A stretch of DNA of 64,000 nucleotides from Pseudoxanthomonas sp. JBR18 (GTDB taxonomy: Bacteria > Pseudomonadota > Gammaproteobacteria > Xanthomonadales > Xanthomonadaceae). The notes beneath the pieces are model-generated. The model saw only the letters and a program-made list of their open reading frames with translations. It had not been told where the DNA came from and ran no database searches. Positions 1-64,000 of the stretch are shown in pieces. The stretch's first letter is position 1, and each line of letters begins with the position of its first letter. Both the position numbers and the translations under genes were made by a program. The stretch covers positions 1,426,001 through 1,490,000 of the forward strand of contig NZ_CP116339.1 in the NCBI RefSeq assembly GCF_028198165.1, in the 5' to 3' direction.

Positions 1-1
1 G

Positions 2-490
2 GTGGCCTGGCTGGCGCTGGCGGCGGTCCGGATCTATCTGGTCCGCAAGCCTGCCGCCCGGACCTGGGGCAAACCGCTGAACTACCTGCTGGTCGCCACG
101 GTAGCCGGGCCCTTGCTGGTGTCCTGGATGAAGGGCTGGACGCTGGTGGACTGCCCCTGGGACCTGGCCCGCTACGGCGGCGCCCACCCCTACATCGAGC
201 TGTTGCAGGCGCGTCCGGCCGCCTATGGACCCGGCCGTTGCTTCCCGGCCGGCCATGCGAGCGCCGGCTACGGCTGGCTGGCGCTGTTCTTCGGCCTGGG
301 CGCGGTCCGGCCTCGGCTGGGCTGGTTCGGGCTGGCCATCGGCGCGATGATCGGCCTGGCCTTCGGGATCGGCCAGCAGCTGCGCGGCGCGCATTTCCTC
401 TCCCATGACATCGCCGCGGCCACCACCTGCTGGTGTATGGCACGGCTCGTGCAGCGCTTCATGCTGCCCTCCTGGAACACGCGTACATGA
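2..490 (+). CDS. PAP2-family membrane phosphatase, 5'-truncated by the window edge
   Basis: Membrane phosphatase of the PAP2 (type 2 phosphatidic acid phosphatase) superfamily; such proteins remove or transfer phosphate from lipid or lipid A substrates at the periplasmic face. Visible are the second PAP2 signature as GRCFPAGHASAGY (PSGH-like; catalytic His near residue 85) and the third as RGAHFLSHD near residue 128-136, plus several hydrophobic segments. The first PAP2 motif and the N-terminus are probably upstream of the window; the GTG at position 2 is only the first in-frame start available. Its TGA overlaps the ATG of the phosphoethanolamine transferase by four bases (ATGA), so the two are almost certainly translationally coupled. 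That pairing suggests a lipid A phosphatase or phosphotransferase role (LpxE/LpxT-like), but the substrate is inference. Confidence 0.85.
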   Translation: MAWLALAAVRIYLVRKPAARTWGKPLNYLLVATVAGPLLVSWMKGWTLVDCPWDLARYGGAHPYIELLQARPAAYGPGRCFPAGHASAGYGWLALFFGLGAVRPRLGWFGLAIGAMIGLAFGIGQQLRGAHFLSHDIAAATTCWCMARLVQRFMLPSWNTRT

Positions 491-2178
491 GCTCCCGCTC
501 CACCGCCACCCATCCGCCCGCCGCCGCTGTGAAAGGCACCCGCTTCTGGCAGGACGGTTGGCCCGCGGTGTCCAGCGAGACGCTGGTACTGGTGACCAGC
601 CTGTACTTCGCGGTGTTCAGCAACGCTCGCTTCTGGTCGGCGGCGATCAGCTCGCTGGATCGGCAGTGGGGGATGGCCCTGGCCCTGTTGGTGCTGCTGG
701 TCGCCCTGCATGCCCTGCTGCTGGGCCTGGTGGTCAACCGCTGGACGGCCAAGCCGCTGCTGACGGTGGTGCTGCTGGTCACTGCATTTGCCTCGCACTT
801 CATGGTCAAGTTCGGCCTGTACCTGGATCCGGACATGATCCGCAACGTGCTGGCCACCGACCGGCGCGAGTCTTCCGAACTGATCACCTGGTCGCTGCTG
901 ATCCCGCTGCTCCTGGGCGGCATCCCGGTGGCGCTGCTGTGGTGGGTGCGCCTGAAGCGGCGCCCGTGGCCGCGCGCGCTCGCAGCGCGCAGTGCGCTGC
1001 TGGCCGGCGCGCTGATCGCCACCGGCGCGGCGGCCATGGCCGGCTATCAGCCGCTGTCGGCGCTGATGCGCAACCAGCACGACCTGCGGTATCTGGCCAC
1101 GCCGGGCAACTGGATCATTTCGTTGATCAATGTCAGCGTGGCCGGCCCGCCGGGGGAGAAGCAGCCCAAGCTGCCCATCGGCACCGACGCGGTCCAGGTG
1201 GCGGCCCGGCCGGCCGGCGCCCGGCCGCGCCTGCTGGTGATCGTGGTGGGCGAAACCGCGCGCGCCAAGAACTGGGGCCTGGACGGCTATGCGCGCGACA
1301 CCACGCCAGCGCTTCGCAAGGCCGACGTGATCAACTTCCCCGATGCCCACTCCTGCGGGACCGCCACCGAAGTCTCGGTGCCGTGCATGTTCTCGCCGTG
1401 GGGCCGCCACGACTATGACGAGAAGCGGATCCGCCAACACCAGTCGCTGCTCAACGTGCTCGACCACGCCGGCATCGGCGTGGTGTGGCGCGACAACCAG
1501 GCCGGCTGCAAGGGCGTGTGCGATGGCCTACCGACCCAGTCGGTGACCAACGCGAAGGATCCGGACCTGTGCAACACCGAGCGCTGCTGGGACGGCATCC
1601 TGCTCAAAGATCTGGACGGCGCGCTCGCCATGGCCAAGGGCAGCAGCGCCGACCGGGTCCTGGTGCTGCACATGCTAGGCAATCACGGCCCCAGCTACTA
1701 CGACCGTTATCCGCCTCAGTTCGCGCGTTTCACCCCGGCCTGCCAAAACGCCGACCTGGGTCGCTGCTCCCAGCAGGACATCGTCAACGCCTACGACAAC
1801 GCGCTGAGCTACACCGACCACGTCCTGGCCAGCCTGATCGACCAGCTCAAGGCCCGCACCGATGTGGACACCGCGCTGGTGTACATGTCCGACCACGGCG
1901 AATCGCTGGGCGAGAAGGGGCTGTTCCTGCACGGCGTGCCCTACGCCATCGCCCCGCAAGAGCAGACCCACATCCCGATGATCATGTGGTTCGGCGAGGG
2001 TTTCGCCCATGACGAGGGACTGGACACGCAGTGCCTGCGCCAGCGCGCGGGCGAGCGGGTCGGCCACGACAACCTGTTTCCCTCGGTGCTGGGCCTGCTG
2101 GACGTGAAGACCTCGCTCTACGATCCATCCCGGGACCTGTTTGCGCCGTGCCGAGGCAAGGTGGTAGCAAGCCGGTAG
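487..2178 (+). CDS. eptA: Lipid A phosphoethanolamine transferase, EptA family
   Basis: Inner-membrane enzyme that moves phosphoethanolamine from phosphatidylethanolamine to lipid A, lowering surface negative charge and conferring cationic-peptide (polymyxin) resistance. About five hydrophobic segments occupy residues 25-205, followed by a periplasmic sulfatase-fold domain. The nucleophile is Thr257 in GETARAKNWG; other metal-site motifs are NFPDAHSCGTATE, SDHGESLGEKG (near 468) and LFLHGVPY. Paired cysteines in the soluble domain match the family's disulfides. At 563 residues the length is normal. I chose the ATG at 487 over the in-frame ATG at 433, because 487 gives the four-base ATGA overlap with the PAP2 gene. 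The pair probably forms one lipid A-remodelling operon. Confidence 0.93.
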   Translation: MSSRSTATHPPAAAVKGTRFWQDGWPAVSSETLVLVTSLYFAVFSNARFWSAAISSLDRQWGMALALLVLLVALHALLLGLVVNRWTAKPLLTVVLLVTAFASHFMVKFGLYLDPDMIRNVLATDRRESSELITWSLLIPLLLGGIPVALLWWVRLKRRPWPRALAARSALLAGALIATGAAAMAGYQPLSALMRNQHDLRYLATPGNWIISLINVSVAGPPGEKQPKLPIGTDAVQVAARPAGARPRLLVIVVGETARAKNWGLDGYARDTTPALRKADVINFPDAHSCGTATEVSVPCMFSPWGRHDYDEKRIRQHQSLLNVLDHAGIGVVWRDNQAGCKGVCDGLPTQSVTNAKDPDLCNTERCWDGILLKDLDGALAMAKGSSADRVLVLHMLGNHGPSYYDRYPPQFARFTPACQNADLGRCSQQDIVNAYDNALSYTDHVLASLIDQLKARTDVDTALVYMSDHGESLGEKGLFLHGVPYAIAPQEQTHIPMIMWFGEGFAHDEGLDTQCLRQRAGERVGHDNLFPSVLGLLDVKTSLYDPSRDLFAPCRGKVVASR

Positions 2179-2184
2179 CTCAAT

Positions 2185-2258
<74 letters not shown>

Positions 2259-2277
2259 TCGACAGCTTCTGCTTTTG

Positions 2278-2820
2278 CGCTTTGCTTCCCCTGTCTGAGC
2301 CGTAAAGCGGGCCGAGCACCGCAGCGAAGCAGGGCCGAAGAGGCGCCCTTGTCTGAGCGCAGCGAGTTTGGGCGCCGTGCCCTGCTTTGCGAGGAGCGCA
2401 GGGCACCGATGCGCAGCATCGGCGCGCGTCCGGCGAGTCGCGGTTTTGGTGACTTTTGCCGCGACAAAAGTCACTCGCGCCTGCAGGGCGCGAAAGCCTT
2501 GCACTTGTCGCGCCGCAGGTGCGATGCCTTTTTCTCCACTCATCAAGCGCACCCGAGCAATGGGTTTGCTCAAAAGTGAAAAGCTTTAAGCAGGATCAAG
2601 AGCTTTCACGCCCTTCAGGCGCGACTTCCTTTTGTCTTGGCAAAAGGAAGCAAAACCGTTACTCGCCGGACACTCGCCGCCGCTACGCGGCGGTCCCCTT
2701 TGCTTCTCGGAAGCCAGGGCACGTCGCCCAAACTCGCTGCGCTCAAACAGGGCGCCTCTTCGGCCCCGTCTTCCTGCGATGCTCGGCTCGCTTTACGGCT
2801 CAGACAGGGAAAGCGAAGAG
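2278..2820. repeat. Large imperfect inverted-repeat element with internal covarying hairpins
   Basis: Left arm (about 2278-2495) and right arm (about 2601-2820) are diverged inverse copies of one another; the tract CCTGTCTGAGCCGTAAAGCG on the left recurs inverted on the right. Each arm carries its own hairpins at equivalent places. The left stem GTGACTTTTG/CAAAAGTCAC (2449-2474) corresponds to CTTCCTTTTG/CAAAAGGAAG (2625-2650). Left CCGATGC/GCATCGG (2406-2422) corresponds to CCGCCGC/GCGGCGG (2677-2693). The arms differ in sequence but both keep pairing, so structure seems selected rather than protein coding. It lies between the convergent eptA and zapE genes and may act as a two-way transcription barrier. 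Frames through it look like proteins but are artefacts. Confidence 0.85.
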
Positions 2821-2856
2821 CACATGCAACAACCAAAGCGACAACAACGGCTCAGA

Positions 2857-2884
2857 GGCACAGGCACAGGCACAGGCACAGGCA
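2857..2884. repeat. Hexanucleotide microsatellite (GGCACA)n
   Basis: Four and two-thirds copies of GGCACA at the outer end of the right arm of the inverted-repeat element, mirroring the microsatellite at the outer end of the left arm. It ends 13 bases before the zapE stop codon. Confidence 0.85.
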
Positions 2885-2897
2885 AGCCTGCGCCGTA

Positions 2898-4001
2898 TCA
2901 GCTCCGATGCGGCGTCCCCAAATACTCGGCGCTCTGCATCTCGATCAGGCGCGAAGCCGTGCGCTCGAACGCCCCGGCCAGACGCGTGCCCGAATACAGC
3001 GCCACGGGCGAGGCGTTCGCGCTGCAGACCAGCTTGACGTGGCGGTCGTAGACCTCGTCGATCAGGTTGACGAAGCGGCGCGCGGCGTCTTCGTTGAGCC
3101 GGTCGAAGGTCGGGATGCCGCCGATCACCAGGGTCTGGAACTCCCGCGCCAGCTCGATGTAGTCGGTGGTCGAACGCGGGCCTTCGCACAGCTCGGCGAA
3201 GTCGAACCACGCCAGGTCCTGGGTCCGCCCGCGCAGGGCGATCGCGCGCCCGTCGACCTGGATCTCCCCGCCTTGCGCCGGCGCGCCGGCCAGCTCCTCC
3301 CAGCGCTGGGCCAGCCACGCCTCGGCCCCGGCATCCAGCGGCGCGCGGTATACCGGCGAGCGGGTCAGGGCACGCAGGCGATAGTCCTGCTCGCCTTCGG
3401 CGTAGAGCACCTTGCAGTGCTTGACCAGGGTGTCGATGGCCGGCAGGAAACGCTCGCGCTGCAGGCCGTCCTTGTAGAGATTCTCCGGTGCGGTATTGGA
3501 GGTGGTCACCAGGGTCACGCCCTGGGCGAACAGGCGCTCCAGCAGGCGCCCGAGCAGCATCGCATCGCCGATGTCGGTGACGAAGAACTCGTCCAGCACC
3601 AGCACCCGCAGCGAGTCCTTCCACTCCTGGGCGATGCGCGCCAGCGGATCGCTCTGCCCAGCGTGCTCACGCAGGCGCTCGTGGATGTCGCGCATGAAGC
3701 GGTGGAAGTGGGTGCGATGCTTCTGGCGCACCGGCAGGCCGTCGTAGAACAGGTCGACCAGGAAGGTCTTGCCGCGGCCCACGCCACCCCAGAAGTACAA
3801 GCCCTTGACCGGGGCGGGCTTCTTCCAGAGCGCCGACAGGCGGTCCAGAAAGCCGTCCTGCTCCTCCTCGCACAGGGCCGCGTGGATGCGGTCCAGCTCG
3901 GCCAGCGCCGCATGCTGGGCACGGTCATCGCTCCATTGGCCGGCCTTGGCGCCCTGCGCATACCGTTGCGAGGGCAGCAGGTCCACCTGCGGCGCGCTCA
4001 C
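2898..4001 (-). CDS. zapE: Cell division protein ZapE (AFG1-like P-loop ATPase)
   Basis: AAA-type ATPase of the AFG1/ZapE family; in E. coli ZapE associates with the Z-ring and helps constriction under stress. Walker A GGVGRGKT lies at residues 72-79 and Walker B LRVLVLDEFF at 131-140. The sensor-like stretch TLVTTSNTAPENLY and the conserved ERFLPAI follow. The 367-residue length fits the family. The start is GTG (3999-4001), overlapping the TGA of the upstream hydrolase gene as GTGA, so the two genes are co-translated. The gene ends just before a microsatellite and the inverted-repeat element. Confidence 0.93.
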   Translation of the reverse strand: MSAPQVDLLPSQRYAQGAKAGQWSDDRAQHAALAELDRIHAALCEEEQDGFLDRLSALWKKPAPVKGLYFWGGVGRGKTFLVDLFYDGLPVRQKHRTHFHRFMRDIHERLREHAGQSDPLARIAQEWKDSLRVLVLDEFFVTDIGDAMLLGRLLERLFAQGVTLVTTSNTAPENLYKDGLQRERFLPAIDTLVKHCKVLYAEGEQDYRLRALTRSPVYRAPLDAGAEAWLAQRWEELAGAPAQGGEIQVDGRAIALRGRTQDLAWFDFAELCEGPRSTTDYIELAREFQTLVIGGIPTFDRLNEDAARRFVNLIDEVYDRHVKLVCSANASPVALYSGTRLAGAFERTASRLIEMQSAEYLGTPHRS

Positions 4002-4678
4002 GCGCCCGCCGCCGGCAGCCAGCCCTTGACCGCGTGCTCAATGGCGCCGCGCAGGTCGATCAGCTTGCGATGGAAGAAGTGACTGGTGTCGGGCATGCGC
4101 ACCAGCGTATGCGGGGCCTGGTCGCCGATCTCCTCCAGCCAGTCGTAGACGGCCTGCGGATCGACTACCTCGTCGGCGTCGCCCTGCACCACCAGCCAGC
4201 GCGACGGCGGCTGGATCCCGGAAAAATCCCAGCGTCCCGCCGGCGGCGCGATGGAGACCAGCACCTGCGGCTGCAGTGCGGCGCTGGCCTTGAGCGAAAC
4301 GTACGCGCCAAAACTGAATCCGGCCAGCCACAGCACCTTGTCCGGCTGCTGATCGCGGACCCAGGCGACCACCGCGGCCAGGTCCTCCTGTTCGCCGACA
4401 CCGTCGTCGAACTGGCCCTGGGACTGGCCGACGCTGCGGAAATTGAAGCGCACGGTCGTGATGCCCAGCTCGCGCAGCGCGCGCGCGGCCATCGTCACGA
4501 CCTTGTTGTGCAGGGTGCCGCCGTCGGTGGACAGGGGGTGGCAGACCACGGCAATGGCGCGGACGGCCGGGACGTCGGCCTCGGGTAGGTCCACGGCCAC
4601 CTCCAGGGCGCCGGCGGGCCCGTCCAGCAGCAAGGTGCCGGACGCGTTGGGGAATGCGGGGGTTGCCATGGGCGCCAT
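3998..4678 (-). CDS. Alpha/beta hydrolase (YcjY/DLH-like small hydrolase)
   Basis: Small cytoplasmic alpha/beta-hydrolase of unknown substrate. The nucleophile elbow GFSFG places Ser at about residue 122, the acid is in QGDADEVVD (near 168) and the catalytic His in PDTSHFF (near 200). The early HPLSTDGGTLHNK segment is typical of a widespread proteobacterial family. The true start is uncertain: ATG at 4676-4678 (MAPMATP) or 4667-4669 (MATPAFP); the longer upstream reading lacks family similarity. No clear Shine-Dalgarno precedes either, so it may be leaderless. The stop overlaps the zapE GTG by four bases. Confidence 0.85.
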   Translation of the reverse strand: MAPMATPAFPNASGTLLLDGPAGALEVAVDLPEADVPAVRAIAVVCHPLSTDGGTLHNKVVTMAARALRELGITTVRFNFRSVGQSQGQFDDGVGEQEDLAAVVAWVRDQQPDKVLWLAGFSFGAYVSLKASAALQPQVLVSIAPPAGRWDFSGIQPPSRWLVVQGDADEVVDPQAVYDWLEEIGDQAPHTLVRMPDTSHFFHRKLIDLRGAIEHAVKGWLPAAGA

Positions 4679-4928
4679 GATAACGCCGACGCCTGCGCAG
4701 GCCCGATCAAGCGCTCCGCGGCGACGGGCCAACTGCGGCGCGCTGCGTGGTCCAGGCACGCAGCGCCCGGTGCATCAGGGCAGTCCCGCAACCGAGACGC
4801 ACCTGGGTGCCCGGCAGCCCATAGCACGCGTGTGGGCCCGGACACAGCGACGCCGGCCCTCGCGGACCGGCATCGGTGTGGGCCGGCGTGCTCCGCCCCG
4901 GCCCGTGGCGCCCCTCCCAGGGAGTTGT

Positions 4929-6590
4929 CTACTTGGTGATATCCACGTGTTTGGTTTCACGCAGGAAGATCATGCCCAGCACCAGGGTCATGACCGAGAT
5001 GCCGATCGGATACCACAGGCCGTAGTACATGTTGCCGGTGGCGGCCACCAAACCGAAGGAGATCGTCGGCAGGAACCCACCGAACCAGCCGTTGCCGATG
5101 TGGTACGGCAGCGACATGGAGGTGTAGCGGATGCGGGTGGGGAACAGCTCCACCAGCCATGCGGCGATGGGGCCATAGACCATGGTCACCAGCAGAGCCA
5201 GGACGAACAGCACCGCCACCAGCATCGGCTTGTTCATCCGCGCCGGATCGGCTTTCTCCGGATAGCCCGCCGAGGTCAGGGCGCCTTTGAGCTGGCTGAC
5301 GAACGCATCGGATCTGGCCTTGCTTTCTTCCTTGGACAGCCCACCGCCTTCGTAGGCGTTGATCTGGTTGCTGCCCACGTTGACGGCGGCCACCGTGCCC
5401 GGCGGCGCGGCCTTGACCGAGTACGGCACGCCGGCCTTGGTCAGGGCGGTGGCGACGATGTCGCAGGAGCTGGTGAAGGACTTCTTGCCCACCGGATCGA
5501 ACTGGAAGCTGCAGGTCTCCGGATCGGCCTGGATGACCACCGGGGCGCTGGTCCGGGCTTCCTCGATGGCGGGGTTGGCGTAATGGGTCAAGGCCTTGAA
5601 CAGCGGCATGTACAGCACCGCGGCTAGCAGGCAGCCACCCAGCACGATGACCTTGCGGCCGATGCGGTCGGACAGCCAGCCGAAGAACAGGAAGAACGGC
5701 GTGGCGATCAGCAGCGCGCCGGCCAGCAGCAGCGCACCGGTGGTGGCATCCACCTTCAGCGCCTGGGTCAGGAAGAACAGCGCATAGAACTGCCCGCCAT
5801 ACCAGATCACCGCCTGGCCGGCGGTGGCGCCCAGCAGCACCACCAGCATCAGCTTGAGGTTGCCGCCCTTGAGGCTGTCGCGGAACGGCATCTTGGAGCC
5901 CTTGCCTTCGGACTTCATCTGCTGAAACAGCGGCGACTCGCTGAGCTGCATGCGGATCCAGACCGACACCCCGAGCAGGATGATCGACACCAGGAACGGG
6001 ATGCGCCAGCCCCAGGCCTCGAAGGTTTCGTTGCCCAGCAGGGTCCGGCAGGCCAGGATGATGGTCAGCGACAGGAACAGACCGACCGTGGCGGTGCACT
6101 GGATGAAGCTGGTGTAGAACCCGCGCTTGTTGGCGGGCGCATGCTCGGCCACATAGGTGGCCGCGCCGCCGTACTCGCCGCCCATGGCCAGACCCTGGGC
6201 CAGGCGCAAGATAATCAGGATCACCGGCGCGGCAAAGCCGATGCTGGCGTAGGACGGCAACACGCCCACCAGGAAGGTGGACAGGCCCATGATCAGGATC
6301 GTCACCAGGAAGGTGTACTTGCGGCCGATACGGTCGCCCAGGCTGCCGAAGAAGGCCGCGCCGAACGGCCGCACGAAGAAACCCGCGGCGAAGGCCAGCA
6401 ACGCGAAGATGAAGGACGTGGTCTCGTTGACGCCGCTAAAGAATTGCTTGGCGATGATCGCCGCCAGCGAGCCATAGAGGAAGAAGTCGTACCACTCGAA
6501 CACGGTACCCAGGCTGGACGCCAGGATCACGCGCTTGTGGCCGGAGGTCAGCGTGCCCCCTGAGGAATGCGAAGAAGCAGTGGTGGCCAT
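4929..6590 (-). CDS. MFS transporter, metabolite:H+ symporter (MHS) family, with an inserted soluble loop
   Basis: Twelve-helix major facilitator of the ProP/ShiA-like MHS family. It carries the FFVRPFGAAFFGSLGDRIGR loop motif between helices 2 and 3, the GGEYGGAATYVAEH motif, and a second-half equivalent GWLSDRIGRK. It is longer than usual (553 residues) because about 110 residues (roughly 345-455) are inserted between helices; this insert is soluble-looking and contains a Cys pair (PETCSFQF and SSCDIV). The gene sits 15 bases downstream of a porin on the same strand and divergent from acs, so a role in acetate or other short carboxylate uptake is a reasonable inference. The substrate is not shown by sequence. 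Confidence 0.88.
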   Translation of the reverse strand: MATTASSHSSGGTLTSGHKRVILASSLGTVFEWYDFFLYGSLAAIIAKQFFSGVNETTSFIFALLAFAAGFFVRPFGAAFFGSLGDRIGRKYTFLVTILIMGLSTFLVGVLPSYASIGFAAPVILIILRLAQGLAMGGEYGGAATYVAEHAPANKRGFYTSFIQCTATVGLFLSLTIILACRTLLGNETFEAWGWRIPFLVSIILLGVSVWIRMQLSESPLFQQMKSEGKGSKMPFRDSLKGGNLKLMLVVLLGATAGQAVIWYGGQFYALFFLTQALKVDATTGALLLAGALLIATPFFLFFGWLSDRIGRKVIVLGGCLLAAVLYMPLFKALTHYANPAIEEARTSAPVVIQADPETCSFQFDPVGKKSFTSSCDIVATALTKAGVPYSVKAAPPGTVAAVNVGSNQINAYEGGGLSKEESKARSDAFVSQLKGALTSAGYPEKADPARMNKPMLVAVLFVLALLVTMVYGPIAAWLVELFPTRIRYTSMSLPYHIGNGWFGGFLPTISFGLVAATGNMYYGLWYPIGISVMTLVLGMIFLRETKHVDITK

Positions 6591-6605
6591 GGAGGTCTCC
6601 GGGTT

Positions 6606-8000
6606 TTAGAAGCTGTACTTCACGGATGTCTGGATGCGCTTGAGGTCGCCGGACCGGTCGTCTTCGAGATCGCGGCGGCCCCAGGTAAGTTCTGCACCCA
6701 GGTCGAGCTTGGGGAACGGGGAATAGATCAGGTTGGCGTGCCAGGACTGCGACCGCTCGGTCACGCCGTAGCCGGTGTACTGCGGGTCGTTGTCCAGCAG
6801 CGCGGCCGAATACATCAGATTGCCGCGCAGCTGCGGCGAGAACAGGTGGCGCCAGGCGACGTAGCCGCCATAGGCGTTTTCGACATGCAGATCGGCGTCT
6901 GCATCGAGCACGGTGTCCGGCGCCAGGCCCAGGGCCATGTAACGGCCGACGCCCTTGCCGCCATTGACCTGGAAGCGCAGGTCGTCGCTCTTGCCCATGT
7001 TGAGCTTGCCCGACACGCTCAGCGCGCCGCCGCTCTTGTCCTGGTCCAGGTACTTGAACTGCCGCAACAGGCCCGCCACGCTGAAACTGCCCCAGTCGCC
7101 CTTGGTCGCCCACTTGGCAGTCAGGTCCGGCAGCGCGTTGTCGCCGGAGTTGGAGCGCGCACCGGTCAAATAGGCGCTCATGGTGGTCTGCGGATTCTCC
7201 AGGGACATGGAGAAGCCCCCGTTGGTATAGCGCAGCTGTGCCTGGCGCACGAAGATCACGCCATCGGTGGGCCCAAGGAAGTCCACCGCGTCCGGCAGCG
7301 CCTCGGGGGCCATGAAGTTGGTCCAGGTCTGGCCGGCCAGCCAGTGGTTCCAGCTGACGTAGGCATGACGCAGGGTCAGCGCATAGGTGTTGGTCGAGGT
7401 CTCGTTGCCGGCCAGCGTGTTGCTGCCGCCACCGAACATGTCCGCCTCGATGTACGCCTTGAGCTTGTCGCCGTTCTCGGTGACGGTATCCATCGAGACG
7501 TTGAAGCGCGAGAACTGCGCGTGGAAGTCGGTGTAGCCATCGCCGCCGTCGGCGCCGGCACCGCCCACCGGAATGGAGGCCGGGACGTAGAACAGGCGGC
7601 CGGCCGAGCCGTCGGTGATGCGGCCATCGGAGGTGTCGGTGTACATGCCATCGAACTTGATGAAGCCACCGAAGGTGAAGGTGGTGTTCGGCATCGCGCC
7701 GGAGACGATGGACTGGGACTGAATCGGCGCCTTGCCGGCTGGGGCCGTGGCCACCGAGGTGCGTACCTGGTCGATCTGGGTCTGGGCCTGGGTGACCTGG
7801 CCCTGGGTCTGGGTCAACTGCGACTGCTGCTGTTGCTGCGCATTGAGCAGCGCCTGGACCTGTGCCTCGAGCTGGGCCACACGGGCCTCCAGTTCCTTTT
7901 CTTTCTTGGTGTCAGCCAATGCAACGCCAGGCAGCAGCAAGGCGATCGTCAACGCAGCCGTCAGCGGCCGGCGCGACATCGAAGCGATGCGTGTGGTCAT
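6606..8000 (-). CDS. DcaP-type trimeric outer-membrane porin
   Basis: Outer-membrane channel of the DcaP family, whose known members favour negatively charged solutes such as dicarboxylates. An N-terminal signal peptide (LTAALTIALLLPGVALA) is followed by a heptad coiled coil rich in Gln (residues about 32-80; the TQTQGQVTQAQTQIDQV region). An amphipathic beta-barrel follows, starting at FTFGGFIKFDGMYT and ending in a terminal aromatic (TSVKYSF), as expected for Bam recognition. Length is 464 residues. It is first in a two-gene unit with the MHS symporter and shares its upstream region with acs, implying co-regulated substrate uptake across both membranes. Confidence 0.9.
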   Translation of the reverse strand: MTTRIASMSRRPLTAALTIALLLPGVALADTKKEKELEARVAQLEAQVQALLNAQQQQQSQLTQTQGQVTQAQTQIDQVRTSVATAPAGKAPIQSQSIVSGAMPNTTFTFGGFIKFDGMYTDTSDGRITDGSAGRLFYVPASIPVGGAGADGGDGYTDFHAQFSRFNVSMDTVTENGDKLKAYIEADMFGGGSNTLAGNETSTNTYALTLRHAYVSWNHWLAGQTWTNFMAPEALPDAVDFLGPTDGVIFVRQAQLRYTNGGFSMSLENPQTTMSAYLTGARSNSGDNALPDLTAKWATKGDWGSFSVAGLLRQFKYLDQDKSGGALSVSGKLNMGKSDDLRFQVNGGKGVGRYMALGLAPDTVLDADADLHVENAYGGYVAWRHLFSPQLRGNLMYSAALLDNDPQYTGYGVTERSQSWHANLIYSPFPKLDLGAELTWGRRDLEDDRSGDLKRIQTSVKYSF

Positions 8001-8101
8001 GTCCCTTCTCTCCCAGGAAGTCCGCGTCGTACACGGTTGGAACGTCCTTTCCCCGAGGACGTGGGCGCAGACTGCGCGTGCCCCATGACCGCAACCATTC
8101 G

Positions 8102-8140
8102 TCTTTGGTCGAAACGCGTCTCACTTTAAGACCAAGGTCT
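8102..8140. promoter_or_regulatory. Candidate operator between the porin and acs: AGACCAAGGTCT dyad plus TTTGGTC half-site
   Basis: A dyad AGACCAAGGTCT at 8129-8140 and a related half-site TCTTTGGTC at 8102-8110 lie in the 257-bp divergent region between the porin and acs genes. Position and symmetry suit a LuxR-type response regulator such as the one encoded just after acs (10348-11016). The assignment is inference. Confidence 0.45.
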
Positions 8141-8257
8141 AACGGGCTTGCTGCGTTGCGCAAACCACTGATCGGTCAAACTTGTGGACGACGAAAAGGC
8201 TGGCCGGACCCCACCCCGGCTTGTCCATATCCACCGTGTTGAGAAGGAGGTAGTTCC

Positions 8258-10201
<1,944 letters not shown>

Positions 10202-10347
10202 GGGGCATGGGCACCGTGGCCAGTGACGCGTCGAAAGCCGATCGCCTGGTCTGGCACTATGCCAGCCGGGCCACGTACGAATCCCCGGCGCATGCGCGCG
10301 ACGGGGAGACGCACCGGCCCGACCCCCACACCACGATCCCCGCTTCC

Positions 10348-11016
10348 ATGACCACACTGCTGATTGCCGACGACCATCCTCTGTTCCGGGAAGCCCTGCG
10401 CGGCGCCGTCCAGCGCGTGCTGCCCGGCGTGCACCTGCACGAGGCCGACAGCGTCGATGCACTGTACACCCTGGTGGAGGCCAATCCCGATGCGGACCTG
10501 CTGCTGCTGGACCTCAACATGCCCGGCGCACACGGCTTCAACGCCTTGGTCCACCTGCGTGCCCTGCATCCGCAGCTGCCCGTGGTGGTGGTGTCCGCGC
10601 GCGAGGAGCCGGCGGTCATGCGCCGGGCCCTGGACCACGGCGCGATGGGCTTCATTCCCAAGTCGGTCGATTCGGACACCATCGGCGAGGCCATCGGCCA
10701 GGTGCTCGACGGGGAGCGCTGGGCACCCGAGGAGGCGCACAACGCGCCGGCCATCGGCCGCGACGAACACGAAGTCGCCCAGCGCCTGCGCGACCTGACG
10801 CCCCAGCAGTTCCGCGTGCTGCAGATGCTGGGCGCCGGCCGATTGAACAAGCAGATCGCCTACGACCTGGGCGTGTCCGAAGCCACCATCAAGGCGCACG
10901 TCACCGCGATCCTGCGCAAGCTGGGCGTCACCAATCGCACCCAGGCCGTGCTGATGGCCGGGCGCCTGTCGGTGGATCCCGATGGCCTGATCCCGCCCCC
11001 GGAAGACCAGGAATAA
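10348..11016 (+). CDS. LuxR/NarL-family response regulator (CrbR/ErdR/AgmR-like)
   Basis: Two-component response regulator of 222 residues. The receiver domain has acidic residues ADD at 7-9, the phospho-acceptor Asp55 in LLLLDLNMPG and the conserved Lys in IPKSVDSDT. A LuxR-type helix-turn-helix spans about 152-208 (LTPQQFRVLQMLGAG, KQIAYDLGVSEATIKAHV). The start is set at the ATG at 10348 where the receiver fold begins; upstream codons are non-homologous. Regulators of this type next to acs control acetate assimilation in Pseudomonas and Vibrio (CrbSR and relatives). No partner kinase is in the window. The acs-porin dyad at 8129-8140 is a candidate target. Confidence 0.88.
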   Translation: MTTLLIADDHPLFREALRGAVQRVLPGVHLHEADSVDALYTLVEANPDADLLLLDLNMPGAHGFNALVHLRALHPQLPVVVVSAREEPAVMRRALDHGAMGFIPKSVDSDTIGEAIGQVLDGERWAPEEAHNAPAIGRDEHEVAQRLRDLTPQQFRVLQMLGAGRLNKQIAYDLGVSEATIKAHVTAILRKLGVTNRTQAVLMAGRLSVDPDGLIPPPEDQE

Positions 11017-11105
11017 GCGTTCCTCGGTGGGAGCCGCCATGGCGGCGATGATGCCCTCCCGGAAACGCCCTTCGCCGCCGTGGCGGCTCCCACGAGGTCT
11101 GTGGC

Positions 11106-11306
11106 ATGGATGATGCCGCCACCTACGCCGCGCTGATCGACGAGGCCTTCGCCGACTACCACGCGCGCTTTGCGCACATCACCCGGTGCTTTGCGGGCAC
11201 CGAGGCCGGGAACACGCCTGTGGGAGCCGCCATGGCGGCGATGACGCCTTCCCGAAAACGCCCTTCGCCGCCGTGGCGGCTCCCACGAGGTCTGTGGCAT
11301 GGATGA
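11106..11306 (+). pseudogene. Truncated duplicate of the aceK 5' end, copy 1
   Basis: 66-codon frame. Residues 1-26 are identical to the AceK N-terminus ([19 protein letters not shown] through HIT); the rest is translated linker and REP sequence and ends with GLWHG. Its TGA (11304-11306) overlaps the next ATG (11299) by eight bases within ATGGATGA. It has no catalytic part; it is either a duplication relic or a leader-like upstream frame. Confidence 0.8.
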
Positions 11307-11499
11307 TGCCGCCACCTACGCCGCGCTGATCGACGAAGCCTTCGCCGACTACCACGCGCGCTTTGCGCACATCACCCAGTGCTTTACGGGTACAGAGGCC
11401 GGGAACACGCCTGTGGGAGCCGCCATGGCGGCGATGACGCCTTCCCGGAAACGCCCCTCGACGCCATGGCGGCTCCTACGAGGTCTGTGGCATGGATGA
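11299..11499 (+). pseudogene. Truncated duplicate of the aceK 5' end, copy 2
   Basis: Second 66-codon copy with the same architecture as the first: AceK residues 1-26, then linker and REP translation. It overlaps the true aceK ATG (11492) by eight bases. It differs from copy 1 by scattered substitutions, chiefly in the linker (TGCTTTACGGGTACAGAGG against TGCTTTGCGGGCACCGAGG). Confidence 0.8.
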
Positions 11500-13198
11500 T
11501 GCCGCCACCTACGCCGCGCTGATCGACGAAGCCTTCGCCGACTACCACGCGCGCTTTGCGCACATCACCGGGCGCGCGAAGCTGCGCTTTGCGCAGCGCG
11601 ACTGGAATGGCGCGCGCGACGATGCGGTCGAGCGCATCGCGCTCTACGACGCCTGTGTGGACGAATGCCGGCTGCGCCTGCAGGCGGTGATGGGCCCGCG
11701 CGCATTCGACCGCACGCTATGGCATGCCATCCGCGAGCGCTACGCGACGCTGATCGACGCGCAGATCGACCGCGAGTTGTACAAGACCTTCTACAACACG
11801 CTGACCCGGCGCTTCTTCCGCACCCAGGGCGTGGATGCGCAGGTGGAGTTCGTGGCGCTGGACATCGCGCCCACCGAGGCCATCACCCATCCGGTCGCGC
11901 GGCACAACTATCTGGTCTCGCAGACCCGGCCGGTGGACACCTTCGCCCGGCTGCTGGGCGACTACGTGTTCGCCGTGCCCTATGCGCACCAGGCGCGCTG
12001 CGCGGCCGCCATCGCCGTGCGCCTGCACGACGACCTGGCCGGCTGGGGCGAGCCGGTGCGCGCGGTGGAGCTGCTGGACACGGTGTTCTATCGCGAACGC
12101 CGCGCCTACCTGGTCGGCCGGGTGCTGGGCGAGACGCGCTTTGCGCCGTGCATGATCGCGCTGATCCACGACGAGGCCGGCCTGCGCGTGGACGCGGTGC
12201 TGACCCGGCGCGCGGACGTGGCCCAGTTGTTCGGCATCTCGCGCAGCTACTTCCACGCCGACCTGCCCACGGTTGGCGATGCGGTGGTCTTCCTGCGCAC
12301 CTTGCTGCCGCACAAGCCCATCGATGAGCTGTACACCGTGCTGGGCCGCGCCAAGCAGGGCAAGACCGAGCGCTTCCGCACCTTCTATCATCACTTTGGC
12401 GATCACCCTGGCGAGCAGCTGGTCCAGGCCGAGGGCACGCCCGGACTGGTAATGGCGGTATTCACCCTGCCCAGCTATCCGTTGGTGTTCAAGCTGATCC
12501 GCGACCGCTTCGCCGAGACCAAGCAGGTCACCCGGCAGGAGGTGCAGGAGCGCTATGCCCTGGTGTTCAACCGTGACCGGGTGGGGCGCTTGCTCGACGC
12601 GCAGCCGTATCGCGCGCTGCGCTTCCCGGTCGCGCGCTTCGCCCCGGCGCTGCTGGCCGAACTGCGCGACACCTGCGCTGGCAGCCTGACCTTCGAAGGG
12701 GACGATGTGATCATCGCCCTGTGCTACGTGCAGCGCCGGCTGCGCCCACTCAACCTGTACCTGCGCGAGCAGCCGGCCGAGGCCGCGCGCGCGGCGGCGC
12801 TGGACTACGGCCAGGCCATCGTGGACATGGCCCGCAACAACATCTTCCCTGGCGACATGCTGCTGAAGAACTTCGGCGTCTCGCGCCACGGCCGGGTGGT
12901 GTTCTACGACTACGACGAGGTGCGGCTGATCACCGACTGCCAGTTCCGCGACTGGCCCCAGGCGCAGAGCTACGAGGAGCAGATGGCCGACGAGCCCTGG
13001 TTCCATGTCGCTCCGGGCGACGTGTTCCCCGAGCGCTTCGTCCAGTTCATGGGCTTGCCCGCCGCGCTGGCCCAGGCCGTGCGCGCGGTGCATGGGCAGC
13101 TGTTCGACCCGGCCTGGTGGCGCGAATTGCAAGCCGCGCTGGCGCAGGACCGCTATCCCGACACCCCTCCCTATCCGCCCTCGCTGCGCGTGGCCTGA
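11492..13198 (+). CDS. aceK: Isocitrate dehydrogenase kinase/phosphatase
   Basis: Bifunctional enzyme that phosphorylates isocitrate dehydrogenase to divert isocitrate into the glyoxylate bypass during growth on acetate, and reverses this. The 568-residue product aligns with AceK over its length: the regulatory N-terminal half contains [17 protein letters not shown], and the kinase half contains VFKLIRDRF (ATP-site Lys), [19 protein letters not shown] and [17 protein letters not shown]. It is the third and only complete copy of a triplicated 5' end. No aceA or aceB is in the window. It lies with acs and patZ in an acetate-related block. Confidence 0.96.
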
Positions 13199-13436
13199 AC
13201 GCCGCGCACACCTGCCATACGCCGCCACAAAAAAGTGGTTGACGCCTTCTGGATGCAGGCACAGACTGCCGCCCGCCCGGCGCAGCCACAGCGCGTCGGT
13301 TCCTTTGGTGAAGCGCCCTTCCTCATGCCCAGCGACCCTTCCAGTCGATCTTGTCTGCCGTCAACGGTGGCTGCGCGCTGAGTCCTGATCGGGTTCGGCC
13401 AGGCGGCCGTTGCGGCTGCCCAACCAGGCCGTTCCG

Positions 13437-14819
13437 ATGAACCTGAAGCACTTCTCCTTCAAGACCACCGATGCGGTGGCCGCCCAGCTGGACGCGCTGC
13501 GTCCGCTCAACACCGCCGACGTGGTCGAGCGGCTCAACAAGCTCAAGCCCGCCCTGGCCGACGCGACCTTCGCCCGCCTGTCCGACGCGCGCGCGATCAA
13601 TGTGCTCGAGGCGCCCGAGCTGCTGCGCGGCCCGCAGCTGCTGCAGGCCCTGCAGCGCCCGCGCCGGGCGCGCGTGCTCGAAGGCATGGCCGACGACCGC
13701 GCCGCCGACCTGGTCCAGGCGCTGGAGTTGACCGACCAGGCCGCAGCCCTGGCCGACTTGGCCGCGCGCGCGCCGGCCAGTGCGCACGCGGTGCAGAAGC
13801 TGATGCGCTACCGCCCGCGCACCGCCGGCGCGCTGATGACCACCGAGTACGTCGGGGTGCCGGCCGACTGGACCGTGGCCCAGACCCTGGACCACGTGCG
13901 CGAGGTCGAGCGCAAGCGCGAGACCGTGTATGCCATCTACGTGCTGGCTCCCGGCAGCGACGTCCTGCAGCAGGTCGTGACCCTGCGCCGGCTGATCACC
14001 GGCCAGCCTGGCGACAACATCCTCACCGTGGCCCAGGTCAATCCGCCGGTCACCGTCTCGCCGCTGACAGACCAGCAGGAAGTCGCGCGCCTGATCCGCC
14101 GCCACGATCTGCTCTCGCTGGCCGTGGTCGACGATGCGCGCCGCATGCTGGGCATCGTCACCGTGGACGACATCATCGACACGATGATGGAGGAAGGCAC
14201 CGAGGACGCGCACAAGTTCGGCGGCCTGGAGGCGCTGGACGCGCCGTACATGCAGATCGGCTTCTGGCGGATGATCCGCAAGCGCGCGGGCTGGCTGTGC
14301 GCGCTGTTCCTGGGCGAGATGCTCACCGCCAGCGCGATGCAGCACTTCGAGGGCGAACTGGACAAGGCGCTGGTGCTGACCTTGTTCATCCCGCTGATCA
14401 TGAGTTCGGGCGGCAATTCCGGCTCGCAGGCGACCTCGCTGCTAATCCGCGCCCTGGCCCTGGGCGAGCTGCGCCTGCGTGACTGGTGGAGGGTGGCCCT
14501 GCGCGAGCTGCCCACCGGCATGCTGCTCGGCGCGATCCTGGGCGTGATCGCCATCCTGCGCGTGGTGGCCTGGCAGCGGCTGGGAATCTACGACTACGGC
14601 CCGCACTGGCCGCTGGTGGCCCTGACCGTGGGTGCGGCGCTGGTGGGCATCGTGACCTTCGGCTCGCTGACCGGCTCGATGCTGCCGTTCGCGCTGCAGC
14701 GGCTGCGCTTCGACCCGGCCAGCGCCTCGGCACCGTTCGTGGCTACCCTGGTGGATGTCACCGGGCTGGTCATCTACTTCAGCATCGCTCTGCTGATCCT
14801 GAGCGGGACGCTGTTGTAG
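13437..14819 (+). CDS. mgtE: Magnesium transporter MgtE
   Basis: Mg2+-gated Mg2+ channel of the inner membrane, 460 residues. A helical N domain with superhelical repeats (RPLNTADVVERLNKL onward) spans about 1-125. The paired CBS domains run about 130-260 (MTTEYVGVPADWTVAQTL; VVDDARRMLGIVTVDDIID). Five membrane helices begin near 280, including the pore-lining SSGGNSGSQATSLLIRALAL. The ATG at 13437 matches the family's N-terminus better than the TTG nine codons earlier. The 238-bp upstream gap shows no recognisable M-box. A REP doublet follows the stop. Confidence 0.94.
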   Translation: MNLKHFSFKTTDAVAAQLDALRPLNTADVVERLNKLKPALADATFARLSDARAINVLEAPELLRGPQLLQALQRPRRARVLEGMADDRAADLVQALELTDQAAALADLAARAPASAHAVQKLMRYRPRTAGALMTTEYVGVPADWTVAQTLDHVREVERKRETVYAIYVLAPGSDVLQQVVTLRRLITGQPGDNILTVAQVNPPVTVSPLTDQQEVARLIRRHDLLSLAVVDDARRMLGIVTVDDIIDTMMEEGTEDAHKFGGLEALDAPYMQIGFWRMIRKRAGWLCALFLGEMLTASAMQHFEGELDKALVLTLFIPLIMSSGGNSGSQATSLLIRALALGELRLRDWWRVALRELPTGMLLGAILGVIAILRVVAWQRLGIYDYGPHWPLVALTVGAALVGIVTFGSLTGSMLPFALQRLRFDPASASAPFVATLVDVTGLVIYFSIALLILSGTLL

Positions 14820-14863
14820 GCCACCGCCGTCGATGGAAGCCGCTATTGGTGGAGATGGGAGCG

Positions 14864-14936
14864 GCGGTGGGAGCCGCCATGGCGGCGAGGGGCTTGACTG
14901 GTAAGGCCTCATCGCCGCCATGGCGGCTCCCACCGC
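14864..14936. repeat. REP-like inverted repeat after mgtE
   Basis: Fourth copy of the GTGGGAGCCGCCATGGCGGC repeat and its inverse, forming a long stem (GCGGTGGGAG at 14864 to CTCCCACCGC ending 14936) with an internal spacer. It sits between mgtE and patZ, a typical REP position. It has no T-run, so it is more likely an mRNA 3'-end barrier than an intrinsic terminator. Confidence 0.85.
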
Positions 14937-15058
14937 GGCTAGCTGGGTTCCGATGAGCTCTACCAGGCCTGCGCTCGCGCAGCGCGTCATGCGAGGGCAT
15001 CGCCCCGCCGTGTAACGTGTGGGGCGATGTCCCGCTTCCAGATCGCCGCTGCCATCGC

Positions 15059-17758
15059 ATGAGCACCTACCGCCTCAAGTCCGTGTTCGCGCCGACCTCG
15101 ATCGCCATCGTCGGCGGCAGCCCGCGCGATCGCTCGGCCGGGCGGGCGGTGGTGCGCAACCTGCGCGCGGCGGGGTTCCCTGGGCGGATCGCTTGGATCA
15201 ATGCGCGCTACAAGCGCATCGACGAGGTGGACACCGTCCCGCGGCTGTCCGACCTGGACTACGTGCCGGATCTGGTGATCGTCACCGCCCCGGCGCGGAC
15301 CGTGCCCAAGGTCGTGGCCACCGCGGCCGAGCGCGGCGTGGCCGCCGCGATCATCCTCACCGCCGGCCTGGGCCAAGGCCCCGGCTCGCTGGCCGAAGCC
15401 ACCGAGCGTGCCGCGCGCGCGCATGGCCTGCGCCTCCTCGGGCCGCATTGCCTGGGCGTGATCGCCCCGCACGCCAGGCTCAACGCCAGCATCGCTGCAC
15501 ACACCCCACTACCCGGCGACCTGGCGCTGATTTCCGAGTCCTCGGCCATTGCCGCGGCGCTGGTGGAATGGGGTGTCGCGCATCAGGTCGGGTTCTCCGC
15601 GGTGGTCTCGCTCGGCGACGCGCTCGATGTGGATTTCAGCGACCTGCTGGACCACTTCGCCACCGACTACCGCACCCGCGCGATCCTGCTCTACGTCGAA
15701 TCCATCCGCGACGCGCGCAAGTTCATGTCCGCCGCGCGTGCGGCCGCGCGCGGCAAGCCGGTGGTGGTGGTCAAGTCCGGACGCGGGCGCGAAACGGGCG
15801 GCACGACCCACACCCAGACCCTGGCCCGCCCCGACGCGGTGTACGACGCCGCCTTCCGACGCGCCGGCCTGCTGCGCGTGGGCGCGCTGGACGAGCTGTT
15901 CGCCGCCGCCCAGACCCTGGGCCGACTGGGCACCTTTCCTGGCCGGCGCCTGGCGATCCTGTCCAACGGCGGCGGCGTGGGCGCCCTGGCCCGCGACCAG
16001 CTCGGCGCCCTCGGGGGCACCCTGGCCGGGCTGTCGGAGGCCACCGTGGCGCGCCTGGACCAGGCCCTGCCGGACTGGTCGCGCGAGAACCCGGTGGACA
16101 TCGTGGTCGACGCCGACGGTGAGCGCTACGCGGCCGCGGTCGAGGCCCTGCTCGCCGACGCGGAGAACGACGCGGTGCTGGTGGTCAACGTCCCCACCGC
16201 CTTCACCTCCTCGGCCGATGCGGCGCAGGCGCTGACCCAGGTCGTGGGCCAGCGCCCCCGCCACAGCCGGGCCAAGCCGGTGCTGGCCGTGTGGCTGGGC
16301 GGTGGCGAGGCCGCCCTGACCACGCTCAACGCCGCGCACATTCCCAACTATGCGACCGAAGCCGACGCGGTGGCCGGCTTCATGCACCTGGTGCGCTATC
16401 GCGAGGCCCAGACCGCGCTGATGGAGACGCCGCCCAGCCTGCCGCAGGATTTCGTGGTGGATGTCGGCGCCGCCCGCGCCATCGTCGAGGCGGCGCTGGC
16501 CGATGGCCGTCAGTGGCTGGACCCGATTGCCGCCACCGGCGTGCTGCGCGCCTACGGCATCCCCACCGCGCGTATCTGGGCCGCGGCCGACGCCGAGGCC
16601 GCGGTGAAGCTGGCCCAGCCATTGCTGGACGAAGGCCTGCCGGTCGCGGTCAAGGTGCTCTCGGCGGACATCCCCCACAAGTCCGACGTGGACGGGGTGC
16701 GCCTGAACCTGGTCTCGGCCGAGGCGGTGCATGCGGCCACCACCGCGCTGATCGAGCGCGCGCGCCGGCTGCGCCCGGAGGCGCGCATCGACGGCGTTGT
16801 GGTCCAGCCCACGGTGCTGCGCCCCAAGTCGCGCGAGCTGATCGCCGGCATCGCCGACGATGCGGTGTTCGGCCCGGTGATCGTGTTCGGCCGCGGTGGC
16901 ACGGCGGTGGAGGTGATCGACGATGTGGCCCTGGCCCTGCCGCCACTGGATCTACGCCTGGCCCACGAGCTGATCGGCCGCACCCGGGTCTCGCGCATCC
17001 TCAAGGCCTACCGCGACGTGCCCGCCGCCGACGAGCGTGCCGTGGCACTGGTCCTGGTCAAGCTGGCCCAGCTGGCCGCCGACATTCCCGAGATCCGCGA
17101 GCTGGACATCAATCCGCTGCTGGCCGACGCCAGCGGCGTGGTCGCGGTGGACGCGCGCATCGCCGTGGCGCCCTCGCGCCAGCTGCACAAGGGTCGCGGG
17201 CATCCGCGTCTGTCGATCTTCCCCTATCCCAAGGAATGGGAGCGCCACATCACCCTGTCCGACGGCAGCGAGACCTTCGTGCGGCCGGTGCGGCCGGAGG
17301 ACGACGCGCTGTTCCGCGCGTTCTTCGCCCGGGTCACCGACGAGGACCTGCGCCTGCGCTTCTTCCAGTCGGTCAAGCATTTCAGCCACGAGTTCATCGC
17401 GCGCCTGACCCAGCTGGACTACGCGCGTTCCATCGCCCTGGTGGCCATCGACCCGGGCAACGGCGAGATGCTCGGCGCGGTACGCCTGCTGGCCGACGCC
17501 GACTACGACCGCGGCGAGTACGGCATCCTGATCCGCTCGGACCTCAAGGGCGCCGGCCTGGGCTGGCAGCTGATGCGGATCATGATCGACTACGCGCACT
17601 GGCAGGGGCTGCGTCAGGTCGAGGGCCAGGTCCTGCGCGAGAACCGCACCATGCTGGCCATGTGCCGGCAGCTGGGCTTCACCCTCAAGCCCGACCCGGA
17701 CGATGCCTCCATCACCAACGTGACCCTGCCGATCCACAGCGCCCGGGGGCAGCCCTGA
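15059..17758 (+). CDS. patZ: PatZ-type protein lysine acetyltransferase (acyl-CoA synthetase-like plus GNAT)
   Basis: Homologue of E. coli PatZ (YfiQ/Pka), which acetylates and inactivates acetyl-CoA synthetase at its C-terminal Lys. The 899 residues show a CoA-binding domain (about 1-140, SIAIVGGSPRDRSAGR), succinyl-CoA-ligase-like domains (to about 465) and an ATP-grasp domain (about 490-690, VAVKVLSADIPHKSDVDGV). A C-terminal GNAT domain runs about 725-885 (FVRPVRPEDDALFRAFF, LIRSDLKGAGLGWQLMRIM). The ATG at 15059 starts the family-conserved STYRLKSVFAP. Linkage to acs, the LuxR regulator and aceK supports a role in acetate control. The ligase half probably lacks full synthetase activity, as in PatZ. 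Confidence 0.92.
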   Translation: MSTYRLKSVFAPTSIAIVGGSPRDRSAGRAVVRNLRAAGFPGRIAWINARYKRIDEVDTVPRLSDLDYVPDLVIVTAPARTVPKVVATAAERGVAAAIILTAGLGQGPGSLAEATERAARAHGLRLLGPHCLGVIAPHARLNASIAAHTPLPGDLALISESSAIAAALVEWGVAHQVGFSAVVSLGDALDVDFSDLLDHFATDYRTRAILLYVESIRDARKFMSAARAAARGKPVVVVKSGRGRETGGTTHTQTLARPDAVYDAAFRRAGLLRVGALDELFAAAQTLGRLGTFPGRRLAILSNGGGVGALARDQLGALGGTLAGLSEATVARLDQALPDWSRENPVDIVVDADGERYAAAVEALLADAENDAVLVVNVPTAFTSSADAAQALTQVVGQRPRHSRAKPVLAVWLGGGEAALTTLNAAHIPNYATEADAVAGFMHLVRYREAQTALMETPPSLPQDFVVDVGAARAIVEAALADGRQWLDPIAATGVLRAYGIPTARIWAAADAEAAVKLAQPLLDEGLPVAVKVLSADIPHKSDVDGVRLNLVSAEAVHAATTALIERARRLRPEARIDGVVVQPTVLRPKSRELIAGIADDAVFGPVIVFGRGGTAVEVIDDVALALPPLDLRLAHELIGRTRVSRILKAYRDVPAADERAVALVLVKLAQLAADIPEIRELDINPLLADASGVVAVDARIAVAPSRQLHKGRGHPRLSIFPYPKEWERHITLSDGSETFVRPVRPEDDALFRAFFARVTDEDLRLRFFQSVKHFSHEFIARLTQLDYARSIALVAIDPGNGEMLGAVRLLADADYDRGEYGILIRSDLKGAGLGWQLMRIMIDYAHWQGLRQVEGQVLRENRTMLAMCRQLGFTLKPDPDDASITNVTLPIHSARGQP

Positions 17759-17875
17759 GCGGCAAAACGGGCCCGGGGTCACCTTCCGGACACTGGCCCC
17801 TGTCGCGGTGCATCAACCGCGCGTTAGGCTCGACCCATGCGCCGTCGGCGCGGACTGGGCAACAGGGGGCGTCAC

Positions 17876-18865
17876 GTGGTGCGGGTCGCGATCGTAGGCT
17901 CTGATCTTCAAACCGAAGTGGCGCTGATGCGCCGCCTGCAGCGCATTGCCGCCCTGCCCGCCAACGGCCTGACGCTGGTCCACGACCTGGACGACTGCGA
18001 TCTGTTGGTGCTGCGCGAGGTGCCGGCGGCGCTGCCGACCGACACGCGCCTGGCCCAGGTGCGGTCCGACCGACCGCTGTGGCTGGTCGATGCCGGCGGA
18101 CGCTTGTCCGACCCGAGCCAGGGAACGGCACCCCTACACGAGCAGGCAATCCGACAGGCGCTGCAGACCCTGCACGCCCCGCATGCCGAGACCAGCCGCA
18201 CCCCGGCCGGCCCCACGCGCCCCTTCGCCGAGCAGATCCGCGAGCAACTCCGTGCCCGGTCCGCACAGGCGGTGCTGTCCCTGGATGGCGTGGACGTGCT
18301 GCATCTGGATTTCGTCGCGGGCCAGGCCGTACCACTGCACAGCGCGCGCCAAGCGGTGGACATCGTGCCGGGATTGCTCGGGCCGGGCTTCGACCGGCTG
18401 CTGCTGCGGGAGACATCGACCGCACCGGCCGATCAGGATCCGAGCATGGCGCTGACCCCGCTGCTGTGGCAAACGGCGCTGCGCATGCGCATGGTGCCGC
18501 AGCTGATCGCGCCGCTGACCGAGGCCACCACGCTGCGCATGCGCCAGTGGCCAGATTTCCGCGTGCTGGCCCATCGCCATGACGACTTCCGGCTGTGCAC
18601 GCTGCTGCTCAAGCAGGCCAGTACCGCCAGCGAGGCGGCGGCACAGCTGAAGATGGACACCGGCGCGGCACGCGCCTTCTTCAACGCCGCCTACCTCAGC
18701 GGCCACGCCGTGCTCGAGGGCGAGGCGGACGCGCTTGGCGATGCCGCGGCCGATGCGCCCATGCCCCCGCCGCCCACCACCACGCGCCTGTCGCGGCTAT
18801 GGCAGCGCCTGTCGCGGCTATGGCAGCGCCTGCGCGGCGGTGCCCGCCGTCGCGCCAGCGACTGA
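17876..18865 (+). CDS. Hypothetical protein with response-regulator-like N-terminus and basic tail
   Basis: Not recognised. The N-terminus (VRVAIVGSDLQTEVALMRRL) resembles a Rossmann or receiver-like first strand, but no phospho-acceptor Asp is evident. The middle contains SLDGVDVLHLDFVAGQAVPLHSARQAVDIVPGLL. A helical C-terminal part (about 195-280) could be winged-helix-like. A Pro-rich linker (MPPPPTTT) and a basic tail with a duplicated heptapeptide (LSRLWQR twice) follow. GTG at 17876 is preferred, because AGGGGG lies six bases upstream; an ATG at 17837 would add 13 residues. It follows patZ with a 117-bp gap. No function is assigned. Confidence 0.7.
   Translation: MVRVAIVGSDLQTEVALMRRLQRIAALPANGLTLVHDLDDCDLLVLREVPAALPTDTRLAQVRSDRPLWLVDAGGRLSDPSQGTAPLHEQAIRQALQTLHAPHAETSRTPAGPTRPFAEQIREQLRARSAQAVLSLDGVDVLHLDFVAGQAVPLHSARQAVDIVPGLLGPGFDRLLLRETSTAPADQDPSMALTPLLWQTALRMRMVPQLIAPLTEATTLRMRQWPDFRVLAHRHDDFRLCTLLLKQASTASEAAAQLKMDTGAARAFFNAAYLSGHAVLEGEADALGDAAADAPMPPPPTTTRLSRLWQRLSRLWQRLRGGARRRASD
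18785..18826 (+). repeat. 21-bp perfect tandem duplication inside the coding region
   Basis: Two consecutive identical 21-base units beginning CGCCTGTCGCGGCTATGGCA keep the frame and duplicate RLSRLWQ in the protein tail; a third partial unit (CGCCTG) follows. Confidence 0.85.
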
Positions 18866-19177
18866 GCGCTCGGCTGCGCAGCGCAGGGTGCTGATGGCGG
18901 CTTGCCGAACGGCGCAGCAGCGGCGCGGTTGGTCTCGTTGGGCATGCCGACGGTAGAGACGTGGCGGGCGTAGGCAAATGGCAAGAAGCGCCTGACGCCA
19001 TGCCCCCGGCGGGAAAGCGCCGCCGGCGTCTGCAGACATGCTTCTGCAACCCGCTGCAGCGACGCGACGCCACCCCAGCTCACGACACCTGACCGCCCCA
19101 GGCATTCACTTTGGTCTACTTCCACCGGCGGGCGCTTGGCGGGACATTTCGTTTCCGTCCAGCTCGGGAGCATCGCC
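18866..19177. other. Intergenic region without recognisable gene
   Basis: 312 bp between the hypothetical gene and the esterase. No convincing reading frame or RNA motif. A CACTTTGGTCTAC tract near 19110 resembles the half-site in the acs-porin operator. A GC-rich hairpin-like stretch (CCCGGCGGGAAAGCGCCGCCGG) lies near 19005. Confidence 0.5.
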
Positions 19178-20260
19178 TTGAACATCTCCGCCTTGTCGCG
19201 CTGGAGCGGGCTCTTGCTGCTCCTCGCCTCGACCTGGGCCGCGCATGCCGCGGATGTGCCCGACCCGCGCGTGCCGCTCAACGGCGTGCAGGTGCCGCTG
19301 TCGGCCTATGCCTCGCCCGAGGCGCGCGAGCGCCTCCAGGCCATGCTCGATGCGCACGCGCGCGGCGAGGGCCCCGGCAAGGACATCGCCGCGGCGCGCG
19401 CGTTCTACGACGCGCAGAACAGCGACCGCGTCGCGCGCATGCGCAAGCGATGGCCGGTGCGCACCAGCGAGGCGCGCTTCGACGGCGTGCTGGCCGACGT
19501 GGCCGAGCCGGCCGACGGCATCGCGCCGGCCAACAAGGCGCGTGTGCTGATCAATCTGCATGGGGGCGCGTTCCTGTGGGGCGCGCGCAGCGGTGCGCTG
19601 GCCGAGGCCATTCCCATCGCCGGCGTCGGCAGGATCAAGGTGGTCTCGGTGGATTACCGGCAGGGGCCGGAGCACCGCTTCCCGGCGGCCAGCGAGGATG
19701 TGGAAACCGTCTACCGCGCGCTGCTGCGCGACCATCGCCCGCAGGACATCGGGATCTACGGTTGCTCGGCCGGCGGCTATCTCACCGCACAGGTGGTGGC
19801 GCGCCTGATTTCGAAGAAGCTGCCGCTGCCCGGCGCGGTCGGCACCTTCTGCGGATCGGTGGCCGCGCCCGATGGCGACTCCATCTACACCTCGGCCGCG
19901 CTGGAAGGGCAGCAGGTGCCGGCCGGCCCGCCCAGGCTCTCGGACTATCCCTATTTCCGCGGCGCCGACCTGTCCGACCCGCTGGTGTTCCCGGCCAACT
20001 CGCAGGCCATCCTCGCCCGCTTCCCGCCCACACTGCTGATCAGCGGCAGCCGCGACTTCGCCTTGAGCTCGGTCCTGCGCAGCCATGCGCTGCTCGACGC
20101 GGCCGGCGTGGACGCCGAGCTGCACGTGTGGGACGGCATGTGGCATGCGTTCTTCGTCGACCCCGAGCTGCCCGAGTCGCAGCAGGCCTACGCGGTGATC
20201 TGGCGCTTTTTCGATCGTCATCTTGGCCACGCATCGGTCGCTGCCCGCCAGGCGCGCTAG
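19178..20260 (+). CDS. Secreted alpha/beta hydrolase, HSL-type esterase
   Basis: Probable periplasmic carboxylesterase of the hormone-sensitive-lipase-like group. The oxyanion motif is NLHGGAFLWG, the nucleophile elbow GCSAGG, the acid in ISGSRDFAL and the His in WDGMWHAFF. With TTG at 19178 as start (GGGAG 10 bases upstream) the protein begins with a clean signal peptide (LSRWSGLLLLLASTWAAHA) and has about 360 residues. An in-frame ATG at 19136 would put 14 polar residues ahead of it and is less likely. The substrate is unknown. Confidence 0.82.
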   Translation: MNISALSRWSGLLLLLASTWAAHAADVPDPRVPLNGVQVPLSAYASPEARERLQAMLDAHARGEGPGKDIAAARAFYDAQNSDRVARMRKRWPVRTSEARFDGVLADVAEPADGIAPANKARVLINLHGGAFLWGARSGALAEAIPIAGVGRIKVVSVDYRQGPEHRFPAASEDVETVYRALLRDHRPQDIGIYGCSAGGYLTAQVVARLISKKLPLPGAVGTFCGSVAAPDGDSIYTSAALEGQQVPAGPPRLSDYPYFRGADLSDPLVFPANSQAILARFPPTLLISGSRDFALSSVLRSHALLDAAGVDAELHVWDGMWHAFFVDPELPESQQAYAVIWRFFDRHLGHASVAARQAR

Positions 20261-20527
20261 GACTTGCCCGTCGCGCCGAGCGATGGGTATGGGAACTCCC
20301 GGCGCATGGGGCCAGTTGCCGCAGGGTGCACGGGACGCGCGGCTGCGGGCCCATCCCCGGCAGCGCCGAACTCCCGCCGAGCCCGCTCGGAATCGTGCGG
20401 ACACGCGCATCGCCTCGGCCAGCGTGGGTTTAACGCGCGGCTGCTAGCGTGGGCGGGTGATCCTTGCCGGCCCACTGGTCAGACGGCCCTCACCGCGCAA
20501 CGGACACGCACTACAAGGTCCGTCGCC

Positions 20528-21004
20528 ATGAAATCCATCGCCGTTGCCTCGCTGTTGCTGCTCTGCGCCCCGCTTGCCGCGCTGGCCCAGACCCAGCCGC
20601 TGAATCTCAAGCTCAAGGACGACACGCGCTTTTCCGGCGCGGGCGATCCGCCAGGCACCTATTACGGCGACCACAGCGGCCCGGCCGTGGAAGCCGACCC
20701 GGCCAGTCCCGCTTCGGAACTGGACGATGGCAAGGCCCACCTGCATGGCACGTTCACCACCGGGGTCGGGTATTCCAAGGGTTACGGCAGCAGCACCTAC
20801 AACGCCGCCGACCTCAGCGTGGCCAAGGCCTTCACCAGCGACGAAGGGCGTACCAGCGTCATGCGCATGGACATCCACGTCAGCAAAAGCGACGGTCCCT
20901 TCGGCGGCGGCCCCTATGAGGGCTACTACGGGCGGCCTTACCCGGGCCCGCGCTCGGCCTCGGGCGCGGCGATGCATTGGTCGGCACAAGACGAGGCCCC
21001 GTGA
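20528..21004 (+). CDS. Small exported protein of unknown function
   Basis: 158-residue protein with a signal peptide (MKSIAVASLLLLCAPLAALA, then QTQP). The mature part is polar and rich in Gly, Ser and Asp, with a GKAHLHGTFTTGVGYSKGYG segment suggesting a beta-rich, possibly outer-membrane-associated protein. A Gly/Tyr-rich region (GGGPYEGYYGRPYPGP) lies near the C-terminus. No family recognised. It stands alone upstream of the manganese riboswitch. Confidence 0.75.
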   Translation: MKSIAVASLLLLCAPLAALAQTQPLNLKLKDDTRFSGAGDPPGTYYGDHSGPAVEADPASPASELDDGKAHLHGTFTTGVGYSKGYGSSTYNAADLSVAKAFTSDEGRTSVMRMDIHVSKSDGPFGGGPYEGYYGRPYPGPRSASGAAMHWSAQDEAP

Positions 21005-21092
21005 CAATGTGGACAGATCGGCCCCGATCTGAACGCCCCGCTCAGCCTGGACGTTGACCCAGCGCGCGCCGCGCCGCGACAATCGATGACAG

Positions 21093-21234
21093 AAGGGGAG
21101 TAGCTCCCACGCGCTGAGATCGTCATGACGGGCCCTGTGCCCCGGTCCAGCGGCAACCGCGCCGTGATCCACGGCCGGCTGTGAGCGAGACCTTCGCCGC
21201 AACGGCGAAGGTGTGTGCCCCGGAACTTCCCCTT
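21093..21234 (+). promoter_or_regulatory. yybP-ykoY (manganese) riboswitch
   Basis: The conserved elements are present in order: AAGGGGAGTAGC at 21093, ATCGTCATGACGGG near 21119, then GAGCGAGACCTT with an adjoining CGCCGCAACGGCG hairpin at 21183-21208. The closing AACTTCCCCTT ends at 21234 and pairs with the first segment (P1). It sits 66 bp upstream of a terC-family gene, the most typical partner of this Mn2+-sensing class. Confidence 0.9.
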
Positions 21235-21300
21235 GGAAGACCTCCTCCGCGCAGACTGGCGCCCTCGCGTTCCCCCTTGGCTTACGCGTGGAGAAACGAC

Positions 21301-22260
21301 ATGCAGACGATTGCAAACCCCTGGCTCTGGGGCGGATTCGTGGTGGTGGTGATCGCCGCCCTGCTGGCCGACCTGGTGCTGATGCGCCACGGCGGGCCGC
21401 ACAAGGTCACCTTCAAGGAGGCGGTGTGGTGGTCGCTGGGCTGGGTCGCCCTGGCGTTGGCCTTCAACGGCGGGCTGTGGTGGTACCTGCGCGAGGCGAT
21501 GGACATCGCCAGTGCCAATCGCATCGGTCTGGAATTCCTGACCGGCTACTTGGTCGAGAAGTCCCTGGCGGTAGACAACATCTTCGTCTTCCTGATGGTG
21601 ATGAGCTACTTCGCCGTGCCCGAGGAGCAGCGCCAGCGGGTGCTGGTGATCGGCGTGCTGGGCGCCATCGTGCTGCGCGCGGTCATGATCTTCGCCGGCG
21701 CGGCGCTGCTCAACCAGTTCCACTGGCTGCTGTACGTGTTCGGCGCGTTCCTGCTGTTCACCGGCATCAAGATGTGGTTCTCGGCCGGCAGTGAGCCGGA
21801 CCTGGAAACCAATCCGGCGCTGAAATTCATGCGCAAGCACCTGCGCCTGACCGATGGCTACGAAGGCAACGCGCTGTCGGTCGTACGCGATGGCCGGCGT
21901 TGGTTCACCCCGATGTTCGCGGTGCTGATCCTGATCGCGGTGACCGATGTGATCTTCGCGGTGGACTCGATCCCGGCGATCTTCGCCATCACCACCGACC
22001 CGTTCATCGTGCTGACCTCCAATGTGTTCGCGGTGCTGGGCCTGCGCGCGATGTTCTTCCTGCTGGCCGGCATGGCCGACCGCTTCCACCTGCTGCCCTA
22101 CGGGCTGGCGGTGATCCTGGTCTACATCGGCACCAAGATGCTGGTCATCGACCTGGTCAAGATCCCGGTGCTGGTCTCGCTGGGCGTGGTGTTCGGCATC
22201 CTTGCCATCACCGTGTGGCTGAGCCTGGCAAGGCCGCCAAAGCCTGCATCGGAAAACTGA
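21301..22260 (+). CDS. TerC-family integral membrane protein (Alx-like), probable Mn2+ exporter
   Basis: 319-residue polytopic protein with about nine hydrophobic helices. Signature segments are FLTGYLVEKSLAVDNIFVFL (Glu and Asp in helix) and AVTDVIFAVDSIPAIFAIT (paired Asp), the metal-binding positions of TerC/Alx proteins. E. coli Alx is linked to Mn2+ efflux and alkaline response. The ATG at 21301 follows the riboswitch leader, so expression should rise with Mn2+. An intrinsic terminator follows the stop. The upstream in-frame extension from 21181 falls inside the riboswitch and is rejected. Confidence 0.93.
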   Translation: MQTIANPWLWGGFVVVVIAALLADLVLMRHGGPHKVTFKEAVWWSLGWVALALAFNGGLWWYLREAMDIASANRIGLEFLTGYLVEKSLAVDNIFVFLMVMSYFAVPEEQRQRVLVIGVLGAIVLRAVMIFAGAALLNQFHWLLYVFGAFLLFTGIKMWFSAGSEPDLETNPALKFMRKHLRLTDGYEGNALSVVRDGRRWFTPMFAVLILIAVTDVIFAVDSIPAIFAITTDPFIVLTSNVFAVLGLRAMFFLLAGMADRFHLLPYGLAVILVYIGTKMLVIDLVKIPVLVSLGVVFGILAITVWLSLARPPKPASEN

Positions 22261-22284
22261 AAGCGGGTTTGATGCACACGCATC

Positions 22285-22328
22285 GCGTTGCGACGTTCCA
22301 TGGACGGGAACGTCGCAACGCTTGTTTT
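22285..22328 (+). terminator. Rho-independent terminator of the terC-family gene
   Basis: Perfect 15-bp stem GCGTTGCGACGTTCC (22285-22299) with its complement at 22307-22321, a 7-base loop, then TTGTTTT. It starts 24 bases after the stop codon. Confidence 0.93.
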
Positions 22329-22357
22329 CGGCCCGGGCTGCCGCCATCGAAGCGGGC

Positions 22358-23164
22358 ATGGACGCCTACCATCCCGATGATCCGCGCCACGATGCGGCTG
22401 CCCAGGCGCGCGCCGACCGGCGGCGCCTGCTGCGTGCGTTCAATGCGGCGCTGGCCTTCGTGGCGGTGCTGGTCCTGGCGTACTCGGCGCAAGGCAGCTT
22501 CGACTGGCGCCCTTATGCCATCGCGCCGCACAGCGCGCAGGGACTGATCGGCATCCTTACCGCGCCGCTGCTGCACGGTTCGGTCGAGCACATCACCTCC
22601 AACGCGATCGCCTTGCTGATGCTGGGCACGCTGGCGGGCAGCGTGTATCCCAAGGCCACCTTGCGCGCGATTCCGCTGTTGTGGCTGGGCGCGGGCCTGG
22701 GGGCATGGTGGCTGGGCCAGGCCGGGACGCGCCATCTGGGCGCCAGCGGCCTGGGTCACGGGCTGATGTTCCTGGTGATCGGGTTGGGGGTGCTGCGCCG
22801 CGACCGCGCCGCGATCGCCACCGGCTTCATCGCCTTCCTGTTCTATGGCGGCATGCTGTTGACGGTGCTGCCGCGCGAACCGGGGGTGTCCTGGCAGGCC
22901 CATCTGGGGGGCGCGGTGGCCGGGCTGCTGGCGGCCTGGTGGTTCCGTCGCGCCGACCCGCGCCTGCCACGCAAGCGCTACAGCTGGGAGCTGGAGGAAG
23001 AACAGGTGCTGGCCGACGAGGCCGACATGCTGGAACCGCCCTCGCCACGCGACGTGCCCGTGCTGTGGGAACGCCCGACACCGCCGCGTGGCGTGGTGCT
23101 GCCGTTTCCTGCGCCGACCGCGCCGCGGCACGCGCCGGATGACAGACCACCGCGACTGGACTGA
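22358..23164 (+). CDS. Rhomboid-family intramembrane serine protease
   Basis: Six-helix rhomboid core: HGSVEHITSN in the helix-2 region, catalytic Ser in GASGLGHGL, and catalytic His in WQAHLGGAVAG of the last core helix. A cytosolic C-terminal tail of about 75 residues (acidic EEEQVLADEADMLE, then Pro-rich) is unusual in length. The ATG at 22358 is chosen because the in-frame start at 22322 lies inside the terminator of the previous gene. The substrate is unknown; bacterial rhomboids cleave membrane proteins near their luminal end. Confidence 0.9.
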   Translation: MDAYHPDDPRHDAAAQARADRRRLLRAFNAALAFVAVLVLAYSAQGSFDWRPYAIAPHSAQGLIGILTAPLLHGSVEHITSNAIALLMLGTLAGSVYPKATLRAIPLLWLGAGLGAWWLGQAGTRHLGASGLGHGLMFLVIGLGVLRRDRAAIATGFIAFLFYGGMLLTVLPREPGVSWQAHLGGAVAGLLAAWWFRRADPRLPRKRYSWELEEEQVLADEADMLEPPSPRDVPVLWERPTPPRGVVLPFPAPTAPRHAPDDRPPRLD

Positions 23165-23392
23165 CATGGCTTGGCAGACTGCGTGCAACCCGCGCACGAT
23201 GCGGGGCGCATCTTCCTGTCGCGCAGAGCGCGTCTCAATCCATCTTGGGGATTCGACTGCTTTCCGGGCGGCTCATCGGCAGGGCTCCAGCGGAGCAAGC
23301 TCCGCTCTCCATGACATGCGATGGCAGGAGCCTGTCAGGAAGCGCACAACACCCTCTAGACTTGCCGGCGTGCTTCTTGCCGGTCTTTGACG

Positions 23393-25021
23393 ATGATGCT
23401 CCGCTACCTGGGCTGGATTGCGGCCCTGCTGATCCTGGTCCTCAGCGTGATGCTGGCGATGCATTGGCCAGGATGGTGGTGGGTCGCCGCCATAGCCGCC
23501 GCGCCCAGCGTGCTGGGACTGGTCGACGTACTGCAGCGGAACAGCACCTTGCGCCGCAACTATCCGGTGCTGGCCCATTTCCGCTATGGACTGGAGTCGA
23601 TCGGGCCGGAGATCCGCCAGTACTTCGTGCAGAGCGACCTGGACGATGTGCCGTTCTCGCGCCAGCAGCGCGCGCTGGTCTATCGCCGGGCCAAGAACGT
23701 CATGGACGTGGTGCCCTTCGGCACGCTGCGCAGCACCTACGCCCCGGAATACGAATGGATCAACCATTCGCTGGCGACCACCGACGTGCACCACCACGAT
23801 TTCCGCGTGACCATCGGCGCGGGTCGACCCAAGCCGTACTCGGCCAGCGTGTTCAACATTTCGGCGATGAGCTTTGGCGCGCTGTCAGCCAACGCGATCC
23901 GCGCGCTCAACACCGGCGCGGCGCGTGGCGGCTTCTACCATGACACCGGGGAAGGAGCGATCTCGCCCTACCACCGCGAGGGCGGTGGCGACCTGGTGTG
24001 GGAGATCGGCTCGGGCTACTTCGGCTGCCGCGACGCGCACGGCCAGTTCGACGCGGAGAAGTTCACCGCCAATGCCACCCTCGAACAGGTGCGCATGATC
24101 GAGATCAAGCTCTCACAGGGGGCCAAGCCCGGCCACGGTGGGGTGCTGCCGGCAGCCAAGGTGACCCAGGAAATCGCGGACACGCGTGGCGTCGCGCTCG
24201 GCCAGGACTGCGTGTCGCCCTCACGTCACTCGGCGTTTTCCACGCCGCTGGAGCTGCTGCAGTTCGTCTCGCGCCTGCGCGAGCTGTCCGGTGGCAAACC
24301 GGTGGGCTTCAAGCTGGCCATCGGCCACCCATGGGAATGGTTCGGCATCGCCAAGGCCATGCACGAAAGCGGCCTGCTGCCGGATTTCATCGTGGTCGAC
24401 GGGGCCGAGGGCGGCACCGGTGCGGCGCCAATGGAGTTCGTCGACCACATGGGCGTGCCGATGCAGGAAGCGCTCATGCTGGTCCACAACACCTTGGTGG
24501 GCCTGTCGCTGCGCGAGCAGGTCAAGGTCGGCGCGGCCGGCAAGGTCACCAGCGCCTTCGACATCGCCCGGACCCTGGCCATGGGCGCGGACTGGTGCAA
24601 CGCCGCGCGCGGCTTCATGTTCTCGCTGGGCTGCATCCAGTCGCTGAGCTGTCACACCGACCGCTGCCCGACCGGGGTGGCCACGCAGAACCCCGCGCGC
24701 TGGCGCCACCTGGACGTGCCGGACAAGGCCACGCGCGTGCACCAGTACCACACCAACACCTTGCGCGCGCTGGCCGAACTGCTGGGCGCGGCCGGGCTGG
24801 AAGACCCCGCCGAACTGGGCCCGGAGCACATCGTGCGTCGCGTGTCGGCCGTGGAGATCCGCGCGCTGTCGTCGCTGTACCGTTTCCTGGCGCCCGGCGA
24901 TCTGCTGGGCGGCAACCTGCCCGAACACTCGGTGTTCCAGCAGTTCTGGCCCGATGCGCGCGCCGACTCGTTCCAGGCCCCGGCCCGCATCCGCGACCTG
25001 CGCCTGAGCAAGTCGCGTTGA
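23393..25021 (+). CDS. Membrane-anchored FMN-binding glutamate synthase-like protein
   Basis: About 542 residues. Two N-terminal membrane helices (residues 5-45) precede a domain matching the FMN/Fe-S barrel of glutamate synthase (SVFNISAMSFGALSANAI, PGHGGVLPAAKVT, FIVVDGAEGGTGAAP). A cysteine cluster, GCIQSLSCHTDRCPTGVATQ, is of the 3Fe-4S type. It lacks the glutaminase domain of GltB, so it belongs to the YerD/archaeal-type stand-alone family whose reaction in bacteria is not settled. Start is ATG 23393 or 23396. No partner subunit is nearby. Confidence 0.88.
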   Translation: MMLRYLGWIAALLILVLSVMLAMHWPGWWWVAAIAAAPSVLGLVDVLQRNSTLRRNYPVLAHFRYGLESIGPEIRQYFVQSDLDDVPFSRQQRALVYRRAKNVMDVVPFGTLRSTYAPEYEWINHSLATTDVHHHDFRVTIGAGRPKPYSASVFNISAMSFGALSANAIRALNTGAARGGFYHDTGEGAISPYHREGGGDLVWEIGSGYFGCRDAHGQFDAEKFTANATLEQVRMIEIKLSQGAKPGHGGVLPAAKVTQEIADTRGVALGQDCVSPSRHSAFSTPLELLQFVSRLRELSGGKPVGFKLAIGHPWEWFGIAKAMHESGLLPDFIVVDGAEGGTGAAPMEFVDHMGVPMQEALMLVHNTLVGLSLREQVKVGAAGKVTSAFDIARTLAMGADWCNAARGFMFSLGCIQSLSCHTDRCPTGVATQNPARWRHLDVPDKATRVHQYHTNTLRALAELLGAAGLEDPAELGPEHIVRRVSAVEIRALSSLYRFLAPGDLLGGNLPEHSVFQQFWPDARADSFQAPARIRDLRLSKSR

Positions 25022-25097
25022 ACCCATCGACCTCCCTCCCGGCACGCCCGTTGTCCCTGCCCCGCCAATCCTCGCCCCACCACCGGAGATCCCCCCT

Positions 25098-26237
25098 GTG
25101 ACCGCAGCCTTGCGCGCGGCCGTGCTGGCCGTTGTCCTGATCGCCCTGTCCGCCTGCACCAGCACGCCGCCGCCAGCGGCGGCCCCGGCACGACCGATCA
25201 AGTTGATCGGCTATGTGACCAACGGCAAGACCCTGCCGCCGATCAGCGCGCGCAAGCTGGACGTGATCAACTTCGCCTTCGCCGTGGTCGATGCGCAGCA
25301 TCGCGTGCACCTGCCCGATGCCGACGGCCCACGCACGTTGGACGGGCTGGTCAAGCTGCGCGGCGACAACCCCGAGCTGAAGATCGTGCTGTCCATCGGC
25401 GGCTGGAGCGCGGGACATTTCTCCGAGGCGGCCGCCACGGCGCAGTCACGCCAGGTGTTCACCGACACGGCCATGGCCCTGCTGCGCGCCCATGACCTGG
25501 ACGGCCTGGACATCGACTGGGAGTACCCGACCCTGGACGATGCCGGCATCAGCGCCAGCCCCGACGACACCGCCAACTTCGCCGCGTTGCTGGGCCGGCT
25601 GCGCGAGGCGCTGGACGCCGAAGGCCGCGCGCGTGGGCGCCACTACGTGCTGAGCATCGCCGCGGCCGAGGGCCGCTTCGCCTCCGGCCTGGACCTGCCG
25701 CGGATCACGCCGCTGCTGGACTGGATCAACCTGATGACCTACGACTTCCACGGCAGCCTGACCCCAACCACTGGCCATGCCGCTGGCCTGGGCGCCTCGA
25801 CGCTGGACCCGGCCCATGCGCGCAACGGCATCGCCGCGGTGCAGGACTTCCTCGACGCCGGCGTGCCGGCCGCCAAGCTCAACGTGGGCATGGCGTTCTA
25901 CGGGCGCCGCTTCGGCGAGGTGGAGCCGGCCCAGCACGGGCTCTACCAGCGCTTCGCCAGCGATGGCGGCTTCATCTCCTACCGGGAGATCGTGCAGGGT
26001 CGGCTGACCGAACACGGATTCACCCGCTACTGGGATCCGGACGCACAGGCGGCGTGGCTGTGGAACCCAACCACCCGGCAGATGATCAGCTACGACGACC
26101 CACAGGCGCTGCGCGCCAAGGTGCGCTACGTGCGCGCGCATGGCCTGGGCGGGCTGATGTACTGGGAATACCGCGAGGACGACGGCGAGGCCCTGCTGGA
26201 CGTGGTCCGCCAGGCCATCGACCAGCCGGCACCCTAG
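25098..26237 (+). CDS. Glycoside hydrolase family 18 lipoprotein (chitinase-like)
   Basis: 379-residue lipoprotein. The lipobox LIALSAC puts the acylated Cys near residue 17, followed by a Pro/Ala linker. The TIM barrel shows the GH18 signatures KIVLSIGGWS and DGLDIDWEYP, in which Glu141 is the catalytic acid. Later barrel segments include LMTYDFHG and GLGGLMYWEYRED. Members act on chitin, chito-oligosaccharides or peptidoglycan-type glycans. GTG start at 25098, preceded by a weak GGAGAT. It lies 76 bp after the glutamate synthase-like gene. Confidence 0.93.
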   Translation: MTAALRAAVLAVVLIALSACTSTPPPAAAPARPIKLIGYVTNGKTLPPISARKLDVINFAFAVVDAQHRVHLPDADGPRTLDGLVKLRGDNPELKIVLSIGGWSAGHFSEAAATAQSRQVFTDTAMALLRAHDLDGLDIDWEYPTLDDAGISASPDDTANFAALLGRLREALDAEGRARGRHYVLSIAAAEGRFASGLDLPRITPLLDWINLMTYDFHGSLTPTTGHAAGLGASTLDPAHARNGIAAVQDFLDAGVPAAKLNVGMAFYGRRFGEVEPAQHGLYQRFASDGGFISYREIVQGRLTEHGFTRYWDPDAQAAWLWNPTTRQMISYDDPQALRAKVRYVRAHGLGGLMYWEYREDDGEALLDVVRQAIDQPAP

Positions 26238-26334
26238 CGACCGGACACTCCGGCAAGGTCGGCCTCGGCCTCACGCCCCCCTGAACGGAGGCCCGGTAGG
26301 GTAGGCCGCCGCCCGGCCGCTCCCGGAGCCCCCT

Positions 26335-27858
26335 TTGGCCCTTTTCGAAACCCTGGTCGTGCTGCTGTTCGGCGCCGCGCTGCTTTCGCAGCTGGCGCGG
26401 CGACTCGGCCTGCCCTATCCGACCCTGGTCGCGGTCGCCGGCACCGCGGCCGCGGCGCTGCCATGGGTGCCGCAAGTGGGCATCGACCCGCGCCTGGCCC
26501 TGGTGCTGTTCATCGCCCCTGCCCTGCTATCGGCCGCCTATGACACCTCGCCCCACGAGCTGCGGCACAACTGGTTGCCGCTGACGGCGCTGGCGGTGTT
26601 CGCCGTGCTGCTGACCACGTTAGCGGTCGCCGCGCTGGCCGTGCATCTGGCCCAGCTACCGCTGGCCGCCGCCATTGCGCTGGGCGCGGTGGTGGCGCCG
26701 CCGGATGCCGCCGCCGCGCAGGCGGTGCTGGGCCGGATGAACCTGCCGCGCCGCACGATGGTGATCCTGCAGGGCGAAAGCCTGTTCAACGATGCCATCG
26801 CGCTGGTGCTGTTCGGTGGCGCGGTGGCGGTGATGCAGGGCACCGAGCATCCGGTACTGTTCGGCGCCACCCTGCTGCTGGAAGTCCCTGGCGGCGTGTT
26901 GCTGGGCCTGGCGGTGGGCTGGGTGTATGCGCGGGCGGGCCGGCTGTGGTCGGGCAGCCAGAGCGCGACGATCTTCGAGTTCACCGGCACGTTCCTGGTG
27001 TGGATGGCCGCCGATCGGCTGCACGTCTCGCCGGTGCTGGCGGTGGTGGCCTACGCGATGCTGCTGGCGCGCTCGGCGCCGCAGCGCCAGCGCGTGCGCG
27101 ACCGCATGCACTCCTATCCCATCTGGGATTCGGCGGTGTTCGTGCTCAACGTCATCGCCTTCCTGCTGATCGGCCTGCAGGCCCGCGGCATCGTCGCCGA
27201 CCTGCCGCGCCCGCAGCTGTGGAAAGCGCTGGGCACGGCCGGGGCGGTGCTCGGCGCGGTAGTCGCCGTGCGACTGGTGTGGGTGCTGGTCTACCCGGCC
27301 CTGCTGCGACGTTTGATCCGCAGCCATACCGACGAAGGACACGGCAAGACCCGGGTGCGGCTGGTGGTCGCCTGGTCAGGCATGCGCGGCGTGCTGACCC
27401 TGGCCACCGCGTTGTCGCTGCCGCATGCGTTCCCTGGCCGCGACCTGATCGTGCTGTGCGCCCTGGCCGTGGTCTTGGGCACGGTGATCCTGCAGGGGGC
27501 CACGCTGGGCGCGCTGATCCGCTGGCTGCGGATCCCGGGCGACTCCACCACCGATCGCGCCATCGATCAGGCGCGCACGCACATGGAACAGGCCGGGCGA
27601 GAGGAACTAGAACGCATGGTCGCCGACCACAAACATCCAGAAGCCCTGCGGCGGGTGCGCGACTGGTACCGCACCCGTCCCGACCCGGCCGAAATCACCG
27701 CCAAGCGGACCCTGGTCCAGGCCGAGCGCCGCGCACTGAACGACCTGCATGCGCGAGGCGACCTGCCGGAAGACGCCTTCCAGTCCCTGCAACAGGAGTT
27801 GGACCTACGCGAACTGAGCCTGTCCGAGCCCGGCGCGCGCCGCATCGAGGAGGTCTGA
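26335..27858 (+). CDS. Na+/H+ antiporter, CPA1 (NhaP-like) family
   Basis: Inner-membrane cation/proton antiporter with about 12 helices in the first 400 residues. The transport core has LGAVVAPPDAAAA (an APPD variant of the NhaP motif) and LQGESLFNDAIALVLFG with conserved Asn-Asp. GMRGVLTLATALSLP is the late-helix signature. A cytosolic C-terminal region of about 110 residues is predicted helical. The start is TTG at 26335 with GGAG upstream; no ATG fits. Length is 507 residues. Physiological role is probably pH/Na+ homeostasis. Confidence 0.92.
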   Translation: MALFETLVVLLFGAALLSQLARRLGLPYPTLVAVAGTAAAALPWVPQVGIDPRLALVLFIAPALLSAAYDTSPHELRHNWLPLTALAVFAVLLTTLAVAALAVHLAQLPLAAAIALGAVVAPPDAAAAQAVLGRMNLPRRTMVILQGESLFNDAIALVLFGGAVAVMQGTEHPVLFGATLLLEVPGGVLLGLAVGWVYARAGRLWSGSQSATIFEFTGTFLVWMAADRLHVSPVLAVVAYAMLLARSAPQRQRVRDRMHSYPIWDSAVFVLNVIAFLLIGLQARGIVADLPRPQLWKALGTAGAVLGAVVAVRLVWVLVYPALLRRLIRSHTDEGHGKTRVRLVVAWSGMRGVLTLATALSLPHAFPGRDLIVLCALAVVLGTVILQGATLGALIRWLRIPGDSTTDRAIDQARTHMEQAGREELERMVADHKHPEALRRVRDWYRTRPDPAEITAKRTLVQAERRALNDLHARGDLPEDAFQSLQQELDLRELSLSEPGARRIEEV

Positions 27859-27893
27859 AGGCCGAACGCCACGTGATCGCGGCGCTTGGACCC

Positions 27894-28166
27894 TCAGTTA
27901 TAGACTTCCTCGATGTCGCTCACCTTGCCATCGTGGAAGATGATCTGGATGGTCTTGCGCGGCTGGTAGTACTCCCAGCGCTCGCCGACGTTGGCGCTGT
28001 AGTCGTTCTCCAGCTGGACCACGCGATCCGGCTTGCCAGCCACCTGCATCACCCGGCCCGCACCGTCGCCGGTGGTGACCAGCTTGTTGCCGAAACGCAC
28101 GCTGCCCTGCGCCATCGCCGCGCCAGCCAGCAGGCACAGCGCCAAACCCAGCAGCATCCTGTTCAT
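27894..28166 (-). CDS. DUF2845 domain periplasmic protein
   Basis: 90-residue exported protein: signal peptide MNRMLLGLALCLLAGAAMA, then a domain matching the DUF2845 pattern (VRFGNKLVTTGDGAGRVMQV followed by GKPDRV). This small beta-rich fold is common in Xanthomonadaceae and Pseudomonas, with no known function. The ATG at 28166 is supported by GGGAG upstream. It converges with the antiporter gene. Confidence 0.87.
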   Translation of the reverse strand: MNRMLLGLALCLLAGAAMAQGSVRFGNKLVTTGDGAGRVMQVAGKPDRVVQLENDYSANVGERWEYYQPRKTIQIIFHDGKVSDIEEVYN

Positions 28167-28272
28167 TGCGCATCTCCCTGCGATGTGTCGTGACCGGACC
28201 ATCATGCGCCAGATCTCGCCGCAGAACCACGCCGGCAACGGGCGAGGTCCGGCGCGATTCCACCTGGCCGGA

Positions 28273-28680
28273 TCAGGCCTTGGCCGGCAGCGCGGGCGCG
28301 GCGGTCGGCCGGCCCAGCGGGTCCAGGGCGATCATCACGAAACGGCCGCGCGTGCACAGCTTGCGCTCGCCGCTCAGCAGGTCCTCGGTGATCACTTCCA
28401 CGTCCACGTTCATCGAGCTGCGGCCGACCTTGACGATGGTCGCGATGACCTCCACCAGGTCGCCCTTGCGGATGGGCTGGTTGAAGTCCACCTGCTCCGA
28501 GCGCGCGGTGACCACCGTGGTGCGCGCATAGCGCGAGGCCACGATGAAGGCAGCCATGTCCATCCAGGCCAGCGCCTGGCCACCGAACAGGGTCCCCAGA
28601 TGATTGGTGTGGTCGGGAAAGACCATGTGCAGCAGGCGGGCTTCGGTCGGGCGCGGCTCGCCAGCGGGGACTTCGGACAT
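28273..28680 (-). CDS. Acyl-CoA thioesterase, YciA-like hotdog fold
   Basis: 135-residue hotdog thioesterase. The motif NHLGTLFGGQALAWMDMAAF carries the catalytic Asp; the central SEQVDFNQPIRKGDLVEV strand pair is typical of YciA/BACH enzymes that hydrolyse short- to medium-chain acyl-CoAs. ATG at 28680 preceded by AGGAG; an upstream in-frame ATG at 28719 lacks a ribosome site. It may serve to release CoA; the substrate range is not deducible. Confidence 0.92.
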   Translation of the reverse strand: MSEVPAGEPRPTEARLLHMVFPDHTNHLGTLFGGQALAWMDMAAFIVASRYARTTVVTARSEQVDFNQPIRKGDLVEVIATIVKVGRSSMNVDVEVITEDLLSGERKLCTRGRFVMIALDPLGRPTAAPALPAKA

Positions 28681-28740
28681 CGGTGGGGCTCCTGGTGGGG
28701 TGGGACGCCCCATTGTCACCCAGGCTCAGCTGGCGCAGGC

Positions 28741-31689
28741 CTAGGCCGGCGCGGCGGCCGTGCCCGCCGGGGCCACCAGCACGCGGTTTCGACCTTGGCG
28801 CTTGGCCCGGTAGAGCGCGTCGTCGGCACGCCGCAACAGATCGGTCGGCGACTCGCCCGGCTCCAGCCAGGCCACGCCGACCGAGCAGGTCACCGTCAGG
28901 CTCCGCCCATCGATGGCCAGCGGACGCGCACCGACCGCGTCGTGCAAGGCCTGCAGGCGCTGCGACGCAGGGGCCACCAGGCCGGGCATGACCGCGAGCA
29001 GTTCTTCGCCGCCATAGCGCCCGACCGTGTCCGACCCGCGCATGTTGCGCGCCAGGCGATCGGCCACGCCGGAGAGCACCGCGTCGCCGACCAGATGGCC
29101 ATGCGTGTCGTTGACCAGCTTGAAGTGGTCCAGGTCCAGCAGCGCGATCGCCAGCGGCAGGCCCGCGCTGTGCGCACGTGCAGCCTCCAGCGCCAGCTGT
29201 TCGAGAATGGAGGTGCGGTTGCGCAGGCCGGTCAGGCCATCATGCGTGGCCTGCTCGTGCAGGGCGGCGCGAGCCAGTTCCAGCGCGCGCTTGTCGGCCT
29301 CCAGCTCGGCGGTACGCGCTGCCACCAGCCTTTCCAAGGCGCGCTTGCGCGCCATGATCGCGCGCATGCGCCAGTGCCAGACCGCCGCGATCACCCCGGC
29401 AAACAGCGCCAGCCACGCGAGCAGCGCCGGCGCGCTGCGCCACCATGGCGGGCGCAACTTGAAGGCGAAACTCGCCACCGGGGACTGTGTGCGGCGGGCC
29501 AGGTTGATCGCCTGCACCTCGATCACCTGCTCGCCATCGCCCAGGGCGGGAAAGTCCAGGGTGCGCGAGCTGGTCTCGATCCACGCATCCTGGCGCCCGC
29601 GCAGGCGATAGCGGAAACGCAGCAGGTCCGGCCCTGCCATGCTGCCGGGCGTGGACAGGGTCACGCGCACCGGCAGCTGGCCCCAAGGCAGGGTGGCGCC
29701 CGGCGTCACGCCAGCACCGCCCCGCTCGACCCGCGCGATGCGCAGGGTCACCGGGCGCTGCGCAAGTAGCCTGTCCGGTTGCAGGAGATGGCTCACGCCG
29801 CGCGAACTGCCGACCCAGACCGAACCATCGGCGTCCTCGAAGAACGCGCCTTCGGAGATGTCCTCGCTGATCAGGCCATCGGTCTCGCTCAGGCCGGTCC
29901 AGTGGCCGTTCTCCAGCACGTTCACCCCGGAACTGCCCCCGACCCACAGCCGACCCTGGCGGTCGTGGCGAATGAAATACGGCAGCGAATCGCGCAGCAG
30001 CGGGTCGTCGACCGCGGTGAGCTGCAAGGTGTCGTCGTCGCGCATTGGGCCGCGGAACAGGCCGGCATCGTCCACCGCCGCCCACAGCACCCCGTCGCGG
30101 CCGATGGAGAGTTTGTCGAACAGCAGGTTGGGCATCTTTCCGCTGATCCGGATCGGGATGACGGTCTGCCCATCCAGCCGCATCAGCCCGCTCTTGCCGG
30201 CAAACCACAGGCGCCCGCGCGCATCCTCGGCCACGTCGCCGAAGCTGACCTGCGGCAGGTCGGTGAAACGACGCGGCTGCGGATGGGCCGGGTCGTCGAT
30301 GACGTACACCCCTTCGGTGGTACACAGCCACAACCGCCCACGCCGGTCGAACAGCATCCTGCGCAAGCGGTGCGGCAGCGTCGTCACGATCGTCACTTGC
30401 CCGTGCGCCAGGCGCAGCAGGTCGCCTCGGTACAGCGCGACCCACACCGCACCGTCCGGCCCCAGGGTCAGGCCGAACACGTCGCGGACCGGCGTCTGCA
30501 GCGCGGTTGCGACCGGCTCGATGGTCGCAGCGCCAGGCGCCAGGCGATAGATGCCGCGCTCGTTGCCAAACAGCATGCCGCCCTGCCGGTCACGGACCAG
30601 CGCCCAGTTCGGCAGGCCCTTCAAGCCATTGGCAGCGCTCCAGTTCTGGATGGCGCTGTAGCCGCGCCAGCGCAGGATCCCAAGGCCGCCGTAGGACACC
30701 CACAGCGCACCATCGGCACTGGCGAGCATGGCATTGGGCGGCATGTCGGGCAGGCCGTTGCGGGTGTCCAGCGTGTCCCAGCCAGCGCCGTTCCAGCGCA
30801 GGATGCCGCCGTCGCTGCGGGTCAACAGGCGGCCCAGGCTGTCTTCGGCCAGGTCCAGATGGCGGGTGGTGGTGGCCATCACGGCCGGTGCGGGGGCGGG
30901 ATGGTCGACGAAGCGGACCGCCCCGGGCGCCAGCGACAGCACATGCAGCGGGCTGCGCGCCCACAACACGCCGTGCCGATCGCGCAGGAACGTGGTCCAG
31001 GCATCCTGGGGCACGCCATCGTCGACGGTGTAGACGCGCAAGGTGCCATCGGGGCCGCGTCGGCAGATCGTCTGCCCGCATCCCAGCCACAGCGTGCCCT
31101 GGTCCTGGTAGACCGCGCCCAGGTCTCCCAGCTCGGGCCAGCGCTGCGCGATCTCGGGCGTGAACAGCGCCGTGGCGCGCCAGCCGCCCCCGGGCGCGGC
31201 GCCGATGCGCCAGGCGCTTCCCTTGCTCAGCGCCACCGCGCCGTCGTCGAAAGCGGCCACCATGTGACCGGGGGCGAAGGGCATGGGCGCGCCCTGCGGA
31301 TCGGTGATCCGCGCGGCCGCCTGGCCATCCCAGAAATACAGGTTGCCGGCCGTGGTCACCCACAGCCCATTGCCAAGGGGAGTGGGCGCGGCGTTCATCA
31401 CATAGGCGTCGTCCAGCCCGGCGTCCGCACCCACCCGTTCGAAGCGCTCACCCTCGTAGCGATACAGGCCGCCGTAGGTGCAGGCCCAGACATTGCCGCG
31501 CGCATCGTCCACCAGGCAGTCGGCGCCCAGGCTGCGCAGGCCTTCGGCGGTGCCATAGGTGCGCAGTGAGGCGACCTGCGCCAACGCCGGTCCGCTCGCC
31601 AGCAGGCATAGCGCGATCGCGGCCGCGCGCCGGAGGCGATCGATGGCGGTGGCACGCGCCGGGGCGCGAGGGCAACGCATGACGGGCAT
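28741..31689 (-). CDS. Diguanylate cyclase with periplasmic two-component-regulator beta-propeller
   Basis: 982-residue membrane sensor that should make cyclic di-GMP. Signal peptide near residues 20-38, then repeated propeller blades (motifs such as RGNVWACTYGGLYRYEG and RGRLWFAGKSGLMRLDG) forming a large periplasmic sensor. A Y_Y_Y domain follows (about 660-755), then a membrane helix near 765-785, a coiled coil (KRALERLVAARTAELEADK) and a GGDEF domain. The active site reads GGEEL, a functional variant. An inhibitory-site RGSD lies exactly five residues before it, so product inhibition is expected. No EAL domain. The ligand is unknown. Confidence 0.93.
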   Translation of the reverse strand: MPVMRCPRAPARATAIDRLRRAAAIALCLLASGPALAQVASLRTYGTAEGLRSLGADCLVDDARGNVWACTYGGLYRYEGERFERVGADAGLDDAYVMNAAPTPLGNGLWVTTAGNLYFWDGQAAARITDPQGAPMPFAPGHMVAAFDDGAVALSKGSAWRIGAAPGGGWRATALFTPEIAQRWPELGDLGAVYQDQGTLWLGCGQTICRRGPDGTLRVYTVDDGVPQDAWTTFLRDRHGVLWARSPLHVLSLAPGAVRFVDHPAPAPAVMATTTRHLDLAEDSLGRLLTRSDGGILRWNGAGWDTLDTRNGLPDMPPNAMLASADGALWVSYGGLGILRWRGYSAIQNWSAANGLKGLPNWALVRDRQGGMLFGNERGIYRLAPGAATIEPVATALQTPVRDVFGLTLGPDGAVWVALYRGDLLRLAHGQVTIVTTLPHRLRRMLFDRRGRLWLCTTEGVYVIDDPAHPQPRRFTDLPQVSFGDVAEDARGRLWFAGKSGLMRLDGQTVIPIRISGKMPNLLFDKLSIGRDGVLWAAVDDAGLFRGPMRDDDTLQLTAVDDPLLRDSLPYFIRHDRQGRLWVGGSSGVNVLENGHWTGLSETDGLISEDISEGAFFEDADGSVWVGSSRGVSHLLQPDRLLAQRPVTLRIARVERGGAGVTPGATLPWGQLPVRVTLSTPGSMAGPDLLRFRYRLRGRQDAWIETSSRTLDFPALGDGEQVIEVQAINLARRTQSPVASFAFKLRPPWWRSAPALLAWLALFAGVIAAVWHWRMRAIMARKRALERLVAARTAELEADKRALELARAALHEQATHDGLTGLRNRTSILEQLALEAARAHSAGLPLAIALLDLDHFKLVNDTHGHLVGDAVLSGVADRLARNMRGSDTVGRYGGEELLAVMPGLVAPASQRLQALHDAVGARPLAIDGRSLTVTCSVGVAWLEPGESPTDLLRRADDALYRAKRQGRNRVLVAPAGTAAAPA

Positions 31690-31815
31690 GCAAGGTCCGG
31701 AAGGACGGATGTCTTTCCTCTAACGGCCCACCACGAGCGGACTTGAGCGCGGCAGTTCGCGCAAGCCGATGATTTGGCGGCCCTTCCCCTGTTCAGCTAC
31801 GCCAGCCGCGCCTGG

Positions 31816-32835
31816 TCAGAACGCGTGGTCGAAGCCCACCTCGCCCTGCACGCCGACCTGGTAGGACGACACCCGGCGCTCGAAGAAGTTGGTCAGCTCC
31901 TGCACGTCCTGCAGCTCCATGAAAGGCAGCGGGTTGCGCACGTTGTACTTGCGCGCCATGCCCAGCTTGGCGAAGTGGTTGTCGGCGCAGTGCTGCAGGT
32001 ACTGGCGCATGTCGCGGGTGGAGATGCCCGCCACGCCGCCAGACAGCACGTCCTCGGCGAACTGCAGCTCGCACTCGATCGCCTCTTCGAGCATGGCGTA
32101 GACCTGCTGTTTCATTTCATCGTCGAACAGGTCCGGCTCTTCCTCGCGCACCACGCGCACGCCCTCGAAGGCGAAGTTCATGTGGCAGCTCTCGTCGCGG
32201 AACACCCAGTTGGTGCCGCTAGCCAAGCCCGGCAGCAACCCGCGCGAACGGAAGTAGTACACGTAGGCGAAGGCGGCGAAGAAGAACAGGCCCTCGATGC
32301 AGGCGGCAAAGCAGATCTGGTTGAGCAGGAACTGACGGCGGTGTGCGCGCGTCTCCAGCTTGCGCAGGTCCTGGATGGTGTCCATCCACTTGAAGCAGAA
32401 GTCCGCCTTCTTCTTGATCGAGGGGATGTTGTCGACCGCGGCGAAGGCCTTGGCACGCTCGCCCGGGTCCGGCAGGTAGTTGTCCAGCAAGGTCAGGTAG
32501 AACTGCACGTGCAGCGCTTCTTCGTAGAGCTGGCGCGACAGGTACATGCGCGCTTCGGGCGCGTTGAGGTGCTGGTACAGGTTGAGCACCAGGTTGTTGG
32601 ACACGATCGAATCGCCGGTGGCGAAGAAGGCGACCAGGCGGTGGATCAGGTGACGATCGGCCGGGGTCATCTTGTCGTGCAGGTCGGTGATGTCGATCTG
32701 GAAGTTGATCTCGTCCACCGTCCAGCTGTTCCTGATGGCGTCGCGGTACATGTCATAGAACTGCGGATAGCGCATCGGGCGCAGGGTCAGTTCAAAACCG
32801 GGATCGAGCAGCATCTGGCGGGGTTGGGCGGACAT
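31816..32835 (-). CDS. nrdB: Class Ia ribonucleotide reductase, beta subunit
   Basis: 339-residue R2 protein holding the diiron/tyrosyl-radical cofactor. Seen are the helix YEEALHVQFY with iron ligands Glu and His and the radical Tyr spaced as in class I R2, the second ligand helix RDESCHMNFAFEGV, and QICFAACIEGLFFFAAFAYV. The C-terminal tail (VGVQGEVGFDHAF) is the docking peptide for NrdA. ATG at 32835. It lies 135 bp after nrdA and is presumably transcribed from the nrdA promoter through an intercistronic hairpin. Confidence 0.96.
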   Translation of the reverse strand: MSAQPRQMLLDPGFELTLRPMRYPQFYDMYRDAIRNSWTVDEINFQIDITDLHDKMTPADRHLIHRLVAFFATGDSIVSNNLVLNLYQHLNAPEARMYLSRQLYEEALHVQFYLTLLDNYLPDPGERAKAFAAVDNIPSIKKKADFCFKWMDTIQDLRKLETRAHRRQFLLNQICFAACIEGLFFFAAFAYVYYFRSRGLLPGLASGTNWVFRDESCHMNFAFEGVRVVREEEPDLFDDEMKQQVYAMLEEAIECELQFAEDVLSGGVAGISTRDMRQYLQHCADNHFAKLGMARKYNVRNPLPFMELQDVQELTNFFERRVSSYQVGVQGEVGFDHAF

Positions 32836-32893
32836 GGCAATCTCGTGATCGTTGGCGGCCCCGCCTTGTGGGCAGGGCCGCGATGAAAAGGAA

Positions 32894-32914
32894 GGTCCGC
32901 GCCGCACGCGGACC
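32894..32914 (-). terminator. Intercistronic hairpin between nrdA and nrdB, possible attenuator
   Basis: On the minus strand, stem GGTCCGCG with its complement CGCGGACC (5-base loop) is followed by TTCCTTTT. The T-run is interrupted, so it may be a leaky terminator or an mRNA processing/stability element setting the alpha:beta ratio. A second small hairpin lies near 32919-32934. Confidence 0.5.
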
Positions 32915-32970
32915 GCTGGCACTTCCCTGTGCCGGGAATATCCGTATTCCTTGCGTCCAGGTCGAAGGAC

Positions 32971-35403
32971 TTACTGGCAGGCCTCGCAGGCCTCCGGGTT
33001 TTCCAGCGAGCAGCTCACCGCCTCGGTCGGCGTGTAGGCCGGCTTGGGGGCTTCGCTGGCGCCCTGGCTGAGGGTGGCCTTGGCGATGCGCGTGGCCGGG
33101 CGCGAGCGCAGGTAGTAGGTGGTCTTGATGCCGCGCTTCCACGCGTACATGTACATGGACGAGAGCGCGCCGATGTTGGGGCTTTCCATGAACAGGTTGA
33201 GCGAGGCGGACTGGTCGATGAAGGCGCCGCGCTCGGCGGCCATGTCGATCAGCGAACGCATCGGCAGCTCCCACGCGGTGCGGTAGACCAGGCGCAAAGC
33301 CTCGGGGATCTGCGCCACGCCCTGGATCGAACCTTCGGCCAGCTTGATCGCATCGCGCATCTCCGGGGTCCACAGGCCCAGCTTCTTCAGCTCGTCCACC
33401 AGGTAGCGGTTGACCTGCAGGAAGTCGCCAGACAGCGTCTCGCGCTTGAACAGGTTGGACACCTGCGGCTCCACGCACTCGTAGCAGCCGGCGATGGAGG
33501 CGATGGTCGCGGTCGGGGCGATGGCGATCAGCAGCGAGTTGCGCAGGCCGTGCTGCTGGATGCGCGCACGCAGCGCGTCCCAGCGCGCGGCGTCCTCGGG
33601 CACCACGCCCCAGGCGTCGAACTGCAGCTCACCCTGCGCGGCGCGGGTATCGGCGAAGGACGGATGCTTGCCGCGCTCGATGGCCAGCTCGCACGAGGTC
33701 TCCAGCGCGTGGAAGTAGATGGTCTCGGCGATCTTCTTGCTGATCGCGCGGGCCTCGGCGCTGTCGAAGGCCAGGCGCTTTTTGAAGAACACGTCCTGCA
33801 GGCCCATGCAGCCCAGGCCGACCGGGCGCCAGCGCAGGTTGCCGCGGCGCGCGGTCTCGATCGGGTAGAAGTTCAGATCGATCACCCGGTCCAGCTGGCG
33901 CACGGCCAGGCGCACGGTCTCGGCCAGCTTCTCGTAGTCGAAGTCGCCGTACTCGTCGAAGTGGCGCCCCAGGTTGATCGAGCCCAGGTTGCACACCGCG
34001 GTCTCCTCGGCCGAGGTGATCTCCAGGATCTCGGTGCACAGGTTGGACAGGTGGATCACGTTGCCCGCGCGCAGGGTCTGGTTGGACGCGGCGTTGCACT
34101 TGTCCTTGAAGGTCATCCAGCCGTTGCCGGTCTCGGCCAGGGTGCGCATCATCCGCGCATACAGCTTGCGCGCCGGCACCTGCTTGACCGCCTTGCCCTG
34201 GGTCTCGGCCTGCAGGTAGGCCTGCTCGAAGGCCTGGCCGTACAGGTCGGTCAGCTCCGGGGTGACCTTGGGATCGAACAACGACCACGGCTGGTCGGCT
34301 TCCACGCGGGCCATGAACAGGTCCGGCACCCAGTTGGCCAGGTTGAGGTTGTGGGTGCGGCGGGCGTCGTCACCGGCGTTGTCGCGCAGCTCCAGGAAGT
34401 CCTCGATGTCCGCGTGCCAGGTCTCCAGGTACACGCAAGCCGCACCCTTGCGCTTGCCGCCCTGGTTGACCGCCGCCACCGATGAATCCAGCGTCTTGAG
34501 CCACGGCACGATGCCGTTGGAATGGCCGTTGGTGGACTTGATCAGCGAGCCGCGCGCGCGTACCCGGCTATAGCTCACCCCGATGCCACCGGAGAACTTG
34601 GACAGCTGGGCGATGTCGCCGTAGCGCGCGTAGATCGATTCCAGCGAATCGCGCGGCGAATCCAGCAGGAAGCAGCTGGACAGCTGCTCGTGGGTGGTGC
34701 CGGAATTGAACAGCGTGGGCGAAGACGGCAGGTAGTCCAGGTGCCCCATGCGCTGGTAAAGCGCCAGCGCCTCGGGCACGTCCTCGCTCAGCGCACTGGC
34801 GATGCGCAGGAAGAACTGCTGCGGGGTCTCGATCACCTTGCGGGTATGCGGGTGGCGCAGCAGGTAGCGGTCGTACAGGGTGCGCAGGCCGAAGTACTCG
34901 AACTCGCGGTCCAGGTTGGCATCGATCGCGTCGTTGAGCTTGCGCGCGTTGGTCTGCACGAAGCCGAGCAGGCGGTCGTTGATCAGGCCGACCTCGTGGC
35001 CGCGGCCGATCGACTGGGAAAACGCATGGATTTCCTGCCCGGAGACTTCCTTGCCGATGAAGTTGGCCAGCAGGCGCGCGGCCAGGCGGCCGTACTCGGG
35101 CTCTTCGCCGATCAGCAGCGCGGCGGTGCGGATGGACAGCTCGTCCAGCTCCTGGGTGGTGGCCCCATCGTACAAACCGGAGATGGTGCGGGTGGCCACG
35201 CGCATCGGGTCCACCGCGTGCAGGCCTTCGGCGCAGCGCTGGATGGCGCGCACGATCTTGTTGAGGTCCACCGCCTCGTCCGAGCCGTTGCGCTTGGTCA
35301 CGCGCATGACCGTGGCAGTGGGCGGCGAAGTCAGCGAAAAGGCGGCATCGGCCGGGCGCGCGGCCACGGCGGCATCGGTCTGGGTCACGGTTGTGGTCTC
35401 CAT
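32971..35403 (-). CDS. nrdA: Class Ia ribonucleotide reductase, alpha subunit
   Basis: Catalytic R1 subunit reducing ribonucleoside diphosphates. An N-terminal ATP-cone (about 35-125, VMRVTKRNGSDEAVDLNKIV) gives allosteric activity control. Core motifs include SSCFLLDSPRDSLESIY (active-site Cys), NLCTEI with AVCNLGSINLGRHF, and SIAPTATIASIAG-type residues read as IAPTATIASIAGC. The C-terminal redox pair is CEACQ. The ATG at 35403 (METTTV) gives 810 residues; the longer upstream frame is non-homologous. Transcription appears governed by an unusually rich leader: cobalamin riboswitch, sigma70 promoter, NrdR-like boxes and a DnaA box. Confidence 0.96.
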   Translation of the reverse strand: METTTVTQTDAAVAARPADAAFSLTSPPTATVMRVTKRNGSDEAVDLNKIVRAIQRCAEGLHAVDPMRVATRTISGLYDGATTQELDELSIRTAALLIGEEPEYGRLAARLLANFIGKEVSGQEIHAFSQSIGRGHEVGLINDRLLGFVQTNARKLNDAIDANLDREFEYFGLRTLYDRYLLRHPHTRKVIETPQQFFLRIASALSEDVPEALALYQRMGHLDYLPSSPTLFNSGTTHEQLSSCFLLDSPRDSLESIYARYGDIAQLSKFSGGIGVSYSRVRARGSLIKSTNGHSNGIVPWLKTLDSSVAAVNQGGKRKGAACVYLETWHADIEDFLELRDNAGDDARRTHNLNLANWVPDLFMARVEADQPWSLFDPKVTPELTDLYGQAFEQAYLQAETQGKAVKQVPARKLYARMMRTLAETGNGWMTFKDKCNAASNQTLRAGNVIHLSNLCTEILEITSAEETAVCNLGSINLGRHFDEYGDFDYEKLAETVRLAVRQLDRVIDLNFYPIETARRGNLRWRPVGLGCMGLQDVFFKKRLAFDSAEARAISKKIAETIYFHALETSCELAIERGKHPSFADTRAAQGELQFDAWGVVPEDAARWDALRARIQQHGLRNSLLIAIAPTATIASIAGCYECVEPQVSNLFKRETLSGDFLQVNRYLVDELKKLGLWTPEMRDAIKLAEGSIQGVAQIPEALRLVYRTAWELPMRSLIDMAAERGAFIDQSASLNLFMESPNIGALSSMYMYAWKRGIKTTYYLRSRPATRIAKATLSQGASEAPKPAYTPTEAVSCSLENPEACEACQ

Positions 35404-35587
35404 GCGTGGTGCACGTCCCGCCCCCGTCCCTCGACAGGCTTGGAGCGGCGTTGGGGTTCGAGCATGGGAAGGCGGCGTCGCAAAACCCGCGACCGCGCGA
35501 ACATGCGTGGTCGGGCCTGCTTCACCAGCCATCTCCCCCTCGGAGACTCCGCGGCCGGCACCGCGCGATGTGCTTGCGCGCGGTTTG

Positions 35588-35775
35588 TCGGCAGGTCTTC
35601 GGACTCATGGGCGCGAAGGCGTCTGGCCTTCTCCTAATCCGCCGCTTCCCAAGGCCGAAAGGCCTCAGTGCTGTGTGGCGGGGTCGTTCCCAAATACCGC
35701 TGCGGGGCAGTGCCGGAGTGGGCCGTCATGGCCGCACCGGCTTCCCTTTTCATCCGGGGAGTAGCGTTCCCCGGA
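35588..35775 (-). promoter_or_regulatory. Cobalamin (B12) riboswitch in the nrdA leader
   Basis: Read on the minus strand: GGGAAGCCGGTG, then CCGGCACTGCCCCGCAGCGG (the B12-box core), a CACTG element, GGGAAG, and the closing ATGAGTCCGAAGACCTGCC. This is the ordered consensus of AdoCbl riboswitches. It ends about 185 bases before the nrdA ATG, leaving room for an expression platform (35404-35587). Expected effect: B12 represses the B12-independent class Ia reductase. Confidence 0.93.
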
Positions 35776-35783
35776 ACCGACGA

Positions 35784-35832
35784 CCCCAAGATAGTGGGGT
35801 GGGTTCACCCCGTCAACGCCAAATATTGTGGA
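35784..35832. promoter_or_regulatory. nrdR boxes: Pair of NrdR-box-like palindromes
   Basis: CCCCAAGATAGTGGGG at 35784-35799 and CGCCAAATATTGTGGA at 35817-35832 resemble the NrdR box (ACACWATATWTWGTGT-like). Their centres are 33 bp apart, about three helical turns, the usual paired arrangement. The first covers the promoter -10, the second abuts the -35, as expected for a repressor of ribonucleotide reductase genes. Confidence 0.7.
35788..35816 (-). promoter_or_regulatory. Predicted sigma70 promoter of nrdA
   Basis: On the minus strand, TTGACG (35811-35816) and TATCTT (35788-35793) are separated by 17 bases. Transcription would begin near 35781, just upstream of the cobalamin riboswitch. Confidence 0.7.
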
Positions 35833-35835
35833 TAA
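35827..35835 (-). promoter_or_regulatory. Perfect DnaA box upstream of the nrdA promoter
   Basis: TTATCCACA on the minus strand, matching the high-affinity DnaA box, centred about 50 bases upstream of the predicted start and overlapping the distal NrdR-like box. E. coli nrdAB is also DnaA-controlled; the functional parallel is inference. Confidence 0.7.
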
Positions 35836-36014
35836 CCTGTGGGAGAACGCGGCCAATACCAATGCCGGCGCGGGTTTGCGCGTCTTTACGGGAGACGACT
35901 GCGGTTGACGCGCCCTTGGCGCGCGGTGCCTGATGGTCGTCAGGCACCTCACCCCCGGGCGACGGCACCCGGCGCGCCCCTGCGCCCCCGCCCCTTTCCA
36001 GAGCGCCTGTTTCC

Positions 36015-36932
36015 ATGCATGACGACGCCTTCCCGCGCGGCCCTTCGACCCTGCGTCGCGCCACGCCCTTCCTGCTCGCGCTGGTCGCGGTGCTGCTGGC
36101 CGGATGGGCGGTGCAGGCCGTGCTGGTGCGCTGGGACGAGGACGCTGGCCTGCGCCAAGCCCTGCGCGATGGCCTGATGTGCGCCGCCGCCACGGCCCTG
36201 GGTGCCCTGCCCGTGTTGGGCATCCGCCGCCTGCCGCAGCGCCTGGCCGACGGCCTGATGGGCTTCGGCGCCGGGGTGATGCTGGCGGCCACGGCGTTCT
36301 CACTGATCGTGCCGGGGCTAGACGCCGCACGCGACCAGGGCTTTGCCGGGATCGGCGCCGGGGCGGTGATCAGTGCCGGCATCGTGCTGGGCGTGGGCAT
36401 GATGCTGCTGATGGACCGCGCCGTGCCGCACGCGCACCTGGACCAGCAGGGCCGCACCACCCGCCAGGTCAGCGGCCGGCTGGCCCAGTGGCTGCCGCCG
36501 CAGGTGATGCTGTTCGTCTTCGCCATCACCCTGCACAACATCCCCGAGGGCATGGCCGTGGGCGTGGCCTCCGGCTCGGGCATGCAGGGTGCGGACACCT
36601 TCAGCCTGGCCATCGCCCTGCAGGACATTCCCGAGGGCCTGGTGATCGCCCTGTCGCTGGCCACCGCCGGGGTACATCGCGGGCGGGCGGTCCTGATCGG
36701 CATGCTCTCGGGCCTGGTCGAGCCCGTCGGCGCGGTGCTCGCCGCGCTGGCGGTCAGCGCGTTCTCCACGCTGCTGCCCTGGGGGCTGGCCTTCGCCGCC
36801 GGGGCAATGCTGTTCGCGGTCAGCCACGAGGTCATCCCCGAGTCGCATCGCAATGGCCACGAGACCTGGGCCACCGTCGGCCTGACCCTGGGCTTCTGCC
36901 TGATGATGGTGATGGATACCGGGCTGGGCTGA
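36015..36932 (+). CDS. ZIP-family divalent metal transporter (ZupT-like)
   Basis: 305-residue inner-membrane protein with about eight helices. The metal-binding helices are TLHNIPEGMAVGVASG (His, Asn, Glu) and ALQDIPEGLVIALSLA, in which the usual His or Asn is Gln/Asp. A His-containing cytosolic loop (DRAVPHAHLDQQGR) lies between helices. ZIP proteins import Zn2+ and other divalent ions. ATG at 36015. Divergent from nrdA; no Zur site was recognised. Confidence 0.9.
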   Translation: MHDDAFPRGPSTLRRATPFLLALVAVLLAGWAVQAVLVRWDEDAGLRQALRDGLMCAAATALGALPVLGIRRLPQRLADGLMGFGAGVMLAATAFSLIVPGLDAARDQGFAGIGAGAVISAGIVLGVGMMLLMDRAVPHAHLDQQGRTTRQVSGRLAQWLPPQVMLFVFAITLHNIPEGMAVGVASGSGMQGADTFSLAIALQDIPEGLVIALSLATAGVHRGRAVLIGMLSGLVEPVGAVLAALAVSAFSTLLPWGLAFAAGAMLFAVSHEVIPESHRNGHETWATVGLTLGFCLMMVMDTGLG

Positions 36933-36958
36933 TCAACGCCCCGGTTTCAGGGCATGCC

Positions 36959-37789
36959 CTAGCCCGGCGGCCCGAAGACCGTCAGCCATACCTCCCGCAC
37001 CGAACGCGCGCGGCGCAGGTCGGCGAACATCTCGACCCAGGCGTGGAAGGCGATCCGCACCGGGTTGTGGCTGCGTACCGGCTCGACCAGCCCGTAGCGC
37101 AGCGGCACCTCGGGCAGCGCGCGGCGGAAGCTGCCGAACATCCGGTCGAACACGATCAGCACCCCGCCGTAATTGCAGTCCAGGTACTCCGGGTTGCTGG
37201 CGTGGTGCACGCGGTGGTGCGCGGGGGTGTTGAACACGTATTCGAACCAGCGCGGCAGCGTGCCGATCAGTTCGGTGTGCAGCCAGAACTGGTAGGTCAG
37301 GTTGAGCGCCAATGCGCCCACCACCACCGGCACCGGAAAGCCCAGCCACACCAGCGGGGCGAAGCACACCGCCGCGGCGGTGATCTGCCCGGTCCAGCCC
37401 AGCCGATAGGCCGACGCCAGCGTGTACTGGTTGGGCGAATGGTGCACGGCGTGGTTGAGCCAGAACCAACGGATGCGATGGTCGGCCCGGTGCATCCAGT
37501 AGTAGCAGAACTCCACGCCCACGAAGAGCGCCAGCCACTGCCACCATGCGTCCATGGCCAGGCTCGCCACGCGCCACTTGGCCACGGCCAACAGCACCAC
37601 CCCGACCAGCCCGCCCTGCAGCACACGGCCGATCAATCCGCGCACTACCGCATCGGCCAGCGAGGCCCAGTACGACTTCCAGTCGTACGCGTGGCCGCGG
37701 CGGATGCGCAACCAGGCCTCGATGGCGGCCAGGAGCGGCAGGATCAACGGGATGACCAGCAACCAGCGCGGGGAAGCCAGACTCAGCAT
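36959..37789 (-). CDS. Sterol desaturase / fatty acid hydroxylase superfamily protein
   Basis: 276-residue membrane oxygenase with the three-part histidine signature for a di-iron centre: HRADH, HAVHH and HHRVHH. The boxes sit between hydrophobic helices (for example LVIPLILPLLAAIEAWL at the N-terminus). Bacterial members hydroxylate or desaturate lipids; the substrate here is unknown. Converges with the ZIP transporter with a 26-bp gap. Confidence 0.92.
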   Translation of the reverse strand: MLSLASPRWLLVIPLILPLLAAIEAWLRIRRGHAYDWKSYWASLADAVVRGLIGRVLQGGLVGVVLLAVAKWRVASLAMDAWWQWLALFVGVEFCYYWMHRADHRIRWFWLNHAVHHSPNQYTLASAYRLGWTGQITAAAVCFAPLVWLGFPVPVVVGALALNLTYQFWLHTELIGTLPRWFEYVFNTPAHHRVHHASNPEYLDCNYGGVLIVFDRMFGSFRRALPEVPLRYGLVEPVRSHNPVRIAFHAWVEMFADLRRARSVREVWLTVFGPPG

Positions 37790-37835
37790 GACGCGTCCCT
37801 CGGAAGGCGGGCGCGTCCTTGCGCCGTGTCAGGGT

Positions 37836-38126
37836 TCATTGACCGGCCTGGCGCTGCTTGAACTTCTGGCCGACCGCCTGCAGCTCGGCTTTCGACAGGC
37901 GACCGTCACCGTCGGTGTCGATCCGGTCGAAGCCACGCTTGAGCCGTGGCAGGTCGGCCACTTCACTGCGCTCCAGGTAGCCATCGTGGTTGGCGTCGGC
38001 CTCGGCCAGGCGCTGGACGACCTGCTCGGCGCTGGGCACGGCCTGGGTCTGGGCCTGGGCCAGGACCGCCACGGCCACCAGCGCCGCGGCGAGCGGGGTG
38101 CGGACAACGAGGGCATTGGGTTTCAT
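37836..38126 (-). CDS. Small exported EF-hand calcium-binding protein
   Basis: 96-residue protein with a signal peptide (TPLAAALVAVAVLAQAQA-like) and two EF-hand loops: DANHDGYLERSE and DTDGDGRLSKAE, both with canonical acidic spacing. Strong AAGGAG ribosome site. Lies 46 bp after the sterol-desaturase-like gene start, same strand, so the two may be co-transcribed. Role in periplasmic Ca2+ binding or signalling is inferred. Confidence 0.9.
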   Translation of the reverse strand: MKPNALVVRTPLAAALVAVAVLAQAQTQAVPSAEQVVQRLAEADANHDGYLERSEVADLPRLKRGFDRIDTDGDGRLSKAELQAVGQKFKQRQAGQ

Positions 38127-38203
38127 TGAAAGACTCCTTGCGGCAAGGCCGCGGTCATCGGACCGGACCGCGTGGTGAGTTGATCGGGAACCAAGGCGGG
38201 AAT

Positions 38204-38824
38204 TCAGTGGCAGGCGATCACTTCACCCGCGGCATTGGTGCAGGTACCGGTATGGGTCAGCTGGCCGTTGCTGTAGCTGGTCGAGCCGGCATAGCTGTTG
38301 CCGTTGGCGCCGGTGGCGTTGGTGTCGCGGCCACCGGAATAGGTGCCGTCGGCGTTCTTGGTGAAGCCGCCGGTCGAGCTGGCGCTGGCGCCGTTGGCGC
38401 CCTGGACCGACGCGCTGCTGGCGTGGCTGGCATTGCCGGCACCGTCGCGGCTGGTGCTGGAGCTGCGGCCTGCCGAGCCGTAGGCGTTCTGCACCGAGGC
38501 GCTGCTGGTCCGGCCGGCGCTGCCGTCGGCGTTGCGATAGCCATTGGCCTGGGCACTGGCCGTGCCGCCATAGACGGTGCTGGCGCTGGCCGAACGGCTG
38601 GCGGCGGCGTTGCCGTTGCCATCGCTCGTGAAATCGCGGCGGCGGGCGTAGCTGCCATTGACGCCACTGCCCGAGGCCTGGGTCTGGGCGGTACGTGCCC
38701 CGTTGTGGTTGCTCATCGAATGGGTGCGGGTGCGCTCGCGCGCACCGGCCTCGGCGACGGTGCCGGCAAACAGCGTGGTGACGGTCAGGGCGGACAACAG
38801 CAGGGCGGACTTGGAAGCGTGCAT
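38204..38824 (-). CDS. Exported low-complexity Ser/Ala/Gly/Asn repeat protein
   Basis: 206 residues. Signal peptide (SALLLSALTVTTLFAGTVAEA), then a degenerate repeat of about 15-20 residues with the theme AGRTSSASVQNAYGSAGRSS, rich in Ser, Gly, Ala and Asn. The short C-terminal GTCTNAAGEVIACH contains two Cys likely to form a disulfide. AAGGAG ribosome site. No family recognised; composition recalls adhesin or matrix-type proteins. It is divergent from the two-component pair, with a shared palindrome in between, so it is a plausible target of that regulator. Confidence 0.75.
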   Translation of the reverse strand: MHASKSALLLSALTVTTLFAGTVAEAGARERTRTHSMSNHNGARTAQTQASGSGVNGSYARRRDFTSDGNGNAAASRSASASTVYGGTASAQANGYRNADGSAGRTSSASVQNAYGSAGRSSSTSRDGAGNASHASSASVQGANGASASSTGGFTKNADGTYSGGRDTNATGANGNSYAGSTSYSNGQLTHTGTCTNAAGEVIACH

Positions 38825-38907
38825 GGCGAAAACTCCTTGTCGTGGAAATCGCGCGGCAGCGGGATGCGTCGCGGTGAAGCCACGGTAGGCGCGCCCGCCC
38901 GGCAGGG

Positions 38908-38959
38908 TGTTTCGCAGGTGCCAGCAGATGTTTCAGGAGCGGTCGGTTGAAACATCTGC
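38908..38959. promoter_or_regulatory. Palindrome and direct repeats between the exported repeat protein and the OmpR-type regulator
   Basis: A perfect 12-base inverted repeat, GCAGATGTTTCA (38924-38935) and TGAAACATCTGC (38948-38959), has a 12-base spacer. A third TGTTTC at 38908 is 21 bp upstream of the one at 38929, in direct orientation. Half-site spacing suits an OmpR-family response regulator. The element is 61-97 bp from the two divergent start codons. Confidence 0.7.
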
Positions 38960-39019
38960 TTACAAGCCCGGCGCTGGCCGCATTTACGGCGCCCGGGACC
39001 GGGCGCGATAGTGCGGCAC

Positions 39020-39739
39020 ATGAACGAGATCACCGCCAAGCTGCTGCTGGTCGACGACGACCCCCGCCTGCGCGACCTGCTGCTGCGCTACCTGGAGGGC
39101 CAGGGTTTCGCGGTCAAGGGCGTGGGCGACGGCGCGCAGATGCGCCAGGCCCTGGACCGGGGCCACTTCGACCTGATCGTGCTGGACCTGATGCTGCCGG
39201 GCGAGGACGGCCTGGAGCTGTGCCGGCGCCTGCGCGGCCAGGGCGACACCACGCCGGTGGTGATGCTCACCGCCAAGGGCGATGAGATCGACCGCATCGT
39301 CGGGCTGGAGATCGGCGCGGACGACTATCTGCCCAAGCCGGTCAACCCGCGCGAACTGCTGGCGCGGATCCGTTCGGTCCTGCGCCGCACCCAGTCCATG
39401 CCGGGCGCGCCACGGGCCGACGGGGGCGTGGTGGCCTTCGGCGCGTGGCGCCTGGACCTGGGCACCCGCCAGCTCAGCCGCGACGGCGTGCCGGTGAAAC
39501 TGACCACCGGCGAGTTCGCGGTGCTGTCGGTCCTGGCCCGGCACCCGCGCCAGCCGCTCTCGCGCGACAGGCTGATGAGCCTGGCGCGCGGGCGCGAGCA
39601 CGAGGCCTTCGAGCGCAGCATGGATGTGACCATCGCCCGGCTGCGCAAGCTACTGGAAGACGATCCGCGCCACCCGGCCATCGTGCAGACGGTGTGGGGC
39701 GTGGGCTATGTCTTCGTCCCGCCCGAGGCGGTGGCATGA
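39020..39739 (+). CDS. OmpR-family response regulator
   Basis: 239-residue regulator. The receiver domain (about 1-120) has VDDD near residue 12, phospho-acceptor Asp in LIVLDLMLPGEDG, Thr in VVMLTAKG and Lys in DDYLPKPVNPRELLARI. The OmpR/PhoB winged helix is at about 135-235 (LTTGEFAVLSVLARHPRQPL, VWGVGYVFV). Closest in style to OmpR itself. ATG 39020 preferred over GTG 39011. The stop overlaps the kinase start as ATGA. Probable autoregulation through the palindrome just upstream. Confidence 0.92.
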   Translation: MNEITAKLLLVDDDPRLRDLLLRYLEGQGFAVKGVGDGAQMRQALDRGHFDLIVLDLMLPGEDGLELCRRLRGQGDTTPVVMLTAKGDEIDRIVGLEIGADDYLPKPVNPRELLARIRSVLRRTQSMPGAPRADGGVVAFGAWRLDLGTRQLSRDGVPVKLTTGEFAVLSVLARHPRQPLSRDRLMSLARGREHEAFERSMDVTIARLRKLLEDDPRHPAIVQTVWGVGYVFVPPEAVA

Positions 39740-40992
39740 CCGGTCCACGCAGCATGTTCGCCCAGTTGGCGCTGGTGATCGGCCTGGTCCTGGCCGGGGC
39801 CTGCGTGCTGGTGGTGGCGCTGGGCCGGGAGATGGCCGTCCGTCCGGCCGCCGACCAGCTGGCGCGGGCGATGCGCGGCTTCGCCGGGATCGCAGAGGAA
39901 CTGGACCGCACCAGCTCGCACGAAGCCACGCTGCGATACCTGCGCGATGCCGGGCTGGACGTGCGCCAGCGTCCGCCGCCCGCCGCCACGCTGCGCTGGG
40001 CGCCGTTCCTGCGCGGCCTGCACAGCCGCTCGCAGGAATTGCTGGGACCCGATCACCGCGTGGTGCTGGCACACGAGCCCACCGGCGACCGGATGTGGAT
40101 GCAATTGCACACCCAGCCGCAGGTGTGGGTGGCGTTCTCGGCTGGCCCGCTGCGCGTGGGGCGCCGACTTTCCATCGCCGTATTGGTGGGCTGCGCGCTG
40201 CTGACGTGGCTGGCGGCGGCCTACTTCGCCCAGCGTCTGGTCGCGCCCCTGCGCACCCTGGCCAACGCCGCGCCGGGGCTGGTGCGGGGCGAGACTCCCC
40301 CAACGCTGGAGGTCGGCGGCACGCGCGAGGTGCGCGAACTGGCCCAGGCGCTGACCCAGGCCAGCCGCGAGGCCCGCGCAGCCGCCGAGGAGCGTGCGGT
40401 GATGCTGGCCGGCATCTCCCACGACCTGCGCACGCCGCTGACGCGGGTGCAGTTCGCCGCCGAGCTACTGCCGGACACCGACCCGGAGCTGCGCGCCGGC
40501 ATCAGCCGCGACATCGGCGAGATCGACGCGATCCTTTCCCAATTCATTGCCTATGCGCGCGATGGCCGCGACGAGGCGGCCGAGCCGCTGGACCTGGCCG
40601 AGGTCTGCCGCAGCGTGCTCGACGCCGCACCTGGGCACTGGGACATCCAGTGCCCGGAGACCGCGCCCCTGCGCGGCCGCCCGATCGCGGTGCGACGCGC
40701 GGTGGAGAATCTGGTGGTCAACGCCGCCCGGCATGGCGCTGCGCCCTTCTCGCTGCGCCTGGTCGAGGCCTGTGGCGCCTGGCAGGTCACCGTGTGCGAC
40801 CACGGCATGGGCATGACGCCCGAACAGGCCGAGCGTGCGCTGCAGCCCTTCGTCCACGACCCCGCCGCTGGCGGCAGCGGCCTGGGGTTGGCCATCGTCG
40901 ACCGCGTCGCCCGTCAGCACGACGGCAGCCTGGCGCTGCTGCCCAATACCCCGCACGGCCTGCGTGCGGTCCTGCGCCTGCGAGGCGCGTGA
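39736..40992 (+). CDS. EnvZ-like sensor histidine kinase
   Basis: 418-residue kinase: N-terminal membrane helix (ALVIGLVLAGACVLVVAL), periplasmic loop of about 120 residues, second helix (LSIAVLVGCALLTWLAAAYF), HAMP, H-box AGISHDLRTPLTRVQF, N-box ENLVVNAARHG, and G-boxes CDHGMGM and GGSGLGLAIVDRVA. ATGA overlap with the regulator gene shows they are a pair. The stimulus is unknown; EnvZ homologues respond to osmolarity, pH or cation conditions. Confidence 0.92.
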   Translation: MTGPRSMFAQLALVIGLVLAGACVLVVALGREMAVRPAADQLARAMRGFAGIAEELDRTSSHEATLRYLRDAGLDVRQRPPPAATLRWAPFLRGLHSRSQELLGPDHRVVLAHEPTGDRMWMQLHTQPQVWVAFSAGPLRVGRRLSIAVLVGCALLTWLAAAYFAQRLVAPLRTLANAAPGLVRGETPPTLEVGGTREVRELAQALTQASREARAAAEERAVMLAGISHDLRTPLTRVQFAAELLPDTDPELRAGISRDIGEIDAILSQFIAYARDGRDEAAEPLDLAEVCRSVLDAAPGHWDIQCPETAPLRGRPIAVRRAVENLVVNAARHGAAPFSLRLVEACGAWQVTVCDHGMGMTPEQAERALQPFVHDPAAGGSGLGLAIVDRVARQHDGSLALLPNTPHGLRAVLRLRGA

Positions 40993-41011
40993 ACCCCTGG
41001 ACTCGACGACC

Positions 41012-41923
41012 ATGCGCGCTGCCCACCTTGCCGGCCTGACCCTATTACTGCTTGTCCCTGCCCTGTTGCTGGCCCAGACCCGGGGCGAACGGCTCGGCGA
41101 GCGCCTGCGCGAACGCCTGGCTGAGCGCCAGACCGAGGCCGCCGGCCCGGCGGCCCTGCCGGCCGGCGCGCGCGTCCTGCGCGACATCGGCTACGGCCCG
41201 GACGCGGCCCAGCGCTACGACGTCTACGCCCCGGCCGGCGCGCGCAACCTGCCGATCCTGGTCATGGTCCACGGCGGCGCCTGGCGCACCGGCGACAAGG
41301 ACAATCCGGGGCTGGCCACGCCCAAGGCCGCGTACTGGCTGCCGCGCGGCTACGTGCTGGTGGTCATCAACTACCGCCTGCTGCCCGCCGCCGCGCCGGC
41401 CGTCCAGGCGCGCGATGTCGCCGCTGCCATCGCCCACCTGCAGCGCCATGCCAGCGAATGGGGCGGCGACCCGGCGCGCACGGTGTTGATGGGGCATTCG
41501 GCCGGCGCGCATCTGGTGGCGCTGCTCGGTGCGGATGTCGACGCACTGCGCGAGGCCGGCGCGCAGCGTCCACGCGCGGTCATCGCCTTGGACAGTGCGG
41601 CGATGAACGTGGTGCAGATCATGCAGGCGCGCCATTTCCCACTGTACGACCGCGCCTTCGGCGACGACGCACAGGCCTGGACCGCGGTCTCGCCCTGGCA
41701 CCACCTGTCCACCGCCTCGCTGCCGATGCTGGCGGTGTGTTCCTCGCGCCGCGACGACAGCTGCGCGCAGGCACGCGGCCTGGCGCAGCGTGCACAGCAC
41801 TTTGGCATTGCCATCCAGGTGCTGCCCGAGGATCTGTCGCACATGGAGATCAATCGCACCCTGGGCGAAGCGTCCGACTACACCCGCGCGGTCGACGCCT
41901 ATCTGGCCAATGCGGTGAGGTGA
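41012..41923 (+). CDS. Exported alpha/beta hydrolase, BD-FAE-like esterase
   Basis: 303 residues. N-terminal hydrophobic segment (HLAGLTLLLLVPALLLAQT), then a charged helical stretch (RGERLGERLRERLAERQTE) and an alpha/beta-hydrolase fold with MVHGGAWRTGDKD, VVINYRLLP, nucleophile GHSAGAH and catalytic His in EDLSHMEIN. Resembles kynurenine formamidase/feruloyl-esterase-type enzymes. Begins 19 bp after the kinase gene, so possibly the third gene of that operon. Confidence 0.86.
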   Translation: MRAAHLAGLTLLLLVPALLLAQTRGERLGERLRERLAERQTEAAGPAALPAGARVLRDIGYGPDAAQRYDVYAPAGARNLPILVMVHGGAWRTGDKDNPGLATPKAAYWLPRGYVLVVINYRLLPAAAPAVQARDVAAAIAHLQRHASEWGGDPARTVLMGHSAGAHLVALLGADVDALREAGAQRPRAVIALDSAAMNVVQIMQARHFPLYDRAFGDDAQAWTAVSPWHHLSTASLPMLAVCSSRRDDSCAQARGLAQRAQHFGIAIQVLPEDLSHMEINRTLGEASDYTRAVDAYLANAVR

Positions 41924-42023
41924 GGCGCGCCACGCGCGCTTCCCACACCTGACGGCGTTGCCAGCGCGCACCCTGCGGCGCGAGGTGCGCCGGTGTCACG
42001 CCATGTCGGCGCGTGGCTTGTTG

Positions 42024-42046
42024 GATATTTGAGAATCATTTACATT
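42024..42046. promoter_or_regulatory. Fur box upstream of the siderophore receptor
   Basis: GATATTTGAGAATCATTTAC followed by ATT matches the hexamer-array Fur consensus (GATAAT-GATAAT-CATTATC-like) and stands out as AT-rich in this GC-rich region. It lies about 150 bp before the receptor ATG. Confidence 0.8.
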
Positions 42047-42197
42047 TGAGCGCTGTAGGCAGCCATCCCGGTGCCTGCCTTCGTGGTCGCCAACGACCAC
42101 CGCCAGCCCGCTGCCTGGGCCAGCCTCCCACTCATCGCATCGCCGTGCGCTCGCCATTGCAGCGCGCGTCGCGCCTGCCTGTGCCTTCGAGGAATCC

Positions 42198-44441
42198 ATG
42201 TCCACCGCTGCCGTTTCGCGTGCGCCCGTCGCGCCAATCCACTCCCCGCTCACCATCGCCCTGCTGCTGGCGCTGGGCCTGTGCGCCCCGCTCGCGCACG
42301 CCGCCGACGGCGAGACCGACGCCGAGGATCAGGCGCGCCGCCACGCACCCAAGACGCTGGACAACGTGCAGGTCACCGGTACGCGCGCAGTGCCGTCCAC
42401 CACCACGCGCCTGCCGCTCAGCATCCAGGACACGCCACAGTCGGTGAGCGTGATCGGCCAGCAGCGGCTGGAGGACGAATCGATGTTCAGCATCAACGAT
42501 GTGATGCGCAACATCACCGGGGTCAACGTGTCCTTCTACGACACCCAGCGCCCGCTGTATTTCGCGCGTGGCTTTCAGATCACCGATTTCCAGGTCGACA
42601 GCCTGCCGACCTACAGCGGCTCGACCAACCAGGAATACGACACCGCCTTCTACGACCGCATCGAAGTGATCCGGGGCGCCAACGGCCTGCTCAGCGGCGC
42701 CGGCATTCCCTCGGCCACGGTCAACCTGCTGCGCAAGCGCCCGGGCCGGGACTTCGATGCGTCGGTGACCGCCAGCGTCGGCAGCTGGGACTTCCGCCGC
42801 ACGCAGGCCGACATCACCCTGCCGCTGAGTGCCGACGGTCGCTTCCGTAGCCGCTGGGTCGGTGCGTGGACCGATCGCGATTACTACTACGACCGCTACG
42901 AGGAAAACAAAAAGGCCGGCATGGCTGTGCTGGAAGGTGACCTGACCGACAGCACCACCGTCACCGTCGGCTACCAGCTCCAGGACAACAACCCGACCGG
43001 TTCGACCTGGGGCACGGTGCCCTTCTTCAGCTCCGACGGCGCCGATGCCAAGGTCTCGCGCTCGACCAACTTCTCACCGGCGTGGACGCGCTGGCAGCGC
43101 AAGACCAGCACCGCCTTCGCGAATCTGGAGCAGCGCTTCGGCGAGGACTGGCGGCTGAAGGTCAACTACGCCCACACCACCGGCGAGGTGCAGAGCCTGC
43201 GCGTGTACGGCAGCGGCTATCCCGATCCGGTGACAGGCGCAGGCACCTATCTGCAGGTCGGCGCGGGCGAGACCAACGACAGCCGCGATGCGGTCGATGT
43301 GTACCTGTCGGGCAAGTTCACGCTGTTCGGCCGGACCCATGACGTGGTGGTTGGGGGCAGCTGGCAGGACCTGCAGTCCACCGCGCCGGGCACCGCACTG
43401 GTGTATCCGGACGACTGGAAGACGATTGCCACGCCATACGGCGATGCGATCGGCTTTAACGTGCCCGACCTGTATCACTGGGACGGCGCCGCCGGCACGG
43501 TCACCTACCGCCACACCGGCGCCTGGCGCCAGGCCCGCACCAGCCAGCGCGGTGTCTACGCCTCGGCGCGTCTGCACCTGGCCGAGCCGCTGTCGCTGAT
43601 CGCCGGCGCGCGATTGAGTTCATGGGAGACACGCACCCGCGCCTACGACACGTCCGGCAGCTATACCGACACCAGCGGCCGTTACAAGGTCAGCGACGAA
43701 GTCACGCCCTACGTGGGCGTGGTCTACGACATCGTCCCGGACGTGTCGGTCTACGCCAGCTACACCGAGATCTTCAATCCGCAGAACTACCGGGACAAGA
43801 ACAACAACCTGCTCGCGCCGGTGGAAGGCTCCAACCTGGAGGCTGGCCTCAAGGCGCAGCTGTTCGAGGGCCGCGCGCTGGCTACCGCCGCGGTGTTCGA
43901 AGCCAAGCAGGACAACTACGCGGTGCTGGACACCACCCAGCCGCCCAACACGCTGCCGGACGGCAGCTCGGCCTACGTGGGCATCAACGGCACCAAGAGC
44001 CGGGGCTGGGAAGTGGATTTCAACGGCGAGCTGCGACCGGGCTGGACGCTCAACGCCGGCTATACCCACGTCAAGGTGACACGCGCACCGACCGATGCCA
44101 TCTACGCCAATCTGCCCGAGGACTACCTGCAGCTGTCCACGCAGTGGCGCCTGCCGGGCACGTGGGATCGCCTGAGTCTGGGCGGCGGCGTGAGCTGGCA
44201 GAACAAGGTGCAGGGTTTCAACATCGAGCGGCCCAATGGCGATGACACCACCACGCCGGTCACCGTGACCCAGAGCGCCTACACGCTGGTCCACCTCAAC
44301 GCCAACCTGCGCATCAACGACCAGTGGACCGCGACCCTGTCGGTGCGCAATGCGCTGGACAAGACCTACTGGGCCAACCTGGACTACAACAACTACGGGG
44401 AACCGCGCTTCGTATCGGCCAGCCTGCGCTGGCGATTCTGA
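42198..44441 (+). CDS. TonB-dependent ferric-siderophore receptor (FhuE/FpvA-like)
   Basis: Outer-membrane 22-strand receptor, 747 residues. Signal peptide (LTIALLLALGLCAPLAHA), TonB-box-like LDNVQVTGTR, and plug domain SIQDTPQSVSVIGQQRLEDE with NITGVNVSFYD and FYDRIEVIRGANGLLSGAG, the signatures of siderophore receptors of the FhuE/FpvA type. The barrel ends in the terminal aromatic VSASLRWRF. A Fur box upstream indicates iron repression. No siderophore biosynthesis gene is nearby, so it may take up a xenosiderophore such as a hydroxamate. Confidence 0.94.
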   Translation: MSTAAVSRAPVAPIHSPLTIALLLALGLCAPLAHAADGETDAEDQARRHAPKTLDNVQVTGTRAVPSTTTRLPLSIQDTPQSVSVIGQQRLEDESMFSINDVMRNITGVNVSFYDTQRPLYFARGFQITDFQVDSLPTYSGSTNQEYDTAFYDRIEVIRGANGLLSGAGIPSATVNLLRKRPGRDFDASVTASVGSWDFRRTQADITLPLSADGRFRSRWVGAWTDRDYYYDRYEENKKAGMAVLEGDLTDSTTVTVGYQLQDNNPTGSTWGTVPFFSSDGADAKVSRSTNFSPAWTRWQRKTSTAFANLEQRFGEDWRLKVNYAHTTGEVQSLRVYGSGYPDPVTGAGTYLQVGAGETNDSRDAVDVYLSGKFTLFGRTHDVVVGGSWQDLQSTAPGTALVYPDDWKTIATPYGDAIGFNVPDLYHWDGAAGTVTYRHTGAWRQARTSQRGVYASARLHLAEPLSLIAGARLSSWETRTRAYDTSGSYTDTSGRYKVSDEVTPYVGVVYDIVPDVSVYASYTEIFNPQNYRDKNNNLLAPVEGSNLEAGLKAQLFEGRALATAAVFEAKQDNYAVLDTTQPPNTLPDGSSAYVGINGTKSRGWEVDFNGELRPGWTLNAGYTHVKVTRAPTDAIYANLPEDYLQLSTQWRLPGTWDRLSLGGGVSWQNKVQGFNIERPNGDDTTTPVTVTQSAYTLVHLNANLRINDQWTATLSVRNALDKTYWANLDYNNYGEPRFVSASLRWRF

Positions 44442-44472
44442 GGGCGGAGCGCGCCGGACGTGGCGAGGACGC

Positions 44473-45231
44473 TCAGCGCGCCAGGGCCGCCTGCAGCAGC
44501 GGCAAGCCCTGGACCGCGGTGAGCGGCCAGTGCGCATCCACCGTCTCGCTCAGCGCGCTGCGGGCCGGATTGAGTTCGACCACGTAAGCGCCCTGGCGCC
44601 GGGCCAGCGCCGGCAGCGAGGCCGCCGGCTGTACCAGCCCGGAGGTGCCGACCACCAGCATCACCGCGCAACGCGTGGCGGCGACGGCGCGCTGCCAGGC
44701 GTCTTCCGGCAGGCTTTCGCCGAACCACACCACGCCTGGCCGCACATCGCCCTGGCAATACACGCAGGACGGCGGCGCGGCGCGCAGTGGGGCGGCCTCC
44801 GGCGTCAGCGGTTCCAGCAGGGCGTCATGGCCACGCCCACAGTCGAAGCAGCGCAACGCGAACAGGCTGCCGTGGACGTGCGCGGCCACCGTGCTACCGG
44901 CGCGTTCGTGCAGGTCGTCGACGTTCTGGGTGACCAGTTGCATGTCCACCGCATCCGCCATCCGCGCCAGCGCCAAGTGGCCCGCGTTGGGCCGGGCATT
45001 CGCGACGAGCGCCATGCGCCACCGGTACCACCCCCACACCAGGGCGCGGTCGGTGCGCCATGCGGTCTCGGTGGCCAGGGTCATCGGATCGAAGCGCGAC
45101 CACAGGCTGTCGTGGGTCCCTCGGAAGGTGGGGATGCCGCTTTCGGCGGACATGCCGGCGCCGGTGACCACGGTCACCGCGCCGACCTGACCGATGCGGT
45201 GGGCCAGCTCGGTGGCCAGGGCTTGGCTCAC
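44473..45231 (-). CDS. cobB: Sirtuin NAD-dependent protein deacylase (CobB type)
   Basis: 252 residues with all sirtuin signatures: GAGMSAESGIPTFRG for NAD, TQNVDDLHERAG with catalytic His in AAHVHGSLFALRC, zinc Cys pairs CFDC and CVYC, then WFGESLP and VVGTSGLVQPAAS. It also has the YxxR motif (WYRWR) that marks class III sirtuins able to remove succinyl and malonyl groups. GTG start overlapping the patatin TGA as GTGA. CobB reactivates acetylated Acs in other bacteria; acs and patZ are in this window. Confidence 0.94.
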   Translation of the reverse strand: MSQALATELAHRIGQVGAVTVVTGAGMSAESGIPTFRGTHDSLWSRFDPMTLATETAWRTDRALVWGWYRWRMALVANARPNAGHLALARMADAVDMQLVTQNVDDLHERAGSTVAAHVHGSLFALRCFDCGRGHDALLEPLTPEAAPLRAAPPSCVYCQGDVRPGVVWFGESLPEDAWQRAVAATRCAVMLVVGTSGLVQPAASLPALARRQGAYVVELNPARSALSETVDAHWPLTAVQGLPLLQAALAR

Positions 45232-46241
45232 TGAGCGGGACAGGGGCTGGCGCGCCCCATCAGCCGCTGCAGGCGCGAGGGCGCCTCGCAGGGGGGCGCC
45301 TTGGGCTGGGCCGCGGCGGCCGCGGCGGCGGCGCGTTCGTGACGCAGCTGGGCCAGGCGCGCCTTGATCTGCGGCATCGCTGCCAGCGCGGCCTTCTCAC
45401 CGGCCAGGATGGCGGCGCTGCGCTGGGTGAAATCGGCCGGGCCGATGTCGCTGACCTGGGGCCGCACCACCACATCGGCGCGAGCCAGCTCCTCGCGCCC
45501 GGCGTGCTGACCCATGATGGCGATGGACTGGTTGACGATGCCCAGCATGCCCTCGGGCATGGTCCCGGAGGCCTTGCTGGAGATGTCCACGGCAATCACG
45601 AAGTCCGCGCCCAGCTGTTTGGCCGCGTCCACGGGCACCGGGCTGACCACCCCGCCGTCGACGTAGTGGTACTTGCCGATGCTCACCGGCTCGAACACCC
45701 CCGGGATGCTGCTGGACGCACGCACCGCCTGGCCTGTGTCGCCGTAGTTGAAGAACGTGCGCTGACCGTCCTCCAGACGGGTGGAGACGGCGACGAAGGG
45801 TTTCTTCAACTTTTGCATCGGGGTGTCATGCACCTGCGCATCCACGTAGTCCTGCAGCGCGCGGCCCTGCACCAGGCCGCCGGAGAACAGGCGCACATCG
45901 CGGATGGAGGATTCGTCCAGGGCCACGGCCTTCTCCTGCAGCTGGAACACATCCATGCCGCTGGCGTAGAGCGCGCCGACCACGCTGCCGGCGCTGGTGC
46001 CGGCCACCACGTCGGGTTTGATCCCGTTGGCCTCCAACATCTTGATCACGCCGATATGGGCAAAGCCCTTGGCCGCCCCGCCGCCCAGGGCCAGGCCGAT
46101 CACCACCGGCTTGGCCGTCACCGAAGGCGGCGGCACCACGGTGGTGGTCGGTGGCGGGGTCTTGACCTGGGGACCGCCACAGGCCGAGAGCAGGGTGACG
46201 CACGCGGTGAGCAGCAGGCAGGTCAGGCGCGAAGCAGGCAT
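45228..46241 (-). CDS. Patatin-like phospholipase lipoprotein (RssA/NTE type)
   Basis: 337 residues. Lipobox LLSACG with acylated Cys21, a Pro/Thr linker, then the patatin domain: oxyanion motif GGGAAKGFAHIG, nucleophile GTSAGS and the partner Asp in VDGGVVSPVP, forming the Ser-Asp dyad. The C-terminal tail has an Ala run (AAAAAAAA) and a Cys pair. Probably acts on phospholipids in the periplasm or outer membrane. Co-translated with cobB through a four-base overlap. Confidence 0.91.
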   Translation of the reverse strand: MPASRLTCLLLTACVTLLSACGGPQVKTPPPTTTVVPPPSVTAKPVVIGLALGGGAAKGFAHIGVIKMLEANGIKPDVVAGTSAGSVVGALYASGMDVFQLQEKAVALDESSIRDVRLFSGGLVQGRALQDYVDAQVHDTPMQKLKKPFVAVSTRLEDGQRTFFNYGDTGQAVRASSSIPGVFEPVSIGKYHYVDGGVVSPVPVDAAKQLGADFVIAVDISSKASGTMPEGMLGIVNQSIAIMGQHAGREELARADVVVRPQVSDIGPADFTQRSAAILAGEKAALAAMPQIKARLAQLRHERAAAAAAAAQPKAPPCEAPSRLQRLMGRASPCPAQ

Positions 46242-46313
46242 GGCACGAAAGGCTGGGTGAAAGCGCTCAGCTTAGCCAGCCGAGCCCAAACGGGGGGCAA
46301 CCCGGCGGTTCGC

Positions 46314-47225
46314 TCAGGGCCCGTCTTCGCCCGCACGGCTGCGTGCCTTGCCCGGACCGATGCCCTCGAGCCGCTTGAAGAACCGCCGGAACGCCGCCTC
46401 GCTGCGATAGCCCAGCATCTCGGCCACCGTGGCCACCGACAGGCGTCGGTTGCCCAGCAGGCGCCGGGCCTCGGTGGCGCGCCACTGGGACAGGTACTGC
46501 ACCGGCGGCAGGCCGACGGTGGCGGTGAACAGCTCGGCGAACGCGGTGCGTGACATGCCGGCCTCGTGCGCCATCGACTGGATCGTCCAGTCCTGGCCTG
46601 GATGCGCATGCACTGCGGCCAGCACGCGCGCCAGGCGCACGTCTGTCATCGCCGCCAGCAGGCCACGCGGACGCTCGGTGGCGCGCACGTATTCGCACAC
46701 GGCCATGGTGAACAGCGAATCGGCCAGCTTGTTCTGCACCATCTGCCGGCCCCAGCGCCGGTCGCGGCTGGTCTCGGCCAGCATCTGCGCCAGTTGCCGG
46801 AAGGCGGGGCTGCTCTGCTCGGAACGCACCACGAAGCACGCCGGCAGCGCGCCGAAGATCGGATTGTTGGCGCCGGAGACGAACTCCAGCTCGCCGCACA
46901 GCATGTTGGTATCGCCCGGCTCGTCGGCCGGCGGCAGGTGCGGATCGGGCGAGGACGAAAGCAGGTGCTGCACGCCGCTGGGAAAGACGATCAGATCGCC
47001 GTGCCGCAGGTGCACCGCGTGTTCCAGCGCCTCGCCGCTGACCCAGCACTCGCCCCGGGTGAGTAGGTGAAACTGGCCAAAGCGCGTGGCCGGCTCGCGC
47101 TCGAACCAGGTCCCGCAGAAGCGCACGTCGGCGGTGATCTCCACGCGCATGCGATAGCCGGCCAGCACGGTCTCCAGCACGCTGTCGCGTTCTTCGTCGG
47201 TCTGCAGGGCGAGGGGCGCGGACAT
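46314..47225 (-). CDS. AraC-family transcriptional regulator with cupin_6 sensor domain
   Basis: 303 residues. An N-terminal cupin (about 1-180, FHLLTRGECWVSGEALEHAV, GDLIVFPSGVQH) is followed by two helix-turn-helix motifs in the C-terminal AraC domain (SMAHEAGMSRTAFAELFTAT; VATVAEMLGYRSEAAFRRFF). ATG at 47225; the longer frame to 47402 would run through the intergenic dyad. Divergent from the bufferin operon, with a 77-bp nested dyad between, so it is a candidate regulator of that operon. Confidence 0.91.
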   Translation of the reverse strand: MSAPLALQTDEERDSVLETVLAGYRMRVEITADVRFCGTWFEREPATRFGQFHLLTRGECWVSGEALEHAVHLRHGDLIVFPSGVQHLLSSSPDPHLPPADEPGDTNMLCGELEFVSGANNPIFGALPACFVVRSEQSSPAFRQLAQMLAETSRDRRWGRQMVQNKLADSLFTMAVCEYVRATERPRGLLAAMTDVRLARVLAAVHAHPGQDWTIQSMAHEAGMSRTAFAELFTATVGLPPVQYLSQWRATEARRLLGNRRLSVATVAEMLGYRSEAAFRRFFKRLEGIGPGKARSRAGEDGP

Positions 47226-47260
47226 GGCCGCATCGTAGTCGCTCGACGATGGCCCCGACC

Positions 47261-47337
47261 ATGCCCATTCGTCCGCCCTGACGGTCTGCACGTCCGTACG
47301 TGCATGAACATCGTGCCCCACGCGGACGGATGGGCAT
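47261..47337. promoter_or_regulatory. Nested dyad between the araC-type gene and the bufferin operon
   Basis: Outer arms ATGCCCATTCGTCCGC (47261-47276) and GCGGACGGATGGGCAT (47322-47337) are inverted with one mismatch. Centred between them is the near-palindrome TGCACGTCCGTACGTGCA (47287-47304), whose right half resembles the arms in GNNCGNANGNGCAT form. The layout suggests an array of regulator sites controlling both divergent genes. Confidence 0.65.
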
Positions 47338-47434
47338 ATCCGCAGAACGCGCGGGAATGGTCCGCCGCCTCGCCTTAGCGCCCAATGCGTCCACCGGCCC
47401 ACTGCCGGTCACCACCACTTACGAGGACGCCATC

Positions 47435-47734
47435 ATGCGCAACGCTATCGCCACTTCCGGCCTGTCCCTGGCCATCGCCGCCGCCGCCCTGTTCGCCGGC
47501 GCACCCGCCGCCCATGCCGCCGAGCACGGCAAGGCCGAAATGGGCCACTGCATGGGCGCAAACGCCTGCAAGGGCCAGGGCGCGTGCAAGAGCGCAGCCA
47601 ATGCCTGCAAGGGCCAGAACGCCTGCAAGGGCCAGGGCTTCACCGAAGCCACCGCCAAGCAGTGCAACACCGTCGGCGGCAAGTTCGAAAAGCCGATGCC
47701 GGCGCCCAAGGCCGAGGAAAAGGCCAACAGCTGA
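47435..47734 (+). CDS. bufA: Bufferin-type (BufA2-like) Cys-rich RiPP metallophore precursor
   Basis: 99-residue precursor. N-terminal Sec-type signal (LSLAIAAAALFAGAPAAHAA), then a core with six cysteines in a repetitive pattern: GHCMGANACKGQGACK, SAANACKGQNACKGQGF and KQCNTVGG, followed by a Lys/Glu/Pro tail. Bufferins, described in Caulobacter, are exported peptides whose cysteines are modified by an MNIO enzyme so that they bind copper in the periplasm. The ATG at 47435 has GAGGA upstream. Next genes are the MNIO enzyme and its partner, the defining context. Confidence 0.9.
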   Translation: MRNAIATSGLSLAIAAAALFAGAPAAHAAEHGKAEMGHCMGANACKGQGACKSAANACKGQNACKGQGFTEATAKQCNTVGGKFEKPMPAPKAEEKANS

Positions 47735-47753
47735 CCGTCGCATCGCCGCTCGC

Positions 47754-47774
47754 GCCCGGCGTGCCGCGCCGGGC
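47754..47774 (+). other. Hairpin between bufA and bufB
   Basis: GCCCGGCG and CGCCGGGC form an 8-bp GC stem with a 5-base loop in the 70-bp gap. No T-run follows, so it is not a complete terminator; it could protect or partly terminate the precursor mRNA so that more precursor than enzyme is made. Confidence 0.6.
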
Positions 47775-47804
47775 CGCGACCGGCCTTCCAAGGAGCGCCA
47801 CACG

Positions 47805-48644
47805 ATGACTGCCCTGCACGGCTTCGGCCTGGGCCTGCGGCCCCAACACTACGGCGACCTGCTCGCCGGCGATGCCCCGGTGGACTGGCTGGAACTGCTC
47901 AGCGAGAACTACATGGTTGCCGGCGGCCGCCCGTTGCACATGCTCGACCAGTTCGCCGAGCGCTGGCCGCTGGCGCTGCACGGCGTGTCGCTCAACATCG
48001 GCGGCAGCGATCCGCTGGACCGCGACTATCTCGCTGCGCTGGCCCGGCTGGTGCGCCGCGCACGGCCCCACATCGTCTCCGACCATCTGTGCTGGAGTCG
48101 CCACGGCGGCGTGCAGCTGCACGACCTGCTGCCCCTGCCGCAGACCGAGGCGACGGTCCATCACGTCGCCTCGCGCGTGCGTCAGGTGCAGGACGCGCTG
48201 GGCACGCAGCTGGTGCTGGAGAACGTGTCCAGCTATGCGCGCTTTGCCGACGACACGCTGGACGAGGCGCAGTTCCTCGCGGCGATCGCCAGCGAGTCGG
48301 GCTGCGGGCTGCTGCTGGACGTCAACAACGTCTACGTCAACGCACATAACCACGGCCTGGACGCACAGGCCTATCTGGACACGCTGCCGCGCGATGCCGT
48401 GCGCCAGATCCACCTGGCCGGACACAGCGCCGATGCGCTGGGCAGCGGCCTGCTGGTCGACACCCACGACGCGCCGGTGAGCGAAGCGGTGTGGGCGCTG
48501 TATGCGCAGGCGCTGCGCCGCTTCGGTCCGGTACCGACCATGATCGAGCGCGACGACCACATTCCTCCGCTGGCCGAGCTGCTGGCCGAGCTCGACATCG
48601 CGCGCGGCATCGCAGCCGATGCGCTGCAGGCGCGTGCGGCATGA
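47805..48644 (+). CDS. bufB: MNIO-family (DUF692) multinuclear iron oxidase, bufferin maturase
   Basis: 279 residues, TIM-barrel DUF692 protein of the MbnB/BufB class. These enzymes use two or three irons and oxygen to rework peptide cysteines. Conserved metal-ligand segments are seen in order: LELLSENYM, ALHGVSLNIGG, IVSDHLCWSRHGG, LENVSSYARF, LLLDVNNVYVNAHNHG, IHLAGH, VDTHDAPV and MIERDDHIPP. AAGGAG ribosome site. Stop overlaps the next gene's ATG (ATGA). Predicted to modify BufA cysteines with the help of BufC. Confidence 0.94.
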   Translation: MTALHGFGLGLRPQHYGDLLAGDAPVDWLELLSENYMVAGGRPLHMLDQFAERWPLALHGVSLNIGGSDPLDRDYLAALARLVRRARPHIVSDHLCWSRHGGVQLHDLLPLPQTEATVHHVASRVRQVQDALGTQLVLENVSSYARFADDTLDEAQFLAAIASESGCGLLLDVNNVYVNAHNHGLDAQAYLDTLPRDAVRQIHLAGHSADALGSGLLVDTHDAPVSEAVWALYAQALRRFGPVPTMIERDDHIPPLAELLAELDIARGIAADALQARAA

Positions 48645-49441
48645 ACGCCTCGCCTGCCTTGCTGGACCATCAGCAGACCTTGCAGGCCTGGCTGCTGCAT
48701 GGCGACGCCGCCATCGCGCCGCGAATCGACGCCACGCCGGTACGCGGCGAAACCGTGCACGACCGCCTGCGGATCTATCGCGACGCCTATGCGCTGCGCC
48801 TGATCGAGGTGCTGGGCCAGGACTTCCCGGTCTTGAAGGCGCTCCTGGGCGAAGCGCGGTTCGACACGCTGGCCCGCGCCTATCTGCAGGCACATCCGTC
48901 CACGCAGCCGTCGGTGCGGCATTTCGGCGCGCGCTTTGCCGGCTGGCTCGCCCACCATGACCTCGACGCGGCGGCGGTGGAACTGGCCCGGTTCGAATGG
49001 ACGCAGGGCGAGGTCTTCGACGCGGCCGACGACCACGCCGTGAGCCTGACCGACATGGCCGCCGTGCCGCCACAGGACTGGCCACGGCTGCGGTTCATGC
49101 TGGCCTCGCACCTGCGCTGGCTCACGCTGTCCAGCCATGCGCCGGCGCAGGTCACCGCGCATGCGGCCGGCGACAGCGTGCCAGAAATGCGCGTGGCGAC
49201 GCCGGCCACCTGGCTGCTGTGGCGCGAAGCCTTCGCCGTGCACTGGCGACGGCTCGACCCCGACGAAGCCGACGCGCTGCAGTCCGTGCGGACTGGTCAG
49301 TGCTTCGGCGATCTGTGCACGCAACTCGCGCATGCGCACGGCCCGGAGGCGCCGCTGCGCGCCGCCGGCCTGCTCAAACGCTGGATCCACGACGGCCTGG
49401 TGGCGGCGCTACGCGTCATCCCCGCCGATCACGCCCACTGA
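48641..49441 (+). CDS. bufC: DUF2063-family MNIO partner protein (BufC-like)
   Basis: 266 residues. N-terminal DUF2063 domain (about 5-95): LDHQQTLQAWLLHGD, RLRIYRDAYALRLIEVLGQD, FPVLKALLGEARFDTLARAY. It is followed by a helical C-terminal domain. Such proteins always accompany MNIO enzymes and are thought to present the precursor peptide. Despite the database label 'putative DNA-binding', a recognition role is likelier here. Four-base overlap with bufB. Confidence 0.92.
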   Translation: MNASPALLDHQQTLQAWLLHGDAAIAPRIDATPVRGETVHDRLRIYRDAYALRLIEVLGQDFPVLKALLGEARFDTLARAYLQAHPSTQPSVRHFGARFAGWLAHHDLDAAAVELARFEWTQGEVFDAADDHAVSLTDMAAVPPQDWPRLRFMLASHLRWLTLSSHAPAQVTAHAAGDSVPEMRVATPATWLLWREAFAVHWRRLDPDEADALQSVRTGQCFGDLCTQLAHAHGPEAPLRAAGLLKRWIHDGLVAALRVIPADHAH

Positions 49442-49468
49442 ACTCATCTCCCCCAACAGGAGCCTGCC

Positions 49469-49954
49469 ATGCAATCCACTTCCACCCGCCTGCGCCTCTC
49501 CGCGCTGTCCTTCCTGCAGCGCATCGACTGGCTGGGCCCGCTGCTGGTGCGGCTGGTGTTCGGCTATTTCTGGGCCGAGACCGGCTGGGCCAAGCTGCAC
49601 AACCTGGAGTTCTTCACCGGCCGCTTCATGGAGTGGGGCATCCCGTTCCCCGCCTTCAGCGCCGCGCTGTGCGCCGGCACTGAGTTCATCGGCGGCGTGC
49701 TGATCCTGCTCGGACTGGCCACGCGCCTGACCATGATCCCGATGATCATCAACATGCTGGTCGCGCTGATCGTCGTGGTGCTGCCCGGCATCTCCACGCT
49801 GGATGAATTCGTCGAACTGGACGAGGTGCTGTACGTCACCGTCTTCGTCTGGCTGCTGACCGCAGGCCCGGGCCGCGCGAGCCTCGACCATCTGATCGCA
49901 CGGCGCTTGTCAGACAGTCCGCGTATACCCGACGCATCGCTCCCGGCGCGTTGA
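49469..49954 (+). CDS. DoxX-family membrane protein of the bufferin operon
   Basis: 161 residues, four predicted helices, with the DoxX pattern LLVRLVFGYFWAETGWAKLH, FFTGRFMEWGIPFP and AGTEFIGGVLILLGLATR. DoxX-like proteins are regular last genes of bufferin-type operons; their job is unsettled (redox or membrane-associated metal handling has been proposed). AGGAG site; 27 bp after bufC, so it is almost surely co-transcribed. Confidence 0.9.
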   Translation: MQSTSTRLRLSALSFLQRIDWLGPLLVRLVFGYFWAETGWAKLHNLEFFTGRFMEWGIPFPAFSAALCAGTEFIGGVLILLGLATRLTMIPMIINMLVALIVVVLPGISTLDEFVELDEVLYVTVFVWLLTAGPGRASLDHLIARRLSDSPRIPDASLPAR

Positions 49955-49961
49955 GGTCTGT

Positions 49962-49997
49962 ACAAAAAGCACAAAGCCGCCTCTCGGCGGCTCTGTG
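49962..49997 (-). terminator. Intrinsic terminator of the AIM24-family gene, possibly bidirectional
   Basis: On the minus strand AGCCGCC-GAGA-GGCGGCT is followed by TTGTGCTTTTTGT. It is 20-odd bases past the AIM24-family stop and between two convergent genes. Confidence 0.85.
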
Positions 49998-50018
49998 TCA
50001 TGCATGCGATCGGCGACC

Positions 50019-51029
50019 TCAGAAGCTGTTGTCGCCGTCCAGGATCCGTCCCAGCCCGCCCAGCACCGAGCCTTCACCGCGGTTCTGGCCTCCGCCCTGC
50101 GGAGCGGCCTGCAGCATGCGGCCGGCCATGCGCGAGAACGGCAGCGACTGCAGCCACACCTTGCCCGGCCCGGTGAGGGTGGCCAGGAACACACCTTCGC
50201 CGCCGAAGAACATGCTCTTGATGCCGGCCACGCGGCGGATGTCCATGTCCACGCCGCTGTGATAGGCCACCACGCAGCCGGTATCCACGTCGATGCGCTC
50301 GCCGGCGGCCAGCTCGCGCTCGACCACGGTGCCCCCGGCATGCACGAACACCCAGCCATCGCCCTCGAGCTTCTGCATGATGAATCCCTCGCCGCCGAAC
50401 AGGCCGGTGAGGATCTTGCGCTGGAAGGCGATGCCCAGTGACACGCCGCGCGCGCCGGCCAGGAAGCTGTCCTTCTGGCAGATCAGGCGCCCGCCGTGCT
50501 CGGAGAGCTTGAGCGGGATCACCGTGCCCGGGTACGGCGCGGCGAAGGCGACCTTGGCCTTGCCCGTGCCGGTGTGGGTGTACACCGTGGTGAACAGGCT
50601 CTCGCCGGTGACCAGGCGCTTGCCGGCGCCCAGCAATTTGTCCATGAAGCCACCGCCGGCGCCGCTGGTGCGGCCATCGCCGAACACGGTGTCCATCTGC
50701 ACGGCGGCGTCCTTGAACATCAGGGCACCGGCCTCGGCCACCGCGCTCTCGCCCGGGTCAAGTTCCACTTCGACGAACTGCATGTCGTGACCGACGATGC
50801 GGAAGTCGATCTCGTCGCTGCGCATGCCCGCGCCGGGCGGCGGCGGCACCGGCGCGGGCACGCCCGCACCGCCGAAATCGGGCAACGAACTGGCCGGCTG
50901 CCAGCCCGACAGGCCTTCGCGCCAGGCCAGCGCGGACGGATTGGCGCGGGCGAAAGCCTGCGCGGCCGCATCGTCAAACGGGCCCGAGCGGGTCTGCTCG
51001 GCGCCGGTGAGGAAGTACCAGCTGCTCAT
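50019..51029 (-). CDS. AIM24 family (TIGR00266) protein with N-terminal GYF_2 domain
   Basis: 336 residues. An N-terminal GYF_2 domain (about 1-55, WYFLTGAEQTRSGPFDD, WREGLSGWQPASSLPDF) and a Pro-rich linker (PAPVPPPPG) lead into the beta-rich AIM24/DUF124 domain (VEVELDPGESAVAEAGALMF, GGEGFIMQKLEGDG, FFGGEGVFLATLTGPGKVWL). Function unknown in bacteria. A Gly/Gln-rich tail ends the protein. GGAG ribosome site. Stands alone and ends at an intrinsic terminator. Confidence 0.91.
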   Translation of the reverse strand: MSSWYFLTGAEQTRSGPFDDAAAQAFARANPSALAWREGLSGWQPASSLPDFGGAGVPAPVPPPPGAGMRSDEIDFRIVGHDMQFVEVELDPGESAVAEAGALMFKDAAVQMDTVFGDGRTSGAGGGFMDKLLGAGKRLVTGESLFTTVYTHTGTGKAKVAFAAPYPGTVIPLKLSEHGGRLICQKDSFLAGARGVSLGIAFQRKILTGLFGGEGFIMQKLEGDGWVFVHAGGTVVERELAAGERIDVDTGCVVAYHSGVDMDIRRVAGIKSMFFGGEGVFLATLTGPGKVWLQSLPFSRMAGRMLQAAPQGGGQNRGEGSVLGGLGRILDGDNSF

Positions 51030-51176
51030 GGGGTCGCTCCAAGGACGGGGAAACAGGGGCCGAGTCTAGCTTGCGGGCATGGCCGGCCGACCCGTGCCCA
51101 AGGTCACTGTGTCCTCGCTTGCTGTCCAAGACACAGTTCTGCAACATGGCCCGCGCTCCCTCCCAGGCCCAACGCC

Positions 51177-53465
51177 ATGTCCCGATCGCTTCCGCGCCTG
51201 CGTTGTCGCCGCCTGGCCCTGTCCGCTGCCCTGGCCCTGGCGCTGCCGTCCGCGCTGGCCCAGCAGGCGCCCGCCGACACCGAGGCTCCACCTCCCGCCG
51301 CCACCCTGGATACGGTCCGAGTCACCGCGCAGCGCCGGGTCGAGAACATCCACGACGTGCCGGTGTCGATCACCGCGCTGAACGCCGAGAAGCTCGGCAT
51401 CCTGGGATCCGGCGGCAACGACATCCGCTTCCTGTCCGCGCGCGTGCCCAGCCTGAACATCGAGTCCTCCTTCGGCCGGGCCTTTCCGCGCTTCTACATC
51501 CGCGGTCTGGGCAACACGGATTTCGACCTCAACGCTTCCCAGCCGGTGTCGCTGGTCTATGACGACGTGGTCCAGGAGAGCCCGCTGCTCAAGGGCTTCC
51601 CGGTGTTCGATCTGCAGAGCGTGGAAGTGCTGCGCGGGCCGCAGGGCACGCTGTTCGGACGCAACACCCCGGCCGGCGTGGTCAAGTTCGACTCGGTGCG
51701 CCCTTCGCAGGACGCCAGCGGCTACGTCAAGACGGCCGCCGGCAACCTGGGGATGTTCAACTTCGAAGGCGCCTATGGCGGCCCGCTGACCGAGCGCTGG
51801 TCCGCCCGCGTTTCCGGCCTGTACCAGCGCAAGGACGACTGGGTCGACAACACCTATGCCGCCGGCCCGGACCGCAGCACCGAAGGCTTCGACGAGTCCG
51901 CCGCGCGCGTGCAGTTCCTCTATCAGGGCGATGGCTTGGAAGCCCTGTTCAACCTGCACAAGCGCCACCTCAACGGCACTGCGCGCCTGTTCCGCGCCAA
52001 CATCATCCAGCAGGGCACCAACGATTTCGTCCCGGGCTTCGACAAGGACACGATGTCCACCGACGGCCTGAACGACTCCGAGCTGGACAGCTGGGGCGGC
52101 AGCGCGCGCCTGCGTTGGCAGCTGGGGAGCGTCAACGTCTACGCGATCACCGGCTACGAGACGGTCGACTCGATCAACCGCGGCGACATCGACGGCGGCT
52201 ATGGCGCGGCCTTCCTGCCGGACTCCGGTCCGGGCGTGATCCCGTTCTCCTCCGAGTCGGCCGACGGCCTGCCGCACCACCGGCAGTGGACCCAGGAGTT
52301 CCGTATCGAGTCCAATGAGTGGGGCGCCCTGGACTGGCAGGCGGGCCTGTTCTACTTCGACGAAGACGTGCGTATCGACAGCTTCAACTACGACTCGCTC
52401 ACCCCGGGCAACCCGCAGGCCGGTCACGCGGTGCAGGCCCAGCGCAACAAGACCTGGGCGGCCTTCGCCTCGGCCGACTACGACGTCACCGAGGCCTTCA
52501 AGCTGCGCGGCGGCGTGCGCTACACGCAGGACAGGAAGGACTTCAGCGCCAGCGTGCTGGAGGCCGCGCCGTTCGGCGCCCCGGTCGGCGGTCCCTACCC
52601 GGTGCATACCGATGTCGATGACGTGAGCTGGGACCTGTCCGGCGTGTACACCATCAATCCGGACATCAACCTGTATGCGCGCGTGGCCAAGGGCTTTCGC
52701 GCCCCGTCCATCCAGGGCCGCCTGCTGTTCGCCTCGGCCGCCGCGCCCAATGGCGGGGTGACCTCGGCCGATTCGGAGAAGGTCATCTCCTACGAGGTCG
52801 GCATCAAGGCCGACCTGTGGGACAAGCGCGCGCGCCTGGGTTTCGACGTCTTCCGCTACAACGTGGATGGCCAGCAGCTGATCGCGGTGGGCGGGGAGTC
52901 CAATACCGCGCGCCTGCTCAACGCCGACAGGACCATCGGCCAGGGCGCCGAGCTGGACCTGGAGGCGTATGTCACCGACAACCTGCTGATCACCCTGGGC
53001 AGCAGCTTCAACGACACCGAGATCGACGACCCGGGCCTGGCGGTGGCGGTGTGCGGCAGCGGCATGTGCACGGTGACCGACCCGACGGTAACCCTCAACG
53101 GCGGCACCTATGCGCTGATCGACGGCAATCCGCTGCCGCAGGCGCCGCGCTGGATCCACAACCTCACCGCCCGCTGGAGCCTGCCCATGGGCGAAGGCGC
53201 CGGGCTGTATGTCTACACCGACTGGGCATATCGCAGCGAGGTCAATTTCTTCCTGTACCAGGCCGCCGAGTTCCGCGGCAAGGCTTCGCTGGAAGGCGGC
53301 CTGCGCATCGCCTACGGCTGGGACTACGGCGATTACGAGATCGCGGTCTTCGGGCGCAACATCACCGATCAGACCCGCATCGTCGGCGCGATCGACTTCG
53401 ACAACCTGACCGGCTTCATCAACGAGCCGCGCACCTACGGGCTGGAGTTCACCGCTCGCTTCTGA
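51177..53465 (+). CDS. TonB-dependent receptor, paralogue A
   Basis: 762 residues. Signal peptide (LALSAALALALPSALAQ), TonB box LDTVRVTAQRR, plug with DVPVSITALNAEKLG, FPRFYIRGLGNTDFD and SVEVLRGPQGTLFGRNTPAG; the C-terminal strand is GLEFTARF. Belongs to the large class of xanthomonad-type receptors for carbohydrates or other nutrients rather than classical siderophores; the substrate is unknown. A Cys pair in AVCGSGMCTVTDP is shared with the paralogue at 53879-56113. No Fur box seen. Convergent with that paralogue. Confidence 0.93.
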   Translation: MSRSLPRLRCRRLALSAALALALPSALAQQAPADTEAPPPAATLDTVRVTAQRRVENIHDVPVSITALNAEKLGILGSGGNDIRFLSARVPSLNIESSFGRAFPRFYIRGLGNTDFDLNASQPVSLVYDDVVQESPLLKGFPVFDLQSVEVLRGPQGTLFGRNTPAGVVKFDSVRPSQDASGYVKTAAGNLGMFNFEGAYGGPLTERWSARVSGLYQRKDDWVDNTYAAGPDRSTEGFDESAARVQFLYQGDGLEALFNLHKRHLNGTARLFRANIIQQGTNDFVPGFDKDTMSTDGLNDSELDSWGGSARLRWQLGSVNVYAITGYETVDSINRGDIDGGYGAAFLPDSGPGVIPFSSESADGLPHHRQWTQEFRIESNEWGALDWQAGLFYFDEDVRIDSFNYDSLTPGNPQAGHAVQAQRNKTWAAFASADYDVTEAFKLRGGVRYTQDRKDFSASVLEAAPFGAPVGGPYPVHTDVDDVSWDLSGVYTINPDINLYARVAKGFRAPSIQGRLLFASAAAPNGGVTSADSEKVISYEVGIKADLWDKRARLGFDVFRYNVDGQQLIAVGGESNTARLLNADRTIGQGAELDLEAYVTDNLLITLGSSFNDTEIDDPGLAVAVCGSGMCTVTDPTVTLNGGTYALIDGNPLPQAPRWIHNLTARWSLPMGEGAGLYVYTDWAYRSEVNFFLYQAAEFRGKASLEGGLRIAYGWDYGDYEIAVFGRNITDQTRIVGAIDFDNLTGFINEPRTYGLEFTARF

Positions 53466-53811
53466 GCGCGTTCAGAACACGGCCTTTGCCCGGCCGCCAG
53501 CGACACCATGCGCCGACGCAGCTGCGATGGTTGGCTCACTTGGAGAGGCTGAGGTCCATCCCTGCGTTGACCGAGTGGCTTCCGCCGATGGGCTGACGCT
53601 TGTGTGGCGTGAAGTCGTGCCTGGTCCTGCGCACACGATCGTCAGCGGTGCCGCAAGCAGGATCGTCCCAGCGGCAATGGGATCTGCCGGAGGTACATGG
53701 CCGCCGCAGCCGCTCCTTGACCGCATCGCTCAAGCCCCAAGATGCCTTCGCGTGGAACATCCTGGATATACACGCCAATCAAGGCATGAAGATCGAGCGC
53801 CTCCGGAAGCG
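53466..53811. other. Intergenic region between convergent TonB receptors
   Basis: 346 bp without a convincing gene. Short frames on both strands have no recognised similarity; a minus-strand frame (53536-53778, HDFTPHKRQPIGGSHSVNA) could be a decayed gene but cannot be identified. Confidence 0.5.
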
Positions 53812-53856
53812 CGTAAAAAACAACGCCGCCGCCCCTATTTACAGCGGGCGGCGGCG
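53812..53856 (-). terminator. Intrinsic terminator of TonB receptor B
   Basis: An 11-bp GC stem (CGCCGCCGCCC at 53824-53834, complement at 53846-53856) is followed on the minus strand by TTGTTTTTTACGC. It lies 22 bases after the receptor stop. Confidence 0.92.
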
Positions 53857-53878
53857 TGATGCGACGGCGCGGTGGGGA

Positions 53879-56113
53879 TCAGAAGTTCGCGCGGAACTGG
53901 GCACCGATGATGCGCGGGTCGTTGATGAACCCGGTCAGGTTGTCAAAGTCGATCGCACCGGTGGCGCGGATCTGGTTGGTGCAGTTGCGGCAGAACACCG
54001 AGGCCTCGTACTGGCCACCGTTCCAGTTGTAGCCGATCTTCAGGCCGCCTTCGAACAGCGGCTGGCCGACGAACTCACGCGACTGGTACAGGAAGAAATT
54101 GACCTCGCTGCGGTAGGACCAGTCGGTGTAGACGAAGACCTCGCCGTCGTCGCCGACCGGGATGCCATAGCGGGCGTTGACGTTGCCGATCCACTTGGCC
54201 GCCTGCGGCAGCGGATTGCCATCGATGTAGGCCAGGCCGTCGGCATTGACCGGATCGGTCACCGTGCACACCCACGGTGAGCAGGTCGAGGTGGCCAGGC
54301 CGGGATCCTTGATCTCGGTGTGGTTGTAGCTGCCGTTGAAGCCGAAGCGCAGGTTCTCGGTGGCCAGCAGTTCGAAGTCCAGCTCGGCGCCGTAGGCTTC
54401 GCTCTTCTTGGCGTTCATCAGCTGCACGGCGTTGGACGTCCCGCCCACTGCGGTGAGCTGCTGGTCCTTGATGTCCATGCTGTAGATGTCGAAGGCCAAC
54501 CGGCCGCGGCGATCCCACAGGTTGGCCTTGATGCCCAACTCGTAGGAATCCACGGTCTCAGGACGCGCCACGGTCACCGGCACGCCGGTGGACGGCGGAC
54601 CGAAGCTGGCCCCGCGATAGCCACGCGCGGCGCGCGCGTAGAGGTTGACCGCATCGGTCAGGGCAAAGGTCGCGCTGACATCGCCGGTGACCTTGGAGCC
54701 GCTGGTGTCGCCGCCGATCGGCGGCGGCGAGCTGCGATCCCATTCCAGGATGTCGAAGGTCTTGTGATCGTGCGTGTAGCGGATACCGGCGCGCAGATTG
54801 AGCGCATCGGTGGCCTGGTAGTTGAGCGAGGCGAAGGCCGCCCAGGAGGAGGTCTTCTGGCGCGTCAGGTCATAGCCGGTCAGCGCGCCGCCGGCGAGGG
54901 TGTCGTAGTCGTAGGCCTCGCCCTGCACGTTGTCGTAGAAGTAGTACAGACCGCCCTGCCAGTTCAGCGGGCCGGCGTAGTTGGATTCGGCGCGCAGCTC
55001 CTGGGTGAACTGGTCCAGGGACTTGATGCCACCGGCGGTCTCCACCGAGAACGGAATGAAGCCGGGGCCGGAGGGCTGGGTGGGATCGGTGAACACGCCC
55101 GGGCCGTAGCCGCCGTCGATGTCACCGCGGCTGTAGTACTTGGAGATCCCTTCGTAGCCGGTGATCGAGTGGAAGGTCACATCGCCCGAACTGAAGGTCA
55201 GGTTGGCGCTGCCGCCATAGGTGGTCAGCTCCTGGGCGTTGTGGCCATCGATGTAGGCCTTGTCCTCGTCGAAGTCATCGACCAGCTGGTTGGTGCCCGG
55301 ATTGAAGATGTTGGCGCGGAACAGGCGCGCGGTGCCGTTGAGCTTGCGCGCATGAGCATTGAACAGCGCACTGAAGTCATCGCCCGGCTCGAACAGCAGC
55401 TGCAGGCGCAGAGCCGAATCGTCATAGCCTTCCAGCTTCTGGCCGGAGATCTGGCTGGTCACCCAGTCATCGCGGTGCTGCTGCAGCAGCGACAGGCGTG
55501 CGGCCCAGGTCTGGCTGATCGGCAGGTTGAGCGCGCCTTCCACCGAGGTGGTGGCATGAGTGCCGTAGGACACGCTGGCATAGCCCTGGGTCGAGCCCAG
55601 CACCGGGCGGGCCGAGTTGAACTTGACCACGCCGGCCGGGGTATTGCGGCCGAACTGGGTGCCCTGCGGGCCGCGCAGGACTTCCACGCTGGCCAGGTCG
55701 AACATCGGGAAGCCCTTCAGGAAGGCGTTCTCGTAGACGATGTCGTCATAGACCAGCGACACCGGCTGGGAGGCGTAGGTGGTGAAGTCGGTGTTGCCGT
55801 AGCCACGGATGTAGAAGCGCGGGAACACGCGCCCGTTTGAGGACTCGACGTTCAAGCTGGGCGCCTTGCCGGCCAGCACGCGCACATCCGAGGCGCTGGT
55901 AGACAGCGCATCCAGGTAATCCGGGCGCAGCACCGTGGCCGAGACCGGCACCTTCTGGGAGTCCTCGCTGCGGCGGTCGGCGGTCACCTGGACCGAGTCG
56001 AGCTGCGCGACGGACGGCGGGGTGGACGCCTGCTGGGCGGACGCACCACCGACGAAGGTGGCACTGACGGCAAGGGCGAGCGCACTGCGGCGCAACGATG
56101 AGTGGACAGGCAT
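53879..56113 (-). CDS. TonB-dependent receptor, paralogue B
   Basis: 744 residues. Signal peptide (LALAVSATFVGGASAQ), TonB box LDSVQVTADRR, plug VPVSATVLRPDYLD, FPRFYIRGYGNTDFT and SVEVLRGPQGTQFGRNTPAG. It matches receptor A along its whole length, including NGTARLFRANI, RGDIDGGYG and the ending GAIDFDNLTGFIN. Distinctive: the usual GRNITDQ near the C-terminus is CRNCTNQ, adding two cysteines, besides the shared loop pair STCSPWVCTV. ATG 56113 with GGAG site. Substrate unknown. Confidence 0.93.
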   Translation of the reverse strand: MPVHSSLRRSALALAVSATFVGGASAQQASTPPSVAQLDSVQVTADRRSEDSQKVPVSATVLRPDYLDALSTSASDVRVLAGKAPSLNVESSNGRVFPRFYIRGYGNTDFTTYASQPVSLVYDDIVYENAFLKGFPMFDLASVEVLRGPQGTQFGRNTPAGVVKFNSARPVLGSTQGYASVSYGTHATTSVEGALNLPISQTWAARLSLLQQHRDDWVTSQISGQKLEGYDDSALRLQLLFEPGDDFSALFNAHARKLNGTARLFRANIFNPGTNQLVDDFDEDKAYIDGHNAQELTTYGGSANLTFSSGDVTFHSITGYEGISKYYSRGDIDGGYGPGVFTDPTQPSGPGFIPFSVETAGGIKSLDQFTQELRAESNYAGPLNWQGGLYYFYDNVQGEAYDYDTLAGGALTGYDLTRQKTSSWAAFASLNYQATDALNLRAGIRYTHDHKTFDILEWDRSSPPPIGGDTSGSKVTGDVSATFALTDAVNLYARAARGYRGASFGPPSTGVPVTVARPETVDSYELGIKANLWDRRGRLAFDIYSMDIKDQQLTAVGGTSNAVQLMNAKKSEAYGAELDFELLATENLRFGFNGSYNHTEIKDPGLATSTCSPWVCTVTDPVNADGLAYIDGNPLPQAAKWIGNVNARYGIPVGDDGEVFVYTDWSYRSEVNFFLYQSREFVGQPLFEGGLKIGYNWNGGQYEASVFCRNCTNQIRATGAIDFDNLTGFINDPRIIGAQFRANF

Positions 56114-56177
56114 GGGTGACTCCGCGGGGAAAGTGACGAGCGTGGCCGGGCGTGCTGCCATGCAGCACAATTAACGC

Positions 56178-56208
56178 AAAATACACTTTCTCGACCACGG
56201 TTTGTCAA
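56178..56208 (-). promoter_or_regulatory. Putative promoter of TonB receptor B
   Basis: Minus strand TTGACA (56203-56208) and TATTTT (56178-56183) with a 19-base spacer, or TGTATT with 17. The surrounding tract is notably AT-rich. About 65 bp before the ATG. Confidence 0.5.
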
Positions 56209-56248
56209 CTTCCCGGAGTCTGTCGTCCCTACCAAGTGGGCGCCTGGC

Positions 56249-56875
56249 TCAGGCGATGGTGATGCCCCCGGCTTCCAGAGCCCGGCGCGTGGGCGCATCG
56301 CCCTCGGGGGTGACCGGCCGGGTCAGCTCCCACAGGAACCGCACGGCAAACCCTTCGGCCATCGCGTCCTGCGCGGTCCACAGCACACAGACATCGCGCG
56401 CCAGCCCGCACACGTGGACCTCGGTGATGCCGCGCGCACGCAGCCAGCCGGCCAGCCCGGTCGAGGGCCGCGTGCCGTCCGGGCCGTGGTTTTCGCGGAA
56501 GGCGCTGTAGGAATCGACCTGCGCGTGCGTGCCCTTGCGCAGGATCAGGTCCGCCGGCGTCCAGTCCACACGCGGGTCCAGCGCCGCGCCCGGGGTGCCC
56601 TGCACACAGTGGTCCGGCCACAGCATCTGCGGCTGGCCGTGCAGGTCGATCACGTCGAACGGATCATGCCCCGGATGCTGCGTGGCGAAGGAAGCATGCG
56701 CGCGTGGATGCCAGTCCTGCGTGGCCACGACCGTGCCGTAGGCGCGCGCATCCAGCAGCCGCGCGATGCCCGGCACGATGGCATCGCCCTCGTGGCAGGC
56801 CAGCGCACCGCCGGGCATGAAGTCCGGCTGCAGGTCGACCACGATCAGGGCGGTGTCGTGGGGCATGTCGGTCAT
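56249..56875 (-). CDS. pncA: Nicotinamidase (isochorismatase-like fold)
   Basis: 208 residues; converts nicotinamide to nicotinate in NAD salvage. Catalytic triad visible: Asp in VVDLQPDFMPGG, Lys in LILRKGTHA and Cys in GLARDVCVLWTA. Metal-binding residues lie in TQDWHPRAHASF. Length and order fit PncA. ATG at 56875; a second ATG four codons in is possible. Sirtuin activity (CobB, 44473-45231) produces nicotinamide, its substrate. Confidence 0.95.
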   Translation of the reverse strand: MTDMPHDTALIVVDLQPDFMPGGALACHEGDAIVPGIARLLDARAYGTVVATQDWHPRAHASFATQHPGHDPFDVIDLHGQPQMLWPDHCVQGTPGAALDPRVDWTPADLILRKGTHAQVDSYSAFRENHGPDGTRPSTGLAGWLRARGITEVHVCGLARDVCVLWTAQDAMAEGFAVRFLWELTRPVTPEGDAPTRRALEAGGITIA

Positions 56876-56968
56876 CGAAGGCGCCAGCTGCGTGGGGAAG
56901 CCGCAGCCTAGCCATGCCGGCCATCGGCCTCAAGCCAGCGCCGCTTCGCCTCGCGGCGCCGCGGACGT

Positions 56969-57002
56969 TAAAACGACACAGGCCCCGCCGGAGGGGGGCC
57001 TG
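56969..57002 (-). terminator. Intrinsic terminator of fda
   Basis: Minus strand CAGGCCCC, loop, GGGGCCTG then TGTCGTTTTAA, starting 24 bases after the aldolase stop. The T-run is imperfect. Confidence 0.72.
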
Positions 57003-57025
57003 CTTGGACGCGTCCGGCGGCTCGA

Positions 57026-57919
57026 TCAGGCGATCGAGGCGCGGTAGATCGACTCGATGGTGGCGTCGAGCACTTCGTTGAACTCCGCATCGCTCTGCTG
57101 CGCGCTCAGGCCCTCGGTCAGGGCGCGGCTGAAGCTGGCGATGATGCCGGGGTTCTTGGCCAGCTTGGCGTTGGCCTCGTCACGGCTGTAGCCGCCGGAC
57201 AGCGCCACGACCTTGAGCACGCTCGGGTGGTCGACCAGCTCCTGGAAGAAGCCGTCGACGCTGGGCAGGGTGAGCTTGAGGATCACCGGGGTGGCCGCGT
57301 CGACCTTGTCCAGGCGCTCGAGCAGGCCCTGCTTCATCGTGGCCTCGATCTGCGCCTTGTCGGCGGCCTTGATGTCCACTTCCGGCTCGATGATCGGCAC
57401 CAGGCCGGCGTCCAGGACCTGCTTGCCCAGCTCGAACTGCTGGTCCAGCACCGCGGCGATGCCCTGCGCGTTGTTGCCCTTGATGACCGAGCGCTCCTTG
57501 GTGCCGAACACGCCCTTGGCCTTGGCCTTGGCCAGCAGCTCGGCCAGACCCGGGATGGGCTTGAGCAGCTGCACGCCGTTGGCTTCCTCTTCCAGACCCT
57601 TGTCAATCTTGAGGAACGGCACGACCTGCTTGGTGTTCCACAGGTACTGCGCGGCTTCTTCGCCTGCGAAGCGGTCGTCCAGGGTGCGCTCGAAGAGGAT
57701 GGCGCCGACCACCCGCTCACCGGTGAAGGCCGGGCTGGTGACGATGCGCTCGCGCATCTGGTGGACCAGGGCAAACATCTCGGCGTCGCCCGAATAGGCG
57801 GATTCGTCGATGCCATACAGCTTCAGCGCCTTGGGCGTGCTGCCACCGCTCTGGTCGAGCGCAGCGATGAAGCCTTGGCCGGAAGCGATCTTGTCCCGCT
57901 GTTCCTGGTTGATTGACAC
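57026..57919 (-). CDS. fda: Fructose-bisphosphate aldolase, class I
   Basis: 297 residues; Schiff-base aldolase cleaving fructose 1,6-bisphosphate, of the bacterial Fda type (as in Staphylococcus). Seen are FIAALDQSGGSTPKAL, VPIIEPEVDI and the Schiff-base lysine at about 215 in PVILKLTLPS, then KVVALSGGYSRDEA for phosphate. The GTG at 57919 gives the family N-terminus (VSINQEQ) and lies 10 bases after AGGA; a TTG three codons upstream is too close to that site. Confidence 0.94.
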   Translation of the reverse strand: MSINQEQRDKIASGQGFIAALDQSGGSTPKALKLYGIDESAYSGDAEMFALVHQMRERIVTSPAFTGERVVGAILFERTLDDRFAGEEAAQYLWNTKQVVPFLKIDKGLEEEANGVQLLKPIPGLAELLAKAKAKGVFGTKERSVIKGNNAQGIAAVLDQQFELGKQVLDAGLVPIIEPEVDIKAADKAQIEATMKQGLLERLDKVDAATPVILKLTLPSVDGFFQELVDHPSVLKVVALSGGYSRDEANAKLAKNPGIIASFSRALTEGLSAQQSDAEFNEVLDATIESIYRASIA

Positions 57920-58054
57920 GGTCGGCAAGTCCTGTGGTGAAGGGGGTGACCGAGTTTACGCGGGCCGGGTGTGCATGGCGTTCGTGTAACCGTTACCGGC
58001 TCACATCGGCTTCATGCCGGGCCCGCCGGATATCCACGCACTGGGACGCCGCAT

Positions 58055-58082
58055 GGGCGCGGGCCGTTTCTGGCCCGCGCCC
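58055..58082. repeat. 11-bp GC-rich inverted repeat downstream of metE
   Basis: GGGCGCGGGCC, 6-base loop GTTTCT, GGCCCGCGCCC. Lies 24 bases past the metE stop. No T-run, so termination here would need another factor or be weak. Confidence 0.7.
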
Positions 58083-58105
58083 ACGTGGCATCCGATGCGC
58101 AATCC

Positions 58106-60397
58106 TCAGGCGGCCCGCGCCAGGTCCGCCCGCAGGATGCGCGCGGCCTCGACCATCTGCTCCAGCGCGTGCCGGGTTTCCTCCCAGCCACGGGTCTTGA
58201 GCCCGCAGTCCGGGTTAACCCACAACTGGGCATCGCGCAGCACCGCACGCGCCTTGCGCAGCAGGTCCACCATCTCGGCGGTGGAAGGAATCCGCGGGGA
58301 ATGGATGTCGTAGACGCCCGGACCGATCTCGTTGGGATACGCGAACCGCACGAACGCATCCAGCAGCTCCATGCGCGAGCGCGAGGTTTCGATCGAGATC
58401 ACGTCCGCATCCATCGCCGCGACCGCGTCGATGATGTCGTTGAACTCCGAGTAGCACATGTGGGTGTGGATCTGGGTCGCATCGCCCACGCCGCTGGCGC
58501 AGATACGGAAGGCTTCGACCGCCCAGTCCAGGTAGGTGGCCCATTCGCCGCGGCGCAGCGGCAGGCCTTCGCGGATCGCCGGCTCGTCGATTTGGATGAT
58601 GCCGATGCCGGCCGCTTCCAGGTCGGTGACCTCATCGCGCAGCGCCAGCGCTATCTGACGACAGGTCGCGCTGCGGGCCTGGTCGTCGCGCACGAACGAC
58701 CACTGCAGCACCGTCACCGGGCCGGTCAGCATGCCCTTCATCGGCCGCGGCGTCAGTGACTGCGCATACTGCGACCAGCGCACCGTCATCGGTGCCGGGC
58801 GCACCACGTCGCCGAAGATGATCGGTGGCTTCACGCAGCGGCTGCCGTAGCTCTGCACCCAGCCCAGCTTGGTGAAGACGAAGCCATCCAGCTGCTCGCC
58901 GAAGTACTCGACCATGTCGTTGCGCTCGTATTCGCCATGCACCAGCACGTCGAGCCCGATCTGTTCCTGGAAGCGCACGCAGCGCTCGGTTTCGGCCGCC
59001 AGGAAGGCGTCGTACTCGGCGTCGGAGAGCTTGCCGGACTTGTGCCGCGCACGTGCCTGGCGCACGTCCTGGGTCTGCGGAAACGAGCCGATCGTGGTGG
59101 TCGGATAGACCGGCAGGTCGAAGGCGGCTTCCTGCACACGGCGGCGCTGCGGATAGGGCGATTGCCGGCGGCTGTCCTGCGGCGTCAGGCGCGCAACGCG
59201 CTGGGCGACCTCGGGGCGATGCACGCGCGGCGACTGTCGGCGCGATTCAAGGTGGGCGCGTTGTTCGGCCAGGCCGGCGTCCGCGTCTGGCGCACCGTCC
59301 AGGGCATTGGCCAACAGGCGCAGTTCGCCCAGCTTCTGGCGGGCGAAGGACAACCACGGCTTCACTTCTTCATCCAGGGTCTTTTCCTGGTCCAGATCGA
59401 CCGGGACGTGCAGCAACGAGCAGGACGGAGCCAGCCACAATCGATCGGCACCCAGCTGGCCCTGCGCATAGCGCGCCAGGGTCAGCGCGTTGTCCAGGTT
59501 GGTGCGCCAGACGTTGCGGCCATTCACCAGGCCTGCCGAGAGCACCCGCCCGGCGGGCAACGCCTGGAGGACCGCGTCGAGCTGTTCGGGTGCGCGCACC
59601 AGATCCACGTGCAGGCCGTCGACGGGCAGTTCGGCGGCGAGCACGAGGTTGTCGCCAAGCGCGCCAAAGTAGGTGCTGAGCATCAGCTTGGGTCGCGTGG
59701 CCTGCGCCAGTCGTGCGTAGGCCTCACGCAACGCGTCTTGGACCTGCGTCGTCAGGTCCAGGGTCAGGATCGGCTCATCGATCTGGACCCACTCCGCGCC
59801 GGCGGCGTGCAGGTGCGAGAGCAGCGCGGCGTAGGCCGGCAGCAGGCCGTCGAGGAGCGCGAAACGGTCGCTGCCATCCACCGTCTTGGACAGATGCAGG
59901 AAGCTCACCGGCCCCAGCAGGACCGGGCGGGTGTTGAAGCCGGCAGCCTTGGCTTCCAGGAATTCGGCGACCGGCTTGTCGCCACGCAGCGCGAAGCGTT
60001 GCCCGGCCTGCAGTTCCGGCACCAGGTAGTGGTAGTTGGTGTCGAACCACTTGGTCATCTCCAGCGCCCGCAGGTCGACGCCATCGGTCTGGCGCCCGCG
60101 CGCCATGGCGAAATAGGCGCCAAGCGGGTCGGACTCGGCCAGGGCGCGGTAGCGCTGCGGGATCGCGTCGAACAGGAAGGCGGTGTCCAGCACCTGGTCG
60201 TAGAGCGAAAAATCGTTGCTGGGCAACAGGTCGGCGCCGGCCTCGCGCTGCAGGTGCCAGTGCCTGAGTCGCAGCTCGCGTGCGGTAGCCTGCAGCGTGT
60301 CCGCGCTGTCCTCGCCCTTCCAGTGGCGTTCAAGGGCGTGCTTGAGTTCCCGGCGTGGCCCGATGCGGGGAAAGCCGAGGTTGGTGACGATGGTCAT
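58106..60397 (-). CDS. metE: Cobalamin-independent methionine synthase
   Basis: 763 residues; transfers a methyl group from methyltetrahydropteroyl-triglutamate to homocysteine. Two-barrel architecture: N-terminal [20 protein letters not shown], central [10 protein letters not shown], and the zinc site HTHMCYSEF with a late Cys in [14 protein letters not shown] ribosome site. A 575-bp leader carries a cobalamin riboswitch, so B12 should repress it in favour of MetH. Confidence 0.97.
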
Positions 60398-60639
60398 GTG
60401 GATGGATCCTCATTGCGTGTGGGCATTGAGGAACGAAGGAACCGCGCGCCACGCGTCCGGACTTCCGGCTGCGACGTGCCACGCCAGCGACCTTCGCCCC
60501 CGCGGGCGAACCGGATCCACTACGCGAAACACGCACGCTCACCCCGTCCCGCCCGCGGTCGACTGCAGGGAGCGGAGTGCCCGTGCCGCTCCCGCGAGCG
60601 GTGCCAGGTCGAAACGGAAGACCGGTCTGGGTCTTCCGG
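60398..60639 (-). other. metE leader downstream of the riboswitch (expression platform)
   Basis: 242 non-coding bases, GC-rich with several short stems (for example GGAAGACC/GGTCTTCC near 60616-60638). Presumably holds the terminator or ribosome-site sequestering structure, which I cannot resolve by eye. Confidence 0.5.
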
Positions 60640-60850
60640 CCGGGGCCGGTCTTCGGGCTCATGGACACGGCGTGGGACGCGCCACCTACTGTCCGCCGCT
60701 TCCCGGTGTCGCGTTGAAGCGACACCAGTGCTGTTGGCGGGGTTCGTTTCCAATAACCGCTGCGGGGCAGCTCCGGAATGGGCGCCCTCAGGCGCCTTCA
60801 CCGGATTCCCGTTTAATTCATCGCTTCATGGGGATGAAGCGATGAAACCT
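60640..60850 (-). promoter_or_regulatory. Cobalamin (B12) riboswitch in the metE leader
   Basis: Minus strand order: a stem TTTCATCGCTTCATCCCCAT with GAAGCGATGAA, GGGAATCCGGTGAAGG, GGAGCTGCCCCGCAGCGGTT (B12 box), CACTGG, GGGAAGCGGCGG and the closing ATGAGCCCGAAGACCGGCC. It resembles the nrdA-leader riboswitch element by element. About 240 bp remain between it and the metE ATG. Confidence 0.94.
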
Positions 60851-60972
60851 TCGGCCCGCGCACAGTATGCGGAGCGGCGGTTTGCGTCAAGCCGTGGAGG
60901 GGTCAGGACGCTGGACATGAAGCCTTGCCCGCGATCTGCAACCATGAGGGTTTTCCTGCGTGGGTTCGGCCG

Positions 60973-61782
60973 ATGTCCCTGGTGTTTCTGGCCTTAGGCG
61001 CGTTGCTGACGGCCGTGCTGTTCCGCTTGCGCTGGAGGCGCACGGCACGCGTCGTCGCAAGCTGCTGGGTGATCGTGTTCTGGCTGCTGGGCAACGGCTT
61101 ACTGGCCGGCTGGATCGTGGCCATGACCCAGGCCGGTCAACGTGACCCGGTCCGACTCGCCTGGGCACCGGATTCGGTCATCATCGTGCTCGGCATGGGC
61201 ATGCAGAAATTGCCGCACGAAGGCGGCATCGAGCCACAGTCGCTGGCCTATAGCCGGATTCTGCGTGCGGTCCAGCTCTACGAGAGCTGCAAGGCGAGCA
61301 CGCGGGGCTGCCGGGTGCTGATTTCCGGAGGCGATCCCGCCGGATTGGGCAACACCGAAGCGCAACTCTACGGCTCGCTGCTGCGCGAGGCCGGCGTGCC
61401 CGCCTCGGCACTGCTGGAGGAAAGCGCTTCACGCAATACCTGGGAGAACGCGAAGTTCACTTCCCATCTGCTGTCAGAGGTTCCTCACGGCCCGCTGGTG
61501 CTGGTCACCTCCGGCCTGCATATGCGACGCAGCCTGCTGTACTTCGCCCATTTCGGCCTCCACCCCACCCCGGCGCGCAGCGACTACACCGCGCCGTTCT
61601 CGTCCTGGCTGCCCAACAGCTACAACCTGCTCATCACCGACCTGGCCTGTGTCGAGTGGCTGGGGATCGCCCGTTACCACTGGTACAACTTCCTGGGCAG
61701 GAACGACGCTCCGGTGAAGGCGATCCCCGATCCAGTCCAGCATCCGCTGGATCGCCCGGTCACGCTGCCGCCGGCGCAATAG
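60973..61782 (+). CDS. YdcF/ElyC-family (DUF218) membrane protein
   Basis: 269 residues. Two N-terminal membrane helices (LVFLALGALLTAVLF; VVASCWVIVFWLLGNGLLAG), then a DUF218 domain: SVIIVLGMGM, ISGGDPAGLGNTEAQLYGSL, ASRNTWENAKFTSHLL and LVTSGLHMRRSLLYF. E. coli ElyC and SanA of this family act in envelope/peptidoglycan integrity. ATG at 60973. Divergent from metE; no shared function evident. Confidence 0.9.
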   Translation: MSLVFLALGALLTAVLFRLRWRRTARVVASCWVIVFWLLGNGLLAGWIVAMTQAGQRDPVRLAWAPDSVIIVLGMGMQKLPHEGGIEPQSLAYSRILRAVQLYESCKASTRGCRVLISGGDPAGLGNTEAQLYGSLLREAGVPASALLEESASRNTWENAKFTSHLLSEVPHGPLVLVTSGLHMRRSLLYFAHFGLHPTPARSDYTAPFSSWLPNSYNLLITDLACVEWLGIARYHWYNFLGRNDAPVKAIPDPVQHPLDRPVTLPPAQ

Positions 61783-62513
61783 CGTGCGCATGGCGCGCGG
61801 GGCACGCTATGCGCTGCGCTGACACGCGCCAAGCTTCCCCATGGTTGAGTTCAGGCATCTGCCGAGGGACTGCGGCGTCACTCTGACAGTACGTTCAATG
61901 CTACCGGTCACAGCGTCCTGCAGCGCATTAGTTCAAGGTGCGTGCGTGACATTTAGGCAGTTTCGCCGAACTTGAGCGGAGTTGGGTGCCTCTTGGTCTT
62001 TGTCAGCCAGAAGGGCGGCTCACACAAGACACTGACTCGGTGCAGCTTTTGAGGAGCCCCTCCGGTCTACGCGGGCTGCGCGCCTTGTCGACCTGCCAGC
62101 CTTGATGACACGCTGTATCCGCAGATCTGAAGGCTTTCCTTTGTGCGGAGTGGCGTGGGATCTGGTCGAGCGTTGGCCGGCGTCGGTAAGCGCTCTGGCT
62201 CAGGCTTGAAGCGTTCGAAGTTTTCACGAACACGCCTCGGCATTCTGCCTTCGCCGATGTTCTGCGTTTGCTGGTTGACGGGTCGCTCTGTGCCTACGAC
62301 GCAACCGTAGGACTGAAAAGTCCGCCTGCGTCGCCCGATTGGGTTCCCATGCTGCGTCTGGCGCCGTATGTCCTGACCACGCGCGCGTTGATGGGGCAGT
62401 CGCGCAGATGAGAGGTTTCTGCGATTTGCCGCGCAGCGGGTGCTGTATGGCACGGCGTTGGGGATTAAGTCGCACGGCGCCGTTGGGCGTTTGTCGGGTT
62501 GCGGACGGACAAA
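61783..62513. other. Intergenic region next to the rRNA operon
   Basis: About 730 bp. Frames on the minus strand (for example 62067-62453) have no recognised domain, no ribosome site and atypical composition; base composition is less GC-rich than the neighbouring genes. No tRNA or known RNA motif seen. Confidence 0.5.
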
Positions 62514-62514
62514 G

Positions 62515-62549
62515 AAAAACCCCCCAGATCTTTCGATCTGAGGGGTTTT
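62515..62549 (-). terminator. Intrinsic terminator of the rRNA operon
   Basis: Minus strand AAACCCCTCAGATC-GAAA-GATCTGGGGGG followed by TTTTTC, a strong stem 12 bases beyond the 5S 3' end. Confidence 0.93.
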
Positions 62550-62560
62550 AGGTGTAAGGC

Positions 62561-62675
62561 CCTGGCGATGACCTACTCTTGCATGGCTTAAGCCACACTA
62601 CCATCGGCGCAACTGCGTTTCACTTCCGTGTTCGGGATGGGAACGGGTGGGACCACAGCGCTAATTTCACCAGGG
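62561..62675 (-). rRNA. rrf: 5S ribosomal RNA
   Basis: Minus strand runs from CCTGGTGAAATTAGCGCTG through the conserved GAACACGGAAGTGAAACGC and CGCCGATGGTAGTGTGG to GGTCATCGCCAGGG; the two ends pair as helix I. Length about 115 bases is standard. Confidence 0.95.
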
Positions 62676-62827
62676 AGACGGTTGGAGCGTCGCCATCCAA
62701 ACAACGGATGAGGCGCACAGTCTCGCGTAGTTACTTGTGATGTAGGGAGTGTATAGATGGCATCGACGTGTTGTCGAGGCTAAGTGTGTGGTGCATCGGC
62801 GTATGCCGAAGCCACTTGAGGTTATAT
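62676..62827 (-). other. 23S-5S internal transcribed spacer
   Basis: About 152 bp between 23S and 5S genes. AT-richer than surroundings; no tRNA present. Holds presumed processing stems. Confidence 0.8.

Positions 62828-64000
<1,173 letters not shown>

What the first reader, a model, noticed from the sequence alone, without database searches (positions are those of the whole stretch)
47435..49954. Bufferin-type copper-metallophore RiPP operon
A Sec-exported peptide with six cysteines in ACKGQ-type repeats is followed by an MNIO (DUF692) enzyme, a DUF2063 partner (four-base overlap) and a DoxX protein. This is the layout of the bufferin operons described in Caulobacter. The core repeat here (NACKGQGACK, NACKGQNACK) suggests several successive modification units in one chain. 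Copper binding and cysteine modification are inferred from the family.
Basis: partly seen in the sequence, partly recalled or inferred. Interest (0 to 1): 0.85.

Follow-up and report, generated by a model that had tools for sequence, protein, structure and literature searches.

The report
Bufferin operon with AraC-type switch
This is a genuine member of a known family of bacterial copper-binding peptides (type-2 bufferins), and next to it sits a regulator gene with its own DNA binding sites that probably switches the operon on, a part that the papers read here do not describe.

Summary
In detail: bufA-bufB-bufC-doxX at 47435-49954, bufB/bufC overlapping by 4 bases. Curated models place bufA in BufA2 (86.6 bits, cut-off 60) and bufB among bufferin maturases (379.8, cut-off 310). 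It is a type-2 (6-Cys, "Cys-Lys") bufferin operon, a known kind, not the DUF2282 (Buf1) type.

A divergent AraC-family gene (46314-47225, minus) travels with the operon: its orthologue occurs in exactly the 9 of 38 congeners that carry this BufB; in an order-wide sample 20 of 21 genomes with it have BufA2, adjacent in all 20. The shared promoter holds 16-bp sites (CGGACGwTCGGGCATr): an upstream inverted copy and a weaker direct repeat at exactly +21 bp, as in araI1-I2. A matrix built from 15 loci of the window's family puts its top hit upstream of bufA in 21 of 21 Rhodanobacteraceae loci, where araC lies downstream of bufC.

Most likely this AraC protein activates the operon, perhaps as a thiol or Cu(I) sensor: four cysteines are near-invariant, one of them clade-specific. 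Inducer, copper binding and cysteine modification are untested.

The parts
46314..47225 (-). AraC-family regulator gene (Cupin_6 + HTH_18, 303 aa from ATG), divergent from bufA; proposed regulator of the operon
   Evidence: Pfam Cupin_6 113.6 and HTH_18 68.1 bits, both over cut-off; co-occurrence with BufB; AlphaFold mean pLDDT 92.5
47260..47275 (-). operator O: upstream inverted copy of the 16-bp site (CGGACGAATGGGCATG on the minus strand)
47323..47338 (+). operator half-site I1 (CGGACGGATGGGCATA)
47344..47359 (+). weaker operator half-site I2, direct repeat 21 bp after I1
   Evidence: offset profile over 32 loci peaks only at 21; scores 5.1 in the window itself
47381..47386 (+). possible -10-like element CCCAAT (an AATG-containing element stands at a similar place in the related promoters); weak inference
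   Evidence: sequence comparison; no consensus sigma-70 promoter found
47435..47734 (+). bufA: BufA2-type bufferin precursor, 99 aa, Sec-type signal peptide, six Cys
   Evidence: NF050166 86.6 bits, cut-off 60
47805..48644 (+). bufB: multinuclear non-haem iron oxidase (MNIO), bufferin maturase
   Evidence: NF050167 379.8 bits, cut-off 310; PF05114 364.8 bits; Asp250-Asp251; PDB relative 3bww
48641..49441 (+). bufC: DUF2063 partner protein (PME type 1)
   Evidence: PF09836 81.6 bits, cut-off 27.2; NCBIfam HvfC 63 bits, under its cut-off of 142
49469..49954 (+). doxX: DoxX-family membrane protein
   Evidence: PF07681 56.9 bits, cut-off 23.6; NCBIfam HvfX 71.6 bits, under its cut-off of 80

Best explanation
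A type-2 bufferin operon under its own AraC-type activator. BufA is made with a Sec signal peptide. BufB (iron oxidase) with BufC (recognition partner) oxidises cysteines of the NACK motifs to heterocycles, most likely 5-thiooxazoles; the peptide is exported and holds copper (perhaps other soft metals) in the periplasm; DoxX assists at the membrane. The divergent AraC/Cupin_6 protein binds the sites O, I1 and I2 before bufA and, when its cysteines meet the signal (Cu(I) or a thiol oxidant), activates bufABC-doxX from I1-I2. Shown here: family membership, linkage of regulator and operon, and an operator that stays upstream of bufA where araC lies elsewhere. Inferred: the chemistry, the metal, activation rather than repression, and the inducer.
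For: BufA2 and BufB curated models passed. BufB has Asp251 after the catalytic Asp, the feature given for Cys-Lys maturases in PMC13097082. AraC orthologue (72% identity or more) in exactly the 9 of 38 congeners with this BufB (69% or more). Order sample: 20 of 21 AraC-positive genomes have BufA2 over cut-off, adjacent in 20 of 20. Operator motif: information 25.3 against 13.4-14.4 in shuffled sets; top hit upstream of bufA in 7 of 7 and 17 of 17 out-of-family loci, 21 distinct; half-site repeat at exactly 21 bp in the average of 32 loci. In the genome only O and I1 are within 1 mismatch of the pattern.
Against: No expression, binding or metal data. 8 of 15 family genomes with BufA2 over cut-off lack this AraC, so Buf2 does not need it. 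One genome (G653) has the AraC without buf genes. 2 of 110 upstream regions of AraC-less Buf2 loci score as high as the weakest AraC-linked one. In the plain inverted-repeat test only 4 of 15 promoters clearly beat their own shuffles. The AraC-linked systems may share a single origin (p-AU 0.52), so the co-occurrence counts are not independent.
Confidence: 0.75

Rival explanations
1. The buf genes are an ordinary Buf2 operon, and the AraC gene is an unrelated neighbour kept nearby by common descent.
For: Most of the AraC-linked loci could share one origin. In the 7 buf-less congener loci with an empty site both are missing together, which one deletion could cause.
Against: araC lies divergent from bufA in the window's family but downstream of bufC in Rhodanobacteraceae, and the same operator stays upstream of bufA in both. 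A neighbour without a role would not keep that site there. AraC-less Buf2 loci mostly lack it (2 of 110 reach the lowest AraC-linked score).
Confidence: 0.12
2. The AraC protein represses rather than activates the operon, or chiefly controls its own gene, and the metal response comes from another system.
For: An upstream inverted O site is also where an autoregulation site would lie. The site I2 is weak in the window (score 5.1). No consensus promoter was found.
Against: The 21-bp direct repeat I1-I2 just before the presumed -35 is the activating geometry of the arabinose operon (recalled). In Rhodanobacteraceae the sites lie before bufA although araC is not there.
Confidence: 0.15
3. BufA works unmodified or binds another metal; the maturation genes are not used on it.
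For: Precursor genes without maturation genes exist (PMC12452194). The related Legionella operon responds to gold as well as copper (PMC5413113 passages).
Against: Matches to bufB and bufC stand beside bufA in all 15 AraC-linked loci of the family, several of these loci being cut before the end of bufC.
Confidence: 0.06

Closest known systems
Buf2 (BufA2) bufferins, Cys-Lys 'captophorins' (PMC12452194, PMC13097082)
   Same: Six-Cys precursor with Sec-type signal peptide and NACKG-type motifs; bufA-bufB-bufC order; DoxX; Asp251 in BufB
   Different: A divergent AraC/Cupin_6 regulator and its operator, not described in the parts of those papers that were read
Buf1 (DUF2282) bufferin operon of Caulobacter under sigma factor SigF (PMC12452194; PMC8224329 table)
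   Same: Maturase, DUF2063 partner, DoxX, periplasmic copper role by inference
   Different: Precursor is not DUF2282 (no PF10048 match); no sigma or anti-sigma gene beside it; AraC protein instead
gig operon of Legionella (PMC5413113)
   Same: DoxX, DUF2063, MNIO and small exported peptide; metal response there, regulator unidentified
   Different: No AraC partner was noted in the passages read; the gene order and host differ
RclR of E. coli (reactive-chlorine sensor, AraC family)
   Same: AraC family; Cys110 aligns with RclR Cys89; RclR's target RclA is a Cu(II) reductase (PMC7464077 passages)
   Different: 27% identity; 104 bits against the RclR cut-off of 400; Cys177 where RclR has Arg; other target genes
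AraC-araBAD operator (recalled)
   Same: Two direct half-sites 21 bp apart before the promoter, and a further upstream site at whole helical turns
   Different: Another site sequence; the far site is inverted and only 29-71 bp away

Membership tests
Buf2 / BufA2 bufferin | Precursor passes the curated BufA2 model | tested here: met
   86.6 bits, cut-off 60
Buf2 / BufA2 bufferin | Six conserved Cys and a Sec-type signal peptide | tested here: met
   Cys 39, 45, 51, 58, 64, 77; signal peptide judged by eye
Buf2 / BufA2 bufferin | Order bufA-bufB-bufC with MNIO and DUF2063 partner | tested here: met
Buf2 / BufA2 bufferin | Cysteines modified by BufBC, copper bound, protection from copper | not testable with these tools
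   needs expression and mass spectrometry
Cys-Lys captophorin | Asp after the catalytic Asp in the maturase | tested here: met
   Asp250-Asp251, compared with PMC13097082
Buf1 / DUF2282 bufferin | DUF2282 (PF10048) precursor | tested here: not met
   no PF10048 match at E 0.1
Oxazolin / EGKCG type | EGKCG repeats in the precursor and HvfB-type maturase | tested here: not met
   no EGKCG in the sequence; HvfB model 279.6 bits against cut-off 360
AraC/XylS regulators | C-terminal HTH_18 domain with an N-terminal cupin | tested here: met
RclR | Passes the curated RclR model | tested here: not met
   104.4 bits against 400
RclR | Redox pair Cys21 and Cys89 | tested here: inconclusive
   Cys89 aligns with Cys110; Cys21 aligns with Val34, the window's Cys37 lying three residues on

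The most novel reading that the evidence does not exclude
The AraC-type protein is a dedicated Cu(I)- or oxidant-sensing activator of a bufferin operon, with a sensor built from four cysteines (Cys37, 60, 110 and the clade-specific Cys177), acting through an arabinose-type O-I1-I2 operator. It would be the first AraC-family bufferin regulator and would define a separately regulated branch of Buf2 systems in the order of the window's genome.
Probability: 0.4. Interest if true: 0.7.

Novelty: new variant of a known kind. Interest (0 to 1): 0.5.

Why it matters
How type-2 bufferin operons sense metal is open. In Caulobacter the MNIO operons listed in one table follow SigF (PMC8224329); for Legionella the authors inferred an unidentified regulator (PMC5413113 passages). 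This locus supplies a candidate regulator, its binding sites to the base, and a simple prediction: a reporter plus the regulator in E. coli would show whether an AraC-family protein senses copper or oxidant stress. The motif also lets one tell this regulated branch of Buf2 operons from the rest. The operon alone would be one more member of a well-described family.

Tried and rejected
Buf1/DUF2282 and EGKCG/oxazolin identity: rejected by family models. RclR membership: rejected, under cut-off. Two independent gains of the regulator: suggested by the first BufB tree, but four rows there (L010, L013, L016, L026) were wrongly labelled as lacking AraC; with corrected labels (75 rows; 39 AraC-less rows chosen by me from those held) the tree needs two changes of the label, and one clade including Rudaea L002 is not rejected, so the claim is dropped. 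A wider regulon: the pattern gives 26 matches at up to 2 mismatches in the genome against 35 for the reversed control; only O and I1 have 1 or fewer, so no further targets are claimed. AraC homologues at about 37-42% identity (L166-L170, L173, L190/L253): no buf gene found in the stretches held, some of which are contig ends. A class-wide sample (369 genomes) gave one such 42% homologue besides the window's own. PDB fold search of the regulator model gave general AraC-family folds (ToxT, Rns, AraC) with low full-length TM-scores. Sequence search of the PDB gave only HTH-domain relatives. Sigma-70 promoter scan: none. A first test of O-I1 spacings left out seven loci without a fixed rule, so it was replaced with a score rule.

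Full report
OBSERVATION. BufA is 99 aa with six Cys at 39, 45, 51, 58, 64 and 77. The curated NCBIfam models name BufA "BufA2 family periplasmic bufferin-type metallophore" (86.6 bits, cut-off 60) and BufB "MNIO family bufferin maturase" (379.8 bits, cut-off 310). BufC has DUF2063 (81.6, cut-off 27.2) and DoxX its Pfam domain (56.9, cut-off 23.6); both fall short of the NCBIfam HvfC and HvfX models (63 against 142; 71.6 against 80). BufB is the only PF05114 match found in the genome, and BufA2 is matched once there.

WHAT KIND. It is a type-2 bufferin. PMC12452194 (introduction, results sections on precursors, bufferins and partner proteins, and discussion read) describes Buf2 precursors of 51-367 residues, six Cys in 90% of cases, with precursor, MNIO, DUF2063 and DoxX genes as the core, and sigma/anti-sigma genes in Buf1 but not in Buf2 clusters. 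PMC13097082 (parts 1 to 3 of 4 of the results read) sets up a Cys-Lys group of precursors, shows 5-thiooxazoles in EGKCG-type products, and reports Asp in place of Phe after the catalytic Asp in Cys-Lys maturases. The window's BufB has Asp250-Asp251 there, the same number as given for BufB2. Of PMC12538549 (Microbulbifer) only the abstract and outline were seen. Nothing in the peptide itself is unusual: 2335 homologues at E up to 1e-3.

A divergent gene at 46314-47225 (minus) encodes an AraC-family protein (Cupin_6 113.6 bits, HTH_18 68.1 bits; AlphaFold mean pLDDT 92.5). Genus: of 38 genomes, BufB at 69% identity or more is in 9 and the AraC at 72% or more is in the same 9, the next-best AraC hit dropping from 456 to 120 bits (Fisher 6e-9, kinship ignored). 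At the same chromosomal place, 7 of the 9 congener loci inspected that lack this BufB have the patatin gene beside the AIM24 gene, with neither araC nor buf; the other two (G178, G179) have an arsenic-type gene group between them (Pfam ArsB, ArsR-type HTH and ArsC checked for G178 only). Family sample of 149: this AraC at 66% or more in 7, all 7 beside Buf2; BufA2 over cut-off in 15, so 8 lack this AraC. Order sample of 299: AraC at E up to 1e-60 in 21, of which 20 have BufA2 over cut-off, against 46 of 299 overall (Fisher 1.5e-17, kinship ignored); the two are adjacent in all 20 (3, 17). The exception, G653, has the AraC but no buf gene in the 6.4 kb held and no BufA2 match.

THE OPERATOR. 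Gibbs sampling on 14 of 15 AraC-bufA promoters (one near-copy left out) gave CGGACGwTCGGGCATr, information 25.3; 5 of 6 restarts found this site in shifted registers and one found another. Six shuffled sets (two shorter restarts each) gave 13.4-14.4. In the window, O (47260-47275, minus) and I1 (47323-47338, plus) form an inverted repeat with 15 of 16 matches, not reached in 60 shuffles. In that plain test only 4 of the 15 promoters clearly beat their shuffles (0-1 of 60 as high); 3 had 4-7 and 8 had 13 or more. With a leave-one-out matrix, 36 sites scoring 8 or more lie in the 15 promoters against 0.25 in shuffles; kinship inflates this.

The out-of-family test matters more. In Rhodanobacteraceae, araC lies downstream of bufC and doxX is divergent from bufA. 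The matrix trained only on the window's family has its best hit of the whole locus between doxX and bufA in 7 of 7 loci and in 17 of 17 (an 18th locus, L251, has no buf genes). Rudaea L002, with no AraC in the stretch held, has no such hit there.

Averaged over 32 loci, the matrix score downstream of I1 peaks only at offset 21 (0.65; offsets 16-44 otherwise at -24 or lower), the spacing of araI1-I2 (recalled). In the window itself I2 scores only 5.1. The spacing from O to I1, for the 20 of 32 loci whose O scores 8 or more, is 29-30, 41, 51-52, 60-63 or 70 bp, near whole helical turns (R 0.83; for the 9 distinct spacings 0.81, reached by 3 of 2000 random sets). For the 12 loci with weaker O there is no phasing.

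Control: 110 upstream regions of Buf2 loci without this AraC (some loci present twice) have a median best score of -0.6; 2 reach 13.2, the lowest value of the 32 AraC-linked loci, a threshold taken from the data. One of the two, Nevskia L009, has the site at a fitting place before bufA and may keep a regulator elsewhere. In the window's genome only O and I1 are within one mismatch of the pattern, so the regulator looks local.

SENSOR. Among the 120 listed homologues (of 607; one is the window's own protein), Cys37 and Cys60 are kept in 119 and Cys110 and Cys177 in 120; all four are kept in 7 of 7 Rhodanobacteraceae proteins. In 11 paralogues Cys37, 60 and 110 are kept in 9, 8 and 9, but Cys177 is Arg in 11 of 11 and in E. 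coli RclR. Cys110 aligns with RclR Cys89, one of the two cysteines whose oxidation activates RclR (PMC7464077 passages); RclR Cys21 aligns with Val34, three residues before Cys37. A thiol-oxidant or Cu(I) sensor fits; neither is shown.

HOW IT MOST LIKELY WORKS. Shown: gene content, family membership, linkage, conserved operator. Inferred from position: I2 (47344-47359) ends about where a -35 would lie for a -10-like CCCAAT at 47381-47386, as in arabinose-type activation, though no consensus promoter was found. Inferred from the family: BufBC turns cysteines of the ACK motifs into thiooxazoles, the peptide leaves by Sec and holds copper. Other soft metals are possible, since the related Legionella operon responds to gold and copper (PMC5413113 passages).

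NOVELTY. The operon alone is a new member of a known kind. The AraC regulator and operator are not in the parts read of PMC12452194 and PMC13097082, and the word AraC has 0 occurrences in the text of four MNIO papers in the listing. Two further searches listed no paper on an AraC regulator of such operons. PMC13097082 mentions transcriptional regulators near these clusters in a supplementary table that could not be opened, and most subscription papers are not held, so priority is not certain.

LIMITS. Kinship makes the counts non-independent: one origin of the AraC-linked systems is not rejected (p-AU 0.52 with L002 in the held group). There are no expression, binding or metal data for this locus.

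Noticed in passing
L188 (G178) about 4396-6710 and L189 (G179) about 6972-9282: At the place where the window has araC-buf-doxX (between the patatin and AIM24 genes), two congeners carry an arsenic-resistance group (ArsR-type, ArsC, ArsB; Pfam checked for G178). The site may be an exchange spot for metal-resistance modules.
   Followed up: partly
L174 8436-9497, L177 9585-10586, L180 8432-9313: 3 of the 8 family Buf2 loci without the orthologous AraC have another, distant Cupin_6 AraC gene (30-34% identity) within about 3 kb of bufC. Possibly regulators of the same kind; not tested.
   Followed up: partly
L175, L176, L179: These Buf2 loci hold two BufA2 domains in one open frame, which fits the 12-Cys type of PMC12452194.
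   Followed up: no
window 35573-35796 (-) and 60627-60868 (-): Two cobalamin riboswitches (Rfam RF00174, 108.5 and 96.3 bits).
   Followed up: no
L251 (G653) 499-1335: The AraC homologue (47%) without any buf gene in the 6.4 kb held, and without a strong operator hit: either an orphan left after loss of the operon or a regulator of something else.
   Followed up: no
P0143: A close BufA homologue of Solilutibacter silvestris is named 'Silver efflux pump' in UniRef, probably a wrong name for a bufferin precursor.
   Followed up: no
window 49970-49997 (-): Terminator-like hairpin between doxX and the convergent AIM24-type gene; its T-run is on the minus strand, so it suits the AIM24 gene.
   Followed up: no
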